From Pleionea litopenaei (GTDB lineage Bacteria; Pseudomonadota; Gammaproteobacteria; Enterobacterales; Kangiellaceae), in assembly GCF_031198435.1 (NCBI RefSeq), contig NZ_CP133548.1, positions 2,886,001-2,950,000 of the forward strand: a stretch of 64,000 nt of DNA. The letters run 5' to 3'. This document shows, in pieces, positions 1 to 64,000 of the stretch. The position numbers were made by a program, and so were the translations under genes. The notes under the pieces were generated by a model, which saw nothing but the letters and a program-made list of their open reading frames with translations, was not told where the DNA came from and did not search any database. Each line of letters starts with the position of its first letter. The first letter of the stretch is position 1.

Positions 1-1174
1 TTTCGCGACGGTCTAATACCTGAGTTATTAGGTTTAATATATTTTTATTGGGTTCATCTAAGTGTTGTTTTACATCAAGCAACAGTCTTAGCACTTCTAA
101 ATCTGGGTGCAGGTTTAATGCTTGCTCCAAATAACTATTGGCTTTTCCCCATAATTCATTTCGATAGCTTAGCTGTCCAAGAGAGAGCAAACATTGCCAA
201 TCTCGAGCACCTTGCTCTTTAAATGTTTCCGCAAAAGCGAGTTGCGACTTTGCATCTCGTCCATTTGCTTTACCATATCGATAAATTAGTTTTGCGGAGT
301 AGCGTCGCTTTAGTGCAGTACGCAGTACCATTTCGGCCTCTGCATTTGCGCCAAACTGAATCAGGTAAGTTGCGAAACACTCCACTAAGTCTTCACGCTT
401 TTGATAGTCACTTTGCAGCTGTTGCCACACTGTTTGTAGATGCTCACAACCTTTGTTCGCTGATGAATGAATAAAGTTGATTAAACATTCTTGTTCTATG
501 GAACTAAAGACTTCGTTCGAAAATATCTGTTGCTTTTTTAATTGTGGTAATAAGTCGTAGAGCGAAGACCAGTCATTTAATTGTACATAGCACTTCGCCA
601 GTAATTTCAAAACGTAGGGATGTCGTCGTTTCTGAGACCAAAGTTGTGAAAGCGTTGCTAACGCTTGCTCGTACTGCTCACTTTCAAATTGAAGATCCGC
701 CTGAGTTACACTAACCGCGATACTGGCGTCTGGTTCCCACTCAGATGCTTTTTGTAAATATAAGTCTCTCGCCTTATAGTTACCTTGTTCTTGGGCAGCT
801 TTTGCAGCCAATATGTAATTGATCAGACGACTGTCTGATTTTTCATTGGCCTTTTGAAAAAACTGCTCCGCTTTTGTCCAGTGTCCTTCTGTTAGCGCTA
901 TTAATCCGTTAATGGTTTGTCCTCGAGACTTTTGACTCCCACGTTGCGCCGTCCACCTTTTTACTCGTCGTCCGCTACGCTTTACGGTTAATAGAATCCA
1001 ACTTAAAAAAATCACCGCGATAGTAAAACTGATCAATAAAAATGCGCCCAGCCATAGTCTCATCTCTATGGTTGTTTTTCCCCATGCAATCAAGACATAA
1101 CCGTGTTGGTCTTTAATAATATATGCGAGAACCGCTCCAATAACGATTGCACAAAGAAAGTAAAATAGTCTCAT
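1..1174 (-). CDS. hemY: HemY protoporphyrin/haem-biosynthesis operon protein, 3' end off window
   Basis: Reading leftward from the ATG at 1174 gives an open frame to the window edge (391 codons, no stop), so only the C-terminal few residues may be missing. The N-terminus has two membrane segments (about residues 3-20 and 40-62) followed by a basic stretch and an alpha-helical, TPR-like region containing GLIALTEGHWTKAEQFFQKA. This fits the HemY_N/TPR family found after hemX in Gammaproteobacteria. It is an inner-membrane protein whose role in late haem synthesis is not settled; it is not the oxygen-dependent protoporphyrinogen oxidase that shares the name. The start overlaps the hemX stop (ATGA), which indicates translational coupling. 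Identification rests on topology plus operon position. Confidence 0.85.
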   Translation of the reverse strand, partial: MRLFYFLCAIVIGAVLAYIIKDQHGYVLIAWGKTTIEMRLWLGAFLLISFTIAVIFLSWILLTVKRSGRRVKRWTAQRGSQKSRGQTINGLIALTEGHWTKAEQFFQKANEKSDSRLINYILAAKAAQEQGNYKARDLYLQKASEWEPDASIAVSVTQADLQFESEQYEQALATLSQLWSQKRRHPYVLKLLAKCYVQLNDWSSLYDLLPQLKKQQIFSNEVFSSIEQECLINFIHSSANKGCEHLQTVWQQLQSDYQKREDLVECFATYLIQFGANAEAEMVLRTALKRRYSAKLIYRYGKANGRDAKSQLAFAETFKEQGARDWQCLLSLGQLSYRNELWGKANSYLEQALNLHPDLEVLRLLLDVKQHLDEPNKNILNLITQVLDRRE

Positions 1175-2307
1175 TGAGAGTCTCCGCTTTCTTTAGGGTT
1201 TTGCTGTTCACTCAGCCACTGCATTCGACGTTGCTCTTTTATTTCTTCAATTAACTGGCGAGAAGTTAAGTTCAATTCAATGGAGTTGTCGAAAGACACC
1301 TTCTTTAGTTCAGAGAGTTGATTAAGAATTGACTGCGACGCATCGTCAATTTTGAAATATTGATGGATGATTGACTCACTGAAAGTCAATCGAGAAAGAT
1401 AGTACTCGTTATTATTTTCAAGCACGGCCGTTTGTGCTTGTGCTAGTGCTAATTGAATGGTCGCTTGCAGAATTGCCTTTTGCTCTTTAGTGAGCATTGG
1501 CTGTACTTTATCGTCATGCGTTCGAATCTTTATTGCATCTTCTGTAATCTTTGACATGGTTGCAACAAATCTATCGTACCAGGCTTTATTCTCGACGTTG
1601 GGTAAATCTGCCACATTCTTGAATTGGGGTGCACTGGTCGTGAGCGAAGTAATAGCGTCACTCATACTATTCAATCGAATGAGTACACTGGAACTGTCAA
1701 AACTGGGCAAGGCATCTAGGGTTAATAAATCATTACTAATGGCTTGTCGTAGAGGCGTGAGTTGTAAATCGCCTTCGTCTTTGAGCGTAGCTTCTGCTTG
1801 CATGAGTAAAGCGATGGCGACATCTCGATTATGTTCGAAATAAAGTTTTTCTTGTGCAAGGCGCAGGTAATAGTGAACCTGTTCGAGGACCCATTCTTGT
1901 TTACCCTGGCTGGTCAATAAACGCAATTTATCTTGAGTAGCGACTATTTGTTGCCGTAATAAACCATTCGCGCTTTCTTGCTGAGAAAGCTGTTTTCCTA
2001 GTTGATTAATTTGTTTATTCAATTGTTGTGCTAGTTGTTCGCGTTGTTGTAGGTTCTGCTTTTGTTGCTCTAATTGCCCTTGCAGATTAGAAACCGTGGA
2101 CGTAAAGGTTTGTTGTCCAAGGTAATATTGGTAATACACCCAACTAGAAAGTCCACAACTGAGTAGCAGCAATAAACCAACCAAACCAATACCCCAAGAA
2201 AATCGAGTATTGGTGCGCTTTTCGATGTGTCCTGTCGACTCGGAGCTCTCATTAAGAGCACTTGACTCAATTGAATTTTCTTCTTGGTCTTTAGGTGTGT
2301 CGCTCAT
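1171..2307 (-). CDS. hemX: HemX family membrane-anchored coiled-coil protein
   Basis: The 378-aa product has an acidic, Ser-rich cytoplasmic N-terminus, one transmembrane helix (about residues 38-60), a Gln-rich coiled coil (about 70-130) and an alpha-helical C-terminal domain with the family-type stretch VLEQVHYYLRLAQEKL. This is the HemX family encoded between hemD and hemY. It is often annotated as uroporphyrinogen-III C-methyltransferase, but no methyltransferase domain is visible, so I do not assign that reaction. It lies 10 bp after hemD and overlaps hemY by 4 bp, so it belongs to the hemCDXY operon. Its function in haem synthesis is probably structural or regulatory. Confidence 0.88.
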   Translation of the reverse strand: MSDTPKDQEENSIESSALNESSESTGHIEKRTNTRFSWGIGLVGLLLLLSCGLSSWVYYQYYLGQQTFTSTVSNLQGQLEQQKQNLQQREQLAQQLNKQINQLGKQLSQQESANGLLRQQIVATQDKLRLLTSQGKQEWVLEQVHYYLRLAQEKLYFEHNRDVAIALLMQAEATLKDEGDLQLTPLRQAISNDLLTLDALPSFDSSSVLIRLNSMSDAITSLTTSAPQFKNVADLPNVENKAWYDRFVATMSKITEDAIKIRTHDDKVQPMLTKEQKAILQATIQLALAQAQTAVLENNNEYYLSRLTFSESIIHQYFKIDDASQSILNQLSELKKVSFDNSIELNLTSRQLIEEIKEQRRMQWLSEQQNPKESGDSQ

Positions 2308-2317
2308 TGAAGACTTC

Positions 2318-3035
2318 CTATAGTTTATTCTTTAGATGTTCTAATTGTTTCGCGATACTTTTGGATTCAGCACTTGATAACGTTAGCGCCACTGAAAAGC
2401 CGAGCGTTTGCGCATAGTTGGCTAGGCGTTCACTGGTTACGATTAATTTTTGGTCTGTACTGTCAACCAAAGCATCGATTGCAACTTGCGAGGAAACTAT
2501 CCAATAGACAGGTTGCTCAGACTTGGCCAATATTGCTCGCTGTTGTTCGGTCAGCAACTTTGGATGGCGTTGATATACTTCCCAACGAACGACGCTAGCC
2601 CCTTTTGCTTGTAAAGCGGTTTGAATCGTATCTCTGCCACCTTCGCCGCATAATAGCATGATTCGCTGTCCGGCCACGTTATTCAACGCTGGATGGGTCA
2701 ATAAAGCCTCACTGTTGGCGATGGTTGAGTAATCGACGTGTTTCCAGCCATGGCTTCGAGCAGTTAAAGCCGAACTCTCTCCAATCGCTAAAAGCGGTGT
2801 AGCGAGAAGTTTCTCTGCTTTTTGGCGAGGCAAATTTAGTAGTAATTTCTCAGCAAATCTCACGGCGTTCGGACTGATAGCAATCACTTTATCGGCCGAG
2901 TCAATTGGCATTTTTGACGCTAATGGTGTGACTGAGATTAACGGAAAACTAAGCGTTTTAAAATGCCGCTGCTCCAGCTCAACTTGCAGTGCTTGGGATT
3001 GCTGCAAGTGGTCGAGTAATGATTAGCGTCGCCAT
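2318..3035 (-). CDS. hemD: Uroporphyrinogen-III synthase, apparent frameshift near the start
   Basis: HemD closes hydroxymethylbilane into uroporphyrinogen III. The main frame (2318-3007) carries the typical fold, with FPLISVTP, AISPNAVRFAE and LLCGEGGRDTI, but lacks the usual N-terminal strand. That strand is encoded just upstream in another frame: an ATG at 3035, 9 bp after the hemC stop, reads MATLIITRP, the canonical (L)ITRP start of HemD. This frame stops after 18 codons, while the main frame resumes with LQQSQALQVELE. Joining the two after RP by removing one base near 3008-3012 gives a normal-length HemD. In the main frame only a TTG at 3007 can start, with no good ribosome-binding site. 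This is either a real mutation or a sequence error. Confidence 0.8.
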
Positions 3036-3044
3036 TGGGTTATG

Positions 3045-3977
3045 CTAGATATCCTGAAGCGCCTGAATGATTGCGGTTGCTCCTTGCTCTTTCAAAGCTT
3101 CCGCAACCACTATTCCTAGCTTTTCTGGTTCTAGTAGGCTGCCAAAGTGTTCAAACCTCAGTAATCGAGAGCCGTCTACTTCTCCGACGAGTCCTCGCAA
3201 TCTCAGCTCAGATTGATTGTCTGGCGATAACTCTGCAAAGGCACCGATTGGAACTTGGCAACCACCCTCTAGAGCATGGCTTAATGCCCGTTCAGCACGG
3301 ACTCGTGCCGCGGTTAATTTGTGATTAAGCGGAGCAAGTAAATTCAGTGTTGCTTCATCATCGCTGCGACACTCTATGCCGACCGCGCCTTGCCCGGCGG
3401 CAGGTAACAATATTTCTGGAGCAATTTCGCTTTTAATGCGGTAGTTAAGATCGAGGCGCGTTAAGCCGGCAGTGGCTAAAATAATGGCGTCGTAATCGCC
3501 ATCATCAAGTTTTTGGAGGCGTGTACCCACATTACCTCGTAATGTTTTAATTTCGATATCGGGTCGTAACGCTTTGATTTGACACTGCCGACGCAAACTA
3601 GACGTTCCAATAATGGCGCCAGAGGGTACTTCATCGATTCGATTATAGATATTGGAGACGAAGGCATCGGTAGGATTTTCTCGATCACAAATGACCGCAA
3701 GCTTTAAGCCCTCAGGAAATTCTGCCGGTACGTCTTTCATGGAGTGCACCGCGATATCTGCTTCGCCTTCGAGCATGGCAACTTCGAGCTCTTTAACAAA
3801 CAAGCCTTTACCACCAATTTTCGCCAATGGCGTGTCGAGAATTTTATCGCCTTTGGTAACGAATGGAACTAATTCGACCGTTAGATCTGGGTGGTGTCTC
3901 AGCAACTCGGCACGCACAAATTCAGCTTGCCAGAGAGCAAGAGGGCTTCTGCGTGTTGCAATACGGATGGTTGGCAT
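3045..3977 (-). CDS. hemC: Hydroxymethylbilane synthase (porphobilinogen deaminase)
   Basis: This enzyme polymerises four porphobilinogen units into hydroxymethylbilane. The N-terminus [18 protein letters not shown], the substrate-side-chain Arg motif [10 protein letters not shown] and the dipyrromethane-cofactor Cys in [13 protein letters not shown] are all present. I choose the ATG at 3977 (310 aa), which gives [12 protein letters not shown] as in other HemC proteins; an in-frame TTG at 3998 would only add seven residues that are not family-like. It is the first gene of the haem block, 127 bp downstream of algR, so it may have its own promoter or be read through from algZR, as in Pseudomonas. 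Confidence 0.96.
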
Positions 3978-4104
3978 ATACGGTTTCAAAAAATTCAACG
4001 GATCAAGAGTTTAGATCCTAGCATAAAGGAGCGTTATTTAAGAGAGAATATCGCTATTTTAGACGTTAGATAAATCCGAGTTTAATGTTCGTCTTGAAGT
4101 TCTT

Positions 4105-4839
4105 TTAGAGCGATTTCACCAATTTTCGAATCTCGGCAGCGTGTCGACGGCTTACCTCTAATTGACTGTCACAATGCTTAAGCGTCACAAATAGATGACC
4201 GTGTTCGTCTTTACTTAAACCGTTGATGTATTTTTGATTAATCAGGGCGTTTCGGTGAATGCGAACAAACTGCTCCGGAAAATCTTGTTCAAGCTGTTTC
4301 AGTGGCTCTTCGATTAAAACTTCGCCAGAACGATGCCTTACGTTGACGTATTTTTGATCGGCTTGAAAATAAATGATGTCTTGGAGTGGGATGAGCTGAA
4401 CCTCCCCGCGGACTCGGGCCGAAATATGCTGTCTTTGAGGGAGTTGTGGTGCTTGATCATGCATTTTTGCAAGCTGTAGCTGATTGAGTTTGCCCGCTTT
4501 TTTTATGGCTGCACCCAATTGCTCTTGCTTCACAGGCTTTAGTAAATAGTCGATAGCATTGACCTTAAACGCTTGTAATGCGTATTCATCATAAGCCGTG
4601 ATAAAAATAATGGCTGGCGGTGCTTCGGTTCGTGATAGGTGCCAAGCAGCTTCGAGTCCATCCATTTCTGGCATTCTAATATCTAGAAAAATCAAGTCGA
4701 TGGAATGTTGAGCGCACTGCTTAATTGCGTCTATGCCAGTTTCTGCCTCAAAAATGCTGTGTTGCTCGCCAGTCTGTTCGAGTAAACGCTTTAATCGCTC
4801 CCTGGCCAAATACTCGTCATCAGTAATCAGAATATTCAT
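4105..4839 (-). CDS. algR: LytTR-family response regulator, AlgR-like
   Basis: The 244-aa protein has an N-terminal receiver domain with acidic pocket D7-D8, the phospho-acceptor D53 in FLDIRMPEMDG and the Lys in LLKPVK, followed by a LytTR DNA-binding domain (about residues 135-244) with the typical ARVRGEVQLIPLQDIIYF and FVRIHRNALIN. AlgR-type regulators control alginate, motility and virulence genes in Pseudomonas; the targets here are unknown. Its start overlaps the sensor-kinase stop by one base, and the next genes are hemCD, matching the algZ-algR-hemC-hemD order of pseudomonads. Confidence 0.9.
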   Translation of the reverse strand: MNILITDDEYLARERLKRLLEQTGEQHSIFEAETGIDAIKQCAQHSIDLIFLDIRMPEMDGLEAAWHLSRTEAPPAIIFITAYDEYALQAFKVNAIDYLLKPVKQEQLGAAIKKAGKLNQLQLAKMHDQAPQLPQRQHISARVRGEVQLIPLQDIIYFQADQKYVNVRHRSGEVLIEEPLKQLEQDFPEQFVRIHRNALINQKYINGLSKDEHGHLFVTLKHCDSQLEVSRRHAAEIRKLVKSL

Positions 4840-5888
4840 TAAGCCGATTCCTGCTCTAAAGTTTGCGGTATGATTAATTTTACTAAGTATTGCTGTTGGT
4901 GTTGTTCGATGGTCATGCTCGCCGCAGCGCCATAGCGAATTCTAAGGCGTTCTCGAATGTTGTCATGGGCCACCTGATTGCCTCGACTGTTCGCGATGTC
5001 AGGAACAGGGTTAATCACGCTCAGCAGCAATGAATGCTCATCAGATTTTACCGAAATGGTTACCGTACCCCCTTTATGCAGTTGCTGTATTCCATGGTAA
5101 ACCGCATTTTCTACCAAAGGTTGAAGGGTAAATGGCGGAATCAAATAGGGCTCACAAGATGGCTCCACATCCCATATGACACTTAACTTTTCACCCAAAC
5201 GTTGTTGCTCAATAAATAAGTAGTCTTTGCAGGTGATGATTTCTTGCGCCAAGGTGATGAGCTCTTGTGATGGTCGCAGGTTTGAGCGGAGCAACCCTGC
5301 TAGTCGCTCGATGGTTGTTTCAGCCTTTTCGGGGGCAATCGAAATCAAGGAGGCGATGGTATTTAAAGTATTAAACAAAAAGTGAGGGTGAATTTTTGCT
5401 TGCAATGCTCGAAACTGCGCTTCTCCCTCAGCTTGAATACTGTTATGCATGCGTTGGCGCAGGTAGAGATAACGCATCCAAGCTAATGAAATTAACGTGG
5501 CGATAACCAGATTTCGGAACACAAACCATTGTTGTTCTGGGTTGTGCCAGTCTAGCTCAACACCCACGTCAACGAGTGGAATCGCAATAAGACTGGACAT
5601 CACCGTCGTAGTCATCACAATAACCGTCGCTAAGAGGGTTGATATACCCACTGATTTTGCGTTTAACCAGTCTCTGGCGGCACAAAGTAAAAAGCTGATG
5701 ACTAAGCTAGTCCAGAATATAAAAAAACTATAGAGCCCGAGTTTTAGCCAAAACGACTCGGCTGAATTGAAGGTTAGTAGAGTGAAAAGCAGCGCGAGAA
5801 GCTCCGACAACAATATGAGAATAAAGACACGCGGAAGCTGACAGAGCTTTGGAATCATGCCTTTTTCTTGTTGGTTGTTAAGAGTCAT
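4839..5888 (-). CDS. algZ: AlgZ/LytS-type sensor histidine kinase
   Basis: The 349-aa protein has an N-terminal membrane domain of about four helices (residues 15-145), a short coil, then a His_kinase (LytS/AlgZ) domain. The phospho-acceptor His lies in AKIHPHFLFNTLNTI and the N-box in PFTLQPLVENAVYHGI. A compact HATPase region ends the protein, as usual for this unorthodox kinase class. It is the expected partner of the AlgR-like regulator encoded with a 1-bp overlap downstream. Upstream it overlaps a PAS/degenerate-GGDEF gene by 4 bp (ATGA), so three proteins are translationally coupled. The signal is not evident from sequence. Confidence 0.88.
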   Translation of the reverse strand: MTLNNQQEKGMIPKLCQLPRVFILILLSELLALLFTLLTFNSAESFWLKLGLYSFFIFWTSLVISFLLCAARDWLNAKSVGISTLLATVIVMTTTVMSSLIAIPLVDVGVELDWHNPEQQWFVFRNLVIATLISLAWMRYLYLRQRMHNSIQAEGEAQFRALQAKIHPHFLFNTLNTIASLISIAPEKAETTIERLAGLLRSNLRPSQELITLAQEIITCKDYLFIEQQRLGEKLSVIWDVEPSCEPYLIPPFTLQPLVENAVYHGIQQLHKGGTVTISVKSDEHSLLLSVINPVPDIANSRGNQVAHDNIRERLRIRYGAAASMTIEQHQQQYLVKLIIPQTLEQESA

Positions 5889-6697
5889 CAGGTGTTTTGA
5901 TACTGACTCATAAGGGCCGTCATTTTTGCAACTAAGTCGTCTCTAGCTCTGTCCAACAGTATGCCTGCTGAATCTCCTTTTTGCCAAAATGCAGCGCCAA
6001 TGACCAGTTCAAAGTCGCAGTTTTTGAACTCTTGACGCATACGCTCGGAAATCACTTGCTCCAGTTTTGCTTTCAACGCTTCACTGGCTTGCTGTGATGT
6101 CTCAGGGAGGACCAGCAGCGTTTCGCCAGATTCCGAGTGTCCGATCATGTCTGCCCAGCGTAACTCATCTTTCAGAACCGATTCGACTAAATTGTTAACG
6201 GACTGCTCTAATTGTGGGTCATTAACTGCTTGAAAACACACCAGTTTAATCTTAAACAGGGTGAGTGGATTATCGTAGCGACGACTGCGCGATACTTCAT
6301 AGTCTAAAAACTGAATCCAGTTTGGACGCTTCGGAAGACTGCCCGCCAATTGGCTTAATTTGCTAGAGTGAGCGGTGAGTGCCATCGACTTAAAGAAGTG
6401 CACCGTATAAGTTGGATGACTAGGAAGCAATGCTGTCCAGTGATGAAGGTACAGAGTTTGAGTACGCTCGGTATTCAATAAACAATAAAGGTCGCCCTTT
6501 TCATCGGCAGCCTCTAGGGGCAAAGCCATCCAATTTTGGCCTTGCCAGTAGTTACTGTTTTCTCCGCTCCAACGCTCAAACTCATTGTTTATCCATATTA
6601 TTTCTCGATTTTCGTCTAAAATAACTAGACCAACCTCTGAGATACTGAAAATCTCATTGATAGATTTTTGAAAGTCGAAGCGTGTTGACGTCTGCAT
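5888..6697 (-). CDS. PAS domain protein with degenerate GGDEF domain
   Basis: The 269-aa soluble protein starts with a PAS-like domain (about residues 10-100: ISEVGLVILDENREIIWINNEFERWSG, here cited in outline only). A GGDEF-fold domain follows (about 125-265), recognisable from FLDYEVSRSRRYDNPLTLF and the DMIGHS...LLVLPE frame. The active-site GGDEF signature is replaced by ESGET, so diguanylate cyclase activity is not expected. It more likely binds a ligand or a partner. It is the first gene of a coupled operon with algZ and algR (ATGA overlap) and is transcribed away from cyaA. I infer a sensory or regulatory accessory role for the two-component system. Confidence 0.75.
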   Translation of the reverse strand: MQTSTRFDFQKSINEIFSISEVGLVILDENREIIWINNEFERWSGENSNYWQGQNWMALPLEAADEKGDLYCLLNTERTQTLYLHHWTALLPSHPTYTVHFFKSMALTAHSSKLSQLAGSLPKRPNWIQFLDYEVSRSRRYDNPLTLFKIKLVCFQAVNDPQLEQSVNNLVESVLKDELRWADMIGHSESGETLLVLPETSQQASEALKAKLEQVISERMRQEFKNCDFELVIGAAFWQKGDSAGILLDRARDDLVAKMTALMSQYQNT

Positions 6698-6843
6698 ATT
6701 TTCGAAACTTTGGTTAATGAAATAAGATTTCTAGGAATTTTTGTTGTAACAAATCACTAGAGTCTTTAACCTTAAATCATTATCGAAGAAATGCCAATAT
6801 AATCAGCGTGTTGAGTGTATAATAACTAGGCAAAAGAGCTTTC
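6698..6843. promoter_or_regulatory. Divergent intergenic region between the algZR operon and cyaA
   Basis: The 146-bp AT-rich spacer separates two genes transcribed in opposite directions, so it must hold promoters for both the PAS-algZ-algR operon and cyaA. I see AT-rich stretches such as TATAAT-like TGTATAATAAC near 6816-6826 that could serve cyaA, but no clean paired -35/-10 and no obvious CRP site. Confidence 0.4.
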
Positions 6844-9591
6844 ATGGGGCAAAAGACGTCTTTAGTAGATTTAAGTTCGCTTGAAATTGATCGTAAACAA
6901 CTGAAAGAGTTGCAGCGACGGTTTCTCGAGCTGAATGACAAGCGCAAGCAGTTGTTAACTCAAAATCTAGGCGACAAAGAGAACGCTTTGATCGAGCTGT
7001 TGCCATTCTTATTTCATATTAATCATCCTACTTTACCTGGCTACGTTGGTGCAGATGCTCCCTGTGGTGTTGCAAACTATCAGCCAGAAAAATCAACCAT
7101 TCAGTTGGCTAAAAAGTACGCGAAAAGTCTAGATTACAAACCCAGGGCGGTTCGCCAAATCGAGATTGAAGGTATTTATTTGATGGGCAGCGCAGGGTCG
7201 GTTGCGCACAGTATGCAGAGTGATTTCGATGTTTGGGTGTGTTGCAGTGAAGACCTTTCTCCTGAGCGAAAAGCCTTACTGAGAGACAAACGCGCTAAAA
7301 TACAAAGCTGGGCAGAAGAGTTAGCGATCGATTGCAGTATTTATCTGGTTCAACAGTCGAAGATTATCGATTCAACGGCAGAAAACGAAAAAGAAACCAT
7401 TCAAAATGGTTTGCTACTGGATGAGTTTTATCGAACCCAAGTTTACCTTGCGGGTCGATATTTGCTTTGGTGGTTAGTGCCGCCAGAATGGGAGCACGCC
7501 TATGCCGAATACACCAAGAAACTCATCAGTGCTCGATTTGTACAAAGTGATGATTGGATAGATTTTGGAGCAATTCCGGAGATACCTCGAGAAGAATATA
7601 TTAATAATGCGCTTTGGTATATTAATAAAGCGTTAGAGTCTCCTTACAAAACCGCATTGAAACTTGTGTTGATGGAGTCATATTTAAGTCAATATCCCAA
7701 TGTTAAACCGCTTAGCAACTCGTATAAAATATTTGTCCATAATTTGATTGATAATGCGACGGTCATTGACGCTTATCTTTTAATGCATCGTAAAGTCGAA
7801 GAATATTTAATTCTTAATGATCAATTTGATCGTTTAGAATTTGTCAGACGCTGTCTCTATCAGAAAATAAATTATCGTTTGGGTCGATCTTCTGCGACAA
7901 AACATAAAGCTCCAGACATTGTAAAACAACTTATCGAAGAGTGGGGGTGGAGTGACGAGAAGCGTAAAGTGTTTGATAATCGAGCTCAATGGGATATCAA
8001 CCAAATAGGTAATGAAAAGCGTCTTTATATTAAACAGTTGATAACGTCCTTTCGAACCATAGGACAATTTTTAAAACAAGACGATGCTTTTTTCGAAAAA
8101 TATAAAAAGCAGTTACAAAGCTTAAGTCGCAAGATAAGTGCAAACCTCGAGCTAACCCAGGGAAAAATTGAGCGTGTGAATATCAATTTTGTACCCAAAA
8201 TGACAGGTAAGCATCTTTCATTGGTTCGACAAACCAAAGGTAAAGAGTTTGAGCTTTGGAGTTTTTATGATCGAGCCATTAGCCAACAAGAGTCAAATTC
8301 GGCAGAACCCGTTTATCAATGTCGTTCACTACTTGAGTTGCTTGCGTGGGCCAAAACGAATGGCTTACTGAATGAAGACACCTCGGTACAGTATCGAGAT
8401 TCCAAGCAGCAATTACAATACGATGAATTAGAACGTCTAATTCAAACCTTATTGGCGACTAAGGTTGGTGATTCGACCAAAGATAACTCTGTCTATGAGA
8501 GCCTTCCTCTGATCAATAAAATGCACTGCTATATTAATGTTGCTCAAGATAAGTTGACCAATATTGCAAAGCATGGAATGCATATTATTACCCAAAAAAT
8601 TGATCCTTTTTGTTATGGAAATGAATGTCTAAATTTAATCGAAACCATAGATCTTCATTATGAGAACAGTTGGGGAGAACAGTTTGTTATTCACTTTCAT
8701 GGTGACAACTCGATGTCTGAAGCCGCTATATCTATTTTAGAGTTGATAAAAAGACAGTCAAAGCAACCTGAACTGAATTATTATAGCTTTACATCGATGC
8801 GCGCAGATGAAGTGGTTACTCGCGTTAAACTATTCTTTAGACATTTGATCAATGCGTACAGTCAGAATCTAGAAGAGCCAACAAAGTTTATTTACCGTCT
8901 GGGAATGCGTTATCACATTATTGAACAACAAAACGAACGATTTATCGTTCATAAAGTGAATAATGAAAAAGAACTTTCTCGATTGTTGATCAATCAATTT
9001 AGTCACTACCAGAACATACTTTTCGATCCACGATGTTTTACTGACCCAGTGATCCCAACCGCCATTAAAAAAGGAGAGCCAGGCAAAAATATCTTTATCG
9101 TAAAGAAACAGCATGAGACGTTAATTTCATTTTGTTTCGTTGATCATTTTGGAGGCGTGGTATTTGGACAAATGGGTGTCGATTCGATAGAGCAAAATAT
9201 TATGCAGGTCATTAACTTTCTGACCAACAGCCTAGATGGGTTTGACACATCCAACTGGTTCTCATATCAATTAATCGATAATGAAAGACTGACACCGATA
9301 GCTATTGATTTTGATGAGATTGCTGTCAGCTATGAATTAGACATCGAAATCTTCAGTGACGAAGGTAAAGAGAGTATTTTGGTTTACTGTCGCGATCAAA
9401 AATACACTTTTTCTCTGGACGACCCTAATATTGGAGAAAAGTTTCTAGCTTGGATCGATAGAGCTTTTAACACCGCACCAGAACAATTCAACATTTCTAA
9501 GCTACGGCTTCCAGTGCCGATGGAGTTATTATCTGAAGGACGCCTATTGCTGGAAAGAAACCAACTATACTCGTTGCTGTTCCAGCAATAA
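6844..9591 (+). CDS. cyaA: Class I adenylate cyclase
   Basis: The product makes cAMP from ATP, the cofactor of CRP, in the cytoplasm. The 915-aa length fits class I cyclases (about 850-950 aa). The nucleotidyltransferase catalytic signature is complete: GSAGS at residues 115-119, then SDFDVWVC with acidic residues D127 and D129. The C-terminal half is the long regulatory domain of this class, which in enterics responds to the glucose PTS. It is monocistronic and divergent from the algZR operon. Position beside hemC and dapF-xerC matches enteric bacteria, where cyaA also neighbours these genes. Confidence 0.95.
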   Translation: MGQKTSLVDLSSLEIDRKQLKELQRRFLELNDKRKQLLTQNLGDKENALIELLPFLFHINHPTLPGYVGADAPCGVANYQPEKSTIQLAKKYAKSLDYKPRAVRQIEIEGIYLMGSAGSVAHSMQSDFDVWVCCSEDLSPERKALLRDKRAKIQSWAEELAIDCSIYLVQQSKIIDSTAENEKETIQNGLLLDEFYRTQVYLAGRYLLWWLVPPEWEHAYAEYTKKLISARFVQSDDWIDFGAIPEIPREEYINNALWYINKALESPYKTALKLVLMESYLSQYPNVKPLSNSYKIFVHNLIDNATVIDAYLLMHRKVEEYLILNDQFDRLEFVRRCLYQKINYRLGRSSATKHKAPDIVKQLIEEWGWSDEKRKVFDNRAQWDINQIGNEKRLYIKQLITSFRTIGQFLKQDDAFFEKYKKQLQSLSRKISANLELTQGKIERVNINFVPKMTGKHLSLVRQTKGKEFELWSFYDRAISQQESNSAEPVYQCRSLLELLAWAKTNGLLNEDTSVQYRDSKQQLQYDELERLIQTLLATKVGDSTKDNSVYESLPLINKMHCYINVAQDKLTNIAKHGMHIITQKIDPFCYGNECLNLIETIDLHYENSWGEQFVIHFHGDNSMSEAAISILELIKRQSKQPELNYYSFTSMRADEVVTRVKLFFRHLINAYSQNLEEPTKFIYRLGMRYHIIEQQNERFIVHKVNNEKELSRLLINQFSHYQNILFDPRCFTDPVIPTAIKKGEPGKNIFIVKKQHETLISFCFVDHFGGVVFGQMGVDSIEQNIMQVINFLTNSLDGFDTSNWFSYQLIDNERLTPIAIDFDEIAVSYELDIEIFSDEGKESILVYCRDQKYTFSLDDPNIGEKFLAWIDRAFNTAPEQFNISKLRLPVPMELLSEGRLLLERNQLYSLLFQQ

Positions 9592-9653
9592 AATCACTGT
9601 AAACTTGAAATGTACGCTTTCAGTCACCCTAGAAAACTGGGTATACTTGGCTC

Positions 9654-9791
9654 ATGAATCGATATTTTATCCGAACTATACAAGTAATTGTCTTGCTGGC
9701 GCTCGTTGGATGCGGCCAGAAAGGACCTTTGAAGCCTGCAGAAGACAATCAAATGGAACAACAGCCACTGGAAATAAGCAATGCTAATTAG
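9654..9791 (+). CDS. lptM: LptM (YifL)-type small lipoprotein
   Basis: A 45-codon ORF starts at the ATG at 9654: [10 protein letters not shown], a hydrophobic segment, then the lipobox LVGC with the lipidated Cys20 followed by GQKGPL. The short lipobox-CGQKGPL pattern immediately before dapF is characteristic of LptM/YifL, which in E. coli associates with the LptD outer-membrane LPS translocon and assists its disulfide maturation. The ORF overlaps the dapF start by 11 bp, which suggests coupled translation. Length, lipobox and position all agree. Confidence 0.85.
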
Positions 9792-10611
9792 TTTTGCAAA
9801 GATGCAAGGGTTGGGTAATGACTTTATGGTGGTCGACACCATTTCTCAGCCTGTGTTCTTCAATGAGTCTCAAATAAAGAAACTGTCTGACCGCCACTTC
9901 GGAATTGGTTTTGACCAACTGTTGTTGGTGGAGCCTCCACAGCAACCCAATACCGATTTTCATTATCGAATCTTTAATGCCGACGGTAAAGAAGTGGAAC
10001 AATGTGGCAATGGTGCTCGGTGCCTAGCTAGGTTTGTTAAAATTATGGGACTTACGTGGAAATACAAGTTACGAATTAGCACGTTAAAAGGTGTGATTTC
10101 TGCAAGAATGCATAAAGACGGTAATGTCACTGTTGATATGGGCGTTCCTAATTTTGAACCTGATAGAATTCCCCTTCGTTATGCGAACCGAGAGCTGAAT
10201 TATGCGGTTGATGTTGACGGTATTAAATATTCCGTTGGCGCTGTCTCAATGGGCAATCCACATTGTGTACTAGAAGTTGACGACATAGAGCAGGCGCCGG
10301 TTGAACGCGTCGGCCCGGCAATTGGACAGCATCATTTGTTTCCTCAACAGGTCAATGTTGGTTTTATGCAAATCTTGTCGGATCGAGAAATTTCGTTACG
10401 TGTTTTTGAGCGAGGTGTGGGTGAGACGATGGCCTGTGGAAGTGGCGCGTGTGCGGCGGTGGCTATCGGTCAACTTCAGCAACGTTTAGGCTCTAAGGTA
10501 AAAGTTCACTTACCAGGAGGGGACTTAACGATTGATTGGGACGGTGAAGGGCAGCCATTGCTAATGACTGGTCCCGCAGAATTTGTTTTTGAAGGACAAA
10601 TAGAAATATGA
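9781..10611 (+). CDS. dapF: Diaminopimelate epimerase
   Basis: DapF interconverts LL- and meso-diaminopimelate for lysine and peptidoglycan synthesis. The 276-aa protein has both catalytic cysteines in conserved context: C75 in EQCGNGARC and C219 in MACGSGAC. The N-terminus [15 protein letters not shown] is diagnostic. The start lies inside lptM, and the stop overlaps the DUF484 start by 4 bp (ATGA), making lptM-dapF-DUF484-xerC-yigB one compact operon as in enterics. Confidence 0.97.
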
Positions 10612-11288
10612 CGGCAGAAAAAAGCGCAACGTTTACAGAACAACAGGTTTTCGATTTTCTAGCGGAAAACCCAGATTTCTTAGAGCGTCATCCTCGGTTA
10701 CTCTCTCATTTGTCGATAAGCCATCAAGTAGAAGGTGGCGTTTCATTAGTTGAGCGTCAGGTAAAAGTCTTGCGAGAGAAAAATCGTGAGTTGCAAGGTA
10801 AACTCATTGAGATGCTGAGTGCCGCTCAGTCGAATGAAGCATTGTTAATTAAATGCATTCGTTTGGTATTGTGCCTAATTGATTGTCAAAGCCTTGAGCA
10901 ATTAACCAACACTCTCAATGATTTGCTAAAAAGAGAGTTTGATTTAGATGCCATATCCATTAATTTGGGCGGGCACTGGCCAAGAACTGACAATGTTCGA
11001 GTTTATAAAGATGTCACTAAACTGCACAATGAACTCGACTGTCATTTTCCTGATGACGAGCCTGTTTGCGGTCGGTTGGATAGAAAAACTCGCGAAGTAC
11101 TTTTTGCAAATACCGGCGTACAAAATGGTTCTGTTGCGCTCATGCCTTTAGGGAAACACGGACAGTTAGGTGTCATTGCGCTCTTCAGCGATGATCAAAC
11201 CCGATTTTCTCCTGAAATGGGAGATTTGTTTTTGCAACTTATTTCGTCAGTGACCAGTCAAATGCTTTTGAGATTCAAAGACTTTTAA
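10608..11288 (+). CDS. DUF484 (YigA-like) GAF-fold protein
   Basis: The 226-aa protein belongs to the DUF484 family that sits between dapF and xerC in many Gammaproteobacteria. The N-terminal [18 protein letters not shown] and the following [18 protein letters not shown] (coiled coil, about residues 45-70) are family hallmarks. The C-terminal part (about 85-226) is a GAF-like sensory fold ending in [13 protein letters not shown]. Function is not established. It overlaps dapF by 4 bp, and xerC starts 1 bp after its stop. Confidence 0.88.
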
Positions 11289-11289
11289 A

Positions 11290-12186
11290 ATGTTTCTGAG
11301 TCAAGCGTGTGATAAGTTCTTAAAGTTTATTACCAATGAAAGACAACTGTCTAAACATACTCGAGACAGTTACGCAGCAACGATTTCTGACTTTATTCTG
11401 TTTTTCGAAGAACGCCATCTTGTTCAAGTCAACCAAATTAGCGGTCACAGTATTCGTCAATATTTGGCGGATATGCGCCGAAAAGGGTTGAGTCCGACCA
11501 GCATGTCACAAAGACTTTCTGCATTGCGAAGTTGCTTCAATTATTTGGCGCAAAACCGCTTGATTGATATTAACCCGGTTAAGGGAATTCGCGCACCTAA
11601 GTCAGCGAAATTATTACCGAAAACACTAGAGGTTGATGATGTAACAAGTTTGTTAGATAAGATGCCAGACGATAACTTTCTAGCGGCTCGTGATAAAGCA
11701 ATTATGGAGTTATTTTATACCGCTGGCATTCGTTTAAGTGAACTACAAGCGATACAGCTGCATGATTTGAACCTATCTGATCAACAGTTGCGAGTGATTG
11801 GTAAAGGTAATAAAACCAGAATCGTACCTTTAGGCCGTAAGGCATGTGATGCTATTGAGCACTGGTTTAGCTTCCGTAACTTTGTAGTTGAAGATAATGC
11901 ATCTTTATTTGTGACAGAAAAAGGAGCGACTTTAAAGCATCGTAGTATTCAAGCTAGATTAGAATATTGGGGAAAATATTTGGGGGTAAGCAGTCGTTTA
12001 CATCCACACAAACTTCGACATTCGTGTGCCTCCCATTTCTTAGAGTCTTCTTCAGATTTAAGAGCTGTCCAAGAGTTATTGGGGCATGCAGATCTTTCGA
12101 CAACGCAAGTTTACACACATTTAGATTTTCAACATCTAGCGAAAGTCTATGACGCAGCGCATCCCAGAGCCAAGAAAAAGTCTTGA
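11290..12186 (+). CDS. xerC: Site-specific tyrosine recombinase XerC
   Basis: XerC acts with XerD at dif to resolve chromosome dimers. The 298-aa protein has the N-terminal SAM-like core-binding domain (residues 1-95) and the catalytic domain with a full set of residues: R148 (AGIRLSEL), K172 (GKGNK), H240 and R243 (HKLRHSCASHF), H266 (LLGHADL) and nucleophile Y275 (TQVYTHL). Length and position after dapF-DUF484 support XerC over XerD or a phage integrase. Its stop overlaps the next start (TGATG). Confidence 0.95.
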   Translation: MFLSQACDKFLKFITNERQLSKHTRDSYAATISDFILFFEERHLVQVNQISGHSIRQYLADMRRKGLSPTSMSQRLSALRSCFNYLAQNRLIDINPVKGIRAPKSAKLLPKTLEVDDVTSLLDKMPDDNFLAARDKAIMELFYTAGIRLSELQAIQLHDLNLSDQQLRVIGKGNKTRIVPLGRKACDAIEHWFSFRNFVVEDNASLFVTEKGATLKHRSIQARLEYWGKYLGVSSRLHPHKLRHSCASHFLESSSDLRAVQELLGHADLSTTQVYTHLDFQHLAKVYDAAHPRAKKKS

Positions 12187-12896
12187 TGAAATTTAGTAAC
12201 TTAATAGAAAACATAGAAATTATTGGCTTCGACTTGGACGATACACTCTGGAATAATCATCCAGTCATAAATGAAGCGGTCGACGAGCAGTTTCTATTCT
12301 TGTCAAAGTATCTTCCTAACTTTTCTCTCGAACATTTGAGACATAAATTTCAGATTATTGTTCAGCAACTGATTAGCAAAAACCCTATTGAATGCGAAGA
12401 TATGACTAACTTAAGGATGTCAGCATTGTCTGAGTTCTGTAACCAGTTTGAACTTGAGAGCCCTGTGGCAAAGCAGGCATTTGAAGCCTTTTATGTTAAA
12501 AGGCAAGCGGTCACTCTCTATCCGCAAACGAAACCTTTGTTAAGCCTTCTAAAGAAACACTTTACGGTCGTTGCAATCAGTAATGGAAATGTCGATTTAC
12601 ATCAAATAGGCATTGCGCATTTATTTGATTTGCACTGGCAAGCGGGACGTGATGGTCGAGCGAAACCTCACCCAGAAATGCTCCTTCGTTTAAAAGACGT
12701 CTTCAACGTGACGATGGATAATGTTTTATATGTCGGCGATAGCTATAAAAATGATCTAGGTGCAGCTAAAGCTGCTGGTTGTTACTCGGTGGTGATTCCG
12801 AGTGCTGTTGAACAACACGATGTAAGCTATGAAAGATTGATTACATTTGATGATTTACAACAGTTTTATGATGAATGTAAAAGGCAACTAGCCTGA
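12186..12896 (+). CDS. yigB: HAD-superfamily phosphatase, YigB-like
   Basis: The protein (236 aa from the ATG at 12186, which overlaps the xerC stop by one base) carries the HAD motif I FDLDDTLW with nucleophile and acid Asp, motif II VAISNGN, motif III Lys in GRAKPHPEM and motif IV VGDSYKNDLGAA. E. coli YigB, encoded at the same place after xerC, is a flavin phosphatase that also acts on 5-amino-6-ribitylamino-uracil phosphate. Substrate here is inferred from synteny only. Confidence 0.85.
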   Translation: MKFSNLIENIEIIGFDLDDTLWNNHPVINEAVDEQFLFLSKYLPNFSLEHLRHKFQIIVQQLISKNPIECEDMTNLRMSALSEFCNQFELESPVAKQAFEAFYVKRQAVTLYPQTKPLLSLLKKHFTVVAISNGNVDLHQIGIAHLFDLHWQAGRDGRAKPHPEMLLRLKDVFNVTMDNVLYVGDSYKNDLGAAKAAGCYSVVIPSAVEQHDVSYERLITFDDLQQFYDECKRQLA

Positions 12897-12900
12897 TACG

Positions 12901-12918
12901 GTCGCCATCCTTAGCGAC
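12901..12918. terminator. Possible weak hairpin between convergent genes
   Basis: GTCGC (12901-12905) pairs with GCGAC (12914-12918) around an 8-nt loop, in the 38-bp spacer between convergent yigB and a minus-strand gene. An AT-rich tract follows but no solid T-run, so termination is only plausible. Confidence 0.3.
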
Positions 12919-12934
12919 ATAATTTAATTTTGCC

Positions 12935-13405
12935 CTAATCGTCGATATCTGAAATTTTAAACTCGTCTTTTTTAATTAGCTCGTCAATTTTAGAATCGAG
13001 ATCTTTCTTAATTTCTGGTGTGCACATACCTTTGGGATATTGAGTTCTCACGAAATTGTCAGCTATGAACCCTCCGTACCTAACACCTTGTAAGAATGCA
13101 TTGAATTTAATTTCAACTTCTGCGGCAACTTTGTTGGCACTGTAATCGTTCACTTTTCCCAATTCTGCAAATCGCTTGATATTGGCGTGTAATTTTTGAT
13201 TAAAAGAAGTTGAGTTGGTATCTACCTCTAAATAACGTTCTAGCGCACATAATTCGATGAGTAAGTTAATGTTGAGCACATAGTTATAGCTCTCGATCAT
13301 GTAGCTATTGACGGTGTCGGCTAGCTCCGATTGCTCATTGGCTTTGCTGTTTGGAGCAGCAATCAAACCAAGCGCGATAACCAACCAATAAATTTTTATT
13401 TTCAC
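12935..13405 (-). CDS. Hypothetical exported protein
   Basis: The 156-aa product starts with a Sec signal peptide (MKIKIYWLVIALGLIAAPNSKA, cleavage probably after residue 22; shown here as a boundary only). The mature part is helical and charged, with two cysteines (in ELCALERYLE and KGMCTPEI) that could form a disulfide. I recognise no family. It stands alone, convergent with yigB, and probably acts in the periplasm. Confidence 0.65.
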   Translation of the reverse strand: MKIKIYWLVIALGLIAAPNSKANEQSELADTVNSYMIESYNYVLNINLLIELCALERYLEVDTNSTSFNQKLHANIKRFAELGKVNDYSANKVAAEVEIKFNAFLQGVRYGGFIADNFVRTQYPKGMCTPEIKKDLDSKIDELIKKDEFKISDIDD

Positions 13406-13483
13406 AGGAATACCCCCAAATGATGGTTTTCAATAAAATATAGTCTAACCCGTTCGCTTTGCCAATGCTTAAGCGAGCTCAAT

Positions 13484-14920
13484 TTAACGCACAAATAATC
13501 GGTAGATCAGTTTATGGATCCAGCGCCCATAAGGAGGAAATGCTAGTTTCGCTGAATTAAACCGTCCACGTTGAAAGACCGGCTTTGTCTTTGAAAAGGT
13601 TAAGAACCCTTCTTTTGCATGATAATGCCCCATTCCCGAAGGACCAATGCCACCAAATGGCAAATCGTCTTGAGCGACATGTGAGACCGTATCGTTGATG
13701 CAAACTCCTCCAGCATGCGTGTGTCGCAATACTTGACGCTGCAATTTTCGATTATAGGACATCAGGTACAGAGCTAGCGGCCTAGGTCGTTGCTGAATAA
13801 ATCGGATAGCGTCGGCGGTAGTTTGGTAACTGATGATGGGCAGTATTGGGCCAAATATTTCATGCTGCATCAAATTCAAGTTTTCAGGGGGATTAATCAC
13901 TAAGGTTAAAGGAATTTTTCGGGCAGAAGGCTCGAAACTCTCTGAGGCAGGATTAAAGCTGATTATGTCACAACCTGCTGATTCTGCTTCGCCTAACCAA
14001 GCTTTTAGCCGCCCATATTGAGCTCCATTGATGATCGCTGAATAATCGGGGTTGTTCGCGACGGTTGGATAAAGTTTTTGAAATTGATTTTCAAGCAACT
14101 CAACGAGTTCGGCTAACTTCGAATCTGGACACAGGACGTAGTCAGGAGCAACGCACGTTTGGCCAGCGTTGAGGCATTTGCCGTAAAGCATTCGTTCAAC
14201 CGCTACTTCTAAGCGAATGTCTTCGCCAATCAGTACTGGCGATTTGCCACCTAGCTCTAGAGTGACAGGCGTTAAATTGTTGGCTGCCGCGCGCATCACA
14301 TGTTTTCCGACGTCGGTTGAGCCGGTGAATAGTAGGTGATCAAACGGCAATGAAGAAAATCCAGCCGCTATGTTGGCATCACCTTCAATCACCGCGACTT
14401 CGGTTTGATCGAATACTTCTTCAATGATTTCTCGAATGATTCGGTTGGTGTAAGGGGTATATTCCGATAACTTGATCATCACTCGATTGCCAGCGGCGAT
14501 TGCCGCAACCAGAGGACCGAGTGCTAAAAAGATCGGGTAATTCCAGGGCACGACTATCCCGACAACACCCAGTGGTTGGTATTCGATCCAGGCTCGTGCG
14601 GGTTGAAACATCAAACCAACATGTCGCTTTTGTGGTTTCATCCAGCGACCAAGGTTTTTCATATAGTACCGCACGCTCATGAGCGTTGGGAGTATGTCGG
14701 CCAGCAGTGAATCGTCTTCAGAGCGGTGTGAATAGTCGGCACTCAAGCTTTTTAAAAGACGAACTTTGTTTTTTACGATGCTCCTGCGGAGCGCTTTAAG
14801 CATGTCTTTTCGCTCAGTACGTGCAGGATATGGATGGGCCCTGTAAGCGTGTTGTTGTTGCTCGAAAATGTCTTGCATAAACACTTTGCTATCATTATGT
14901 TGAAATTCTTGAGCGCTCAT
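13484..14920 (-). CDS. Aldehyde dehydrogenase, coniferyl-aldehyde dehydrogenase type
   Basis: The 478-aa NAD(P)-dependent aldehyde dehydrogenase oxidises an aldehyde to the acid. It has the GVVGIVVPWNYP and GSTDVGKHV cofactor motifs, the general base Glu in TLELGGKSP, the nucleophile Cys in NAGQTCVAPDYVL, and HEIFGPILP. The short N-terminus and C-terminal FGGIGPSGMGHYHAKEGF resemble the coniferyl-aldehyde dehydrogenase/membrane-associated ALDH group rather than betaine ALDH. The C-terminus ends with a basic, hydrophobic tail that could touch the membrane. It follows a 2-hydroxyacid dehydrogenase by 13 bp in the same operon. The physiological aldehyde is unknown. Confidence 0.88.
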   Translation of the reverse strand: MSAQEFQHNDSKVFMQDIFEQQQHAYRAHPYPARTERKDMLKALRRSIVKNKVRLLKSLSADYSHRSEDDSLLADILPTLMSVRYYMKNLGRWMKPQKRHVGLMFQPARAWIEYQPLGVVGIVVPWNYPIFLALGPLVAAIAAGNRVMIKLSEYTPYTNRIIREIIEEVFDQTEVAVIEGDANIAAGFSSLPFDHLLFTGSTDVGKHVMRAAANNLTPVTLELGGKSPVLIGEDIRLEVAVERMLYGKCLNAGQTCVAPDYVLCPDSKLAELVELLENQFQKLYPTVANNPDYSAIINGAQYGRLKAWLGEAESAGCDIISFNPASESFEPSARKIPLTLVINPPENLNLMQHEIFGPILPIISYQTTADAIRFIQQRPRPLALYLMSYNRKLQRQVLRHTHAGGVCINDTVSHVAQDDLPFGGIGPSGMGHYHAKEGFLTFSKTKPVFQRGRFNSAKLAFPPYGRWIHKLIYRLFVR

Positions 14921-14933
14921 TCACATGTCTCTT

Positions 14934-15929
14934 TTAAACGATAATGTTACGTGGTTTTGAGTGGATAAAGCCATCAATATTCTTCGCCAACTCGTTCACT
15001 AACGTTTGCCTTGCTTCGATACTCGCCCACCCAATATGCGGAGTAATAACGACATTGGGTGCACTAAGAAGCGGATTATCATGACTTGGTGGTTCAGTCG
15101 ACAATACATCACAGCCTAGTCCAGCTAGTGTACCATTATGTAAAGCTTCTGCCACGGCGTCCTCATCAAGCAGTCCACCGCGAGCGGTATTGATGAGCAA
15201 CGCACCTGGTTTGAGTTTATCGATAAATGCTTGATTGACGAGTTTGCTGGTCTCATCGGTGAGCGGGCAATGCAAGCTCACGAAATCACTGATCGAGAGA
15301 GCCTGCTCTAGCGGAGTGTAGCCATCTTTTAAGTCGCGCTCTGGGAGTTGCGCTAATACTATTTTTAAACCGAATGCTTGTGCTACCTTGGACACCGCTT
15401 TGCCTATCGTACCATGACCGATAATCGTCATGGTTTTACCTTCGAGCTGAGAAAAGCCTTTTGGCAACATGACAAACTCAGGATGATTTTGCCATCCTTT
15501 CTCGATCAGCATTGTTTGAACCGCACCATAGTGGTTATTTAATTGCAATAACAGTTGAAAGCAAATTTGCACCACACTTTGAGTTGAGTATCCTGCTACA
15601 TTACACACGCTTATGTTTCGTTCTTTGGCAGCAAGAATGTCGATATTGTTGTAGCCAGTCGCTGCGACGCAAATCAACTCTAGCTGAGGAAGTTGATCCA
15701 TTAACTCGGCATTTATCACAACCTTATTAGTAATGATGTGTTGTGCATTTCGGCAACGATCTAAACGCTGTTTTGAGTCGGTCTGGTTAAATAAAATCAA
15801 GCTTTCACAACAATGAGCCAGTCGGCTGATATCGATATCAAAATGCTTTGGTGATAATTGCTCTGACTGATCACTGCGTAATTGGATCGGAGAGAGTGTG
15901 CCTGCGTCGAGAAAAACGGTGTTCATCAT
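14934..15929 (-). CDS. D-2-hydroxyacid dehydrogenase (glycerate dehydrogenase-like)
   Basis: The 331-aa protein has the D-isomer 2-hydroxyacid dehydrogenase fold: substrate domain motif VAATGYNNIDI, NAD-binding GHGTIGKAVSKVA, the Arg region INTARGGLLDEDA, and the catalytic His in TPHIGWAS. The sequence NVAGYSTQSVVQ resembles HprA-type glycerate/hydroxypyruvate reductases. Two adjacent ATGs occur (15929 and 15926); the first overlaps the stop of the upstream hydratase-like gene by one base. Together with the ALDH it suggests a small catabolic operon for 2-oxo or 2-hydroxy acids. Confidence 0.87.
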   Translation of the reverse strand: MMNTVFLDAGTLSPIQLRSDQSEQLSPKHFDIDISRLAHCCESLILFNQTDSKQRLDRCRNAQHIITNKVVINAELMDQLPQLELICVAATGYNNIDILAAKERNISVCNVAGYSTQSVVQICFQLLLQLNNHYGAVQTMLIEKGWQNHPEFVMLPKGFSQLEGKTMTIIGHGTIGKAVSKVAQAFGLKIVLAQLPERDLKDGYTPLEQALSISDFVSLHCPLTDETSKLVNQAFIDKLKPGALLINTARGGLLDEDAVAEALHNGTLAGLGCDVLSTEPPSHDNPLLSAPNVVITPHIGWASIEARQTLVNELAKNIDGFIHSKPRNIIV

Positions 15930-16855
15930 TAGCGTGTTATCGTAAATTCTAAGGATTTAAGAGGGCCAAATTGCGCCGTGTAGTCGCCTGGCAAAGCGGG
16001 GATCATTTGCCCTAATGCACCAGTGATTAATATGTGATCAGGGGTAATCTGGTAACCCTGCTCGATGCTGTGATTGATCAAAAACATTAAGGCATGCCAT
16101 TGATTGTCCAGAGCATCGGTAGCCTTCCCCTGGTTGACTATCTTGCCTTGTCCCTGTTTATTTTTGACGGTTAATGAAACCGCCAAAGCGTTGATATCAG
16201 TGAGAGCAGGACTGGTTCCTAGCTGATTTAAAGGTGTTGGTGGGCCCACAATATAAGCTGCCGAGCCGAGGTTACTGGCAATAAGATCAGTGCCCGTTGC
16301 TGGCTTTTCTTTGGCAAAGCCGATATCAGGGAGCTCGATAACTGGATGTATGGCAGACGTTAATGCCTTTAATTGGTCAATCGACTCAACTTTCTTTGTC
16401 AGTGTTTGGTTAACGGAGAATCCTAACTCGGTTTCAATCATCAGTTTTCGATAATCGCTAAGCGATACGCTGCTGTTGTTCGTTTTAGAACCAGACTGTA
16501 AAAGAACACCCGCAAGAGCCTGCTCGACGCCAAACTTATGTTGACCGGCTTTTGAAGTGAGACCTGCTTTAAATCCCTTCAGTTTATCTTTCGTTAAGCG
16601 CAAAGAAACATAGGCTCTTTGCAGTTGATAAGGGTCGCCTAACTGGGATTGCTCGATGCTTAACAGAGGAATCGGTAGGTTCTGCTGCCAAGCCGTGTAG
16701 TAGTTAATTGAGATAACGTCGACGGGTTTGCGTTTGGCTTCTTTAATTTCGGCTTCAGGCGGGGAGACATTAGTTGCAGAGGCGATATTGACGATCGTAC
16801 TCAACCAAATGATAGCCAATAACTTATTGAAAATAGGCTGTTTAGCCACGTGCAC
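15929..16855 (-). CDS. Exported 2-keto-4-pentenoate hydratase-like protein
   Basis: The 308-aa protein resembles the MhpD/FAH-fold hydratase family in its body: QLGDPYQLQRAYVSL, ETELGFSV, HPVIELPDIGF and LIASNLGSAAYIVG all match the usual hydratase frame. The ELGF segment corresponds to the metal-binding acidic region. Unlike ordinary cytoplasmic hydratases it begins with a hydrophobic signal-like segment (about residues 9-27, ending in ASA), so export to the periplasm is likely. It is the first gene of an operon with a 2-hydroxyacid dehydrogenase and an ALDH. Substrate is unknown. Confidence 0.75.
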   Translation of the reverse strand: MHVAKQPIFNKLLAIIWLSTIVNIASATNVSPPEAEIKEAKRKPVDVISINYYTAWQQNLPIPLLSIEQSQLGDPYQLQRAYVSLRLTKDKLKGFKAGLTSKAGQHKFGVEQALAGVLLQSGSKTNNSSVSLSDYRKLMIETELGFSVNQTLTKKVESIDQLKALTSAIHPVIELPDIGFAKEKPATGTDLIASNLGSAAYIVGPPTPLNQLGTSPALTDINALAVSLTVKNKQGQGKIVNQGKATDALDNQWHALMFLINHSIEQGYQITPDHILITGALGQMIPALPGDYTAQFGPLKSLEFTITR

Positions 16856-16988
16856 TCCTTTTCGAAAAGCGTTGAGTTCGCAGAAATTGAAATACGAAAG
16901 TGGTCATTGCATAACTTATGCCCTATAGATTAAACGGAAATGCAATGAAAGTCTGCATGCTACTCATTTAAGTGGTAGAATTGCGACC

Positions 16989-19187
16989 ATGAACACACAT
17001 CCTATTTTACAATCTTTGAATGACGCGCAGTCTGAAGCGGTCACTTGTGACGCTCCAGCTTTGTTGGTTTTAGCCGGTGCCGGTTCAGGTAAAACTCGAG
17101 TGCTCGTGCATCGTATTGCTTGGTTAATCAGTGAATGTGGTTTGTCTCCGCATGCTATCTTAGCGGTGACATTTACCAATAAAGCAGCCCATGAAATGCG
17201 CTCTCGAATAGAAGACTTGTTGGGTCGACCTGCCAATACGATGTGGGTCGGAACCTTTCATGGTCTTGCTCACCGTTTGCTTAGAGCTCATGCTCGCGAT
17301 GCGGGTCTCGATGAGCACTTTCAAATTCTCGATAGTGATGATCAACTAAGAATCGTCAAACGCGTCGTTAAAGAGCTCGGGTTAGATGACAATGAATGGC
17401 CACCAAAGCAAGCTCAGTGGTTTATTAACAGCCAAAAAGACGATGGCCTTAGAGCACATCAAATAAAACACGATGGTGACTTATTTATCGCCACCATGAC
17501 ATCTATTTACTCTCATTATGAACAAGCTTGCCAACAAGGTTCGTTAGTTGATTTTGCTGAATTATTGTTACGAGCGTTTGAGTTACTGAGAGACAACCAA
17601 GCCATCCGAGAACACTATCAAGCTCGTTTTTGTCATTTATTGGTCGATGAATTTCAAGACACAAACGCGATTCAATATCAGTGGATACAGTTACTCACTG
17701 GCAAGCAAACGGCTGTGACCATTGTTGGGGATGATGACCAATCAATCTACGGATGGCGAGGGGCGCGAATAGAAAATATCCACCGTTTTCAACACGACTA
17801 TTCCGACAGTGAAACGATTCGTCTCGAGCAAAACTATCGCTCGACCGCAACCATATTGCAGGCAGCGAATGCTGTTATTGCAAATAATCCTGAGCGGCTA
17901 GGTAAGAACCTTTGGACGAGTGGCGATCAAGGCGAGCCGATATCGTTATACGCAGCATTTAATGAGCAGGAGGAAGCTCGTTTTATAGCCTCGCGAATTG
18001 AAGATTATGTGAACCAAGGAAATAATTATTCCGAATGCGCCATTTTATATCGATCAAATGCGCAATCACGTGTGCTCGAAGAAGCTCTTTTGCAGCGCGG
18101 TATGCCGTATCGAATATACGGTGGCCTACGCTTTTTCGAGCGCGCGGAGATTAAAGACACGCTCGCCTATTGTCGATTGATTGCAAATCGTAATGACGAT
18201 GCTGCCTTTGAGCGTGTGGTGAATACGCCAACACGAGGTTTGGGTCAGAAATCGATTGAAATCGTTCGAGATATCGCACGCAGCCGACAAATTTCTATGT
18301 GGCAAGCCGCCTTTGTCGTGCAACAAGAAAATTTACTACCCTCACGGGCTCGCAGTGGATTAGAAACCTTTCAAAGCTTGATTCAAAACATCGATAATGA
18401 AACACAGTCTTATGACCTTCATCAGCAAATCGATTTTGTCATTGAAGCCAGCGGTTTGCTCGAAATGTATCTGAAAGAGAAGGGTGAGAAAGGATTGGCT
18501 CGTAAAGAGAATTTGCAAGAATTAGTGTCTGCTGCTCGTGAGTTTGATGTTGATGAAATGGGCTATGCCAGCGATAACATTGGTGAGATTGAAGTAGAAG
18601 AAGAGATTCAGCCTTTGGTTGCATTTTTGTCTCATGCGTCACTGGAAGCAGGTGACACTCAGGCTGAGAAATATGAAGATTCTGTTCAATTAATGACACT
18701 CCACTCCGCAAAAGGTTTAGAGTTTCCGGTGGTGTTTTTAGCTGGTATGGAAGAAAAACTTTTTCCTCATCAAATGTCATTAGAAGACAATGATGGCTTG
18801 GCTGAAGAACGACGGCTTTGTTATGTCGGTATAACCCGAGCAATGAAAAAGCTCTATCTCTTGCATGCTGAGAAACGTCGTCTTTGGGGAAAAGAAACTT
18901 ACCCCTCTATTTCCCGATTTATTAAAGAAATTCCCAGTCAATTGATTGAAGAAACGCGGATAAATGCGACCGTCAACAAACCAATGTTCTCGACAAGTAC
19001 CTTGCGCGATAGTGATCATAATGAACATGGATATAAACTTGGACAGATGGTAGAGCACCCTAAATTTGGTCGAGGTATCATTTTAAATTTTGAAGGAAGT
19101 GGTCCCCAGGGGATGATTCAAATTAACTTTGAAGACGTCGGTGTTAAGCAGCTTATGTTGTCTTATGCTAAGTTAACACCGGTCTAA
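16989..19187 (+). CDS. uvrD: DNA helicase II (UvrD)
   Basis: UvrD is the 3'-5' SF1 helicase of nucleotide excision and mismatch repair. The 732-aa protein has Walker A AGAGSGKTRVL, motif Ia TFTNKAAHEM, Walker B LLVDEFQDTN, motif III GDDDQSIYGWRGA, motif IV LEQNYRS, motif V LMTLHSAKGLEFPVV and motif VI EERRLCYVGITRA. Length matches E. coli UvrD (720 aa), and the C-terminal FGRGIILNFEGSG is the Tudor-like domain that binds RNA polymerase. It is monocistronic. I see no LexA-type CTGT-N8-ACAG box in the spacer upstream. Confidence 0.96.
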   Translation: MNTHPILQSLNDAQSEAVTCDAPALLVLAGAGSGKTRVLVHRIAWLISECGLSPHAILAVTFTNKAAHEMRSRIEDLLGRPANTMWVGTFHGLAHRLLRAHARDAGLDEHFQILDSDDQLRIVKRVVKELGLDDNEWPPKQAQWFINSQKDDGLRAHQIKHDGDLFIATMTSIYSHYEQACQQGSLVDFAELLLRAFELLRDNQAIREHYQARFCHLLVDEFQDTNAIQYQWIQLLTGKQTAVTIVGDDDQSIYGWRGARIENIHRFQHDYSDSETIRLEQNYRSTATILQAANAVIANNPERLGKNLWTSGDQGEPISLYAAFNEQEEARFIASRIEDYVNQGNNYSECAILYRSNAQSRVLEEALLQRGMPYRIYGGLRFFERAEIKDTLAYCRLIANRNDDAAFERVVNTPTRGLGQKSIEIVRDIARSRQISMWQAAFVVQQENLLPSRARSGLETFQSLIQNIDNETQSYDLHQQIDFVIEASGLLEMYLKEKGEKGLARKENLQELVSAAREFDVDEMGYASDNIGEIEVEEEIQPLVAFLSHASLEAGDTQAEKYEDSVQLMTLHSAKGLEFPVVFLAGMEEKLFPHQMSLEDNDGLAEERRLCYVGITRAMKKLYLLHAEKRRLWGKETYPSISRFIKEIPSQLIEETRINATVNKPMFSTSTLRDSDHNEHGYKLGQMVEHPKFGRGIILNFEGSGPQGMIQINFEDVGVKQLMLSYAKLTPV

Positions 19188-19199
19188 TTACTTCTGAGT

Positions 19200-19592
19200 T
19201 TATACATGTTCGCGAATATAAGAATGTTCGTAACTGGTTATCTCATGATTGTGACCGAAAGGGTCATTAAAGTATAACGAGAATGAAACTTCATGATCAA
19301 CACACCTCGTTAACGACTCAAAATCTTCAAGACGCTTTTTCCAAAGCAGAAAATTTTCTCCATTTGTTTTAAAGGCAATGCTGGTGATTGATGAATAGTT
19401 TTCTCGTTCAAAAATTGCCAAGTTGATACGGTTATTCGTATCCGAAAGCGTTAAAGGGCCCGTTGAAGTTGTTCTATTTGACAAATGCTCGACGACTTTG
19501 AATCCTAATACTTTTTGATACCAGGCTTCCGCTAGAGCCTTATCGTTCACATAAATGTGTAAGTGATCGATTCCTATAAGTTCAGGTAACAT
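19200..19592 (-). CDS. VOC-family (glyoxalase/bleomycin-resistance fold) protein
   Basis: The 130-aa protein has the paired beta-alpha-beta-beta-beta modules of the VOC family: GIDHLHIYVNDKALAEAWYQKVLGF (outline) at the start and the C-terminal FNDPFGHNHEITSYE, whose His and Glu are typical metal ligands. It may act on a reactive or toxic compound. The start is preceded by AAGGAAAA overlapping the stop of a 48-aa ORF, and both lie downstream of a promoter with a perfect SoxR box, so redox-stress induction by SoxR is likely. Confidence 0.82.
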   Translation of the reverse strand: MLPELIGIDHLHIYVNDKALAEAWYQKVLGFKVVEHLSNRTTSTGPLTLSDTNNRINLAIFERENYSSITSIAFKTNGENFLLWKKRLEDFESLTRCVDHEVSFSLYFNDPFGHNHEITSYEHSYIREHV

Positions 19593-19601
19593 ATATTTTC
19601 C

Positions 19602-19748
19602 TTATTTGTTGGCCATTGCTTGATTAAACACACGATAGGTTTCTCTTAAGAACTGAATTCGTTTGAATTTTAGTCGTTGCTGCGTCTCGCTAGTTTTCTC
19701 TGCGTGAATCGCTTTTTCTGATGGAGCGATTGAGGTTAGGGTCGACAT
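19602..19748 (-). CDS. 48-aa small basic protein in the SoxR-controlled transcript
   Basis: A 48-codon ORF starts at the ATG at 19748 with a strong ribosome-binding site (AGAGGAGA, 6-7 bp upstream). It reads MSTLTSIAPSEKAIHAEKTS and continues with a Lys/Arg-rich helical stretch to the stop at 19602, 9 bp before the VOC gene. There is no signal peptide or Cys. Position directly after the SoxR-box promoter and the good ribosome-binding site make it a real gene. No known family recognised; a small redox-stress protein is inferred from context only. Confidence 0.72.
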   Translation of the reverse strand: MSTLTSIAPSEKAIHAEKTSETQQRLKFKRIQFLRETYRVFNQAMANK

Positions 19749-19794
19749 AGATTTATCTCCTCTATTAACGGCGTGAATGTTTAACGGTAGAATT

Positions 19795-19826
19795 AGTCTA
19801 ATACCTCAAGTTAACTTGAGGTCAAG
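19795..19826 (-). promoter_or_regulatory. SoxR box within a 19-bp-spaced promoter
   Basis: CCTCAAGTTAACTTGAGG at 19804-19821 is a perfect 18-bp palindrome identical in form to the SoxR operator. On the minus strand it sits between a -35 TTGACC (about 19820-19825) and a -10 TAGACT (about 19795-19800) with a 19-bp spacer, the overlong spacing that MerR-family activators correct. The promoter drives the 48-aa ORF and the VOC gene. The plus-strand soxR gene starts 60 bp away, so SoxR may also control itself. Confidence 0.88.
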
Positions 19827-19881
19827 GTTTTTTTAAGTAGTCTTATTCAATCGCATGTAGGTAAAAGAGAGGGGTGATTTA

Positions 19882-20337
19882 ATGGTTATGTGGCGCATAG
19901 GAGAAGTCGCTCGAAGGGCTGGTGTAGCCGTTTCTACTCTGCATTACTATGAAGAGCAAGGGTTGATAGAAAGCTCAAGAAATGTCGGTAATCAAAGGCA
20001 ATATGCTAGCAGTGTATTACGTCGCATTGGTGTTATAAAAAGTGCTCAACGCTTGGGCATCTCGTTAAAATCGATCAAACAAGCTTTCGCTAATCTTCCA
20101 AATCAACGAACTCCTACTACAGCAGACTGGAAAAAATTATCAAAGCAGTGGCGAGCTGAACTTGAACAAAAGATTCAACAGCTAACCGCTCTCAGAGATC
20201 AACTTGATGGATGCATCGGTTGCGGTTGCTTATCGTTAAAGAAATGCAAATTGCGTAATCCTAACGATGAGTTGGGAGAAAAGGGTTCTGGCGCGGTATT
20301 GCTTGAAGTGCCTAATTTAGGCAATGAGTCCGATTAA
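19882..20337 (+). CDS. soxR: Redox-sensing MerR-family activator SoxR
   Basis: SoxR is a [2Fe-2S] transcription activator that responds to redox-cycling compounds. The 151-aa protein has the MerR winged helix (residues 4-70: WRIGEVARRAGVAVSTLHYYE), a dimerisation helix, and the diagnostic cluster ligands C111, C114, C116 and C122 in the spacing C-x2-C-x-C-x5-C. A good ribosome-binding site (AGAGAGGGGTGA) precedes the start at 19882; ATG at 19888 is an alternative. A perfect SoxR box lies upstream. No soxS is seen, so SoxR probably activates its targets directly, as in most non-enterics. Confidence 0.95.
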   Translation: MVMWRIGEVARRAGVAVSTLHYYEEQGLIESSRNVGNQRQYASSVLRRIGVIKSAQRLGISLKSIKQAFANLPNQRTPTTADWKKLSKQWRAELEQKIQQLTALRDQLDGCIGCGCLSLKKCKLRNPNDELGEKGSGAVLLEVPNLGNESD

Positions 20338-20366
20338 GACGCTTGCTGCCAGTTCGATCGTTCTCG

Positions 20367-23300
20367 TTACTCCGACCGTTGGAGCCTTGTTGATAAAGGC
20401 TCTAAGAGTTGTTGCCAATTTTGCTCATTTAATTGGGAGATACTCGTGAGGCTATCGGCATACAGCTGATCAGAAAGTGCGGACTTGCTTTTCTGTAACG
20501 TTTGAATTCGTTCTTCTACTGTTCCGCGCGTAATGAGTTTGTATACAAACACACTTTTGTTTTGACCAATTCGATAAGCCCGATCGCTGGCCTGAGACTC
20601 TGCTGCTGGATTCCACCAAGGATCAAAGTGAATGACGGTATCTGCCGCCGTCAGGTTTAGACCAGCACCGCCAGCCTTTAAACTGATAAGAAAAATAGGG
20701 ATTTTTGCAGTCTGAAATTTTTCTACGATATCCCCCCGGTTTTTGCTTTGTCCGGTCAAGGTTAAATAGTCGATATTTAATTCATGGAGTTTTTTTGCAA
20801 TGATATCTAGCATCTTTCTAAAAGATGAAAATAAAAGTATTTTTCGACCTTCTTCGATCATTTCTGGTAAAACTTGTAGTAACCACTCTAATTTAACCGA
20901 ATCTTCTATCGCCTGCGCCGAGGGCCAATCGATCAGTTGAGGATGACAGCATATCTGACGAAGACGTAGTAGAGCATTACTAATTAAAATTTGGTTTTTA
21001 TTATTACTCTGTGCATGAACCGCTTTTTGAATTTCTTCTGTCATTGCAAGTCTTACCGCTTCATAAAAATCTGCTTGAGACTCTGTAAGTTCAAAGCTTC
21101 GTTCAATTTCAACTTTCTCAGGAAGTTCCTTCGCAACCGCCTGCTTTGTTCTTCTCAAAATGAAAGGCGAAACTCGGTTGATTAACGATTTGTAAACTAA
21201 ATTATCTTGTTCGCGCTCTATCGGTTGACGAAACATCTGTGTAAATACTTTTTCGCTGGCTAAATACCCGGGCATTAAAAAGTTGAATAAGCTCCACAGT
21301 TCACCTAGATGATTTTCTATTGGGGTTCCTGTCAAGCAGGCGCGGAATTTTCCGTTTAATTTAAAACAACATCGAGCAACTTTAGTCTTTGCATTTTTTA
21401 TTGCTTGCGCTTCATCTAAGAAGATATGTTCAAACGATATTTCCGTAAGCGTTTCTATATCTCTTTGTAAAACACCATAACTTGTAATAATAAGATCGTA
21501 TTCTAATAAATCATTGAGTGATTCATGCCGTTGAGATCCGTAGTAGATATACACTGAAAGATCGGGTGTAAACTTATGAGCTTCACTTAACCAGTTGCTT
21601 AATAAGCTTGTTGGAGCGACCACCAATGATGGTGAATGAGATTTACACGATTGAACAAAAGCGAGAGTCTGTAACGTTTTACCAAGTCCCATATCGTCGG
21701 CTAAAATACCCCCAAGTTGATTTTCTTTCAAAAAGGTAAGCCACTGTATACCTTCTACCTGATATTCACGCAGCGTCGCATTCAGCTTGAAGTCATGGTT
21801 TGTTTTAACGGCATTCAGTGATATATCGTTTAAGTGAGTAAACGCGTCTTTAGTGTAGATTATATCTTTCCAATCCTGTTTTTCTGATTGCTCGATAACT
21901 TGTCCAACGCGAGTTAATTGATGCGTATTTAAACTGAGTTGTCCGTCTTTCGTTAACGGATTTCTTTCAAATAACTCCATCAAAGTCGATACGATAGCTT
22001 TTAGTCGTTCAGCTGGGAGTTGAATAAATTGACCATCGGAGAGTGGCAAGGTTAAATCTTGAAGTTGATTTAGCTGCGAAATGTTAATGGTCTTATTTTT
22101 AATGGCATCTACGAGAGCAGGGAGAATATTAAAGCGCTGGTTATTTACCTTAACTCCAAGAGATAGATTAAACCACTGATCGTCTTCTGATACCTCAAGA
22201 GACCATTGCTGCACAGGTTGGCTGTTAAGCGAAAAGTTAGAATCAATCGAAAGATGCCATCCTAGCTGTGTCAGCCCATGTAGCCATACAAGATTTGAAC
22301 TCAAAGGGCCTTCGATGGCTCTGTCTGCTAAGTCAAAGTGTTCGCTGTAGGGAAATTCAAAAGTTTGGAACACGGTAGTAATGTGTTGTAGCTGTTTAAG
22401 AAATCCTGCTACGACAGAGTGAATCTGTGAAAACTCATGAAATTTATCGATATCACCGAAACTGTATTCGCGATTGCTCTGGTCTTTGAAATAAACTTTT
22501 GCGGCATTAATAATTCGACTTTTATCACCTGCATAATCAAGCTCAATGTACTTGCTGATTAACTTTATACAGGGTGTTATTGGAAGAACTGGAAAGGGTT
22601 TTCGGTCGTCACTTTTTTCAACTTTAATGATTCGATTATGCGAAACATCTAACTGGAAGGAGTGGGTAATTGATTCGGTTAATCCCTCCGAAGCTAATTC
22701 TTGGAATCCTTCACTTAGCACTTGGAATCTTAGCGGAGGTCGTGAGCAAGCTTTCCAAAAAACTCGACGTGAATTAAATAATGTGTTCAAAATACGTTCA
22801 AGTTTTTTGTCGTCTAGATGAGTTAAGTTAAACCTACCCTCAATGTCCTCTTCTCGACGATTTTTAGTAAAACTGACTAGCAACTGCTGATCCAATAAGG
22901 TGATAAATTTAGGGAGTTTTTTAATTGACAGGTTAGCGTAATCGAGTTTTTCTTTTAATTGGTAGCGATTGTCTTGCGTTAAGTAGGCTTTGTAACATTG
23001 AACAAAAAAGCCATGGTTTAATTCATCACGTTTGAGAAGATATACGACTCGATGACGCGCCATATTTGGGTAAGGCTCGAACCAATTTTGTCTAAGTTGT
23101 TGTTGTATCGAACGCCAAAGTTGCTTGTCATCAAAATGCTCTTTAACTTGATAAGCAATAACATCGATTCGTTGTTTACTCTCTATGCTAATCGCTGCGA
23201 GATGGGCACATCGTTCGGCTCCACAGGAACACAAAAATCCATCGTCAATCAATGGCCAGCTGATGGTGCAACTGATTCGCCCTTTTGATGAGTTCTCAGT

Positions 23301-23501
23301 TTGAGCTAGTTCTGCGGTAATTTGTTGCCTCGCTTGATCATAATGCCAATCAATCATTATGCTGTGCTGCAAAAGTTTAAAGCCTTCGAACAACTGCGAA
23401 TCAGTAAAAAAATGATTCAAATGATCGAGCGGACCTTTGAAAGAAAGTGGCTTAAACATCATAGAGTTAACAGCATAAAATTTATATAAGCTGACAATCA
23501 T
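20367..23501 (-). CDS. SNF2-family helicase with SWIM zinc finger
   Basis: The roughly 1040-aa ATPase has an N-terminal SWIM-type zinc finger (CSCGAERCAHLAA, about residues 92-104). A bacterial SNF2-associated middle domain follows, then the SNF2 motor: Walker A LADDMGLGKTLQTLAF, Walker B FLDEAQAIKN, motif III LTGTPIENHL, and the helicase C motifs KAGGAGLNLTAADTVIHFDPWWNPAAE and ASDRAYRIGQ (outline). Such proteins remodel DNA- or RNA-polymerase complexes; the specific role here is unknown. Start choice is uncertain: ATG at 23501, or the double ATG at 23462/23459, none with a strong ribosome-binding site. It is divergent from dctP. Confidence 0.88.
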   Translation of the reverse strand: MIVSLYKFYAVNSMMFKPLSFKGPLDHLNHFFTDSQLFEGFKLLQHSIMIDWHYDQARQQITAELAQTENSSKGRISCTISWPLIDDGFLCSCGAERCAHLAAISIESKQRIDVIAYQVKEHFDDKQLWRSIQQQLRQNWFEPYPNMARHRVVYLLKRDELNHGFFVQCYKAYLTQDNRYQLKEKLDYANLSIKKLPKFITLLDQQLLVSFTKNRREEDIEGRFNLTHLDDKKLERILNTLFNSRRVFWKACSRPPLRFQVLSEGFQELASEGLTESITHSFQLDVSHNRIIKVEKSDDRKPFPVLPITPCIKLISKYIELDYAGDKSRIINAAKVYFKDQSNREYSFGDIDKFHEFSQIHSVVAGFLKQLQHITTVFQTFEFPYSEHFDLADRAIEGPLSSNLVWLHGLTQLGWHLSIDSNFSLNSQPVQQWSLEVSEDDQWFNLSLGVKVNNQRFNILPALVDAIKNKTINISQLNQLQDLTLPLSDGQFIQLPAERLKAIVSTLMELFERNPLTKDGQLSLNTHQLTRVGQVIEQSEKQDWKDIIYTKDAFTHLNDISLNAVKTNHDFKLNATLREYQVEGIQWLTFLKENQLGGILADDMGLGKTLQTLAFVQSCKSHSPSLVVAPTSLLSNWLSEAHKFTPDLSVYIYYGSQRHESLNDLLEYDLIITSYGVLQRDIETLTEISFEHIFLDEAQAIKNAKTKVARCCFKLNGKFRACLTGTPIENHLGELWSLFNFLMPGYLASEKVFTQMFRQPIEREQDNLVYKSLINRVSPFILRRTKQAVAKELPEKVEIERSFELTESQADFYEAVRLAMTEEIQKAVHAQSNNKNQILISNALLRLRQICCHPQLIDWPSAQAIEDSVKLEWLLQVLPEMIEEGRKILLFSSFRKMLDIIAKKLHELNIDYLTLTGQSKNRGDIVEKFQTAKIPIFLISLKAGGAGLNLTAADTVIHFDPWWNPAAESQASDRAYRIGQNKSVFVYKLITRGTVEERIQTLQKSKSALSDQLYADSLTSISQLNEQNWQQLLEPLSTRLQRSE

Positions 23502-23597
23502 AACAAATTCGTTAGTGCTTCGAGAAGCGTTAACGTTGCATGGTAGCGATTTAGCAGGAATAATTCCGATACTCAGTGATTAACCAAGGAAAACATA

Positions 23598-24704
23598 ATG
23601 AAAAGAAGAGCCTTTGTCGGCGCATTGGGACTGGGAGCGGCTGCGACCTTAGCCGGTTGTCGTTCGGAACAATCAGAGTGTTCTGAAAGCAGTTCTGAAA
23701 AAGTATCCAATAATAAAGTGATTCAATGGACAATGGTCACCACTTGGCCAAAGAATTTTCAGGGATTAGGTGAAGGCGCTGAATATCTAGCAAAAACCAT
23801 TAATCAATTGAGCGGTGGTCGAATGAATGTCACCGTTATGGGCGCGGGTGATTTGGTTCCGGCGTTGCAAGTTTTTGATACGGTCGCTTCCGGAACCGCT
23901 CAAATGGGCCATGGCGCTTCTTATTATTGGAAAGGAAAACTGCCAGTCGCACCTATTTTTTCGGCGGTGCCTTTTGGTTTAAATGCGCAAGAGATGAATG
24001 GCTGGCTTTATCATGGCGGGGGTTTAGAGTTATGGCAAGAGCTGTATGCTCCGCTGGGTTTAATTCCAATGCCTGCAGGAAACTCGGGCGTTCAAATGGC
24101 AGGATGGTTCAATAAAGAGATCAATAGCCTTGACGATATTCAAGGTCTTAAGATGCGAATTCCTGGCCTAGGAGGAGAGGTGTTTAAGCGTGCCGGGGGA
24201 ACACCTGAGTTAATTCCTGGCGCTGAGCTGTTCGCTGCGCTCGAACGGGGACGAATTGATGCAACTGAGTGGGTCGGTCCTTACAACGATTTAGCCTTTG
24301 GTTTACACAAAGCGGCTAAGTATTATTATTACCCTGGATGGCATGAACCGGGCACTACCTTGGAAGCCATCATCAACCAACAAGCGTTTGCAAAACTTCC
24401 TTCTGACTTACAGGCAATTGTGAAAATGGCCTGTACGGTTGCTAATTACGACACGCTTTCTTTCTTCACTCGAAAAAATAATGAGGCGTTGACTGAACTT
24501 ACCGATAAGCACCAAGTTCAATTGAAGAAGTTACCAGATGATGTACTTAATCGATTTGAGGCTCTTTCAGAGGAAGTGGTTCAAGAGTTAGCTGTCACCG
24601 ATGAGTTTGCTCGTAAAGTTTATGAATCTTACAGCACTTATAAAAAGCAGGTTTACTCGTGGCATCGAGTTTCTGAACAAGCATTTTATGATTTACGTCG
24701 ATAA
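23598..24704 (+). CDS. dctP: TRAP transporter solute-binding protein, DctP family (TakP-like)
   Basis: The 368-aa protein binds a carboxylate in the periplasm and delivers it to a DctQM permease. The N-terminus KRRAFVGALGLGAAATLAGC combines a possible twin-Arg motif with a lipobox, so it may be a lipoprotein exported by Tat. Body motifs such as YYWKGKLPVAPIFSAVPFG, LKMRIPGLGGEVFKRAGG and DATEWVGPYNDLAFG resemble the 2-oxoacid-binding TakP group. A good ribosome-binding site (AAGGAAAA) precedes the ATG. Unusually, the permease genes are on the opposite strand, convergent, behind a shared terminator. Ligand is inferred only from similarity. Confidence 0.88.
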   Translation: MKRRAFVGALGLGAAATLAGCRSEQSECSESSSEKVSNNKVIQWTMVTTWPKNFQGLGEGAEYLAKTINQLSGGRMNVTVMGAGDLVPALQVFDTVASGTAQMGHGASYYWKGKLPVAPIFSAVPFGLNAQEMNGWLYHGGGLELWQELYAPLGLIPMPAGNSGVQMAGWFNKEINSLDDIQGLKMRIPGLGGEVFKRAGGTPELIPGAELFAALERGRIDATEWVGPYNDLAFGLHKAAKYYYYPGWHEPGTTLEAIINQQAFAKLPSDLQAIVKMACTVANYDTLSFFTRKNNEALTELTDKHQVQLKKLPDDVLNRFEALSEEVVQELAVTDEFARKVYESYSTYKKQVYSWHRVSEQAFYDLRR

Positions 24705-24726
24705 TCGTTCAGTCTAACTCAAGAGC

Positions 24727-24752
24727 AAAAAGGCCGTAATTACGGCCTTTTT
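24727..24752. terminator. Bidirectional rho-independent terminator
   Basis: A perfect palindrome with arms AGGCCGTAA and TTACGGCCT (24731-24748) is flanked by A-run and T-run, so it can terminate both dctP (plus) and dctM (minus). Confidence 0.92.
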
Positions 24753-24759
24753 AATACTA

Positions 24760-26106
24760 CTACTCGCTTAAGAATTCTGGCAGCCAGGTCGCTAGCTCGG
24801 GGAAAATTCCGAGAAGGATCAGTAGACCTAGTTGAATAAAAATAAATGGAACTGCGCCGCGATAGATATTTCTCGTGGTGACTGTATCGGGTGTCACTCC
24901 TCGCAGGTAGAACAGAGCGAAACCGAAAGGTGGCGTCAAAAATGATGTTTGCAAATTAAGCGCAATCATTATACCTAACCAAATTGGATCGACTCCCATG
25001 GCTAATAAAACAGGAGCGACAATTGGCACCACGACATAAATGATCTCTATGAAGTCGAGAATGAATCCTAGTAAAAACATGACTAACATAACAACAATGA
25101 TCGCTCCGACGACGCCTCCTGGCATTTCTGACAGTAGCCCATGTACTTGAGCGTCACCACCTAAGGCTCGAAAGACCAAACTGAAAATCGAAGCTCCGAT
25201 CAATATCATGAATACCATTGAGGAAGTCTTAGTGGTTGAAAGCATCACATCTTTTAATCGGGCATAATCAAATTCGCGCTGGTAAATGGCCAGCAATGTG
25301 GCTCCGGCAGCACCAATGGCAGCGGCCTCGGTTGGTGTCGCGATTCCAGTAAGAATGGATCCGAGCACCAAGAATATTAAGCTGAGCGGAAGTAATAAAC
25401 TTCGTATCAACTCACCCATTTTTATTGCTGGTAGATCATGATTCGATGGCGCTAATGCTGGATTAATGGTTACACGAGTGACGACATAAACCATATAAGC
25501 AGCAACCAGAAGTAAGCCAGGAATCAGTGCGCCGATAAATAAATCACCCACATTAATAGGATCGCCACCATAGGAACTTCGATGCGCCGATGCGATGGAT
25601 TCGCCTAACAGTATCAGTACGATGGATGGGGGAATAATTTGCCCCAAGGTTCCGGATGCACAGATGGTTCCGGTCGATAATGCCTGATCATAACCACGCT
25701 TTAACATAACGGGTAACGATAACATACCCATAGTTACGACGGTTGCGCCGACGATGCCAGTGCTCGCCGCGAGCAACATACCGACGATAATAACCGATAA
25801 CGCTAAACCGCCCCTTAGGCCACCAAATAGACGAGTCATAGCATCGAGTAAATTTTCAGCAATTTTAGCCCGTTCAAGCATTACACCCATAAATACAAAT
25901 AACGGCACCGCAACTAAAACTTGGTTATTCATAACACCAAAAATGCGCTGTGCAGAGGCGTTTAGCATTGAAGGGTTGAGCCATCCCATCGCAACACTGA
26001 CACCAGCAAATAACAAGGCGCTGCCGCCAAGTGTGAAGGCGACTGAGTAACCAGCCATTAAAGCAAAGCAAACAAACGCGAACATCACAAACGGTAACCA
26101 TTCCAT
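24760..26106 (-). CDS. dctM: TRAP transporter large permease subunit, DctM
   Basis: The 448-aa integral membrane protein has about 12-13 hydrophobic helices. DctM family motifs include GMLLAASTGIVGATVVTMG, CASGTLGQIIPPSIVLILLG and ATPTEAAAIGAAGA. It is the Na+-coupled transport subunit that works with DctQ and the DctP-type binding protein. Its ATG overlaps the dctQ stop by one base, so the two are coupled. It is convergent with dctP across a bidirectional terminator. Confidence 0.94.
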   Translation of the reverse strand: MEWLPFVMFAFVCFALMAGYSVAFTLGGSALLFAGVSVAMGWLNPSMLNASAQRIFGVMNNQVLVAVPLFVFMGVMLERAKIAENLLDAMTRLFGGLRGGLALSVIIVGMLLAASTGIVGATVVTMGMLSLPVMLKRGYDQALSTGTICASGTLGQIIPPSIVLILLGESIASAHRSSYGGDPINVGDLFIGALIPGLLLVAAYMVYVVTRVTINPALAPSNHDLPAIKMGELIRSLLLPLSLIFLVLGSILTGIATPTEAAAIGAAGATLLAIYQREFDYARLKDVMLSTTKTSSMVFMILIGASIFSLVFRALGGDAQVHGLLSEMPGGVVGAIIVVMLVMFLLGFILDFIEIIYVVVPIVAPVLLAMGVDPIWLGIMIALNLQTSFLTPPFGFALFYLRGVTPDTVTTRNIYRGAVPFIFIQLGLLILLGIFPELATWLPEFLSE

Positions 26107-26636
26107 TACAGAGGCACCTCCGTGTTAGTGTGGTTGCTAGAATGTCGCCACTGATCGATGTTGCGCAGAATTTGATTGAGACCCTCAATCATTATTAAAA
26201 CTGGCATCACCCAAATAAGAGTTTTCAATAAGAAAACCCCTGGCAAGCCACCGGCTTCTGCAGAGCCCTCGCTGAGACGCCAACTCAGTTCGACGAAACT
26301 GATGCTGCTGTATAAAATGAAGCCACACATCGGAAATAAAAACAGTAAGGTTCCCAAAATATCAACGATGGCTTGCGTTCGAGGGGAGAACTTAGAGTAG
26401 AAAATATCGACGCGAACGTGTTCATTTCGCTGCAAAGTATACGCTGCTCCAAGCATAAACACGGCTGCATGTAGCCAAGTGACACTCTCTTGAAGGGCAA
26501 TAAAGTTGATGTTGAAAAGCTGACTCATTAGGGTGCTGGTAAACATCACGGCGACCATGGCTATGGTCAGAAATGACACGCCGTGGCCGCAACCCACAGC
26601 AATTGAAGCTAAGCCTCGGCGAAACAGTAACCACAT
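26106..26636 (-). CDS. dctQ: TRAP transporter small permease subunit, DctQ
   Basis: The protein has four membrane helices and the DctQ-type VTWLHAAVFMLGAAYTLQRNEHVRVDIFY (outline) in its middle. The open frame extends to a GTG at 26678. I prefer the ATG at 26636 (176 aa), because it begins MWLLFRRGL just before the first helix and has AGGGAAA 10 nt upstream. It forms the permease with DctM (1-bp overlap). Confidence 0.85.
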   Translation of the reverse strand: MWLLFRRGLASIAVGCGHGVSFLTIAMVAVMFTSTLMSQLFNINFIALQESVTWLHAAVFMLGAAYTLQRNEHVRVDIFYSKFSPRTQAIVDILGTLLFLFPMCGFILYSSISFVELSWRLSEGSAEAGGLPGVFLLKTLIWVMPVLIMIEGLNQILRNIDQWRHSSNHTNTEVPL

Positions 26637-27020
26637 GGAATAGATTTCCCTGACAGTGTTATAAACAAAGATATCCACAGCTTTAAAAAACCTTCATGAT
26701 TTTTGGCTAGATTGCATAACTCTGTGGATAAAATTTATAACTTATTGTTTTTTATAGTTTAAATTAAATTTTAAGATCCGCGCTACTCTACCGCAAAACG
26801 GCGACTTTGTGAATTATTTAAGAACTGGAGATACCAGCTCAAAAGTTATTCACATTTATGCATAAATAATAATGCTCATAAAATTAATGAGTTAGAGATT
26901 TAACCTCATAGTTTACTTGAGATAATGCACGTATCATCTTATATCTCAAATCGATATTGACTCGCAACTGCCTGCTAAACAGGTACAATGTGCGAAAAAA
27001 TTGCAAAGGTATTTCTTCTT
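26637..27020. promoter_or_regulatory. AT-rich divergent spacer with DnaA-box-like sequences
   Basis: This region between dctQ and polA has no supported gene. It is strongly AT-rich and contains a perfect consensus DnaA box TTATCCACA on the minus strand (26723-26731), a variant TTATTCACA on the plus strand (26846-26854), a one-mismatch form TAATTCACA on the minus strand (26808-26816) and a related TATCCACAG (26672-26680). TACAAT at 26984-26989 could be the polA -10. It may regulate polA by DnaA or titrate DnaA. I see no 13-mer array typical of oriC. Confidence 0.5.
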
Positions 27021-29747
27021 ATGACGTCAGCAAAGCCGGTGATTTTGGTTGATGGATCTTCTTACTTATTTCGGGCATTTCACGCTATTCGCCACTTGAG
27101 CACGGGTGAGGGGTTTCCTACTAATGCTATTCGAGGGGTTATTTCAATGATTCGCGGTCATCTTCGCGATTATCCTGACTCGAAAGTGGTGGTGGTTTTT
27201 GATGCGAAAGGAAAGACCTTTAGAAATGATCTCTATCCTGAGTATAAAGCGCATCGCCCACCAATGCCCGACGACTTGCGCGTTCAAATTCAACCGATTC
27301 ATGACATTATTAAAGCAATGGGTCTGCCACTTCTTGTGATTGACGATGTCGAAGCGGATGATGTCATTGGAACGCTAGCCGAGCAAGCGACTTCGCAAGG
27401 AATCGATGCGTTAATATCTACCGGCGATAAAGATATGGCTCAGTTAGTTAGTCCGCATGTGACGTTAATTAACACCATGACTAATACTTTGATGGATCCT
27501 CAAGGGGTTGTCGACAAGTATGGTTTTTCTGCGGATCTCTTTATCGATTATCTAGCGCTCATGGGGGACTCATCGGATAATATTCCCGGAGTCGCAGGTG
27601 TTGGAGAAAAAACGGCGGTTGCTTTGTTACAAGGAATCGGTGGCTTAGAGGATATCTATAATAATTTAGAAAAAGTTCGCGAGCTATCTTTTCGTGGCGC
27701 TAAAAAAATGCCAGAGAAGCTGGCTGAAAATAAAGAGATGGCGTTTCTCTCTTATCAGTTAGCCACCATTAAAACAGATGTGGAACTCCCCTTTACATTA
27801 TCTGAAATTGAACACGGTGAGCCGGATACAGACGCGTTAGCCGATCTGTTTAAGCAATATGAGTTTAAAACGTGGTTACATGAACTATCCCAAGATTCAG
27901 ATCAACCGAGTGATGTGGTTGCCGATAAGACGGAAGTTGAAAAAGACTATCAAACTATTCTAACTAAAAGTGACTTTGAGCGCTGGCTCAAGAAGCTGGA
28001 ACAAGCCGATCTCTTTGCATTTGATACTGAAACAACCAGTCTCAATTACATGCAAGCAGACTTGGTTGGTGTATCTTTCGCTGTAGCCAAAGATGAAGCG
28101 GCCTATTTACCGTTGACTCATGACTATTTAGATGCGCCAGAGCAACTGAACCGAGAGTGGGTTTTAGAGCAATTAAAGCCAATATTAGAATCAGAAAAAC
28201 ACAAAAAAGTCGGACAAAATTTAAAGTACGATGCCAGCGTATTAGCACGCTATGAGATCTCCCTGAGAGGCATAGCATTCGACACTATGCTTGAGTCGTA
28301 CTGCTTCAACAGCATCGCCACGCGTCACGACATGGATTCTTTAGCAATGAAGTATTTAGGCGTCGACACTATTCATTTTGAAGATATTGCAGGTAAAGGC
28401 GCTAAACAAATAACCTTTAATCAAATTCCGCTTGAACAAGCCGCTCCTTATGCTGCTGAAGATGCAGACATTACGCTTCAACTGCATCAGAAAATTTGGC
28501 CACAATTAAAAGAAGAAGAAGGCCCAAAAGCCGTTTTTGAACACATTGAAATGCCCCTGTTGAATGTTCTCTCAAGTATGGAGCGAAACGGTGTTTTAAT
28601 CGATGCACAATTGTTGCGGGAAAAGAGCCAGCAATTCGCGGCGCGGATGGTTGAGTTGCAGCAAGAGGCTTATGAGCTTGCTGGAGAAGAATTTAACTTA
28701 GGCTCACCAAAACAGTTGCAACAAATTCTATTTGAAAAACTAGAGTTGCCGGTAATTAAGAAAACACCTAAAAAACAACCATCAACGGCAGAAGATGTTT
28801 TACAAGAGTTGGCTCTTGATTATCCGTTACCCAAAGTCATTCTGGAGTATCGCGGATTGTCGAAACTGAAGTCGACTTATACCGACAAACTTCCAGAGAT
28901 GATAAATCCAGTAACTGGGCGTTTACATACTTCCTATCATCAAGCGGTTGCAGCAACCGGACGCTTGTCTTCAACCGAACCTAACTTGCAAAACATTCCT
29001 ATTAAAAATGAAGCAGGTCGCAGTATCCGACAAGCCTTTATAGCGCCACAAGGTTGCAAAATTGTGGCTGCTGACTACAGTCAAATTGAGCTTCGAATAA
29101 TGGCTCATCTATCGCAAGATGAAGGTTTGCTTGAAGCCTTTGCCAATGCACAAGACATTCACACGGCAACTGCCGCTGAGGTCTTTTCGGTGACTCCAGA
29201 GCAAGTGACTTCTGAACAACGTCGAAGTGCTAAAGCGATTAACTTTGGACTTATCTATGGCATGTCAGCCTTTGGGTTAGCCAAGCAAATTGGTGTCGGT
29301 CGCGAACAAGCGCAACTTTATATTGATACTTATTTCGCTCGCTACCCAGGTGTCGAAGCTTATATGGAAGAGACCAAAGCCATTGCAAAAGAAAAAGGGT
29401 ATGTCGAAACGCTTTATGGTCGCCGTCTGTATCTTCCAGAAATTAATGCCAGTAATGGAATGCGGCGTAAAGCTGCCGAGCGTACGGCTATCAATGCCCC
29501 TATGCAAGGCAGTGCAGCGGATATAATTAAGCTCGCCATGTTGCAGATTAATCAATGGATTAACGAGGAAAAGCCAGCATGCAAAATGGTGATGCAAGTT
29601 CATGATGAATTGGTGTTTGAAGTTGCAGAAGACGATGTTGAAACTGTTAAAAAGAAAGTTATCGAACTCATGGAGTCGGCCACGGAGCTGAGTGTACCTT
29701 TGGTGGTTGAAGCGGACATCGGTGATAATTGGGAGCAAGCACATTAG
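27021..29747 (+). CDS. polA: DNA polymerase I
   Basis: Pol I fills gaps and removes RNA primers. All three domains are present. The 5'-nuclease is at about residues 1-290 ([25 protein letters not shown]). The 3'-5' exonuclease retains its acidic residues in [13 protein letters not shown] and [12 protein letters not shown]. The polymerase has [30 protein letters not shown] and [10 protein letters not shown]. The frame opens at 26988, but that ATG overlaps the likely -10 box; the ATG at 27021 gives [16 protein letters not shown], the family start, and 908 aa (E. coli 928). It precedes a small lipoprotein gene by 11 bp. Confidence 0.97.
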
Positions 29748-29758
29748 AGGTATTCATT

Positions 29759-30043
29759 ATGAATAAAGTCTTGGCGGTTATTATTACTTCATTGTTTTTG
29801 TCTGCTTGTCAAAAGCCCGTTGGAGGTCCTTGTGTTTACACCGAGCGAACGACAACAGGAAAAGTAACGCAAGTGACCGAAGGATTTATCCTGTTAGATA
29901 TTAGTGACCTTGGAACGTATCAACTAAATTCCGATCGAGTTCATCAAAAGCTTTCAGCGGGTGACCAAGTCTCGTTATTAATTAAGGAAATAACCAGCGG
30001 CAGTTGCGTACCAATCCAAGTTTCCGTTTTAGATAACTCGTAG
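29759..30043 (+). CDS. Small hypothetical lipoprotein
   Basis: The 94-aa protein starts at the ATG at 29759 behind AGAGG, and has a lipoprotein signal with lipobox LSAC (Cys18). The mature part is about 75 residues with beta-rich character (GKVTQVTEGFILLDISDLGTY) that looks like a small OB- or SH3-like barrel, and two further Cys. No family recognised. It lies 11 bp after polA, so co-transcription is likely. An alternative upstream start at 29729 would place the signal internally and is rejected. Confidence 0.7.
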   Translation: MNKVLAVIITSLFLSACQKPVGGPCVYTERTTTGKVTQVTEGFILLDISDLGTYQLNSDRVHQKLSAGDQVSLLIKEITSGSCVPIQVSVLDNS

Positions 30044-30117
30044 TTGAGATAAAACAGATGCGATAAAATAGTTACGATTAAATAATTGCGATAAAAAAGA
30101 AGGAGAGAGAAGGTTCA

Positions 30118-30183
30118 ATGTTGACACATTTTTTTACAAGTCCAAGGGAAACCTTTTTGGCGCAAGAGCGTCTTAGTATATAG
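30118..30183 (+). CDS. 21-codon small ORF in the polA-downstream RNA
   Basis: ATG at 30118 follows a strong purine-rich ribosome-binding site (AAGGAGAGAGAAGG) and opens 21 codons beginning MLTHFFTSPRETF, ending at TAG 30181-30183. The stop overlaps the first hairpin of the structured RNA. The ribosome-binding segment AAAGAAGGAG (30096-30105) is perfectly complementary to CTCCTTCTTT in the second hairpin loop (30214-30223), so the RNA could block its own translation. It may be a leader peptide or the peptide of a dual-function sRNA. Confidence 0.45.
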   Translation: MLTHFFTSPRETFLAQERLSI

Positions 30184-30266
30184 ACGCCATTGATGGTGTC
30201 TTCCCGCAAAACCCTCCTTCTTTAAGCGGGACCTTGTGTTCAGTTTCCCCAAGCTGAACTCACATT

Positions 30267-30304
30267 GCCTCCAACGTGCTAGCGTGTGGAGGCTTTCTTT
30301 TTTC
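30267..30304 (+). terminator. Rho-independent terminator of the polA-downstream RNA
   Basis: GCCTCCA (30267-30273) pairs with TGGAGGC (30287-30293), with further pairing inside, and is followed by a T-rich run TTTCTTTTTT. This is a strong intrinsic terminator. Confidence 0.9.
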
Positions 30305-30398
30305 TAGCCCATCAATTTTTAATGTAAAGAATAAGAGAAAGACAAATCAGTTAAGAATTCTTAAACTTTTCGAAGCCAAGATTGAACCTATTCAATCG

Positions 30399-30998
30399 TT
30401 AGACCATTGGAATGTAATTTGGCAGTTGTTGAATTCCAGTCATCCACTGATTGATTTTAGGAAAGCGAGTTAATTCAAAATCACCATCGGTTGCAACATG
30501 GGTATAAGCGTACAAAGCAATATCGGCGATACTAGGCTTGTCACCGACTAGCCAAGTCGTTTTATTTAATTGCTGTTCTAAAACAGCCAATGCCTGATAA
30601 CCCTTTTTTAAAAGTTCCGGTAAACTATCTCGTCGCGGGTGATCACTTGGAAGAAATAAATTTATGAATCGAGCGACAGCGATCGCAGGCTCATGACTGT
30701 ATTGCTCAAAGAACATCCATTGAAGTACCTGCGCTTGCTCAAGTTTGCCAGTCGGAAAATATGGCGTGTTCTGAGAAAGGTAATACAATCCTGCATTAGA
30801 CTCGGGAAGATATGTTCCATCGATTTCGAGAAGCGGAACTTTTCCATTAGGATTCTTTTTCAGATAGTCAGGTGTTTGCGTTTCTCCGTTTAATATATCA
30901 ACCTCAATCCATTGGTGCTCCTGGCTAATCAAGTTAAGTAAGAGCTTGAGCTTGTAGCAATTGCCGGAGAGAGACATCCCATATACTTTTATCATCAT
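30399..30998 (-). CDS. Glutathione S-transferase family protein
   Basis: The 199-aa protein has the N-terminal thioredoxin-like GST domain (KVYGMSLSGNCYKLKLLLNL; NPNGKVPLLEIDG; LPESNAGLYYLS with the Glu-Ser pair that binds glutathione) and the C-terminal helical domain with the capping motif KPSIADIALYAYTHVA. It is a cytosolic glutathione-dependent enzyme of unknown substrate. Two ATGs occur (30998, 30995) behind AGGGAA. It is the last gene of a minus-strand pair with an MFS transporter. Confidence 0.9.
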   Translation of the reverse strand: MMIKVYGMSLSGNCYKLKLLLNLISQEHQWIEVDILNGETQTPDYLKKNPNGKVPLLEIDGTYLPESNAGLYYLSQNTPYFPTGKLEQAQVLQWMFFEQYSHEPAIAVARFINLFLPSDHPRRDSLPELLKKGYQALAVLEQQLNKTTWLVGDKPSIADIALYAYTHVATDGDFELTRFPKINQWMTGIQQLPNYIPMV

Positions 30999-31040
30999 TG
31001 TTCCCTTTTTATCAAAATCAAATACTGTTTAAGACATTAA

Positions 31041-32234
31041 CTACGAAGAATGATTGGCATAAATTCTTCTTTCTTTAAACAAAGCTAGAATTAAAGTGAA
31101 GACGAACAGTGCCAGAGGAATAAAACACAAGAGCAAAATACCCTGCCACTTAAACTGAAATAATAGCCACCCAGAACTTAACGCAGCAATCGCTTGAGTG
31201 CCAAAAACCAGAAAGTCATTGGTGGCCTGTACTTTAAATCGTTCGTTCGATTGATAGGTCGTCGCCAAGAGAGCGGTACCGGCGACGAATAAAAAATTCC
31301 AACCTATTCCGAGTAAAACCAAAGCCACCCAAAAGCCAATAAATGTTTGCCATTGATAGGCGATTAATAAGCAAAGAATGTAAGCAAATAGGCCTGCAAA
31401 CATCATTTTCGAATGGCCGAAACGCTGAATCAGCACTCCGGAGATGAGAGAGGGTAAATACATGGCTGCAACATGAGATTGAATCACCCATTTGGTTTCC
31501 TGCAAGCTGTGATGAAAATGAGTATGCATACTGAGAGGCGTCGCGGTCATTATAAAACTCATGATCCCATACCCGACCGCAGCCGCTGCGATGGCGATGA
31601 GTAGCGTTCTTTGACGAAATAAAGTAGACAAGCCTCTTCCAGGGCTTTGATGATCAGTCTGCTCTAGTGGAGGAACTTTAATTAAAGTCAACATGAGTAA
31701 ACCAAGTAAGTAGATACCACTGAGCAGCAGAAAAGAACCTGCATAGGGCATGGTTAACAAGGATTGACCCAATAAGGATAATTCGGGACCGATAAATGCT
31801 GCGACAATACCGCCGAGCAAAATTGTCGAGGTCGCTTTAGGGATTTGCTCAACAGTCACTTGCTCGATGGCCGCAAAACGATACTGCTGCACCGATGCAG
31901 CCGAGCTTCCAATTCCTAATGCGGCAAAACAAAACAAAGTAAAGCTCTCAATATGCATCGCGTATGCTGCAATCAATGCCGTTATCACACCAAAGATACC
32001 GTAGGTGAGAAATATGGGCTTGCGTCCCCAGCGACTCATTAAAAACGCAGCGGGTAGGGTATTCAGTGCCAAACCTATTATTGCTAATGCAATGGGTAAA
32101 GTGGCAAGCGCTTCCGAAGGGGCAATTTGCTGTCCGATAATTCCCGCAATCAGAACCAACATTGATGTACCCGATAACATCAGTGCATAGCACAGTGTGA
32201 GTAACCAAACTTGAGCGGGTAGTCGTTGTGACAC
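31041..32234 (-). CDS. MFS transporter
   Basis: The 397-aa protein has about 12 membrane helices with the MFS loop 2-3 motif in FLMSRWGRKPIFLTYG. It starts at a GTG (32234) behind AGGAA with 6-nt spacing. The protein resembles drug/metabolite efflux members, but the substrate cannot be read from sequence. It is divergent from the OPT transporter gene. Confidence 0.87.
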   Translation of the reverse strand: MSQRLPAQVWLLTLCYALMLSGTSMLVLIAGIIGQQIAPSEALATLPIALAIIGLALNTLPAAFLMSRWGRKPIFLTYGIFGVITALIAAYAMHIESFTLFCFAALGIGSSAASVQQYRFAAIEQVTVEQIPKATSTILLGGIVAAFIGPELSLLGQSLLTMPYAGSFLLLSGIYLLGLLMLTLIKVPPLEQTDHQSPGRGLSTLFRQRTLLIAIAAAAVGYGIMSFIMTATPLSMHTHFHHSLQETKWVIQSHVAAMYLPSLISGVLIQRFGHSKMMFAGLFAYILCLLIAYQWQTFIGFWVALVLLGIGWNFLFVAGTALLATTYQSNERFKVQATNDFLVFGTQAIAALSSGWLLFQFKWQGILLLCFIPLALFVFTLILALFKERRIYANHSS

Positions 32235-32415
32235 AGTTAATTCCTAATGGCGAAATTTGGATGATAAGGTTGCGACAGCTTAGCACAAGCCGTGCGTATC
32301 AAGTCTAATAGATAATTGTAAGCGAAGATATGGCTTGGGTGGCTGGGACTTGCTCTGGAATATTGGTAGACTCGGCTTTACATAACTCGATATAAGTACC
32401 CATAAAGGACAGGCG

Positions 32416-34395
32416 ATGGACAAAAATAAAAAAGCTGGCTTATCGAATGCAGCGTATCGCGAGCTGCAACCCGGTGAGCAGTATCAACCATACATTGGTA
32501 GCCATGAATCGATAGCCGAATTTACATTTAAAGCATTGGGTTTGGGGATCTTATTTGGAATTATTTTTGGTGCGGCTAATGCTTATTTAGGGCTTAAATC
32601 TGGATTGACCATCAGCACCTCAATTCCGGTCGCCGTTATGAGTGTTGCTGTATTTCGTATACTCGCCAAGTCAGGCATCAAAAGTACCATCTTAGAAACC
32701 AATATTGCTCAAACGACGGGCTCGGCTTCAAGTTCTGTGGCAAGTGGCGTGATCTTCACATTGCCCGCCTTATTTATGTGGGGAGTCGCTCCAGATTTGT
32801 TGCAAATGACGATTTTGGCAATGAGTGGGGGGTTGTTAGGCATTCTATTTATGATTCCCTTGCGTAAATTTTTAATCGAAAGAGAACATGGAAAATTGCC
32901 TTATCCTGAGGGAACTGCATGTGCTGAAGTTTTGGTCGCCAATGAAGTCGGTGGTAATAGAGCCAAATATATCTTTTATGGGATCGGTGCGGCGGCTTTG
33001 TTTAAAACACTGACGTCCTGGATTAAAATTATTCCTTCTTCAGTAAGTTTCAATGTCCCTTTTATCAAGAAGGCCACACTTGGAATCGATCTATCGGCAG
33101 CCTTATTCGGCGTCGGTTATATTTTAGGACCTCGCATCGCGCTAATTATGGTTGGTGGTGGACTACTTTCTTCCTTAATTATTATTCCCGCGATAGCTTA
33201 CTGGGGTGATACGAGAACGTTACCGCTGTTTCCTGAAACGGTTTCTTTAATTAAAGATATGTCGGCGGCGGATATTTGGACGCGTTATGTTCGGTATATT
33301 GGAGCTGGTGCGGTTGCGACGGCGGGGATTATCACTTTAATACGCAGTATTCCAGTGATGCTCGAGAGCTTTAAAGCAGGTGCAAAAGAGTTAGAGATAC
33401 AAACACATCAATCCGACGGTTCGACGAAACAACCGAGAACGACTCAAGATCTGCCTTTGAAGGTGGTGGGTATTGGTATTTTACTGATTGTTTTAGCATT
33501 GACCTTAATTCCGAGTGTTTTTGGTGCGGTTGGTGGCATGGATATGCGTCTCGTTGCTGCTATTTGTGTGGCCATATTTTCTTTTTTCTTTGTAACGGTC
33601 GCTTCAAGAATTGTCGGTTTGGTTGGTGTGACGTCGAACCCTACCAGTGGCATGACTATCGCTGCATTACTGGGTACGGCAACGTTGTTTTTAGTCATGG
33701 GTTGGACTGATACTAACGGTAAAGCTGCCGCACTCATTGTCGGTTGTGTGGTTGCAATCGCGGCTTCAATTGCGGGTGATACGTCACAAGATTTAAAAAG
33801 TGGTTATTTGCTTGGATCAACGCCACGTTATCAACAGGCAGCTGAGTTGATTGGTGTTTTAACCTCAGCAACCTTTGTTTGTTTGGCGGTGTTGTTACTT
33901 GCGAAAACCTTTGGTTTTGGTAGCAGCGATTTAGCCGCTCCTCAGGCGACCCTAATGAAATTGGTTATTGATGGGGTATTGGATCAAAACTTACCCTGGA
34001 CGTTGGTTGCGATCGGCGCTGGCATCGCCATACTTTGCGAGCTTTTTCGAATTCCTTCTTTACCCTTTGCGGTTGGTGTTTATTTACCGGTATCCGTAAT
34101 GACCCCGGTGTTTATCGGTGGGATGATCCGGCACTTTTTTGAAAAACGTACCAACAACCAAGAACAACTAGAGAGCCGCCGCGAACGCGGAGTGCTTTTA
34201 GGCTCCGGCTTTGTTGGTGGAGAAGGGTTGTTGGGTGTTGGAATAGCCGCAGCGGCATTTATACTGGATAAGAAACCTGCTGGAATTGGAACTGACTGGG
34301 CTGGTCCCGATTGGATGCCTAGTTTGTTGGGATTCGTTGCCTTTGTTTTGTTAGTTAGCTGGTTCTTTAAATCAATTGTGAATGCAAAAAATTAA
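32416..34395 (+). CDS. OPT family oligopeptide transporter
   Basis: The 659-aa protein has about 14-16 membrane helices. Family motifs are visible: FGAANAYLGLKSGLTISTSIPVAV (outline), NIAQTTGSASSSVASGVIFTLPAL, GKLPYPEGTACAEVLVA and GDTSQDLKSGYLLGSTPRYQQ. Bacterial OPT proteins import oligopeptides or metal chelates by proton coupling. It is monocistronic; the divergent 181-bp spacer to the MFS gene should hold its promoter. Substrate is unknown. Confidence 0.92.
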   Translation: MDKNKKAGLSNAAYRELQPGEQYQPYIGSHESIAEFTFKALGLGILFGIIFGAANAYLGLKSGLTISTSIPVAVMSVAVFRILAKSGIKSTILETNIAQTTGSASSSVASGVIFTLPALFMWGVAPDLLQMTILAMSGGLLGILFMIPLRKFLIEREHGKLPYPEGTACAEVLVANEVGGNRAKYIFYGIGAAALFKTLTSWIKIIPSSVSFNVPFIKKATLGIDLSAALFGVGYILGPRIALIMVGGGLLSSLIIIPAIAYWGDTRTLPLFPETVSLIKDMSAADIWTRYVRYIGAGAVATAGIITLIRSIPVMLESFKAGAKELEIQTHQSDGSTKQPRTTQDLPLKVVGIGILLIVLALTLIPSVFGAVGGMDMRLVAAICVAIFSFFFVTVASRIVGLVGVTSNPTSGMTIAALLGTATLFLVMGWTDTNGKAAALIVGCVVAIAASIAGDTSQDLKSGYLLGSTPRYQQAAELIGVLTSATFVCLAVLLLAKTFGFGSSDLAAPQATLMKLVIDGVLDQNLPWTLVAIGAGIAILCELFRIPSLPFAVGVYLPVSVMTPVFIGGMIRHFFEKRTNNQEQLESRRERGVLLGSGFVGGEGLLGVGIAAAAFILDKKPAGIGTDWAGPDWMPSLLGFVAFVLLVSWFFKSIVNAKN

Positions 34396-34416
34396 ACAAT
34401 TTTTTTGCTTCAAATT

Positions 34417-34446
34417 AAGCACTGGCTAGTCATTTAGCCAGTGCTT
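34417..34446. terminator. Long hairpin at a convergent gene end
   Basis: Twelve-base arms AAGCACTGGCTA (34417-34428) and TAGCCAGTGCTT (34435-34446) flank a 6-nt loop. It overlaps the last codons of the minus-strand DUF255 gene and lies 21 bp after the OPT stop. The T-tracts are short, so efficiency is uncertain. Confidence 0.65.
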
Positions 34447-36465
34447 AAATTCTTCTTGATTTGTTGTTTTCTTTCTATCATCTTCAGCGCATAAAATTGC
34501 GCAGATTTTACCGTCACTTAGTCTCTCAGTTAGAATAGAGCTGTCATTCGATGGGACGCAAAACACCTCAAACTTCAGCGTTAGATCTTGAGTTAGGCTT
34601 TTCCATTGACTCATTTCAAGTGGACTACCAGAGATAACAATCAGTGGCATATTTTTCGCTTGCAGTGCACATTGTAATGCGGTTGCGTAGACCAAGGGGT
34701 TAGTTTCAAAAAGAACTAAGGTGGACTGCTGTAATTGTTTTGCTCGATTTTTCAGATCTTGATTATTAGTCAGCTGAGCCAGTCGATAAAGCACTAGTAC
34801 CAATCGAGCACTCGAATTAGCAAACCCTGAGTCTTTATAGTCATCGTAGACTTCCAAATGATCGCTTTCTAGAGAGACTAAAAATTTATTCTCTTTTATA
34901 AAATGATGTAAAACAAAATCTTGAATTTCAACGAGCCAACTAAAGTATTGAGTATTCCAATCCTGTTGAATAGCAACCAGTAAGCACTCCATTACACTGA
35001 CATAGTCATCCAATACGGCCGATGCTGCTGGCTGAGAATAGGTTAGTCCGGTATTGCGATGCCATCGCTGTTGAATATTCGAAAGAATTTTTTGCGCGAT
35101 ATTTATAGACTCTTCGTTTTGAGATTGTGACGCTGTTTTAAATAGAACTTTAGCTAGTTGTGCATTAAAAGCAATCGTTGCAAAATCTCCAATTGAAGCA
35201 TTTAACTGCTCGTCTCTAATGCTTCTTAATTCTTGTCTTATCGGTTCAATTTGCCATTGTACTTGTTTTAACTCGAGACCTAATTTTTCGGCTAAGCTAC
35301 TCACTGAATACCATTGATGTAGGTGCCATCGTCCTCGATGGTTGGGGGCTTGCTCAAATCCAAACGCTGTTTGTGTTAATGGCCAGAGGTCATTTGTTAT
35401 TGTCTCGCAAACCTGTTGTTTATCGAAGGTATAACTGCTTGGCTGTGAATCTCTAATTTCTAAAGACGGAAAGTTCTCGCACTCAAGTGTTGCATATAAT
35501 CCGTCTTTAATCGCTAGCTTTTCTAAAATAAAAGTTAAAGCTCTTTGTGCTTCGTAACTGAAAGAACCTTCTTTATTGAATGCAGATAATCGATCAAAAT
35601 AATCAATTAGTAGTGTGTTGTCATAAAGTGTCTTCTCGAAGTGCGGAACGCCCCAGTACTCATCTAAACAGTATCGAAAAAAACCGCCTTCAACATGATC
35701 ATTTAAACCGATATTTTTTATACTTTGGCTGGTCAGCATCAATAGCGGATATAGGGTTTGGCTATTGTCGGGTCGTTTCAGAACAATAATATCTAAAAGA
35801 CAAAGCAACATGGTGGTGTGTGGAAACTTGGGAATTGATTTTAGCCCGCCCCATTGCTGATCGACATTATCTAAAAATGCCTGCGTAAATTTATCGGTTA
35901 ATGCCTCAAGCGAAATTTGCTCTTTAGCTAACGTATCCTTAAGGTCAACTGATAGAGCTGGATTTATTCGCGACAAGAGCGTCTTAGAAGAACCTTCTAT
36001 TTCTTCTTGCTTTTCTCGAAATATATAATCAATAGAATCAAGAAGGTTGCTAAAAGCTGGCCGTTCTTGAGTGCCCAACTCATCAAAATAATGACCACAA
36101 AAAAATGGCTGTTTAAATTTAGGGTGGATGAACGCACACAAAGGCCAGCCGCCACTACCGGAATCTAGCAGCGTAGCACTTCGTTGTAACCAGACATCAA
36201 GATCAGGTCTTAGCTCTCTATCGACGGCGACATTAATGAAATTTTTATTTAATCGTTCAATGATCTCTGGGTTTTCAAATAGACTTTTAAGCATCTCCTG
36301 AGTCCAGGGGCATTGAAAGTAACCTAGAAACAAAAAAATAGGTTTATTTTGTTGCTCTGCATAGGACCAAAGATCGTGACTAAAACTTTGCCAATGAATA
36401 GGTGTTTGTGACAGAGCTTTGAGCAGTGGTGAAGCTTGGTCGAAGTGTGTGGTGCGATTCGACAA
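34426..36465 (-). CDS. DUF255/YyaL-like thioredoxin-domain protein with altered CxxC
   Basis: The protein resembles the YyaL/spermatogenesis-associated-20 family: an N-terminal thioredoxin-like DUF255 domain (SPLLKALSQTPIHWQSF, IFLFLGYFQCPW, FINVAVDRELRPDLD, GGWPLCAFIHP) and a (alpha/alpha)6-barrel-like C-terminal region. The usual CHWCH active-site motif is replaced by CPWTQ, so a dithiol redox role is lost. The frame opens at an ATG at 36543, but that overlaps the divergent gene. I prefer the TTG at 36465, with GAGAGG 9 nt upstream, giving a family-like start and 679 aa; GTG 36471 is also possible. Confidence 0.75.
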   Translation of the reverse strand: MSNRTTHFDQASPLLKALSQTPIHWQSFSHDLWSYAEQQNKPIFLFLGYFQCPWTQEMLKSLFENPEIIERLNKNFINVAVDRELRPDLDVWLQRSATLLDSGSGGWPLCAFIHPKFKQPFFCGHYFDELGTQERPAFSNLLDSIDYIFREKQEEIEGSSKTLLSRINPALSVDLKDTLAKEQISLEALTDKFTQAFLDNVDQQWGGLKSIPKFPHTTMLLCLLDIIVLKRPDNSQTLYPLLMLTSQSIKNIGLNDHVEGGFFRYCLDEYWGVPHFEKTLYDNTLLIDYFDRLSAFNKEGSFSYEAQRALTFILEKLAIKDGLYATLECENFPSLEIRDSQPSSYTFDKQQVCETITNDLWPLTQTAFGFEQAPNHRGRWHLHQWYSVSSLAEKLGLELKQVQWQIEPIRQELRSIRDEQLNASIGDFATIAFNAQLAKVLFKTASQSQNEESINIAQKILSNIQQRWHRNTGLTYSQPAASAVLDDYVSVMECLLVAIQQDWNTQYFSWLVEIQDFVLHHFIKENKFLVSLESDHLEVYDDYKDSGFANSSARLVLVLYRLAQLTNNQDLKNRAKQLQQSTLVLFETNPLVYATALQCALQAKNMPLIVISGSPLEMSQWKSLTQDLTLKFEVFCVPSNDSSILTERLSDGKICAILCAEDDRKKTTNQEEFKHWLND

Positions 36466-36532
36466 TGGCACTAGCCTCTCGTTTAAGGTAGAGTTATTGA
36501 TTAAAGACTTACTATACCGGAAGAGGCGTGAT

Positions 36533-37240
36533 TTGAACAACATACTCAGCTTTATATCCTTGTACGATTGGATTGCCTTGATATGGTTTGCGATCTGCTG
36601 GATCGGCTACGCACTCTTTGCTCAAGTTAAAGCGCGTACCAAGCCAACATTGGCGTCATCGCTCTCGAATGTAAGAGGTCTTTGGATGTCTCGAATATTC
36701 TCGCGAGAGGTCCGTATTGCTGACGTTACCGCATTGGGTATTCTGCAGCGAAATGTGACGTTTTTTGCATCGACGACTATTTTTATTCTTGCTGGTTTAT
36801 TGACCGTGTTAGGGGCAACAGACCAAATTGTGCAACTGACTAATACCTTACCATTCATTGTCGAAAATACCCGAGCCAGTTGGGAAGTGAAGCTGCTGGT
36901 GCTGATTTTTATCTTTGTCTATGCATTTTTTAAGTTTGCCTGGAGTGTTCGGCAATACAACTTTGCCATTGTATTGTTGAGCGCAGCGCCAACGAATGAT
37001 TGTTCGGAAAACGATAAGACGCTGTTTGTGATTAATGCCAATGAAGTATTAACACGAGCAAATAATTCTTTTGCTCACGGGCTAAGAGCCTACTCATTTG
37101 CGATGGCTATTTTAGGTTGGTTTGTTCATCCGGTTTTATTTATGGTTAGTGCACTTTGGGTAGTGTTGGTTTTGCATCGTCGAGAGTTTCATTCAAACAC
37201 CTTGATCGCGCTGCGACAAGCCAGCAAGCTCGCTCAGTGA
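36533..37240 (+). CDS. DUF599 family membrane protein
   Basis: The open frame starts at 36419, but the family begins with the hydrophobic SLYDWIALIWFAICWIGYALF segment. A TTG at 36533 with AGAGG upstream gives a 235-aa start just before it. The protein has four membrane helices, the RIADVTALGILQRNVTFFAST motif and KFAWSVRQYNF, which are DUF599 hallmarks. Function is unknown. It is divergent from the DUF255 gene (67 bp between the two preferred TTG starts), and its stop abuts the stop of the convergent diguanylate cyclase gene. Confidence 0.82.
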   Translation: MNNILSFISLYDWIALIWFAICWIGYALFAQVKARTKPTLASSLSNVRGLWMSRIFSREVRIADVTALGILQRNVTFFASTTIFILAGLLTVLGATDQIVQLTNTLPFIVENTRASWEVKLLVLIFIFVYAFFKFAWSVRQYNFAIVLLSAAPTNDCSENDKTLFVINANEVLTRANNSFAHGLRAYSFAMAILGWFVHPVLFMVSALWVVLVLHRREFHSNTLIALRQASKLAQ

Positions 37241-38803
37241 TTAAGGAAGATCTGGCTTGATTGAACGTTCGGCGCACACCTGATTCCGACCTTTCTCTTT
37301 AGCGCGGTAAAGAGCCTTGTCAGCTTTATTAAAAACATCGGTCGCAGTATCCGCGCCCTCAAACTCCGCAACACCAAAAGACAGTGTAATGTTTATCGTT
37401 TGATTCGGAGTGACCTTGATAGCGTGATCTCTAACCATTAATCTTAATTTATTGATCGCTTTGGTAGCGTCGGCTAGGCGAGTTTCAGGCATCAATATAA
37501 CGAATTCTTCTCCACCATAACGAGCGATAAAATCAGACTCTCGTAGCCCATGATCAAGTTGATTAGCAACCGCCTTTAAAACTTCGTCGCCCGCTTGGTG
37601 GCCATATTGGTCATTAATTTTTTTAAAGTAGTCTATGTCACATACCGCGAGGCTGAGCGAGTTTCGATAGCGCCGCCATCGAGAATACTCTTGCGTCAAT
37701 CGCTCATTATATGCGTATCGATTGGGCAGCGAAGTGAGTGGATCATTGTAGGCTTTAAAACGCTGTTCTTTTAGATTTGTTTTAAGTCGCTCAGCTTCTT
37801 CTTCAGTGACGGCTAATTGTTCGCGAACAATTTTCAATTCTGCTAACGAAGCTTTAACTTTATTTTTTTGAGTTTCTTTAAAGTGATTAACACTATTAAA
37901 GATATGTTCGAAACTACTGAGCAGACGACTTTTTAATGGCCCAAGATTTGGTGAATCCGCTATTTCTTGTTGAATATCGGCAATGGCTCCTGTTAGATCG
38001 GTGTCTAATTTCTGAGTATCACTGATCAGACTCTCATGGCCAACGGCGGCCTGATTTAGGTAAGACGCAACATTGAGCAGACGTTTGTTGAGTTTCTGAA
38101 GAAAATTCTCAAACTGAACATGCTCTTGATTCGCCGCTTCAAGTAATGCTGAAGCAATTTGTTCGATAAGGTCCGATAGTTGCTCGTAATGATTAATTGC
38201 AAGCAGTTGATCTTTAATGTTCTCTGAAGCCTTTCGGTAGATATCAATATTACCAAGTTGATCGACAAAGTTATTTAACGCGTCTTTCAGTGCTTGAGGA
38301 ATTATCACCTGCTGTGAAACAGCAGGTTTTTCGAGAACTTCGTCATTATCGAGAACCTCTTCGTTGTGTTCTCTTTTTTTCTTATTAAAAGGATTCCAAC
38401 GACTATTTGATTCATTGATCTCGGTTGTTTTTAAGATATTGCCGATTTCTTCAAAAATACTTTCTGGATTCAACTGCTGTCTTTTTTTGTTTAAAGTTTT
38501 CAGTAGTTTTTTACTTTTTCTGCTCAGCGGTAAGTTTTCAACTTCTGCTAGCAGTGCTTGTAGCGCCGGTGAGTCTGAAGACTGAAGTTGATCTTCAATC
38601 AGTTCTTCTTGTTCGCGTAAAAAATCGGTGATGTTGTCGACGTAGATCTTCAAATCTTCTGTTGAAGTTTGATCTTTGATTGCTGTTCTTAATTCATTCA
38701 GTTGCCGATCAAGTGTCGAGTTAACTCCCATGCCGCTATAACTTACTCTAAGTAAATAGCGTTTGAGTTGTTCTTCCTCTGATAATGAGTCTTCAGTAGT
38801 CAT
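37241..38803 (-). CDS. GGDEF diguanylate cyclase with long coiled-coil N-terminus
   Basis: The 520-aa cytoplasmic protein has a helical, coiled-coil N-terminal region (residues 1-345) and a C-terminal GGDEF domain. The active site is intact (RYGGEEFVILMPE), with substrate-binding DPLTSLPNRYAYNERL and the RESD inhibitory I-site just before it, so it should make c-di-GMP and be product-inhibited. The order diguanylate cyclase - EEP nuclease - dsbA - cytochrome c4 - engB matches Pseudomonas, where this cyclase is DgcH. It follows the EEP gene by 3 bp. Confidence 0.9.
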   Translation of the reverse strand: MTTEDSLSEEEQLKRYLLRVSYSGMGVNSTLDRQLNELRTAIKDQTSTEDLKIYVDNITDFLREQEELIEDQLQSSDSPALQALLAEVENLPLSRKSKKLLKTLNKKRQQLNPESIFEEIGNILKTTEINESNSRWNPFNKKKREHNEEVLDNDEVLEKPAVSQQVIIPQALKDALNNFVDQLGNIDIYRKASENIKDQLLAINHYEQLSDLIEQIASALLEAANQEHVQFENFLQKLNKRLLNVASYLNQAAVGHESLISDTQKLDTDLTGAIADIQQEIADSPNLGPLKSRLLSSFEHIFNSVNHFKETQKNKVKASLAELKIVREQLAVTEEEAERLKTNLKEQRFKAYNDPLTSLPNRYAYNERLTQEYSRWRRYRNSLSLAVCDIDYFKKINDQYGHQAGDEVLKAVANQLDHGLRESDFIARYGGEEFVILMPETRLADATKAINKLRLMVRDHAIKVTPNQTINITLSFGVAEFEGADTATDVFNKADKALYRAKEKGRNQVCAERSIKPDLP

Positions 38804-38806
38804 GAT

Positions 38807-39640
38807 TTAACAACTGTTAGTATTGCAGTTCAGTCCCAAAGAGCGTTGCTCAATTTGAGAGGCTAAATGAATCGGCAGGTCAATTTCCATAGCAATGGGC
38901 AGATGATCAGAAATGACTTCCGGTAATACCGAAACACTGCGAACACCCAAGGTGTCGCTAACCAATATTTGGTCAAAAGAACGTTTTGGATTCCAACTAG
39001 GATACGTTGGTTGATGACTATCCATAAGTCGGGTATTAATTCCGTATTGATGAAGTTCGTCGACTAGCCAATCAGGCTCACAGTTCATGTCTCCCATAAT
39101 GACAAAATAATCGTGATGTTGCAGACTCTCGGCGATGTATTTGAGTTGTTTTTTCTGAGCTTTTTTTCCAAGAGCTAAATGGGCAACCATCACCACCAAC
39201 GAGGTATTAGCGCTTCCAAAGCTAACCTGCAACGCGCCGCGCCCTGGTATCAATCCAGGAAGTGCGTGATCAACGACCACTTCGGCAGGTAGTTTTGAGA
39301 GTAGCCCGTTCGCATGAGCGGCGATATTGGCTAGATTTCTATTTTTTTGAACATGCCAATGAGCGAATCCAGCGTGTTCAGCGAGGTATTCTACTTGATT
39401 GATAAAGCTGCTTCTGAGGCTGCCAGCGTCCACTTCTTGCAAGGCGACAATGTCATAATCTTGTATTAAATTTGCAATTTTTGACAAATTAATATGTCGA
39501 GCAGAATGTGGAAGTACGTGGCGCCAACTCCGAGATAAATAATCGCTATAACGACGTGTTTCAATACCGACTTGGATATTGAAACTCAACATTTTCAATG
39601 TTTGTAGTTGTTGCTTAGGAGCAGTTGCGGTTAATGTCAT
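38807..39640 (-). CDS. Endonuclease/exonuclease/phosphatase family protein
   Basis: The 277-aa protein has the EEP metal-dependent phosphoesterase fold: LSFNIQVGI with the first Asn, VALQEVDAGS with the metal-binding Glu, MGDMNCEPD, SFDQILVSD and the catalytic His in VISDHLPIAMEI. Target (DNA, RNA, phosphoinositide-like lipid) is unknown. It is co-transcribed with the diguanylate cyclase (3-bp gap) and lies downstream of the dsbA-like gene, a conserved order in pseudomonads. Confidence 0.9.
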   Translation of the reverse strand: MTLTATAPKQQLQTLKMLSFNIQVGIETRRYSDYLSRSWRHVLPHSARHINLSKIANLIQDYDIVALQEVDAGSLRSSFINQVEYLAEHAGFAHWHVQKNRNLANIAAHANGLLSKLPAEVVVDHALPGLIPGRGALQVSFGSANTSLVVMVAHLALGKKAQKKQLKYIAESLQHHDYFVIMGDMNCEPDWLVDELHQYGINTRLMDSHQPTYPSWNPKRSFDQILVSDTLGVRSVSVLPEVISDHLPIAMEIDLPIHLASQIEQRSLGLNCNTNSC

Positions 39641-39691
39641 ATTGTTCTTGCAGCTAAGGTTTTTGTGGCCACGCCATTCGTCGTTAGTGTA

Positions 39692-40291
39692 TCACTCACT
39701 CAATGATTGTTGATTCAACCAATCAATAAGTTGCTGAGGCGTTTGCAGTTGCTCAGCATCGATAATCAGTTGCCCTTTATAAATAATAGTGGGTACTTGA
39801 GTAATTGCGTAGTCTTGAATTTGTTTTTGATAGCCCTTCAGTTGTTTCGCCAGGCTTGTATCGTAGACAACCTGTTCCAGTTCTGCTTGGTCCAGTTCAG
39901 GGTACATACTGATGAGTAATTCGATGTAATCTTCAGGTTTCTCGAGTGACGGTGTTGCAGTATTGAGTTGCTGCATGATGGCTAAGTGCTGCTCTGCAGA
40001 AAAGTTAAGCTTATTGGCAATAAGCATCAGTTTAGCGTCACGCTGCCAAGCTTGGCGGAATATTGCTGGCCATAGAGTCACGGTCATTCCCGCTTGATCT
40101 AGCGAATGGATAATGGCACCACAGGCTCGAGAGCGATACCAGCAGACTACTTTGGTTGTTTCGTTTTCGACGAGGGGCGCCTCAAGAGATCTAGGCTGTA
40201 TTTTACTTTTTGCGGGCACGACGGCTTCTTCTGCGCTTATAGAAAATACCGTGGTGAAGACGGCAAACAAAACAAACGATGATAATTTCAT
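39692..40291 (-). CDS. DsbA-like periplasmic thioredoxin-fold protein lacking CxxC
   Basis: The 199-aa protein has a signal peptide (about residues 1-20) and a DsbA fold, recognisable from WYRSRACGAI, WPAIFRQAWQRDAKLML and the cis-Pro loop TQVPTIIYKGQLI. Aligning WYGCPHC of DsbA with WYRSRAC shows that the nucleophilic first Cys is Ser54 while the second is kept as Cys57; another Cys is at position 50. Standard disulfide oxidation is therefore unlikely. Its place between cytochrome c4 and the EEP gene is the dsbA position in Pseudomonas, so it is probably a diverged dsbA orthologue. Confidence 0.78.
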   Translation of the reverse strand: MKLSSFVLFAVFTTVFSISAEEAVVPAKSKIQPRSLEAPLVENETTKVVCWYRSRACGAIIHSLDQAGMTVTLWPAIFRQAWQRDAKLMLIANKLNFSAEQHLAIMQQLNTATPSLEKPEDYIELLISMYPELDQAELEQVVYDTSLAKQLKGYQKQIQDYAITQVPTIIYKGQLIIDAEQLQTPQQLIDWLNQQSLSE

Positions 40292-40420
40292 AAACTTACA
40301 TGATTGGTGTGCGGGTATTTATTGTAGCGATTAATTACGCAAAATGGCCAGCATTCGCAAAGACCAATCGATAAATATGTGAAATAAGTGAGCTTGTAGA
40401 GAATTAATTAAGGGAATAAA

Positions 40421-40444
40421 AAAGGCGGCTAATCAGCCGCCTTT
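40421..40444 (-). terminator. Rho-independent terminator after cytochrome c4
   Basis: Arms AAAGGCGGCT (40421-40430) and AGCCGCCTTT (40435-40444) with a 4-nt loop; on the minus strand a T-rich tract TTTTTTATT follows. It lies just after the cytochrome c4 stop. Confidence 0.93.
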
Positions 40445-40462
40445 GTAAAAACATCGATCGAA

Positions 40463-41062
40463 TTAATGGAGGCCAACTAGGTAGTATGCCAAAGCTTCAA
40501 TTTGTTCATCGCTTAACTTCGAAGCAATGTCGCGCATCATACGGTTGTTGTCATTGGCTCGTGCACCTGATCTAAACGCTTTTAATTGTGCGATGGTGTA
40601 TTGAGGGTTTTGACCACCTAATGCTGGGAAAGCCGCGGCATCGACACCTGTGCCTTGTGGACCATGGCAAGCGGTGCAGGCTGGAATGCCTGTTGCTGCG
40701 TCACCGGCTCGATACAGTTTTTGTCCGAGTTCAATGTATTTATCGGGAACGGCTGCGTGTTGCGGTTCTAAAGTCGCATAAAACGCTGAGATATTAGCGA
40801 TGGCTTCTTCAGATAATGACGCCGCTTGACCAGCCATCACTGCGTTATCACGCTCACCGTTTTTGAACTGGTGTAATTGTTTAGCAAGGTATTTAGCGCC
40901 TTGACCTGCCAATTTCGGATACTCAGGTGCAAGTGGAGTGTTTCCATCAGCTCCATGACAAGCAGCACAAGCTGCCGCATCTTTTTGACCCTGTTCCGCA
41001 TCACCCGCTACTAGGTGTGCGCTAAACCCCAAAATGGCGCAGATTACAGCAATTTTTTTCAT
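40463..41062 (-). CDS. cc4: Dihaem cytochrome c4
   Basis: The 199-aa protein has a Sec signal (about residues 1-20) and two class I cytochrome domains with haem sites CAACH and CTACH. Each has a downstream Met ligand candidate (NAVMAGQAASL and NRMMRDIASKL). Cytochrome c4 carries electrons to terminal oxidases in the periplasm. The two-domain length and the neighbour engB across a divergent spacer match Pseudomonas. It starts behind AGGATAA and is followed by a strong terminator. Confidence 0.94.
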   Translation of the reverse strand: MKKIAVICAILGFSAHLVAGDAEQGQKDAAACAACHGADGNTPLAPEYPKLAGQGAKYLAKQLHQFKNGERDNAVMAGQAASLSEEAIANISAFYATLEPQHAAVPDKYIELGQKLYRAGDAATGIPACTACHGPQGTGVDAAAFPALGGQNPQYTIAQLKAFRSGARANDNNRMMRDIASKLSDEQIEALAYYLVGLH

Positions 41063-41245
41063 CGTTTATCCTTTATTCTTGGAAAACAGTATTTAAAGTT
41101 ATTTCGCTTGCTTGGCGCCATGATAAACTAACGCCGATTTGAACAAAGTGGCTGAATTATAGGGAAACTGCCTGTAAAAAGCCACAATTGCAACCTAGAA
41201 CTGCGTAAAGCTTTAAAAGTAAGTTGAATTATCGGGAGATAACAG

Positions 41246-41887
41246 GTGAATAAGGGTGCTGGAACGGAGAAAAAAGTGAATCCCTTTCGACAGGCGCAAT
41301 ACATTATGGGCGCTGCCGAATTGGTTCAGTTGCCAGCCGATGCTGGGATCGAAGTCGCGTTTGCTGGTCGCTCAAATGCCGGTAAGTCGAGTGCTTTGAA
41401 CGTCTTGTGTGAACAAAAATCGTTAGCAAGAACCAGTAAAACACCTGGACGTACACAGCTTATCAATCTGTTTAAATTGGATGAACAGCGTCGGCTGGTT
41501 GATCTACCTGGTTATGGCTTCGCGAAGGTCTCGATTGATATAAAAGAGCGGTGGCAGGCAACGCTGAGTCAGTACTTGCAACAGCGAAACTGTCTTCAAG
41601 GTCTCGTGGTGCTAATGGATATACGGCACCCGTTAAAAGATGTCGATTGCCAAATGCTCGAGTGGGCTGCGGTGGCTAAATTACCAACCCATGTATTGCT
41701 GAGTAAGGCCGACAAATTAAAGCAAGGTGCAGCAAAAAGCACATTATTGAAAGTCAAACAGCAACTCAAAACGATTGATCCGGCGTTTAGCGCGCAAACT
41801 TTTTCATCGTTAAAACGAACGGGCTTTGATCAACTCATGAATCATTTATTGCAATGGTTTGAGTATGAGCCGCCCAAGGCGGATTAA
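41246..41887 (+). CDS. engB: Ribosome-biogenesis GTPase EngB (YihA/YsxC)
   Basis: The 213-aa GTPase acts in assembly of the large ribosomal subunit. The G1 loop GRSNAGKSS, G2 region TSKTPGRTQLINLF, G3 DLPGYGFAKV and G4 LSKADK are all present, with TGFDQLMNHL at the C-terminus. The start is GTG at 41246 behind GGGAGA. It is divergent from cytochrome c4, as in Pseudomonas. In many relatives polA is the other neighbour; here 11 kb separate them. Confidence 0.95.
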   Translation: MNKGAGTEKKVNPFRQAQYIMGAAELVQLPADAGIEVAFAGRSNAGKSSALNVLCEQKSLARTSKTPGRTQLINLFKLDEQRRLVDLPGYGFAKVSIDIKERWQATLSQYLQQRNCLQGLVVLMDIRHPLKDVDCQMLEWAAVAKLPTHVLLSKADKLKQGAAKSTLLKVKQQLKTIDPAFSAQTFSSLKRTGFDQLMNHLLQWFEYEPPKAD

Positions 41888-41956
41888 ACTCATCGGAGTT
41901 GAGCTTGAATAGGCCCCTTCACCCGAGACGAGTCAGCGTCGTGTAATAAAAAAGAG

Positions 41957-42040
41957 GCCATTTGCGCAAAAAATACGCGAAATGGTTTGATTTTTGCCCC
42001 CCCTGTTTGAGAAAATACGCGCCATTTCAAAATGGGCCCC
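41957..42040 (+). promoter_or_regulatory. Repeat-rich leader upstream of tkt
   Basis: Two related elements precede tkt: an imperfect inverted repeat CCATTTGCG / CGCGAAATGG (41958-41985) and a compact one CCATTT-CA-AAATGG (42022-42035). AAAATACGCG occurs twice (41970-41979 and 42012-42021). The arrangement suggests regulator sites or an RNA structure for the tkt-gap-pgk-fba operon. No known operator is recognised. Confidence 0.4.
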
Positions 42041-42057
42041 CAGCTCAGGAGAACTAT

Positions 42058-44061
42058 ATGCCTACCCGATTTGATTTAGCCAATGCTATCCGTGCGTTGA
42101 GTATGGATGCAGTGCAGAAAGCTAATTCTGGCCACCCCGGCGCGCCACTTGGCATGGCCGACATTGCCGAAGTGTTGTGGAACGACTACTTATTACACAG
42201 CCCGAAAAACCCGCAGTGGGTTAACCGTGATCGATTTGTCTTATCCAATGGTCATGGCTCAATGCTTATCTACTCCCTTTTGCACTTGTCGGGTTATGCG
42301 TTAACCATTGACGATCTAAAAAACTTCCGCCAATTGCATTCAAAAACTCCGGGGCACCCAGAATACGGATACACGCCGGGTGTCGAAACAACGACGGGTC
42401 CTCTCGGGCAAGGTATTGCCAACGCAGTAGGTATGGCCATTGCCGAGAAGACTTTGGCGGCTCAGTTTAATCGCCCCGATTTTACAATGATCGATCATTA
42501 CACCTACACCTTTTTAGGCGATGGTTGCTTAATGGAAGGCATCTCGCACGAGGTGTGCTCGTTAGCGGGGACGCTAGGTTTAGGTAAGTTAATTGCTTTT
42601 TACGACGACAATGGCATTTCGATTGACGGCGAAGTAGAAGGTTGGTTTACCGATGATACGCCAAAAAGATTCCAAGCTTATGGTTGGCAAGTTATTCCTG
42701 CCGTTGATGGCCATGATCCTGAAGCCATTAAGATGGCTATCGAGCAAGCTCGACAAGAAACCAACAAACCCACGCTGATTTGCTGTAAGACCACCATTGG
42801 TTTTGGAGCTCCTAATAAAGCTGGAAAAGAAGAATGTCATGGTGCTCCATTAGGCGATGAAGAAATTGCCGGTGCACGCCAAAAATTAGGTTGGCATCAT
42901 GCACCTTTTGAAATTCCTCAAGATATTTATGATGCATGGGACGCGCGAGCTCGCGGCGCTGATGCAGAAGAACAGTGGAACAGTTTGTTCATTGAGTACC
43001 GAGACACTCACCCTGAATTAGCGGCAGAACTAGAGCGACGTCTCAACGGTTCATTACCAGCAGATTTCGCCACTCGAGCAGACGCTTTTATTCGCGAAAC
43101 TCAAAAAGAAGCCGCGAAAGTTGCAACGCGAAAAGCGTCGCAAAATGCGATTGAAGCATTTGCTCAACAGTTACCTGAATTATTGGGAGGCTCTGCAGAT
43201 TTAGCTGGGTCTAACTTGACGCTTTGGAGTGGTGCGAAAGGCATTGATGCGAAAGACGCGTCTGGAAATTACTTGTATTACGGCGTTCGAGAGTTTGGAA
43301 TGGCCGCGATAATGAATGGTATTGCTTTGCATGGCGGTTTTATCCCTTACGGCGGTACCTTTTTAATCTTTATGGAGTACGCACGTAACGCTTGTCGAAT
43401 GGCTGCTTTAATGAAGCAGCGTGCAATTTATGTGTTTACTCACGACTCCATTGGTTTGGGTGAAGATGGGCCAACGCATCAGCCGATTGAACAAATTACT
43501 AGCTTGCGTACTACACCGAATATGTCGGTATGGCGACCTTGCGATGCGACTGAGTCAGCCGTTGCTTGGAAAGCCGCTTTGGAGCGAGAAGATGGACCAA
43601 CCGCGCTCGCTCTTTCGCGCCAAGGTTTACCTGGTTTAGCACGCTCTGATGAGCAGTTGAGTCATGTTGAAAAGGGCGGCTACATCATCCGCGATTGCAG
43701 TGGCACACCTGAGCTGATCTTATTGGCGACAGGTTCTGAAGTAGAATTAGCTTTGAAAGCCGCCACCGAGCTGGATAAACATGGACACCAAGTCCGTGTG
43801 GTTTCAATGCCATCCACCGATACGTTTGATCGTCAATCAACTCAGTATAAAGAATCGGTATTGCCCAGCGGCGTTGTCAATCGTATAGCCGTTGAAGCGG
43901 GTTATCCTGACTTTTGGTATAAGTACGTCGGCTTGCACGGCAAAGTTCTGGGAATGGCGACGTTCGGTGAATCAGCGCCTGCTAGCGCTTTGTTCGAAGA
44001 GTTTGGTTTCACAACCGAAAACCTAGTCGCTATGGCAAATGAATTATTAGCGCCTAAGTAG
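42058..44061 (+). CDS. tkt: Transketolase
   Basis: Transketolase is the thiamine-diphosphate enzyme of the non-oxidative pentose phosphate pathway. The ATG at 42058, behind CAGGAG, gives 667 aa, the usual length (about 665). ThDP/Mg motif [18 protein letters not shown], substrate His region [12 protein letters not shown], and the pyrimidine domain [18 protein letters not shown] are present. The longer frame from 41962 is rejected. The next genes are gap, pgk and fba in the same direction, as in many Gammaproteobacteria. Confidence 0.97.
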
Positions 44062-44228
44062 CCACATAATAATTAGCACGTAATTGCTAACACAATAATC
44101 GCTGGGCCAACTTGGTACCAGCGAGTAAAAAAACACATAGTTATGAAGTAAGTTATTACTAACTTCGAAAGTACAGAAAGCGGAGCCTTTTAGGGGTTCC
44201 ATTACCAGTCATCACAGTGAGGTAAACA

Positions 44229-45230
44229 ATGACAGTTAAAGTTGCCATTAACGGCTATGGTCGTATCGGCCGTATGGTTTTACGTGCAATCTACGAACTT
44301 AATCGCCAGGACGAGATTAAAGTAGTTGCTATTAATTCATCGCATCCAATTGAAACCAATGTTCATTTGACTAAGTACGACACGACTCATGGTCGTTTTG
44401 AAGCCGATGTAACTGGCGATGAAACTCATATGTACGTAAATGGCGATCCGATCGCTATGTTAGCTGACCGTAATCCAGAGAATTTGAAGTGGAGTGATTA
44501 CGAGGTTGATGTAGTACTCGAGTGCACAGGTCACTTCACTGACCAAGCTGGCGCTGGCAAGCATTTTGTCGGCGGCGCGAAAAAAGTACTTATTTCTGCA
44601 CCTGGTAAAGAAGACATAGATGCGACCATTGTGTATGGAGTTAATCACGACAGTCTTACCGCTGATCACAAAGTTGTCTCGAATGCGTCTTGTACAACTA
44701 ACTGTTTAGCGCCTGTAGCAAAAGCTTTACACGAAGGGCTTGGCATAGAAAGCGGACTGGTTAATACCATTCATGCTTACACCAATGACCAGCGCCTGAT
44801 AGACAATCAACACAAAGATTTACGTCGAGCTCGTGCCGCTGCAATGTCTGTAATACCAACTAAAACAGGGGCGGCGAAAGCGGTTGGCCTAGTTCTGCCT
44901 GAGTTAAACGGTAAACTTGATGGCTTTGCAATGCGAGTGCCTACATTAAACGTTTCAACGGTTGACCTGACGTTCACGGCGAGCCGCAATACGACCGTCG
45001 AAGAAGTCAATGAAATCATAAAGAAAGCCGCCGATGAACATGTATTGGCGTATAACGATGAGCCACTCGTCTCTACCGATTTCAATCATCACGCAGCTTC
45101 GAGCATTTTCGATGCGACTCAAACTCGAGTGATTGGTGGAAATCTTGTAAAAATCGTCACTTGGTACGACAACGAGTGGGGCTTTAGTTGTCGCATGCTT
45201 GATACTGCCATAGCGATGATGAAAGCATAA
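44229..45230 (+). CDS. gap: Type I glyceraldehyde-3-phosphate dehydrogenase
   Basis: The 333-aa enzyme oxidises glyceraldehyde 3-phosphate to 1,3-bisphosphoglycerate. The NAD-binding [14 protein letters not shown], catalytic Cys in [11 protein letters not shown], and [14 protein letters not shown] are present. The last motif separates it from erythrose-4-phosphate dehydrogenase, which often occupies this place between tkt and pgk; here the sequence reads as GAPDH. The 167-bp spacer after tkt contains a CGCTGG/CCAGCG hairpin (44100-44123), so a separate promoter or attenuation is possible. Confidence 0.92.
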
Positions 45231-45247
45231 GCATTCTGTTCTCGTCA

Positions 45248-45274
45248 GTTAGCCTTGCCTAGCGCAGGGCTAAC
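45248..45274 (+). other. Hairpin in the gap-pgk spacer
   Basis: GTTAGCC (45248-45254) pairs with GGCTAAC (45268-45274). There is no T-run after it, so it is more likely an mRNA-stabilising or processing structure than a terminator. TACAAT at 45305-45310 could be a -10 box for pgk. Confidence 0.4.
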
Positions 45275-45352
45275 TAAATATCAGCCAATCGCTGATGAAT
45301 CCGTTACAATAGTCGTAATTTCCAACCGCTTTAAATGAAAGGGCTTTCTAGC

Positions 45353-46531
45353 ATGTCTGTTCTACGCATGGCCGATCTCGATTTGCAAGGTAAACGTGTT
45401 TTAATTCGAGAAGACCTCAATGTTCCTATTAAAGATGGAAAAGTCACGTCTGATGTTCGTATCCGAGCGGCGTTACCGACCATTCAACTAGCGCTAGAAA
45501 AAGGCGCTCATGTCATGGTTATGTCGCATCGTGGTCGTCCGACCGAAGGCGAATTAACCAGCGAAGACTCAATGGCACCCATTGCTGAGCACTTGCAAAG
45601 TCTTCTCAACATGCCGGTGACCTTGGTTAAGGACTATCTTGATGGCGTCGCGGCTTCGAGTGATCAAGTCATTCTATTTGAAAACGTTCGATGCAATCTT
45701 GGTGAAAAAAGCAACGATGATGCTTTGGCAAAACGTTACGCTGCGCTTTGTGATGTTTTTGTTATGGACGCATTTGGAACGGCTCATCGCGCTCAAGCGT
45801 CGACCCATGGCGTCGCCAAATTTGCGCCGATAGCTTGTGCCGGCCCGTTGCTTGCGGGTGAACTTGATGCATTGTCGAAGGCGCTAGATAAACCAGCTCG
45901 GCCGATGGTCGCTATCGTAGGTGGGTCTAAAGTGTCTACCAAGTTGACGGTGTTAGAATCGTTATCGAAAATCGTTGATCAACTGATTGTTGGTGGTGGA
46001 ATAGCCAATACCTTTATTGCAGCCGAAGGTCACAATGTCGGCAAATCATTGTATGAAGCAGATCTCGTACCAGAAGCGAAACGACTGATCGATCAAGCGA
46101 AAGCAAATGGTGGTGAAATTCCTGTTCCAACGGATGTTGTCGTTGGTCAGACGTTTAGTGAAGATACGCCAGCTACCACTAAGTCGGTCGCTGAGGTCGC
46201 CGACGATGATATGATTTTTGATATCGGTCCTGAATCGGCCGCACACTTATCGACGATTCTGGCCAATGCCAAAACCATTGTCTGGAATGGCCCGGTGGGT
46301 GTTTTCGAATTTGATGCCTTTGCTTCAGGCACACAGGCAATGTCGATAGCGATTGCTGACAGCGATGCATTTTCGATTGCTGGTGGTGGCGATACATTGG
46401 CAGCGGTCGACAAGTTTGGTATTCAAGACAAGGTCTCCTATATTTCTACCGGTGGTGGTGCTTTTTTAGAGTTTCTCGAAGGAAAAACGCTACCAGCCGT
46501 TGAAATTTTAGAGCAACGAGCCAAAGCCTAA
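45353..46531 (+). CDS. pgk: Phosphoglycerate kinase
   Basis: PGK transfers phosphate from 1,3-bisphosphoglycerate to ADP. I choose the ATG at 45353 (392 aa), behind AAAGGG, giving [25 protein letters not shown], cited in outline. The N-domain substrate residues ([19 protein letters not shown]), hinge and nucleotide-binding GGSKVSTKL and GPVGVFE are intact, as is the C-terminal [14 protein letters not shown]. It lies between gap and fba in the glycolysis/Calvin-type block. Confidence 0.97.
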
Positions 46532-46589
46532 AGCGACACGTTAAAGAATTTAAGTACAGTTTTTACTATCAGGAAGAGAGGATTTAGTT

Positions 46590-47654
46590 ATGGCATTAAT
46601 ATCGATGCGACAATTATTAGACCATGCCGCTGAGCATGGATACGGCGTGCCAGCATTTAATGTGAATAACATGGAACAGATGCGAGCCATTATGGAAGCG
46701 GCCGATCGCACTGACTCGCCCGTGATTGTTCAGGGTTCAGCGGGAGCACGTAAATATGCCGGAGCCCCGTTTTTAAGACACTTAATTTTAGCGGCAATTG
46801 AAGAGTTTCCACACATCCCTGTGGTGATGCATCAAGATCATGGCACCAGCCCAGCGATCTGTCAGCGTTCGATTCAACTTGGCTTTTCATCGGTAATGAT
46901 GGACGGCTCACTCATGGAAGATGGTAAAACGCCATCGAGCTATGACTATAATTTAGATGTCACCAAAACCACCGTTGCAATGGCACATGCCTGTGGCGTT
47001 TCGGTAGAAGGTGAGCTTGGATGTTTAGGTTCTCTTGAAACGGGTGAAGCAGGCGAAGAAGATGGCGTTGGTGCTGAAGGTAAATTGTCGCATGATCAGT
47101 TGTTGACCGATCCCGACGAAGCCGCTGACTTTGTAAAACAAACCAAAGTAGACGCATTAGCCATTGCTATTGGTACTTCACATGGCGCCTATAAATTTAG
47201 CCGACCACCAACAGGCGATATTTTAGCAATCGATCGTATTAAAGCGATCCATCAACGAATTCCAGATACCCACCTGGTTATGCACGGATCATCTTCTGTA
47301 CCTCAAGACTGGTTAGCGGTCATTAATGAGTTTGGTGGCGAAATTCCAGAGACTTATGGTGTGCCTGTTGAAGAGATTGTAGAGGGCATCAAACATGGCG
47401 TACGTAAAGTGAACATCGACACTGATTTACGCTTAGCCTCGACTGGAGCGATTCGTCGTCATTTAGCCAACAATAAGAGCAACTTTGATCCTCGTAAGTA
47501 CTTTGCTGAAGCGACTAAAGCGATGACTGAGATTTGTATTGCCCGCTATGAAGCTTTTGGCACCGCTGGTAATGCATCAAAGATAAAAGCTTTGTCACTG
47601 GAAACTATGTTCCAACGATATGAGTCAGGCGAATTGGATCCAAAGATCAATTAA
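46590..47654 (+). CDS. fba: Class II fructose-bisphosphate aldolase
   Basis: The 354-aa Zn-dependent aldolase cleaves fructose 1,6-bisphosphate. The Zn ligand His in VVMHQDHG, the Asp of this motif, the later His in [13 protein letters not shown], and phosphate-binding [11 protein letters not shown] are present. Length and [21 protein letters not shown] put it in the class II Calvin-cycle subtype that is common in proteobacteria that lack the cycle. No RuBisCO or PRK gene is in this window. It is the last enzyme gene of the tkt operon. Confidence 0.96.
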
Positions 47655-47677
47655 TCGAACTCGACTATTAACGAAGA

Positions 47678-48115
47678 ATGAGCGAATTCGATCCTTATCA
47701 ATCTTCCGAAACTACCGAAATTTCTCTCGCTGATCAATTGATCAGCGAGCAGAATATTTGGGGAACTGCGCTTGGTACTTTTATCGGCGCATTTCCAGGA
47801 ATGCTCGCTTATTTATTGTTGTTATCTTTCCCTATGTTTGCGGTCGTTTGTTATGTTGTTCCTGGTCTTTCTATGGGACTTTTCGCTAGTTTTATGGGCC
47901 GTGGTTTAACCAAAATCCATAGAGTGGTGAGTGCATTAACTGGATTAGTGATCTTGTTAGGCATAGGGTATCTTTTACAGTTAACCTCAGCGACCATCGG
48001 GCTAACCCTTATCAATTGTGTTATCGCCGCCATGTTAGCCAACCGTTTTCTCACTCGCGAACAAGCCGATGCAGTATTTGATTATCAAATAGGACTCACC
48101 AAGCTGCGCAAATAA
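47678..48115 (+). CDS. Hypothetical membrane protein
   Basis: The 145-aa protein has a polar N-terminus (about 25 residues) and three to four hydrophobic helices between residues 30 and 128. It has no motif that I recognise. It lies 23 bp after fba in the same direction and may be co-transcribed. Confidence 0.65.
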   Translation: MSEFDPYQSSETTEISLADQLISEQNIWGTALGTFIGAFPGMLAYLLLLSFPMFAVVCYVVPGLSMGLFASFMGRGLTKIHRVVSALTGLVILLGIGYLLQLTSATIGLTLINCVIAAMLANRFLTREQADAVFDYQIGLTKLRK

Positions 48116-48261
48116 CCTCTTTCTCCACGGTATTATTCGTTATAACGAGTTTCAAAATGGAGTAAAAAAATCTAAATTTTTTGCAGCATCGCTGGATCGG
48201 TTCTGGTAGATTGATCAGCTATCTATATTAATTGACTTCTGAGAAAATAAAGAAAAATTGA
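48116..48261 (+). promoter_or_regulatory. Spacer upstream of the mks/jet operon
   Basis: The 146-bp AT-rich spacer should hold the operon promoter. It contains a 10-bp palindrome CGTTATAACG (48138-48147), a possible operator half, and AT-rich TATATT at 48224-48229. No firm -35/-10 pair is assigned. Confidence 0.35.
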
Positions 48262-49692
48262 ATGTTTTTTGAACAAGAGAGGCGCGACTTTTTTCGCCCA
48301 TTTATCAGTAAGTATCGAGAACAAATAGCCGCTTGTTTGCAGTCACTTTATGAGCAATTGTATACGGTGCAAGCAGACTATGAATCGCTGAATACTCGTG
48401 AAAAAATCGTAGCTCTTTTTCAAGAAACGGTGACGCGCTCACCGGTTATTGATCAAGAAGACGATGATACCATGCCAGTAAAAAGCGACCGCGAGCAAGC
48501 TAACTGGGTGCTTAATTCGCTGATTGAATATGGCTGGCTCGAAAAACAAGTTGATGAAGCAACCTTGCAAAGTTCCTATGCATTCACTCGTGTCGGTCGA
48601 CTGTTCACCCAATCTTTAGTCGAAGCCAATGGTGCGGCCTATCGAACAAGACATCGTAATACAAGAAATGTTAGAAATGCCTTGAAAGTATTTGTCGACC
48701 AAGGTGATGTCTATGATCTGCTCGACGCATTTGAATACTCTGAACGAATCATTTCTGATTTTAGCGACACCATCGCAGAACTAGACGAGCGAAAACGAGA
48801 GCTTGTTCGCGAAGTGGAGTCTCAACAGTTGGTCGAAAAAGCCAGTGAAGAGTTCTTTCAATTTATGGAAAAGCGTTTTATGCCCGATCTGTCGATTCGA
48901 TTATCTGCAGATAGTGTTGAAAAGTGGCGCGATGAAATCCAAGACTCTATTAATAAAGCGCGGCGTAAGCGCAAAGAGTTTAAAGCGGATGCAGAGTCGA
49001 ATTTGAGAAAAGTCGCCCCTGAGCTTATTCAAAGTAATAGCCAATCGGTTTTTTTGACATTATTAGAGCGTATTGAACAAAGAATTCATCGAGCATCCGA
49101 AGTTATGCTGCCCGCCTTGCGGCAGTCATTGCACGGATTTACTCGTCGTGCCGATATCATCATGCGGCAGCTTTCTTTTTCTGCTCAAGGTCGGCAAAGT
49201 AGCATCGTTGATATTTGTCAAAAGTTAGCAAAGTTACCGACGCAAGAAATGGATAAAAAGTTAGAGTCCACTGGAGATATTCTTGCGCAGTTGCAGGTAG
49301 CCTTTTTTGACCCTCAACAGGTTAGACTTTTTCAGCGTCAAAGAAAGCGTATTGTCGATACTCGAGTTGAACAAGATACTGAAATGGATATGGAGTCACG
49401 TAAGGCGATGTATATACGCCAAACCGTTGAACGAGCTTTCGCCTTGTCAAATCAAGACATGGCTGAATACTTGGTCAAGTCACTCGGGAGCGGACATCGA
49501 ATATTTTCCCATCAATTACCAGTAAGTAGCGCAAGAGAACTTCTCATCCGAGCTCATGCGATTGAAGTTGCTTCAGCAGGACGTCAGTCCAGTGAATTTC
49601 AATTTAAAGTTGAACCCACCGGAATGCGCAAGAAAGATCAGTTTTTTGAAGCGGATGAGTTCGTGATAACTTTAGAAACGAAACAAGATTAA
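48262..49692 (+). CDS. mksF: Kleisin subunit MksF/JetA of an SMC-like complex
   Basis: The 476-aa protein fits the JetA/MksF kleisin family: N-terminal MFFEQERRDFFRPFISKY and a winged-helix-like segment (ANWVLNSLIEYGWLEKQVD), long helices in the middle and a C-terminal winged-helix-like end (EFQFKVEPTGMRKK). Kleisins bridge the heads of the SMC dimer. It is followed after 24 bp by MksE and then MksB, the standard gene order of MksBEF and Wadjet systems. Identity rests on length, gene order and recognisable family pattern. Confidence 0.85.
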   Translation: MFFEQERRDFFRPFISKYREQIAACLQSLYEQLYTVQADYESLNTREKIVALFQETVTRSPVIDQEDDDTMPVKSDREQANWVLNSLIEYGWLEKQVDEATLQSSYAFTRVGRLFTQSLVEANGAAYRTRHRNTRNVRNALKVFVDQGDVYDLLDAFEYSERIISDFSDTIAELDERKRELVREVESQQLVEKASEEFFQFMEKRFMPDLSIRLSADSVEKWRDEIQDSINKARRKRKEFKADAESNLRKVAPELIQSNSQSVFLTLLERIEQRIHRASEVMLPALRQSLHGFTRRADIIMRQLSFSAQGRQSSIVDICQKLAKLPTQEMDKKLESTGDILAQLQVAFFDPQQVRLFQRQRKRIVDTRVEQDTEMDMESRKAMYIRQTVERAFALSNQDMAEYLVKSLGSGHRIFSHQLPVSSARELLIRAHAIEVASAGRQSSEFQFKVEPTGMRKKDQFFEADEFVITLETKQD

Positions 49693-49716
49693 TATACGGC
49701 AGTATTAGAGTGAACT

Positions 49717-50412
49717 ATGATAATTTTTGATGCTATTGAACAACAACTTTCTCGATCAAAAGTAACTATAGAAGAGTTTCAAGAGCTCGTAATAAGATTG
49801 TTAAACTATGGCGTGCTAAGTCGTCAAGAAAGCGCCACCGAAGAGCTGCTTTATGATCGCTATGTCCGTATAGAAGAACTAATTAATGAGTACTTGGCCG
49901 TCATTAAAATTCGTCTCTATCATGATAATCACTTTCAATATGTGCGCTTATATCCGCCTTCTTCTGAAGTACCCGGAGTTGTCGATGGAGAAGACAGCCA
50001 GTTCACCGGTAGTCTTCGTCAGCGACTAACTCAAAATGAAGTCGCACTTACGCTTATCTTACGATTGCAATACGACAAAGCATTGCGTGAAGGTAAAATC
50101 GATGACTCAGGTTTTGCTCTAGAGTCATTGGAATCAATCTCAATTGCAATGAAAAATATGCTTAAGCGATCGCTACCTGATAAGTTTACTGAGCGAAAAA
50201 AGCTATTCTCAAAATTAAAACAACTTCGACTGATACAATTTCGACAAGATGAAGAATTCGAGAGTAGTGAAACATGGATTAAAGTCCATCCGATGATCGT
50301 AACCTTTGTTAGCGAAGAAGCGTTAGAGGCTTTAGATTTTGACGACGATGATGACGCGACAATTCATGTTCAATCACCTGCTCAAGTGACATTAGCAGTA
50401 GAAGAAGATTAG
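49717..50412 (+). CDS. mksE: KITE subunit MksE/JetB (DUF4194-like)
   Basis: The 231-aa protein matches the small winged-helix KITE subunit of MksBEF/JetABCD. Family features are LVIRLLNYGVLSRQE near the start, a conserved QRLTQNEVALTLILRLQYD region and ALESISIAMKNMLKR. It binds the kleisin and stabilises the SMC ring. The C-terminus is very acidic (FDDDDDA). It sits between the kleisin and SMC genes with 24- and 11-bp gaps. Confidence 0.87.
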   Translation: MIIFDAIEQQLSRSKVTIEEFQELVIRLLNYGVLSRQESATEELLYDRYVRIEELINEYLAVIKIRLYHDNHFQYVRLYPPSSEVPGVVDGEDSQFTGSLRQRLTQNEVALTLILRLQYDKALREGKIDDSGFALESLESISIAMKNMLKRSLPDKFTERKKLFSKLKQLRLIQFRQDEEFESSETWIKVHPMIVTFVSEEALEALDFDDDDDATIHVQSPAQVTLAVEED

Positions 50413-50423
50413 TAGGGGAATTC

Positions 50424-53400
50424 ATGTACTTAAAGAAATTAATATTGATAAACTGGGGTAACCTACCCAGCTCTGAGTTTGAATTTGGACCTTTAAATCT
50501 TTTCTCCGGTGGTAATGGCTCGGGAAAAACAACCGCAGCTGATGCAATTCAAACGCTAATGACAGCTGCACATGAAAATCTTTTTCAGTTTAATCCAGGT
50601 CAAGATGAAACAACTCAGCGTGGGCGTGGTGGTAAAAAGGTGCGAACATTAGCATCCTACATTCTAGGCTGTGATGATGGTTCTTATTCACGATTAAATC
50701 CTACCGATGGTTATATTGCAGGCATTTTTCACCCGACTGAAAATGAAGATTCAACACCTTTCGCTGCGGTTTTAGCTGTGCGCGCATTTGTCGAGAAATC
50801 GGGTCAAAACAAAGTCGCCAAACAGCAGAACTTACAGTTTTATATCTTAAATAATCAATTCGAAAAAAATGAACTCAGTATCGATGATTTGGTTCTTGAC
50901 CTAGGCAAGAGTAAGAGTATTTTAACTTTAGAAAATTGTTTTACTTCATTCATTCAGAAATTCGGAAATTCTAATGTCGAAAAGTACGATACTAAGAGAG
51001 CCTATCTAAGAAGGTTGTACGGTGCTTTTCGAGGGCGCAAAGATGCTGTCGCAGAAAATGAAGCCTTAAACAGTGCAAAGGCCTTTTCGCGTTTTATGGC
51101 GTACAAGCCAGTACAAAGTATCGATAAATTCGTTTCAGAAGAAATTTTAGAAAAGAAAGATTTGGGAGAAGCGATTCGCTCAATTTCAGGCCAGCTGAAG
51201 ACCATTCATGGAATGGAACGTGATGCTGCAAGGTTGATACAGTCCATTCAAATATTAACTCAGGCAAGAGAGCAGTCGAACGGCTACATCGATACATGGA
51301 GTGAAGCTCAGTACCAAGAGTTTGCGATTGCTCAACACGATTATTTGGCTCGTCAGCAACATTACATCGATAATAAAGATCAGCAAATTGACTGTGAAAA
51401 TAAAATTCAAGAACATCAGCACTCAATTGAAGTCACTCGAGAACGAAGAGAGCAACTGCATGAGCAACGAGTCTCTTTAGAAGCGCAGAGATTAGGCGTA
51501 ACCGCGCTGCAAGAAAAAGATGAACTTAGTAAAAAAGTTAAAGAACAAGAGTCACGTCTTGCTAAATTTGCGCAGGTATTATTACTGGAAGACAAACAGC
51601 TACAATCTTCGCAAAATTCTGCTAACCAAATCAGTGAGCTATTTAAAAATCCTTTATTGCTACAAGCAGCACCTGAATTGTTGCAAACCGACGCAAAATC
51701 TTCGCATAAGAAATTCTCAAGTTTTCTAAAAAAAGATGCGTTAGATATTCATGCCTTACTGGGCAAAGATTTAATGAATGATATTCAAATGCTTGAAAAG
51801 CAGTTGGATAACATTCGTGAGTTACAAGCTAAACAACATGACTGGATGAATTTTTGGACCCACAGTAAGCGTGAGCAACCGTCACTGCTTAAGCAACTCA
51901 ATACGCGACTTTCTCGACTAGAAATGGAGTATGAGAAAATTGCTCGAGATCGTTCGAGTAAGCAGAAGGAGATTGAACGACTTGATCAACTTCAGGTCAG
52001 TTACCCAGATTATGTTAAGCGAGCAATTGATGCGATCAGTAATGCGCTACCGCAAGCCGAGCCTCGTGTACTGTGTGATCACATTGAAGTCAATGATCCT
52101 GAATGGCAAGCGGCTGTTGAAGGCTATATGGGAGGTGCTCGTTTTTCTATTATTGTGGAGCCAGAATACGAGGCCGATGCCATTCGTATTATTCGAGGCT
52201 TACCAGGTCGGGCGAGCAAAGCTCGAATCATTCAAGGTGAAAAGGCCTATCGTGACGCTGACCGTTTAACCTTAGAAAAAGATTCGATCATTAACGTTCT
52301 TTCATTTACTCATGCAACGGCTAAAAATTATTTAGTGGCAAGCTATGGCGCTGTGTTATGTGTCGAAGATACAGAAACTTTGAAAATGACTCGTCGCGGT
52401 GTTACTAGAGACTGTTTAGCATCTGGAAATTACTCAATGTGGCGCTGTGATATGGAAGATTCCGATTTGGTATTCGGTATTGAAGCACGTAAACGAGCGA
52501 CCATTGCGAAGCAAGCTGAATTACAACGCTTAACTGACTCATGGCAAGTTATTAATGACAAAATTCAAGCCTTGTCAGAGTTAGTACGTCAAATAGAAAA
52601 AATTGACTTCTTGAACATAGCGGATGTCTTAGGACAAATGCTCGGATGCCATCGAGAATTGCAAAAGCTTGAAAATCTTATGCAGCAAATCGACTTAGGT
52701 GACCATCAGGAATTAGAGAACAAGCTTCAGGACTTTAAGCTCCAAGAAGAGAAGTTACGACAAGAAGAAGACTTTTTAATTAAGCAAATCGGTCAACTTG
52801 AAGAAAAGCTTCGTAATCTAAAAAAGAATATTAGCAAGATTGCCGATGAGCAAGACGCAACTCAATTACGAGTTGATCAGTGTGAATCAGCATTAAGAGC
52901 GATCAGTGAAATTTGGCCGGAAATTGATTTTGAAGCCAAGCTCGAGAAGGCTGAGAAAGAAGCAAAAGGCTTAGACCGAAAATTAGCGCAACAGCAATTA
53001 GAGTCTATGATGCAACAACTGCATGGTCATGAACGTAAGCTCGATGATTGCATTCGACAGCATAATCAAAATGCAATGCCTGGCGATGCTATCGCTTATG
53101 ATGTATTCAGTGGTGATTATAATATTCAATTGTTCAAAACCATTTGTTCAATACAACGACAAATGGACAGTATTTACAACCGTCTTAAAAATAACATTTT
53201 AGTTGAAAAGCATGGTCAATTAGGCAAGTTAAAAGAAAGCTTTAACAATGCGTTTGTTAGTAATTTATGTCACTCGATTCATCAGGCTATCAATGATGGT
53301 AAACGACAAATTGAACTGCTTAATCATGAATTACAGTTTCATAAATTCGGTGATGATCGTGAAACTTTCCGCTTTGATTTCGAGTGGTTACCAGAATACA

Positions 53401-54077
53401 AAGAATACTCTAAGTTCTTTCAAGAAATAATTCGCAATCCCGACCTAGGTGATGGCCAAACATTATTTGATGCTCAAATGAGTAAATCATCCCAACGAGT
53501 ACGAGATCGACTTATGTCGATGTTACTCGATGAAGATGAAGAAAAGGCATTGCGAGAACTTGACCGTATAGCCGATTATCGAAACTATCATCGATATGAA
53601 ATCTACAAAGAAGTTGAGGGCAAAACACCCATTGCGTTATCGGAATATGGTACTGGTTCAGGTGGTCAGTTAGAAACACCTGCCTATATTATTAGAGCAG
53701 CAGCGATCACTAGCGCCTTTAGGTTCAGTGAAGGGAAGTCGCATCTACGAATGGTGTTAGTGGATGAAGCATTTTCGAAAATGGATGAAACTCGTAGTCG
53801 CGAAGTTATTCAGTATTTAACCCAATCGCTGGGCTTACAGTTGGTATTTATTATGCCAACGAGTAAATGTGGACCCTATATGGATTTGATCACCAATGAA
53901 TTCGTCTATGCAAAGTGCCCAAGTAGTGTTCCGCGAGGAGAACTAAACACCCGAGTATTGGTCGATCGCAAGGTTTGTAATCAAGAGCAAATCAAAGCAC
54001 TCTGGGATTCACATCGCAATACGATTTATCAACAAGCTGAACTTGACTTTATGCAAAGCGTTGCAATGAGTGAATAA
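50424..54077 (+). CDS. mksB: SMC-like ATPase MksB/JetC
   Basis: The 1217-aa protein has SMC architecture. Head motif Walker A is FSGGNGSGKTT (residues 28-37). Two long coiled coils flank a hinge at about 530-690, where VLCDHIEVNDPEWQAAVEGY begins. The ABC signature is GTGSGGQ (about 1076-1082) and Walker B is MVLVDEAFSKMDE (D1114, E1115). Such complexes extrude DNA loops. Pseudomonas MksBEF aids chromosome organisation, while the related Wadjet JetABCD cuts plasmids with the nuclease JetD. Here no jetD follows; the operon ends at a terminator 20 bp downstream. Confidence 0.92.
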   Translation: MYLKKLILINWGNLPSSEFEFGPLNLFSGGNGSGKTTAADAIQTLMTAAHENLFQFNPGQDETTQRGRGGKKVRTLASYILGCDDGSYSRLNPTDGYIAGIFHPTENEDSTPFAAVLAVRAFVEKSGQNKVAKQQNLQFYILNNQFEKNELSIDDLVLDLGKSKSILTLENCFTSFIQKFGNSNVEKYDTKRAYLRRLYGAFRGRKDAVAENEALNSAKAFSRFMAYKPVQSIDKFVSEEILEKKDLGEAIRSISGQLKTIHGMERDAARLIQSIQILTQAREQSNGYIDTWSEAQYQEFAIAQHDYLARQQHYIDNKDQQIDCENKIQEHQHSIEVTRERREQLHEQRVSLEAQRLGVTALQEKDELSKKVKEQESRLAKFAQVLLLEDKQLQSSQNSANQISELFKNPLLLQAAPELLQTDAKSSHKKFSSFLKKDALDIHALLGKDLMNDIQMLEKQLDNIRELQAKQHDWMNFWTHSKREQPSLLKQLNTRLSRLEMEYEKIARDRSSKQKEIERLDQLQVSYPDYVKRAIDAISNALPQAEPRVLCDHIEVNDPEWQAAVEGYMGGARFSIIVEPEYEADAIRIIRGLPGRASKARIIQGEKAYRDADRLTLEKDSIINVLSFTHATAKNYLVASYGAVLCVEDTETLKMTRRGVTRDCLASGNYSMWRCDMEDSDLVFGIEARKRATIAKQAELQRLTDSWQVINDKIQALSELVRQIEKIDFLNIADVLGQMLGCHRELQKLENLMQQIDLGDHQELENKLQDFKLQEEKLRQEEDFLIKQIGQLEEKLRNLKKNISKIADEQDATQLRVDQCESALRAISEIWPEIDFEAKLEKAEKEAKGLDRKLAQQQLESMMQQLHGHERKLDDCIRQHNQNAMPGDAIAYDVFSGDYNIQLFKTICSIQRQMDSIYNRLKNNILVEKHGQLGKLKESFNNAFVSNLCHSIHQAINDGKRQIELLNHELQFHKFGDDRETFRFDFEWLPEYKEYSKFFQEIIRNPDLGDGQTLFDAQMSKSSQRVRDRLMSMLLDEDEEKALRELDRIADYRNYHRYEIYKEVEGKTPIALSEYGTGSGGQLETPAYIIRAAAITSAFRFSEGKSHLRMVLVDEAFSKMDETRSREVIQYLTQSLGLQLVFIMPTSKCGPYMDLITNEFVYAKCPSSVPRGELNTRVLVDRKVCNQEQIKALWDSHRNTIYQQAELDFMQSVAMSE

Positions 54078-54092
54078 ATTTATGCAGTGCAG

Positions 54093-54125
54093 AAAAAGGG
54101 TCTCTAACTAGAGGCCCTTTTTTTA
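54093..54125 (+). terminator. Rho-independent terminator after mksB
   Basis: GGGTCTCT (54098-54105) pairs with AGAGGCCC (54110-54117), one G-T pair, followed by seven T residues. It closes the mksFEB operon. The remainder of the spacer to 54312 shows no gene. Confidence 0.92.
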
Positions 54126-54312
54126 TTCTAGGTTATTGTAATTCTTCATTAATTTTCTTTTGAGATTGGTAATAATGCCATGCGCATGTTGATTCTAACC
54201 GGCTTCTTTAGCCTGCGCGTCATGGGCTCATAGATTGACTCAAAGAAGTTTAACTTGAGCTGTTACGCCAAAGCGTTCGACTACCAGCGCCAAAACTTGA
54301 AGGAAACTACAC

Positions 54313-55713
54313 ATGTTTAAATTGTTAAAGATAATCGTCATTATCTTATTCTGTGGCGTTGCGGGTCACAGTCATTCAGATGTTATTTTGCATGCGTTTA
54401 ATTGGCATTATAACGATGTTGAAAATCGTGCTAATGACATTGCGAATGCGGGGTATCGTAAAGTTTTAGTCGCTCCTCCATTAAAGTCAGCTCGTTGGGG
54501 GTGTGCTTGGTGGCAAAGATATCAGCCGCAAGATTATCGAGTTATTGACCACTGCAAAGGCAACAAGCAAGATTTTGTAAATATGATTGCCGCTCTAAAT
54601 AATCGTGGTATTGAAGTCTATGCCGACATCGTTTTAAACCACATGGCCAACGAACGAAATGGCTCTGAAGACTTTCCTGGAGCGAGTGCGCTGAGTGACT
54701 ACGCGCAATCATCTACCTACTGGCAACAGCAAAGATTGTTTGGTGACTTGTCGGCGGGCTTATTTTCAGCCTATGACTTTCATCAACCAGCTCAATGTAT
54801 TTCTGATTATGGTAACCGTGGCGATGTACAGTGGAATCGTTTGTGTGGTGGGAATGGCGATATTGGCTTGCCGGATTTGAATGATAATGGTTGGGTGATA
54901 GCGCAACAACGAGCGTATTTACAGTCTTTGAAACAGCTTGGTGTGACTGGGTTTCGATTAGATGCCGCGAAGCACATGACAATCGACCATATTAACTCAG
55001 CAATGAGTTCCGCTATTTTAGCTGGAATGCATGTGTTTGGTGAGGTTATTACCAACGGAGGTCAAGGGGAATGGGAGTATGAAGCGTTCTTGAAGCCTTA
55101 TATGAATGGTACCGGTCATGGCGCTTATGATTTCCCATTGTTTCATCAAATTCATTCTGCCTTTGGGTTTTCAGGCTCTCTTAGTCAGTTGGTTGATCCA
55201 GGAGCGGTCGGACAAGCATTACCAAGCCATTTGGCCGTTACTTTCGTATTAACTCACGATATGCCGAATAATGATGGTTTTCGCTATCACTTGATGAGTC
55301 GCGAAGATGAAACGCTCGCTTATGCCTATCTATTGGGCCGAGATGGCGGAGTGCCCCTTGTCTATTCCGATCATGGTGAAAGTGGGGACCGAGACGGTCA
55401 GCGTTGGTTTGATGTTTTTAATCGTTCTGACCTAGTCGCCATGATTCAATTCCATAATCGGATGCAGGGCCAGCAGCAAGAAGTGTTGGCGCATTCTAAC
55501 TGTGCGCTATTGTTTCGTCGAGGTGAGGAAGGCTTGGTTGGCATTAATAAATGTGGTCATACCGTGTCATTTGAAGTAAGTACTCACAATCGATTTAAGT
55601 GGTTTCGAAATTACTCAGACGTGATGACAGGTGCGGTAGCCTTTCAAGTAACCTCGGGAACCCACCGATTTGAACTTTCACCACGCAGTTGGAAAATGTG
55701 GGTGGTAAATTAA
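54313..55713 (+). CDS. Secreted GH13 alpha-amylase
   Basis: The 466-aa protein starts with a signal peptide (about residues 1-22). The GH13 catalytic set is complete: region I YADIVLNHM, nucleophile D217 in GFRLDAAKHM, acid/base E244 in HVFGEVITNG and D316 in VLTHDMPNN. A short C-terminal beta domain ends at GTHRFELSPRSWKMWVVN (outline). No separate starch-binding module is present. It hydrolyses starch or glycogen outside the cytoplasm and stands alone, preceded by AAGGAAACT. Confidence 0.93.
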   Translation: MFKLLKIIVIILFCGVAGHSHSDVILHAFNWHYNDVENRANDIANAGYRKVLVAPPLKSARWGCAWWQRYQPQDYRVIDHCKGNKQDFVNMIAALNNRGIEVYADIVLNHMANERNGSEDFPGASALSDYAQSSTYWQQQRLFGDLSAGLFSAYDFHQPAQCISDYGNRGDVQWNRLCGGNGDIGLPDLNDNGWVIAQQRAYLQSLKQLGVTGFRLDAAKHMTIDHINSAMSSAILAGMHVFGEVITNGGQGEWEYEAFLKPYMNGTGHGAYDFPLFHQIHSAFGFSGSLSQLVDPGAVGQALPSHLAVTFVLTHDMPNNDGFRYHLMSREDETLAYAYLLGRDGGVPLVYSDHGESGDRDGQRWFDVFNRSDLVAMIQFHNRMQGQQQEVLAHSNCALLFRRGEEGLVGINKCGHTVSFEVSTHNRFKWFRNYSDVMTGAVAFQVTSGTHRFELSPRSWKMWVVN

Positions 55714-55860
55714 GCTGGAAAAATAATTTAGAGCAAGTTGAGGACTGGTTCTCATGATCAATGAGATTCGGTCCTCATCTTGTGATATTGCTCATCAAGA
55801 AACCTAAAAACCGCCGATACAACCTGTGACTTTAATCAGTAATCCAAGTGCAGGTGGCCC

Positions 55861-56817
55861 ATGAAACAAGTATTCTTCGCGAAATTATCAGCTATCAAAG
55901 CAATTTTCATCGTGTCCGCATTTGCATTGATAACTGCTTGTAGCGGAGGTACCGCTGAGAGTGCTGGTACGGATAATGGTGGAAACACGCAACCGCCTAC
56001 CGGTACTCAACCGAATCAAGCGCCAAGTGTCGAGATCACGTCTAATCACAGTCAATCAGTCACCGATGCCCAAGCCGTCATGTTTATCGCAACGGCTTCT
56101 GATGCAGAAGATGGCGATTTAAGTTCTATCATCCAATGGCGCTCAAGCATTGACGGTAGCCTTGGTAATGGGGCTAGCGTTTCTATTATTTTAAGTGCCG
56201 GTGAGCATCAGGTGATCGCGACAGTACGTGACCAAGATGGCGAATCAGCTCAAGCGAGTGTTTATCAAGTTGTTGTGGCGGCCAATCAAATGCCTCAGCT
56301 GACATTGCTAGCGCCAACAAGCACGGATTCGTTTAATGATACACAAGCGATTACTTTTCAGGCACAAGCCATGGATGATTATGATGGTGACATCAGCGCT
56401 AACATTGAGTGGAGTTCTAACCTTGATGGTGTCTTTGGACAAGGTGCCGAGGTTTCTAGCACGCTTTCAGCGGGTACCCACGAAATCACTCTCAGAGTGA
56501 ATGATTCTGATGAACTAGTCGCCGAGCAATCATTCACGTTAGAGGTTGCTGCTACCTATGGCATCGCTACTGTATTTTGGACGGCTCCCACACAAAATAC
56601 CGACGATAGTGAACTGACGGATTTAGTTGGGTTTAAAGTTTATTATGGTGTTGATCAACAATCGTTAGATACCGTTGTTGAAGTGTTGGACCCACAAGCG
56701 AGCAGTGTCTTGATCGAACAATTGCCAGTGGGATCAACCTATTATTTTACAGTAACCGCAATAAATGAAATGGGTATTGAGAGTGATTGGTCTGCGGTTG
56801 CTTCGAAGACCCTGTGA
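55861..56817 (+). CDS. Lipoprotein with two PKD/REJ-like repeats and an FN3 domain
   Basis: The 318-aa protein has a lipoprotein signal with lipobox ITAC, a Gly/Thr/Pro-rich linker, two beta-sandwich repeats (about residues 50-140 and 145-230; QWRSSIDGSLGNGA and EWSSNLDGVFGQGA are equivalent), and a C-terminal fibronectin type III domain (VFWTAPTQNTDDSELTDLVGFKVYYG). It should sit at the outer membrane and may bind polysaccharide or surface partners. The next gene encodes a shorter paralogue. Confidence 0.82.
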   Translation: MKQVFFAKLSAIKAIFIVSAFALITACSGGTAESAGTDNGGNTQPPTGTQPNQAPSVEITSNHSQSVTDAQAVMFIATASDAEDGDLSSIIQWRSSIDGSLGNGASVSIILSAGEHQVIATVRDQDGESAQASVYQVVVAANQMPQLTLLAPTSTDSFNDTQAITFQAQAMDDYDGDISANIEWSSNLDGVFGQGAEVSSTLSAGTHEITLRVNDSDELVAEQSFTLEVAATYGIATVFWTAPTQNTDDSELTDLVGFKVYYGVDQQSLDTVVEVLDPQASSVLIEQLPVGSTYYFTVTAINEMGIESDWSAVASKTL

Positions 56818-56990
56818 ATTCATATCGGTAAAAAACCACTTGGGACGATGAATAGTGCACAGAAAAGCTGTCATGAAACTGTCGAATCTGTGCATTATGT
56901 TACAAAACGAGTAACAAACATTGTGCTTTGCTAGTGAAGTCTTTTAATATCAAAGCGCAAGTAGGAGAGTCATGGACAAGGTAGGTAGTA

Positions 56991-57644
56991 ATGGTCAGTC
57001 GCCCAATTGGGATAAGAAAAAATAAAACGAACGGATTATTGTTAATAGCTAGTGTTTTTTTTATAACTAGCTGTTCTAACGGTGAATCGGAAGCCGATAA
57101 TCGGGTAGAAAATCGACCTCCGGATATCAATATTTTATCACCGTCACCACAAATTCAAGCGAACGAACACGACCTTATCGATTTTCGCGCACGTGCCGAC
57201 GATTATGAAGACGGTGATTTGTCATCTCAAATCGAGTGGACGTCAGACTTACAAGGTGTGTTAGACGATGGCGCAAGTTTCGCGATGGAGCTAGATGCCG
57301 GAACTCATTTAATTACCGCAAGTGTAACGGACAGCGCCAATGCCAGTGTAGAACAGGCACTCAGAGTAGAAGTGGCTGAAGCGAACAGCAATGCAGCTGT
57401 ATTTTGGTCAGCGCCGACAGAAAATGTTGATAACACACCGTTAACTGATTTAATCGGATTTAAAGTCTATTATGGCAATGATCCTGAGCAACTTACGCGA
57501 TTTGTTGAAGTCAATGATCCGACCAGACTGTCGGTTGTGATAGAAAATTTAACGAATAATCAGCGTTATTATTTTGCCGTTACTGCGGTGAATAGTTTAG
57601 GCGTTGAGAGTGACTTTGCACCGCTGGTCAGTAAAGATACTTAA
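56991..57644 (+). CDS. Lipoprotein with one PKD/REJ-like repeat and an FN3 domain, paralogue of the preceding gene
   Basis: The 217-aa protein has a hydrophobic signal with lipobox ITSC, one beta-sandwich repeat (EDGDLSSQIEWTSDLQGVL is the same frame as in the neighbour) and the FN3 domain with VFWSAPTENVDNTPLTDLIG. It looks like a tandem duplicate that has one repeat less. The ATG at 56991 gives a basic n-region; a nearby TTG or GTG start is possible. It precedes the carrier-protein operon by 90 bp, but may not belong to it. Confidence 0.78.
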   Translation: MVSRPIGIRKNKTNGLLLIASVFFITSCSNGESEADNRVENRPPDINILSPSPQIQANEHDLIDFRARADDYEDGDLSSQIEWTSDLQGVLDDGASFAMELDAGTHLITASVTDSANASVEQALRVEVAEANSNAAVFWSAPTENVDNTPLTDLIGFKVYYGNDPEQLTRFVEVNDPTRLSVVIENLTNNQRYYFAVTAVNSLGVESDFAPLVSKDT

Positions 57645-57734
57645 TTAGGGAGATTCTCGCACTTCACGCTAGGATTTATCTCACGAATAAATTATAATTC
57701 CGCATCTTTTAGAAGGAACCTAATAGGATAGTAT
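57645..57734 (+). promoter_or_regulatory. Likely promoter region of the carrier-protein operon
   Basis: The spacer contains a perfect -10 hexamer TATAAT at 57693-57698, about 37 bp before the carrier-protein start. A good -35 is not evident (TAGGAT at 57670-57675 has the right spacing but poor match), so an activator may be needed. AGGA at about 57726 is the ribosome-binding site. Confidence 0.5.
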
Positions 57735-57974
57735 ATGAATATCGAAAAAGTCAGGGAAATTTTATCCACTCATGGCCGACTAACGACTCCGGTAGACAGC
57801 TTGCAAGATGACAGTGATCTCTATCAAGCAGGTTTAACCTCTCTAGCCACCGTCGGTTTGATGTTAGCCCTTGAAGACGAATTTGACATTGAGTTTCCAG
57901 ACTCGGCGTTAAGTCGTAAAACCTTCGGCAGCATCGAGTCTATTGCAGAAACAGTCGAAGACTTACTCGAGTAG
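57735..57974 (+). CDS. Stand-alone acyl/aminoacyl carrier protein
   Basis: The 79-aa acidic helical protein is a phosphopantetheine carrier. The attachment Ser36 lies in DLYQAGLTSLATVGLMLALE, in the place of the usual DSL/TSL. It also has the typical helix III FDIEFPDSALS. It is the first gene of a run that includes an amino acid:carrier-protein ligase, so it is likely loaded with an amino acid rather than a fatty acid. In Bradyrhizobium such ligases work on dedicated carrier proteins encoded nearby. Confidence 0.92.
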   Translation: MNIEKVREILSTHGRLTTPVDSLQDDSDLYQAGLTSLATVGLMLALEDEFDIEFPDSALSRKTFGSIESIAETVEDLLE

Positions 57975-58002
57975 TGATAACAAATTTCAGGGAGTGAAAA
58001 CA

Positions 58003-59184
58003 ATGTCAAAAACGACCACCGTCACAGCAACAGAATTCGAGCAGCTAATTAAAGATGTTCATCGTATTGGGCAAGAAGTTGTTGCTCAACATGCTGAAGA
58101 CGTCGATAAAAATGCGCGCTTTCCCCGTGAAGGAATCGAAGCTTTAAAATCATTGAAGTTAATGAGTGCCTATGTACCTAAAGAACATGGTGGCATGGGC
58201 TTAGATTTGCGTCAGGTAAGCAAAGTGTGTGAGGTGCTAGGGCATTATTGTGGCTCAACCGCAATGGTCTATGCCATGCACAAAATCCAAGTCGCTTGTA
58301 TTGTTCACCATTGCATGGACGTTGACTACTTCAAAACTTATGTCGGTAAGCTAATCGACGAGCAACGTTTAATTGCTTCGGCGACGACCGAAATAGGAAT
58401 AGGCGGTGATCTTCTCTCTAGTTTCTGTGCCGTCGAAGCTCAGAACGGTCAATTTACCTTGACCAAGAAAGCGCCGGTCATTTCTTACGCTGAAGACGCT
58501 AACGACCTGATGCTTACGGCTCGACGCAATCCCGATGCTGCGAAAAGTGATCAAGTTGGCGTATTAGTCAGTAAAGATCAGTACGAGGTTGAAGCGATTT
58601 CCGACTGGGACACATTAGGGTTTCGTGGCACCTGCAGTTCTGGCTTTGTCGTCACTGCGAAAGCGTCAGAAAGCCAAATTTCACCAGTACCTTTCACCGA
58701 AGTACTGAGTCAAACGATGCATCCTTATTCTCATATTGTATGGGCAGCTCTTTGGTCTGGTATCGCCGCTTCAGCGGTGGCAAAGGCACGCATTTTTACT
58801 AAAAATGCGATGCGTAAAAATCCGAATATGCCACCTATTTCGTCGATTCGATTAGCGGAAGCAGAGACACAATTAAATATGATGCGAAATAATGTTTCGG
58901 CAGCGATCGATGAGTACACCGAGTTATTAGAACGTGGCGATAGCGATGCATTTAGCAATTTTGGTTTCACAATTCGAACCAACAACTTGAAAATCAATAG
59001 CTCTAAGCTTTTGATTGATATAGTTGGCCAAGCCATGATGATTTGTGGAATTGCCAGTTACAGAAATAATAATGACCTCTCACTCGCTCGTCATATTCGA
59101 GATGCTTATGGCGCGTCGTTGATGGTAAACAATGACCGAATTATGATGCACAATTCATCTTTGGTCGTTATGCATAAGGAGTAG
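58003..59184 (+). CDS. Acyl-CoA-dehydrogenase-like flavoprotein without the catalytic Glu
   Basis: The 393-aa protein (start ATG 58003, behind GGGAGTG; the longer frame from 57943 is rejected) has the acyl-CoA dehydrogenase fold: FPREGIEALKSLKLMSAYVPKEHGG, ATTEIGIGGD and the C-terminal ARHIRDAYGAS. At the position of the usual IYEGT motif it reads LMVNN, so the general-base Glu is Val. No Glu is seen at the alternative helix-G position either (YSHIVWAALWSG). The carrier-protein context suggests oxidation or other flavin chemistry on a carrier-bound aminoacyl group, as with prolyl-carrier dehydrogenases, but the chemistry is uncertain. Confidence 0.85.
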   Translation: MSKTTTVTATEFEQLIKDVHRIGQEVVAQHAEDVDKNARFPREGIEALKSLKLMSAYVPKEHGGMGLDLRQVSKVCEVLGHYCGSTAMVYAMHKIQVACIVHHCMDVDYFKTYVGKLIDEQRLIASATTEIGIGGDLLSSFCAVEAQNGQFTLTKKAPVISYAEDANDLMLTARRNPDAAKSDQVGVLVSKDQYEVEAISDWDTLGFRGTCSSGFVVTAKASESQISPVPFTEVLSQTMHPYSHIVWAALWSGIAASAVAKARIFTKNAMRKNPNMPPISSIRLAEAETQLNMMRNNVSAAIDEYTELLERGDSDAFSNFGFTIRTNNLKINSSKLLIDIVGQAMMICGIASYRNNNDLSLARHIRDAYGASLMVNNDRIMMHNSSLVVMHKE

Positions 59185-59188
59185 TGCA

Positions 59189-60118
59189 ATGTGTAATCTA
59201 CATGGAGAGTTACTTGAAGCTTACGACAATTATCGAAATGAATTGCTCGACGCTGGGTTATTACTAGGTTCAGGTGTCGAAGGTGTTTATGGTTTAAGTG
59301 GAACCTTTGAAGGCATCATTGAAGCATTTGAGCGTTACGTTACGCGTGAAGGTGCAGAGCTCAAGCCAGAGGTTATGAGGTTTCCACCGATTTTGAATCG
59401 AAAAACGTATTTATCGACAGATCATATTGAAACAATGCCGGATTTAATGGGCTCAATACATACGTTTAAAGGTACACAGCTAGAACAGCTCGAAATGATC
59501 GATAAAAAGAATAACGGAGAAGACTGGACCGTTAAATTGGCACCCGCTGATGTAATGATGGTTCCGGCTGCGTGTTACCCACTTTATCCTACCGCCGCTA
59601 ATACAGTTCTGCCTGAAGAGGGGCGCTTAGTTGATTTAAGAGCGTTTGTATTTCGTCATGAACCTTCGCCTGATCCTGCTAGAATGCAGATTTTCCGCCA
59701 AAGAGAGTATGTCCGGTTAGGTACGCCAGAACAAGCTCGGTCGCATCGCGATTACTGGTTGAACAAAGGGCAAGAGATGCTGAAAGCCATTGGCTTACCT
59801 GTTCAAGCGGAATTAGCGAATGATCCATTTTTTGGACGTGGTGGTCGTGTTATGGCTGCAACACAAAAAGAACAAGAACTGAAGTTTGAGTTAGTGGTAC
59901 CCGTTGCGACAGATAAGAAGTTAACCGCCATTTCATCAAGTAATTGCCATCTCGATCACTTTGGTAAAGAGTTTAATATTCAAACTCAAGATGGTAACCA
60001 TGCTCACACTGCTTGTATCGGTTTTGGATTAGAACGCATTACGTTAGCATTACTGAAAACTCATGGATTAGATCCTGAGAAATGGCCTGCGGAAGTTAAG
60101 CAAGTTCTGGATATCTAA
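59189..60118 (+). CDS. Amino acid:[carrier protein] ligase (class II aaRS-like)
   Basis: The 309-aa protein is a truncated relative of atypical seryl-tRNA synthetases that lacks the tRNA-binding arm. Class II motif 2 is FRHEPSPDPARMQIFRQREYVRLG (outline) and motif 3 is GFGLERITLALL. The Zn ligands C129 (AACYP), E173 (REYV) and C276 (TACIGFG) have the spacing known for Bradyrhizobium glycine:carrier-protein ligase. These enzymes activate Gly or Ala with ATP and load it on the phosphopantetheine of a carrier protein, not on tRNA. It lies 4 bp after the flavoprotein and 1 bp before DUF1839. Confidence 0.93.
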   Translation: MCNLHGELLEAYDNYRNELLDAGLLLGSGVEGVYGLSGTFEGIIEAFERYVTREGAELKPEVMRFPPILNRKTYLSTDHIETMPDLMGSIHTFKGTQLEQLEMIDKKNNGEDWTVKLAPADVMMVPAACYPLYPTAANTVLPEEGRLVDLRAFVFRHEPSPDPARMQIFRQREYVRLGTPEQARSHRDYWLNKGQEMLKAIGLPVQAELANDPFFGRGGRVMAATQKEQELKFELVVPVATDKKLTAISSSNCHLDHFGKEFNIQTQDGNHAHTACIGFGLERITLALLKTHGLDPEKWPAEVKQVLDI

Positions 60119-60119
60119 T

Positions 60120-61097
60120 ATGCTAAAAATTTTAGATATTCAGCCAGAATCTTATGTTCGACATAAGATTCACTTGCAAGAACGTGATTGGGCAGAAACT
60201 AACTGTTATGTCGATGTTTGGATTGAACTTTTGCATGCGCTAAAACTCGATCCCATGCCTGCGATGGCATTTTCGTTAACGCCTGATTTTGAAGGCGATC
60301 AGTGGACTTTTTTTAAATTTCAGTTAAATGACCTGTATGATCTTTACGGATTAGAAGTTCAAGAGCTCGTTATTTGGAAGTCATTATTAGAGAACTTGGC
60401 TGAGCAAGTCGCTATGGGACGACCAGTACTCGTTGAGCTAGACTCTATGTTTTTGCCTGACACTGCCGGTACTGCGTATCATGAAGCGCATGTAAAATCG
60501 ACCGTTGCAATCAACCTTCTCGATATAGAAAATAAACGCTTAGGGTATTTTCACGCGCAAGGCTATTATGAGCTAAGCGGTAATGATTTCGATGAAGTTT
60601 TCGCTTTACCAGAAGCTAATACAAAAATGGTGTTAGCCCCTTATGTTGAGTTCGTAAAGACTCATCAAATGGTAAAACGCAGTGACGACGAACTGCGAAG
60701 CATTGCGCGAAAAAAAGTCACTCGACAGCTTAAGCAACTTCCAGATACCAATCCATTTAAGAAGTTTCAACAAAGATTTGAGAAAGACTTTACTTGGTTA
60801 CTTGAACAGCCGACTGAAAAGTTTCATGAATACGCTTTTGTCACCTTTCGACAGTTTGGTGCATGTTTCGAAGTCGCGGCTAATTTTATTGAGTGGCTAG
60901 AAGGTAAAACTGAACACTCAAGTAAGTTAATCGAGCTTTACAAACATCTTTCTAACATCACCAAAGTTTATCAATTTCAATTAGCTCGAGCACTCGCGAG
61001 AAAGAAAATGGTAGATCTGAAAGTGTTTGATGAACTTGCGGCCACCTGGGAAGAAGCGCGTTCATTATTAATTGAATCCTTTTCTCAGTCGAATTAG
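60120..61097 (+). CDS. DUF1839 family protein, possible Cys acyltransferase
   Basis: The 325-aa cytoplasmic protein is a DUF1839-type protein found beside aminoacyl:carrier-protein ligases. The N-terminal half has a plausible papain-like set: C29 in ETNCYVDVW, H121/H124 in YHEAHVKSTVAI and D135 in LLDIENK. Also seen are GRPVLVELDSMFLPDT and GYFHAQGYYEL. This frame recalls BtrH_N-type proteins, in which a Cys moves an acyl group from a carrier protein to an amine. I infer, without proof, that it moves the aminoacyl group to an acceptor. The C-terminal half is helical. Confidence 0.8.
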   Translation: MLKILDIQPESYVRHKIHLQERDWAETNCYVDVWIELLHALKLDPMPAMAFSLTPDFEGDQWTFFKFQLNDLYDLYGLEVQELVIWKSLLENLAEQVAMGRPVLVELDSMFLPDTAGTAYHEAHVKSTVAINLLDIENKRLGYFHAQGYYELSGNDFDEVFALPEANTKMVLAPYVEFVKTHQMVKRSDDELRSIARKKVTRQLKQLPDTNPFKKFQQRFEKDFTWLLEQPTEKFHEYAFVTFRQFGACFEVAANFIEWLEGKTEHSSKLIELYKHLSNITKVYQFQLARALARKKMVDLKVFDELAATWEEARSLLIESFSQSN

Positions 61098-61108
61098 TAT
61101 TTTATAAA

Positions 61109-63580
61109 ATGGCGAAACCTCTCAACAATGGAGCTTGGCAGCTAACAATTTCTCCGGCGGGAGGTTGCCAAGAACCGACTGACTTATGCTCAAATGATGA
61201 GCGGAGTTTCCCATCTTTCACTCTCGATTCTATTAAACCTGTTTCGCAATTAATCAAAGAACTAGAACTGTCTGAAAAGTATCAAAATATTGATGCGTTT
61301 GATTGGTGGTTTACCACAAATGTTTCGTCGAACACCAATCACGACATTCATTTATTAAAGATGAATAAGTTAGCCAGTGTTTCGGAGGTTTGGATTGATT
61401 ACAATCGTATTCTAGTGTCTAACAATGCGTTTTTGAATCATCTATTGCCATTCAGTATGGTCAATGATGTTTGTAAAATTTCACTTTGTTTTCGCGGCCT
61501 TTCAACATTACTCAACCAAAAAATGCCACGTCCACGGTGGAAAACTAAGCTTGTTGAGCAACAACAACTTAGGTGGCTTAGAACGCCGTTGTTTGGAAGA
61601 ATAAAAAGTTGGACACCGCCATCGGTTAGAATGGGTCTGCTAGGTAGTATTGAACTGATCGAAGAGCTTGATATCGTTGACTATCAGATCGCTACAGAGC
61701 TGAAGGGATCAATAGGCATAGTTAAGTTTAAAGCTGAACTTGCGACCAAAAATCCGCATATTGATGCCAAGTTTACGGTTGGTAATCTAGCCACCGATTG
61801 CAAAGTGATTTCTGATAAAAATACTGTCTCAATTATTGCTGAGTTAGAAGTTTCGGAGCCTAAGCTTTGGTGGCCTCACACTCATGGTGAAGCAACGTTT
61901 TATCAAAGCAAAGTTGTTGTATCTAACAAAATTACTGATAAAGAAATTAAGCTACCCAACGTTAGTTTTAGACGTGTTGAGATCATTCAAGACAATAAAA
62001 ACTTCGAGTTTTTAATCAACGATGTTCCTATTTTTTGTCGTGGCGCCTGTTGGACAACGAATGACATTCTTTTAGGCAGCGAAGACGAAGAAAGTCTGCG
62101 AAAGCAATTACAACTATTGAGACAAAGCAATGCGAATATGGTTCGCATCATTGGGACTACCGAGTATCAATCTGAACGCTTCTATCAGCTGTGTGATGAA
62201 TTAGGTATTTTAGTTTGGCAAGATTTTATGTTTGCCAATATGGATTATCCAACCGACGATGAAAATTTCTTGGCCTCTATCACTCGAGAAGCAGAGCAAC
62301 AACTGCAGCGTCTATCCAAGTATTCTTCGGTCGTCATCTATTGTGGAAATAGTGAAGTCCAGCAACAAGTAAGAATGCTAGGCTTTGATGAGACATTTGC
62401 CAACAATAATTGGTTTGATGAAGTCTTGCCTCAATTGGTTAAAGAACACCATTCTCAAGCGGAATATATTCCATCGACACCTTTTGGTGGCGCGATGCCA
62501 TTTCATCTTGATGAAGGCGTGTCACATTACTATGGAATAGGCGCGTATCAACGACCTATCACAGAGTGTCGAAATCACAATGTAAAATTTGCGGCTGAGA
62601 CGTTAGGGTTTAGTCATATACCTTGTAGTTCAACCCTTCAAGAAATCTTTGGCGGCGACCTTCCTGTGGTGCATGATCCGCGTTGGAAGAATGGTACTCC
62701 GCGAGACAGTGGAACGGGTTGGGATTTTGACGACATCCGAGACTTTTATTTTGAGGCTTTAACGGGCCTATCAGTCAATGATTTGAGATACGCTGATCAT
62801 CAACGGTATTTACAGATTTCTGAGTTAATCTCAGGCGAGGTGATCACCCAAGTTTATAATGAGTGGCGCAGTCAGGCGAATTCAAATCAAGGTGGACTAG
62901 TTTGGTTTTTCCAAGACTTAAAATTAGGCGCTGGTTGGGGGCTAATTGATGCTAATAGTCAACCAAAAGCGGCTTACTTCGCAGCGAAACGAGCGTGGCA
63001 ATCTCCTCGAGTATTAATCACTGACGAGCAGTTTAAAGGCTTGAACGCTGAAGTGATTAATGAGTCACACAATAGTCTGAACGGTGTACTCAAAATAAAA
63101 GTCGTGGATAACCACGATCAAATTATTGTCGATAAAGAACTTTTGCTTTCTATCGAATCGAACAGTCGAAAGGTAGTCAATTTAGATGAAGTGATCGGTC
63201 ATTTTTATGATCTTAGTTACGTTTACCGATTTGGGCCGCTTAATCATAAAGTGGTCCATTGTGCATTTGTTAATAACGATGAGCTTATTTCGGAGTCTTT
63301 CTACTATCCTTCAAATTTACCTCTGTCAACGACTGAGGCAGATATTGATATTGTTGCGGAGTATGACAAGGCGCAACAATTGACGGTTACGATAACGAGC
63401 TCGAAATTTATTTATGGAGCGAAGATCGAAATTAAGGGTTTCGACCCTCAAGATAACTATTTTAATTTGATGCCAGATCAAGCAAAAACCATCAGATTAA
63501 ATTGTATCAGTGAAGCAAACACTGTAAGAGGATACCTTTCTGCTCCAGCAATGAATGAAGCAAAAAGAATAAAGCTTTAA
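61109..63580 (+). CDS. Cytoplasmic GH2 beta-mannosidase-like glycosidase
   Basis: The 823-aa protein has a GH2 layout: N-terminal jelly-roll, immunoglobulin-like domain, TIM barrel (about residues 300-640) and a C-terminal beta region. The two catalytic acids are conserved: E416 in IYCGNSEVQQ (acid/base, as in the GNNE motif of beta-mannosidases) and E498 in KFAAETLGFSH (nucleophile), 82 residues apart. There is no signal peptide, so it works in the cytoplasm. Its place in the carrier-protein operon suggests that the operon handles a sugar conjugate. Confidence 0.85.
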   Translation: MAKPLNNGAWQLTISPAGGCQEPTDLCSNDERSFPSFTLDSIKPVSQLIKELELSEKYQNIDAFDWWFTTNVSSNTNHDIHLLKMNKLASVSEVWIDYNRILVSNNAFLNHLLPFSMVNDVCKISLCFRGLSTLLNQKMPRPRWKTKLVEQQQLRWLRTPLFGRIKSWTPPSVRMGLLGSIELIEELDIVDYQIATELKGSIGIVKFKAELATKNPHIDAKFTVGNLATDCKVISDKNTVSIIAELEVSEPKLWWPHTHGEATFYQSKVVVSNKITDKEIKLPNVSFRRVEIIQDNKNFEFLINDVPIFCRGACWTTNDILLGSEDEESLRKQLQLLRQSNANMVRIIGTTEYQSERFYQLCDELGILVWQDFMFANMDYPTDDENFLASITREAEQQLQRLSKYSSVVIYCGNSEVQQQVRMLGFDETFANNNWFDEVLPQLVKEHHSQAEYIPSTPFGGAMPFHLDEGVSHYYGIGAYQRPITECRNHNVKFAAETLGFSHIPCSSTLQEIFGGDLPVVHDPRWKNGTPRDSGTGWDFDDIRDFYFEALTGLSVNDLRYADHQRYLQISELISGEVITQVYNEWRSQANSNQGGLVWFFQDLKLGAGWGLIDANSQPKAAYFAAKRAWQSPRVLITDEQFKGLNAEVINESHNSLNGVLKIKVVDNHDQIIVDKELLLSIESNSRKVVNLDEVIGHFYDLSYVYRFGPLNHKVVHCAFVNNDELISESFYYPSNLPLSTTEADIDIVAEYDKAQQLTVTITSSKFIYGAKIEIKGFDPQDNYFNLMPDQAKTIRLNCISEANTVRGYLSAPAMNEAKRIKL

Positions 63581-63602
63581 TTAATATTGGAATAATTTTG
63601 TA

Positions 63603-64000
63603 ATGGAAGACAATTCTATTCACCAAAGAACTTCAACTTATTTTGGGAGTGAGCAGCGCCCTCTATTTGGCTGGTTGCATACACCAAAATCTGAACATAA
63701 GAAAGACACTTGTGTCGTAATATGTTATCCGTTAGCACTTGAATACATGAGTGCCTATCGAAGTATGCGCTATCTCGCAGAGCATTTGGCCTCGGAAGGG
63801 TTTCCAACGTTACGATTCGACTACTTTGGAACGGGTGATTCCGGTGGTTACACAGAAGATGATGCAACGATCGACTATGCGATTGAAAGTATCAAGGACG
63901 CTGTTAGCTACGCAAAACAGATGAGTGGTTGTGAAAAAGTAGCCTTAATTGGCTTGCGGTTAGGTGCTACATTTGCCTCGCTTTACGCTGAGAACAACCC
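63603..64000 (+). CDS. Alpha/beta-hydrolase-fold protein, exosortase-A-associated type, partial
   Basis: The first 132 codons are in the window; the 3' end lies outside. The protein begins MEDNSIHQRTSTYFG and has the oxyanion region VICYPLALEYMSAYRS and FDYFGTGDS. At the nucleophile elbow GxSxG it reads GLRLG, with Arg119 in place of Ser. That variant is familiar from exosortase-A-associated hydrolase-like proteins. It is 22 bp after the GH2 gene. Ordinary serine-hydrolase activity is not expected. Confidence 0.8.
   Translation, partial: MEDNSIHQRTSTYFGSEQRPLFGWLHTPKSEHKKDTCVVICYPLALEYMSAYRSMRYLAEHLASEGFPTLRFDYFGTGDSGGYTEDDATIDYAIESIKDAVSYAKQMSGCEKVALIGLRLGATFASLYAENN

Follow-up and report, generated by a model that had tools for sequence, protein, structure and literature searches.

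A widespread carrier-protein gene cassette of Pleionea litopenaei that may couple a small amino acid to an amine, possibly on a surface glycan

The 4.42 Mb genome of Pleionea litopenaei carries a compact gene cassette at the right end of the stretch analysed here (the window, 64,000 nucleotides). We suggest that this self-contained and widespread cassette serves to join a small amino acid to an amine, most likely that of an amino sugar in a polyprenyl-linked surface polysaccharide or exopolysaccharide (EPS). We lean slightly towards this scheme as a whole; its acceptor, an amino sugar on a polyprenyl-linked glycan, stands at about even. An earlier note on this DNA had read the genes as a series of loading, oxidation, transfer and trimming steps, an interpretation that holds in part, with loading, transfer and the link to glycans supported by the evidence given below.

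Six genes follow one another on the + strand with gaps of 28, 4, 1, 11 and 22 bp, and both their coordinates and the family models agree with the previous description of a six-gene row spaced by 1-28 bp. A gammaproteobacterial MAG, at 92%, is the closest named relative found in the ligase search, followed by two Pleionea species at 86%. The cassette is preceded (55861-57644) by two genes whose PKD/fibronectin-III products have lipoprotein-like starts; similar ones precede loci L005-L008 and, by eye, L094. Further upstream (48262-54077), three genes encode proteins of 476, 231 and 1217 aa that resemble, by eye, a MukBEF/Mks-type SMC complex.

The first gene of the cassette (57735..57974, + strand) encodes a carrier protein (CP) of 79 aa (PF00550, 37.7 bits; NF005480, 109 bits against a cut-off of 72). 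Its phosphopantetheine site had been placed at Ser36, and this serine is kept in 83 of 83 aligned homologues. The Patulibacter CP carries a fused AcpS domain. Resemblance to the cispentacin ACP stays below the cut-off (36 bits against 80). Two genes downstream of the CP gene (59189..60118, + strand) lies that of an amino acid:[carrier protein] ligase of class II aaRS-like type (NF005479, 433.7 bits against 357). The zinc-site residues C129, E173 and C276 had also been named correctly, as C/E/C occurs at these positions in all 96 aligned ligases. The closest solved relative is Bll0957 (PDB 3mey/4h2w; 245 bits). Ligases of this family load an amino acid onto a CP, and their natural role has been unclear. 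Membership of this true amino acid:CP ligase family bears out the loading step, and the amino acid loaded here would be glycine or alanine. Distances among CPs correlate weakly with those among ligases (0.39; permutation maximum 0.26) and with those among the GH2 enzymes discussed below (0.27; permutation maximum 0.24). In a Priestia locus (L045), acpS and genes for ATP-grasp enzymes and for an alanine permease and racemase accompany those for a CP, a flavoprotein and a ligase of the same kinds, which hints at alanine as the amino acid loaded there.

Between the CP and ligase genes lies that of a flavoprotein with the acyl-CoA-dehydrogenase (ACAD) fold (58003..59184, + strand, from an ATG; PF02771, Acyl-CoA_dh_N, 57.7 bits against a cut-off of 22.9); its residues are numbered from an in-frame GTG at 57994. 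Among PDB entries its profile matches ACADs best (93 bits), with nitrososynthases at about 77 bits. The catalytic Glu base of the dehydrogenases (YEGT position) aligns with Ile or Val in 97 of 97 homologues, and Glu is also absent from the window flavoprotein at a second site, which we take to be the position used by isovaleryl-type (IVD) ACADs. Since the catalytic Glu is replaced in every homologue aligned, ordinary acyl dehydrogenation appears unlikely; the enzyme is possibly monooxygenase- or oxidase-like.

The fourth gene (60120..61097, + strand) encodes DUF1839 (PF08893, 362 bits against a cut-off of 22.5), a papain-like protein with Cys29, Thr128 and His145. Its predicted structure matches CcbD, AziU3 and CtaG over the full length, helical C-terminal domain included, with CcbD best at 11-13% identity in the structural alignments; pLDDT is under 50 immediately before Cys29. 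A DUF1839 profile compared with PDB sequences gave no match, with one row at chance level. The CcbD-type fold strengthens the load-and-transfer reading, and the match to CP-dependent amide-forming enzymes supports the transfer role that had been proposed for this protein. DUF1839 is probably an amide-forming enzyme. AziU3, of the same fold family, presumably catalyses a different reaction. Cys29 is conserved in 84 of 87 homologues, T128 in 84 and His145 in all 87. Candidate basic residues for CP docking are R290 (86 of 87, with one gap), within a predicted helix at 265-293, and R294 (79 of 87), just past it. The presumed catalytic residues run C-(T/S)-H as against the usual Cys-His-acid, and the His and third-residue positions of DUF1839 have been described as swapped relative to the usual triad (PMC10318531); the chemistry may therefore differ.

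In three Cupriavidus-type genomes the in-cassette DUF1839 (L048:16732-17712, L064:6401-7378, L072:9435-10418) has Arg or Gln for Cys29 and Cys for Thr128. Each of these genomes has a second copy with Cys29 (L063 is the second DUF1839 of the genome whose cassette is L072), and the Cys29-less protein could be either a dead partner subunit or an enzyme with a moved nucleophile.

From genomic context, a peptidase or amidase role in the processing of cell-wall glycans has been suggested for DUF1839 (PMC10318531), which would leave CP, ligase and flavoprotein as a separate trio. We regard this as very improbable. Peptidases match the DUF1839 model far less well than CcbD, AziU3 and CtaG do, aligning over about residues 1-184 only; moreover, no signal peptide is seen in DUF1839 by eye, and its gene holds a fixed order beside those for CP and ligase.

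The fifth gene (61109..63580, + strand) encodes a beta-mannosidase-like GH2 enzyme (PF02836, Glyco_hydro_2_C, 30.8 bits against a cut-off of 21). With the solved beta-mannosidases 5n6u, the best PDB match of its profile at 360 bits, and 2je8 (318 bits) it shares a full-length profile match and both catalytic carboxylates, Glu416 and Glu497. Among 79 aligned sequences position 416 is Glu in 75 and Asp in 4, and E497 is present in 78, one row being gapped. Unlike these enzymes, it is encoded in a biosynthetic operon, has no signal peptide by eye and has not kept GWDWG in the aligned region. This stretch is presumably a feature of the beta-mannosidase substrate site, so that the sugar handled here may differ from a mannoside. 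In both surveys described below, GH2 was found only in loci with DUF1839, and in none of the ligase loci without it; the GH2 step is thus probably tied to the product or acceptor of DUF1839.

The sixth gene starts in the window (63603..64000, + strand) and ends at 65426, beyond it. Its product is a tandem alpha/beta-hydrolase of 607 aa related to TIGR03100 and TIGR03101 but under both cut-offs (149.8 against 168.45 and 88.6 against 202.75 bits, respectively); a sequence search matched ordinary alpha/beta-hydrolases. The protein had been called a pseudo-hydrolase, a term that fits half of it, because the nucleophile is missing only from the N-terminal half, part of which lies inside the window; a nucleophile elbow, Asp548 and His581 are all retained in the C-terminal half. 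Across 54 sequences, the nucleophile position of the N-terminal half is Arg (29), Gly (24) or Lys (1) and never Ser, while the C-terminal half has 52 Cys and 2 Ser there, the first copy of the window genome itself being one of the two Ser cases; His581 is invariant (54 of 54). In Rhizobium NLR16a the hydrolase follows a Polysacc_synt_3 (Wzx-type) domain within one fusion protein. Genes for EF-P, EpmA and a lysine-2,3-aminomutase-like protein stand immediately ahead of the cassette in this strain (L041:6537-9363), and EpmA-like genes also occur in L065, L067, L069 and L071.

In a first survey, profile models of the six proteins were mapped on 46 loci. The genes for CP, ACAD-fold flavoprotein, ligase, DUF1839 and GH2 occur in constant order and on one strand in 36 of them, that is, in 36 of the 39 loci bearing DUF1839; the 36 are not independent cases because close relatives are included. 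They come from Pleionea-like gammaproteobacteria, from Burkholderia, Cupriavidus, Caballeronia and Mycetohabitans, from Rhizobium, Azospirillum, Methylobacterium and relatives, and from Patulibacter (Actinomycetota). Since this order recurs in 36 of 39 DUF1839-bearing loci, the linkage of the genes is not chance, and accidental association is ruled out. In 18 of the 36, the next cassette-family gene on the same strand past GH2 is that of the hydrolase, sometimes not adjacent; elsewhere the hydrolase gene is on the opposite strand, cut off or not found. At L060 a contig end truncates the locus, and the CP is missing for that reason. Three gammaproteobacterial cassettes (L062, L094, L095) are without a ligase gene between those for the flavoprotein and DUF1839. 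Just upstream of L094 there are, by eye, genes for an AMP-binding enzyme, an ACP and an amidotransferase.

Among 369 genomes of the class, DUF1839 is found in 4 and the ligase over its cut-off in 4, with 3 in common; among 398 genomes of the phylum, DUF1839 is found in 16, and, G000 apart, each of these (15 genomes) also has a ligase relative. Searches of 72,556 plasmid records found DUF1839 in 59, of which 19 were inspected, and the ligase in 94, of which 34 are not among the matches listed.

Neighbourhoods across genomes had been proposed as a check on the linkage of ligase and remaining genes, and the answer is mixed. A ligase relative is present and DUF1839 absent at L045, L046, L049, L050, L051, L059 and L079, and the first-survey ligase loci without DUF1839 and GH2 include those of Priestia, Tsukamurella and G260. 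In the examined loci, all DUF1839 genes outside the cassette are either extra copies (L048, L063, L064) or stand alone on one of three Rhizobium plasmids (L080-L082). The solitary genes encode the Cys-bearing form; two of the stretches have no annotated ligase gene, and the third record is unannotated, with an upstream frame that resembles, by eye, alternate-frame ligase sequence. We read these solitary genes as remnants.

A second survey used the solved ligase Bll0957 as query and found a match in 71 of 297 genomes of the taxonomic order to which G402 belongs; 9 had been retrieved before and 4 weak ones were left out, and the 58 new loci were analysed. DUF1839 is present in 39 (38 with GH2, while L169 runs into the stretch end), 15 have the flavoprotein and ligase without DUF1839 or GH2 (type II; 12 with a divergent CP), and 4 have weak ligase relatives alone, so that strong new loci divide into 39 of 54 with DUF1839 and 15 of 54 without. 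The 15 type II ligases group with Bll0957 at 62-96% identity, five of them at 94-96%. By sequence, therefore, two system types are distinguished, and the biochemically known ligase falls in the type without the transfer enzyme. A GNAT acyltransferase-like gene, named by eye, is found in 10 of the 15 type II loci, right after the ligase gene in L134-L138 and 6.6 kb off in L139.

These type II loci, and that of Priestia, in which flavoprotein and ligase genes, mostly with a CP, stand without DUF1839 or GH2, favour a reading in which the CP-flavoprotein-ligase trio forms the functional unit, to which DUF1839, GH2 and the hydrolase were added in a lineage-specific way, using different products in different bacteria. 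We consider this rather unlikely, however. Where present, DUF1839 and GH2 stand in the same order in three proteobacterial classes as well as in an actinobacterium, and three cassettes retain both without the ligase. On a quick tree of 103 ligases with long branches, the label "has DUF1839" needs 3 changes, compared with 24.1 in shuffles.

The presence of glycan genes beyond the right edge of the window had been guessed, and was confirmed when the sequence was extended. The row continues on the + strand with a formyltransferase-like gene (65413-66384; PF00551, 79 bits), a second tandem hydrolase (66381-68126), an acyltransferase-3 (68133-69269), an SGNH/GDSL protein (69269-69928) and a second acyltransferase-3 (69933-70979); the ten gaps of the whole same-strand row are 28, 4, 1, 11, 22, -14, -4, 6, -1 and 4 bp. 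After the row, an EPS locus with glycosyltransferases and a polysaccharide deacetylase extends to about 94900 by eye. Two XrtA-type genes of this locus exceed their cut-offs, FemAB (352 against 260 bits) and the deacetylase (389 against 276), whereas an asparagine-synthase-like amidotransferase (533 bits, XrtA cut-off 817) and an O-antigen-ligase-like protein (108 bits, cut-off 188) fall below theirs.

Within the genus Pleionea, DUF1839 occurs in 4 of 5 genomes and the identical 4 carry the EPS marker DNA, in three of them 23-27 kb from the cassette on the same contig; the fifth genome (95% complete) has neither. In family f289 (12 loci, one genus) a sugar-transferase gene directly follows the hydrolase gene in 11 loci; the remaining one, L179, stops within GH2. 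A sugar-transferase gene stands ahead of the CP gene in 3 Cupriavidus-type loci. Five sugar-transferase genes checked by Pfam are Bac_transf (225-236 bits). The link to glycans is thus supported by the EPS locus on the right and, in other lineages, by sugar transferases or the Wzx-type fusion. A crude 15-query search, biased in that several queries were taken from these same loci, found a polysaccharide-type gene in 31 of the 77 type I and 2 of the 15 type II stretches.

The product might instead be small and diffusible, namely an aminoacyl amino-sugar or aminoacyl amide of lincosamide- or butirosin-like chemistry, with GH2 unmasking a glycosylated precursor and polysaccharide genes frequent nearby but not needed. 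Plasmid cassettes of Azospirillum ramasamyi, Phyllobacterium and Caballeronia Sq4a, which have no annotated glycan-assembly gene alongside, are consistent with this. So are three bean-rhizobium plasmids (L056, L192, L193), where the cassette lies directly behind nif-fdxB with an annotated exopolysaccharide production repressor gene in between, and the origin of CcbD in an antibiotic pathway and of CtaG in what we take to be the closthioamide pathway. Nevertheless, we think a diffusible product unlikely. An initiating-type sugar transferase belongs to the gene row in two unrelated arrangements, the Wzx-type fusion points the same way, and the cassette is linked to EPS genes inside the genus. 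Furthermore, no exporter or resistance gene holds a fixed place, and no neighbour gene is general to the cassette, the widest cluster (a common ABC-transporter ATPase type) being found in 9 of 46 loci. The plasmids with nif-associated cassettes in root-nodule symbionts are typed as conjugative; an ACC deaminase gene follows the cassette in L193, and no GH2 is annotated in L192.

For the preferred product, an aminoacylated amino sugar on a polyprenyl-linked glycan, the following route can be envisaged. The ligase would activate the amino acid with ATP and load it onto the phosphopantetheine of the CP encoded at 57735, relatives of the ligase pointing to glycine or alanine. The flavoprotein may then modify the CP-bound amino acid, hydroxylation or N-oxidation being likelier than alpha,beta-dehydrogenation. 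From the CP the acyl group would pass to Cys29 of DUF1839 and on to the acceptor amine, where an amide results, much as CcbD joins CP-bound proline to an amino-octose; fold and conservation suggest this step. GH2 might trim or release a glycoside linked to the DUF1839 step. Finally, the tandem hydrolase, whose live half usually carries Cys, could serve as a thioesterase or acyltransferase near the flippase or lipid-linked stage, a placement suggested by the Wzx-type fusion of Rhizobium NLR16a. Several points count against the scheme: the presence of AziU3 in the fold family, the swapped DUF1839 triad, the weak model just before Cys29, polysaccharide genes in less than half of the type I stretches, the cassettes that have no annotated glycan-assembly gene alongside or that lie behind nif genes, the ligase-less cassettes, the weak CP correlations, and the fact that the assayed ligase, Bll0957, comes from the type without DUF1839 and GH2. 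More tentatively, the cassette could represent an undescribed protein-carrier route for aminoacylation of polyprenyl-linked sugars, in which an aaRS-derived ligase supplies glycine or alanine, a flavoprotein makes a new acyl group from it, and a CcbD-like transfer to an amino sugar precedes flipping; plant symbionts, soil and marine bacteria and an actinobacterium would have this route in common. We see this as possible, though doubtful.

If the scheme is right, the cassette would give a natural job to amino acid:CP ligases, with the caution that the sole solved ligase belongs to a related system in which the transfer enzyme is missing. The strong ligase relatives newly found with DUF1839 (39 of 54), together with most first-survey loci, are now tied to one fixed cassette, and DUF1839, mentioned in one paper of the open-access literature searched, gains a specific candidate reaction. 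Aminoacylated glycans or amino-sugar conjugates would then be expected in many bacteria, root-nodule symbionts among them.

Several known systems resemble the cassette in part. With the system of Bll0957 from Bradyrhizobium the window shares the ligase family, the conserved zinc residues, a CP gene in the locus and an adjoining ACAD gene; bll0958, beside bll0957, is listed as an acyl-CoA dehydrogenase in a table of PMC10888616. By contrast, the five genomes nearest Bll0957 (94-96%) lack DUF1839, GH2 and the hydrolase in the stretch, and their CP gene is divergently transcribed and more distant, whereas the window ligase takes third place in a cassette of five to six genes. A wholesale transfer of Bll0957 biology is ruled out by these close relatives without DUF1839 and GH2.

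The genes associated with XrtA offer a second likeness, in the tandem hydrolase related to TIGR03101 and TIGR03100 and in the XrtA-type FemAB and deacetylase of the EPS locus. Exosortase genes had been guessed to follow; the XrtA-type EPS genes are there, but no exosortase (PF09721) was found in the window's own genome (0 of 1), which rules out an exosortase system proper. The window also differs in its hydrolase, under both cut-offs, and in the additional aaRS-like ligase, DUF1839 and GH2. In Haft 2006 (PMC1569441) no passage on such accessory genes was found. In L009 (1425-6364), a parallel module upstream of the cassette comprises an amino acid adenylation domain (355 bits against 317), an ACP, an ACAD and a pair of XrtA-type hydrolases; one opposite-strand gene separates it from the cassette. 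The c-di-GMP-controlled bep cluster of Burkholderia cenocepacia was dropped as a candidate, acyl carrier and acyl-CoA dehydrogenase being absent from PMC3584217, and acyl carrier and mannosidase likewise from PMC9684580.

BtrH of butirosin biosynthesis is counted, like CtaG, among the near systems. Lincosamide synthetase (LmbC/CcbC, CP, LmbD/CcbD), which serves an antibiotic pathway with a CP-loaded amino acid and a CcbD amide step (PMC12945683, PMC4351081), differs in that its loader is an NRPS A-domain and not a class II aaRS-like ligase. The window adds a flavoprotein, GH2 and a tandem hydrolase, and its cassette, unlike lincosamide synthetase, is mostly proteobacterial. What the two share is a single amino acid on a CP, followed by amide formation of the CcbD type, which in the window would fall to DUF1839.
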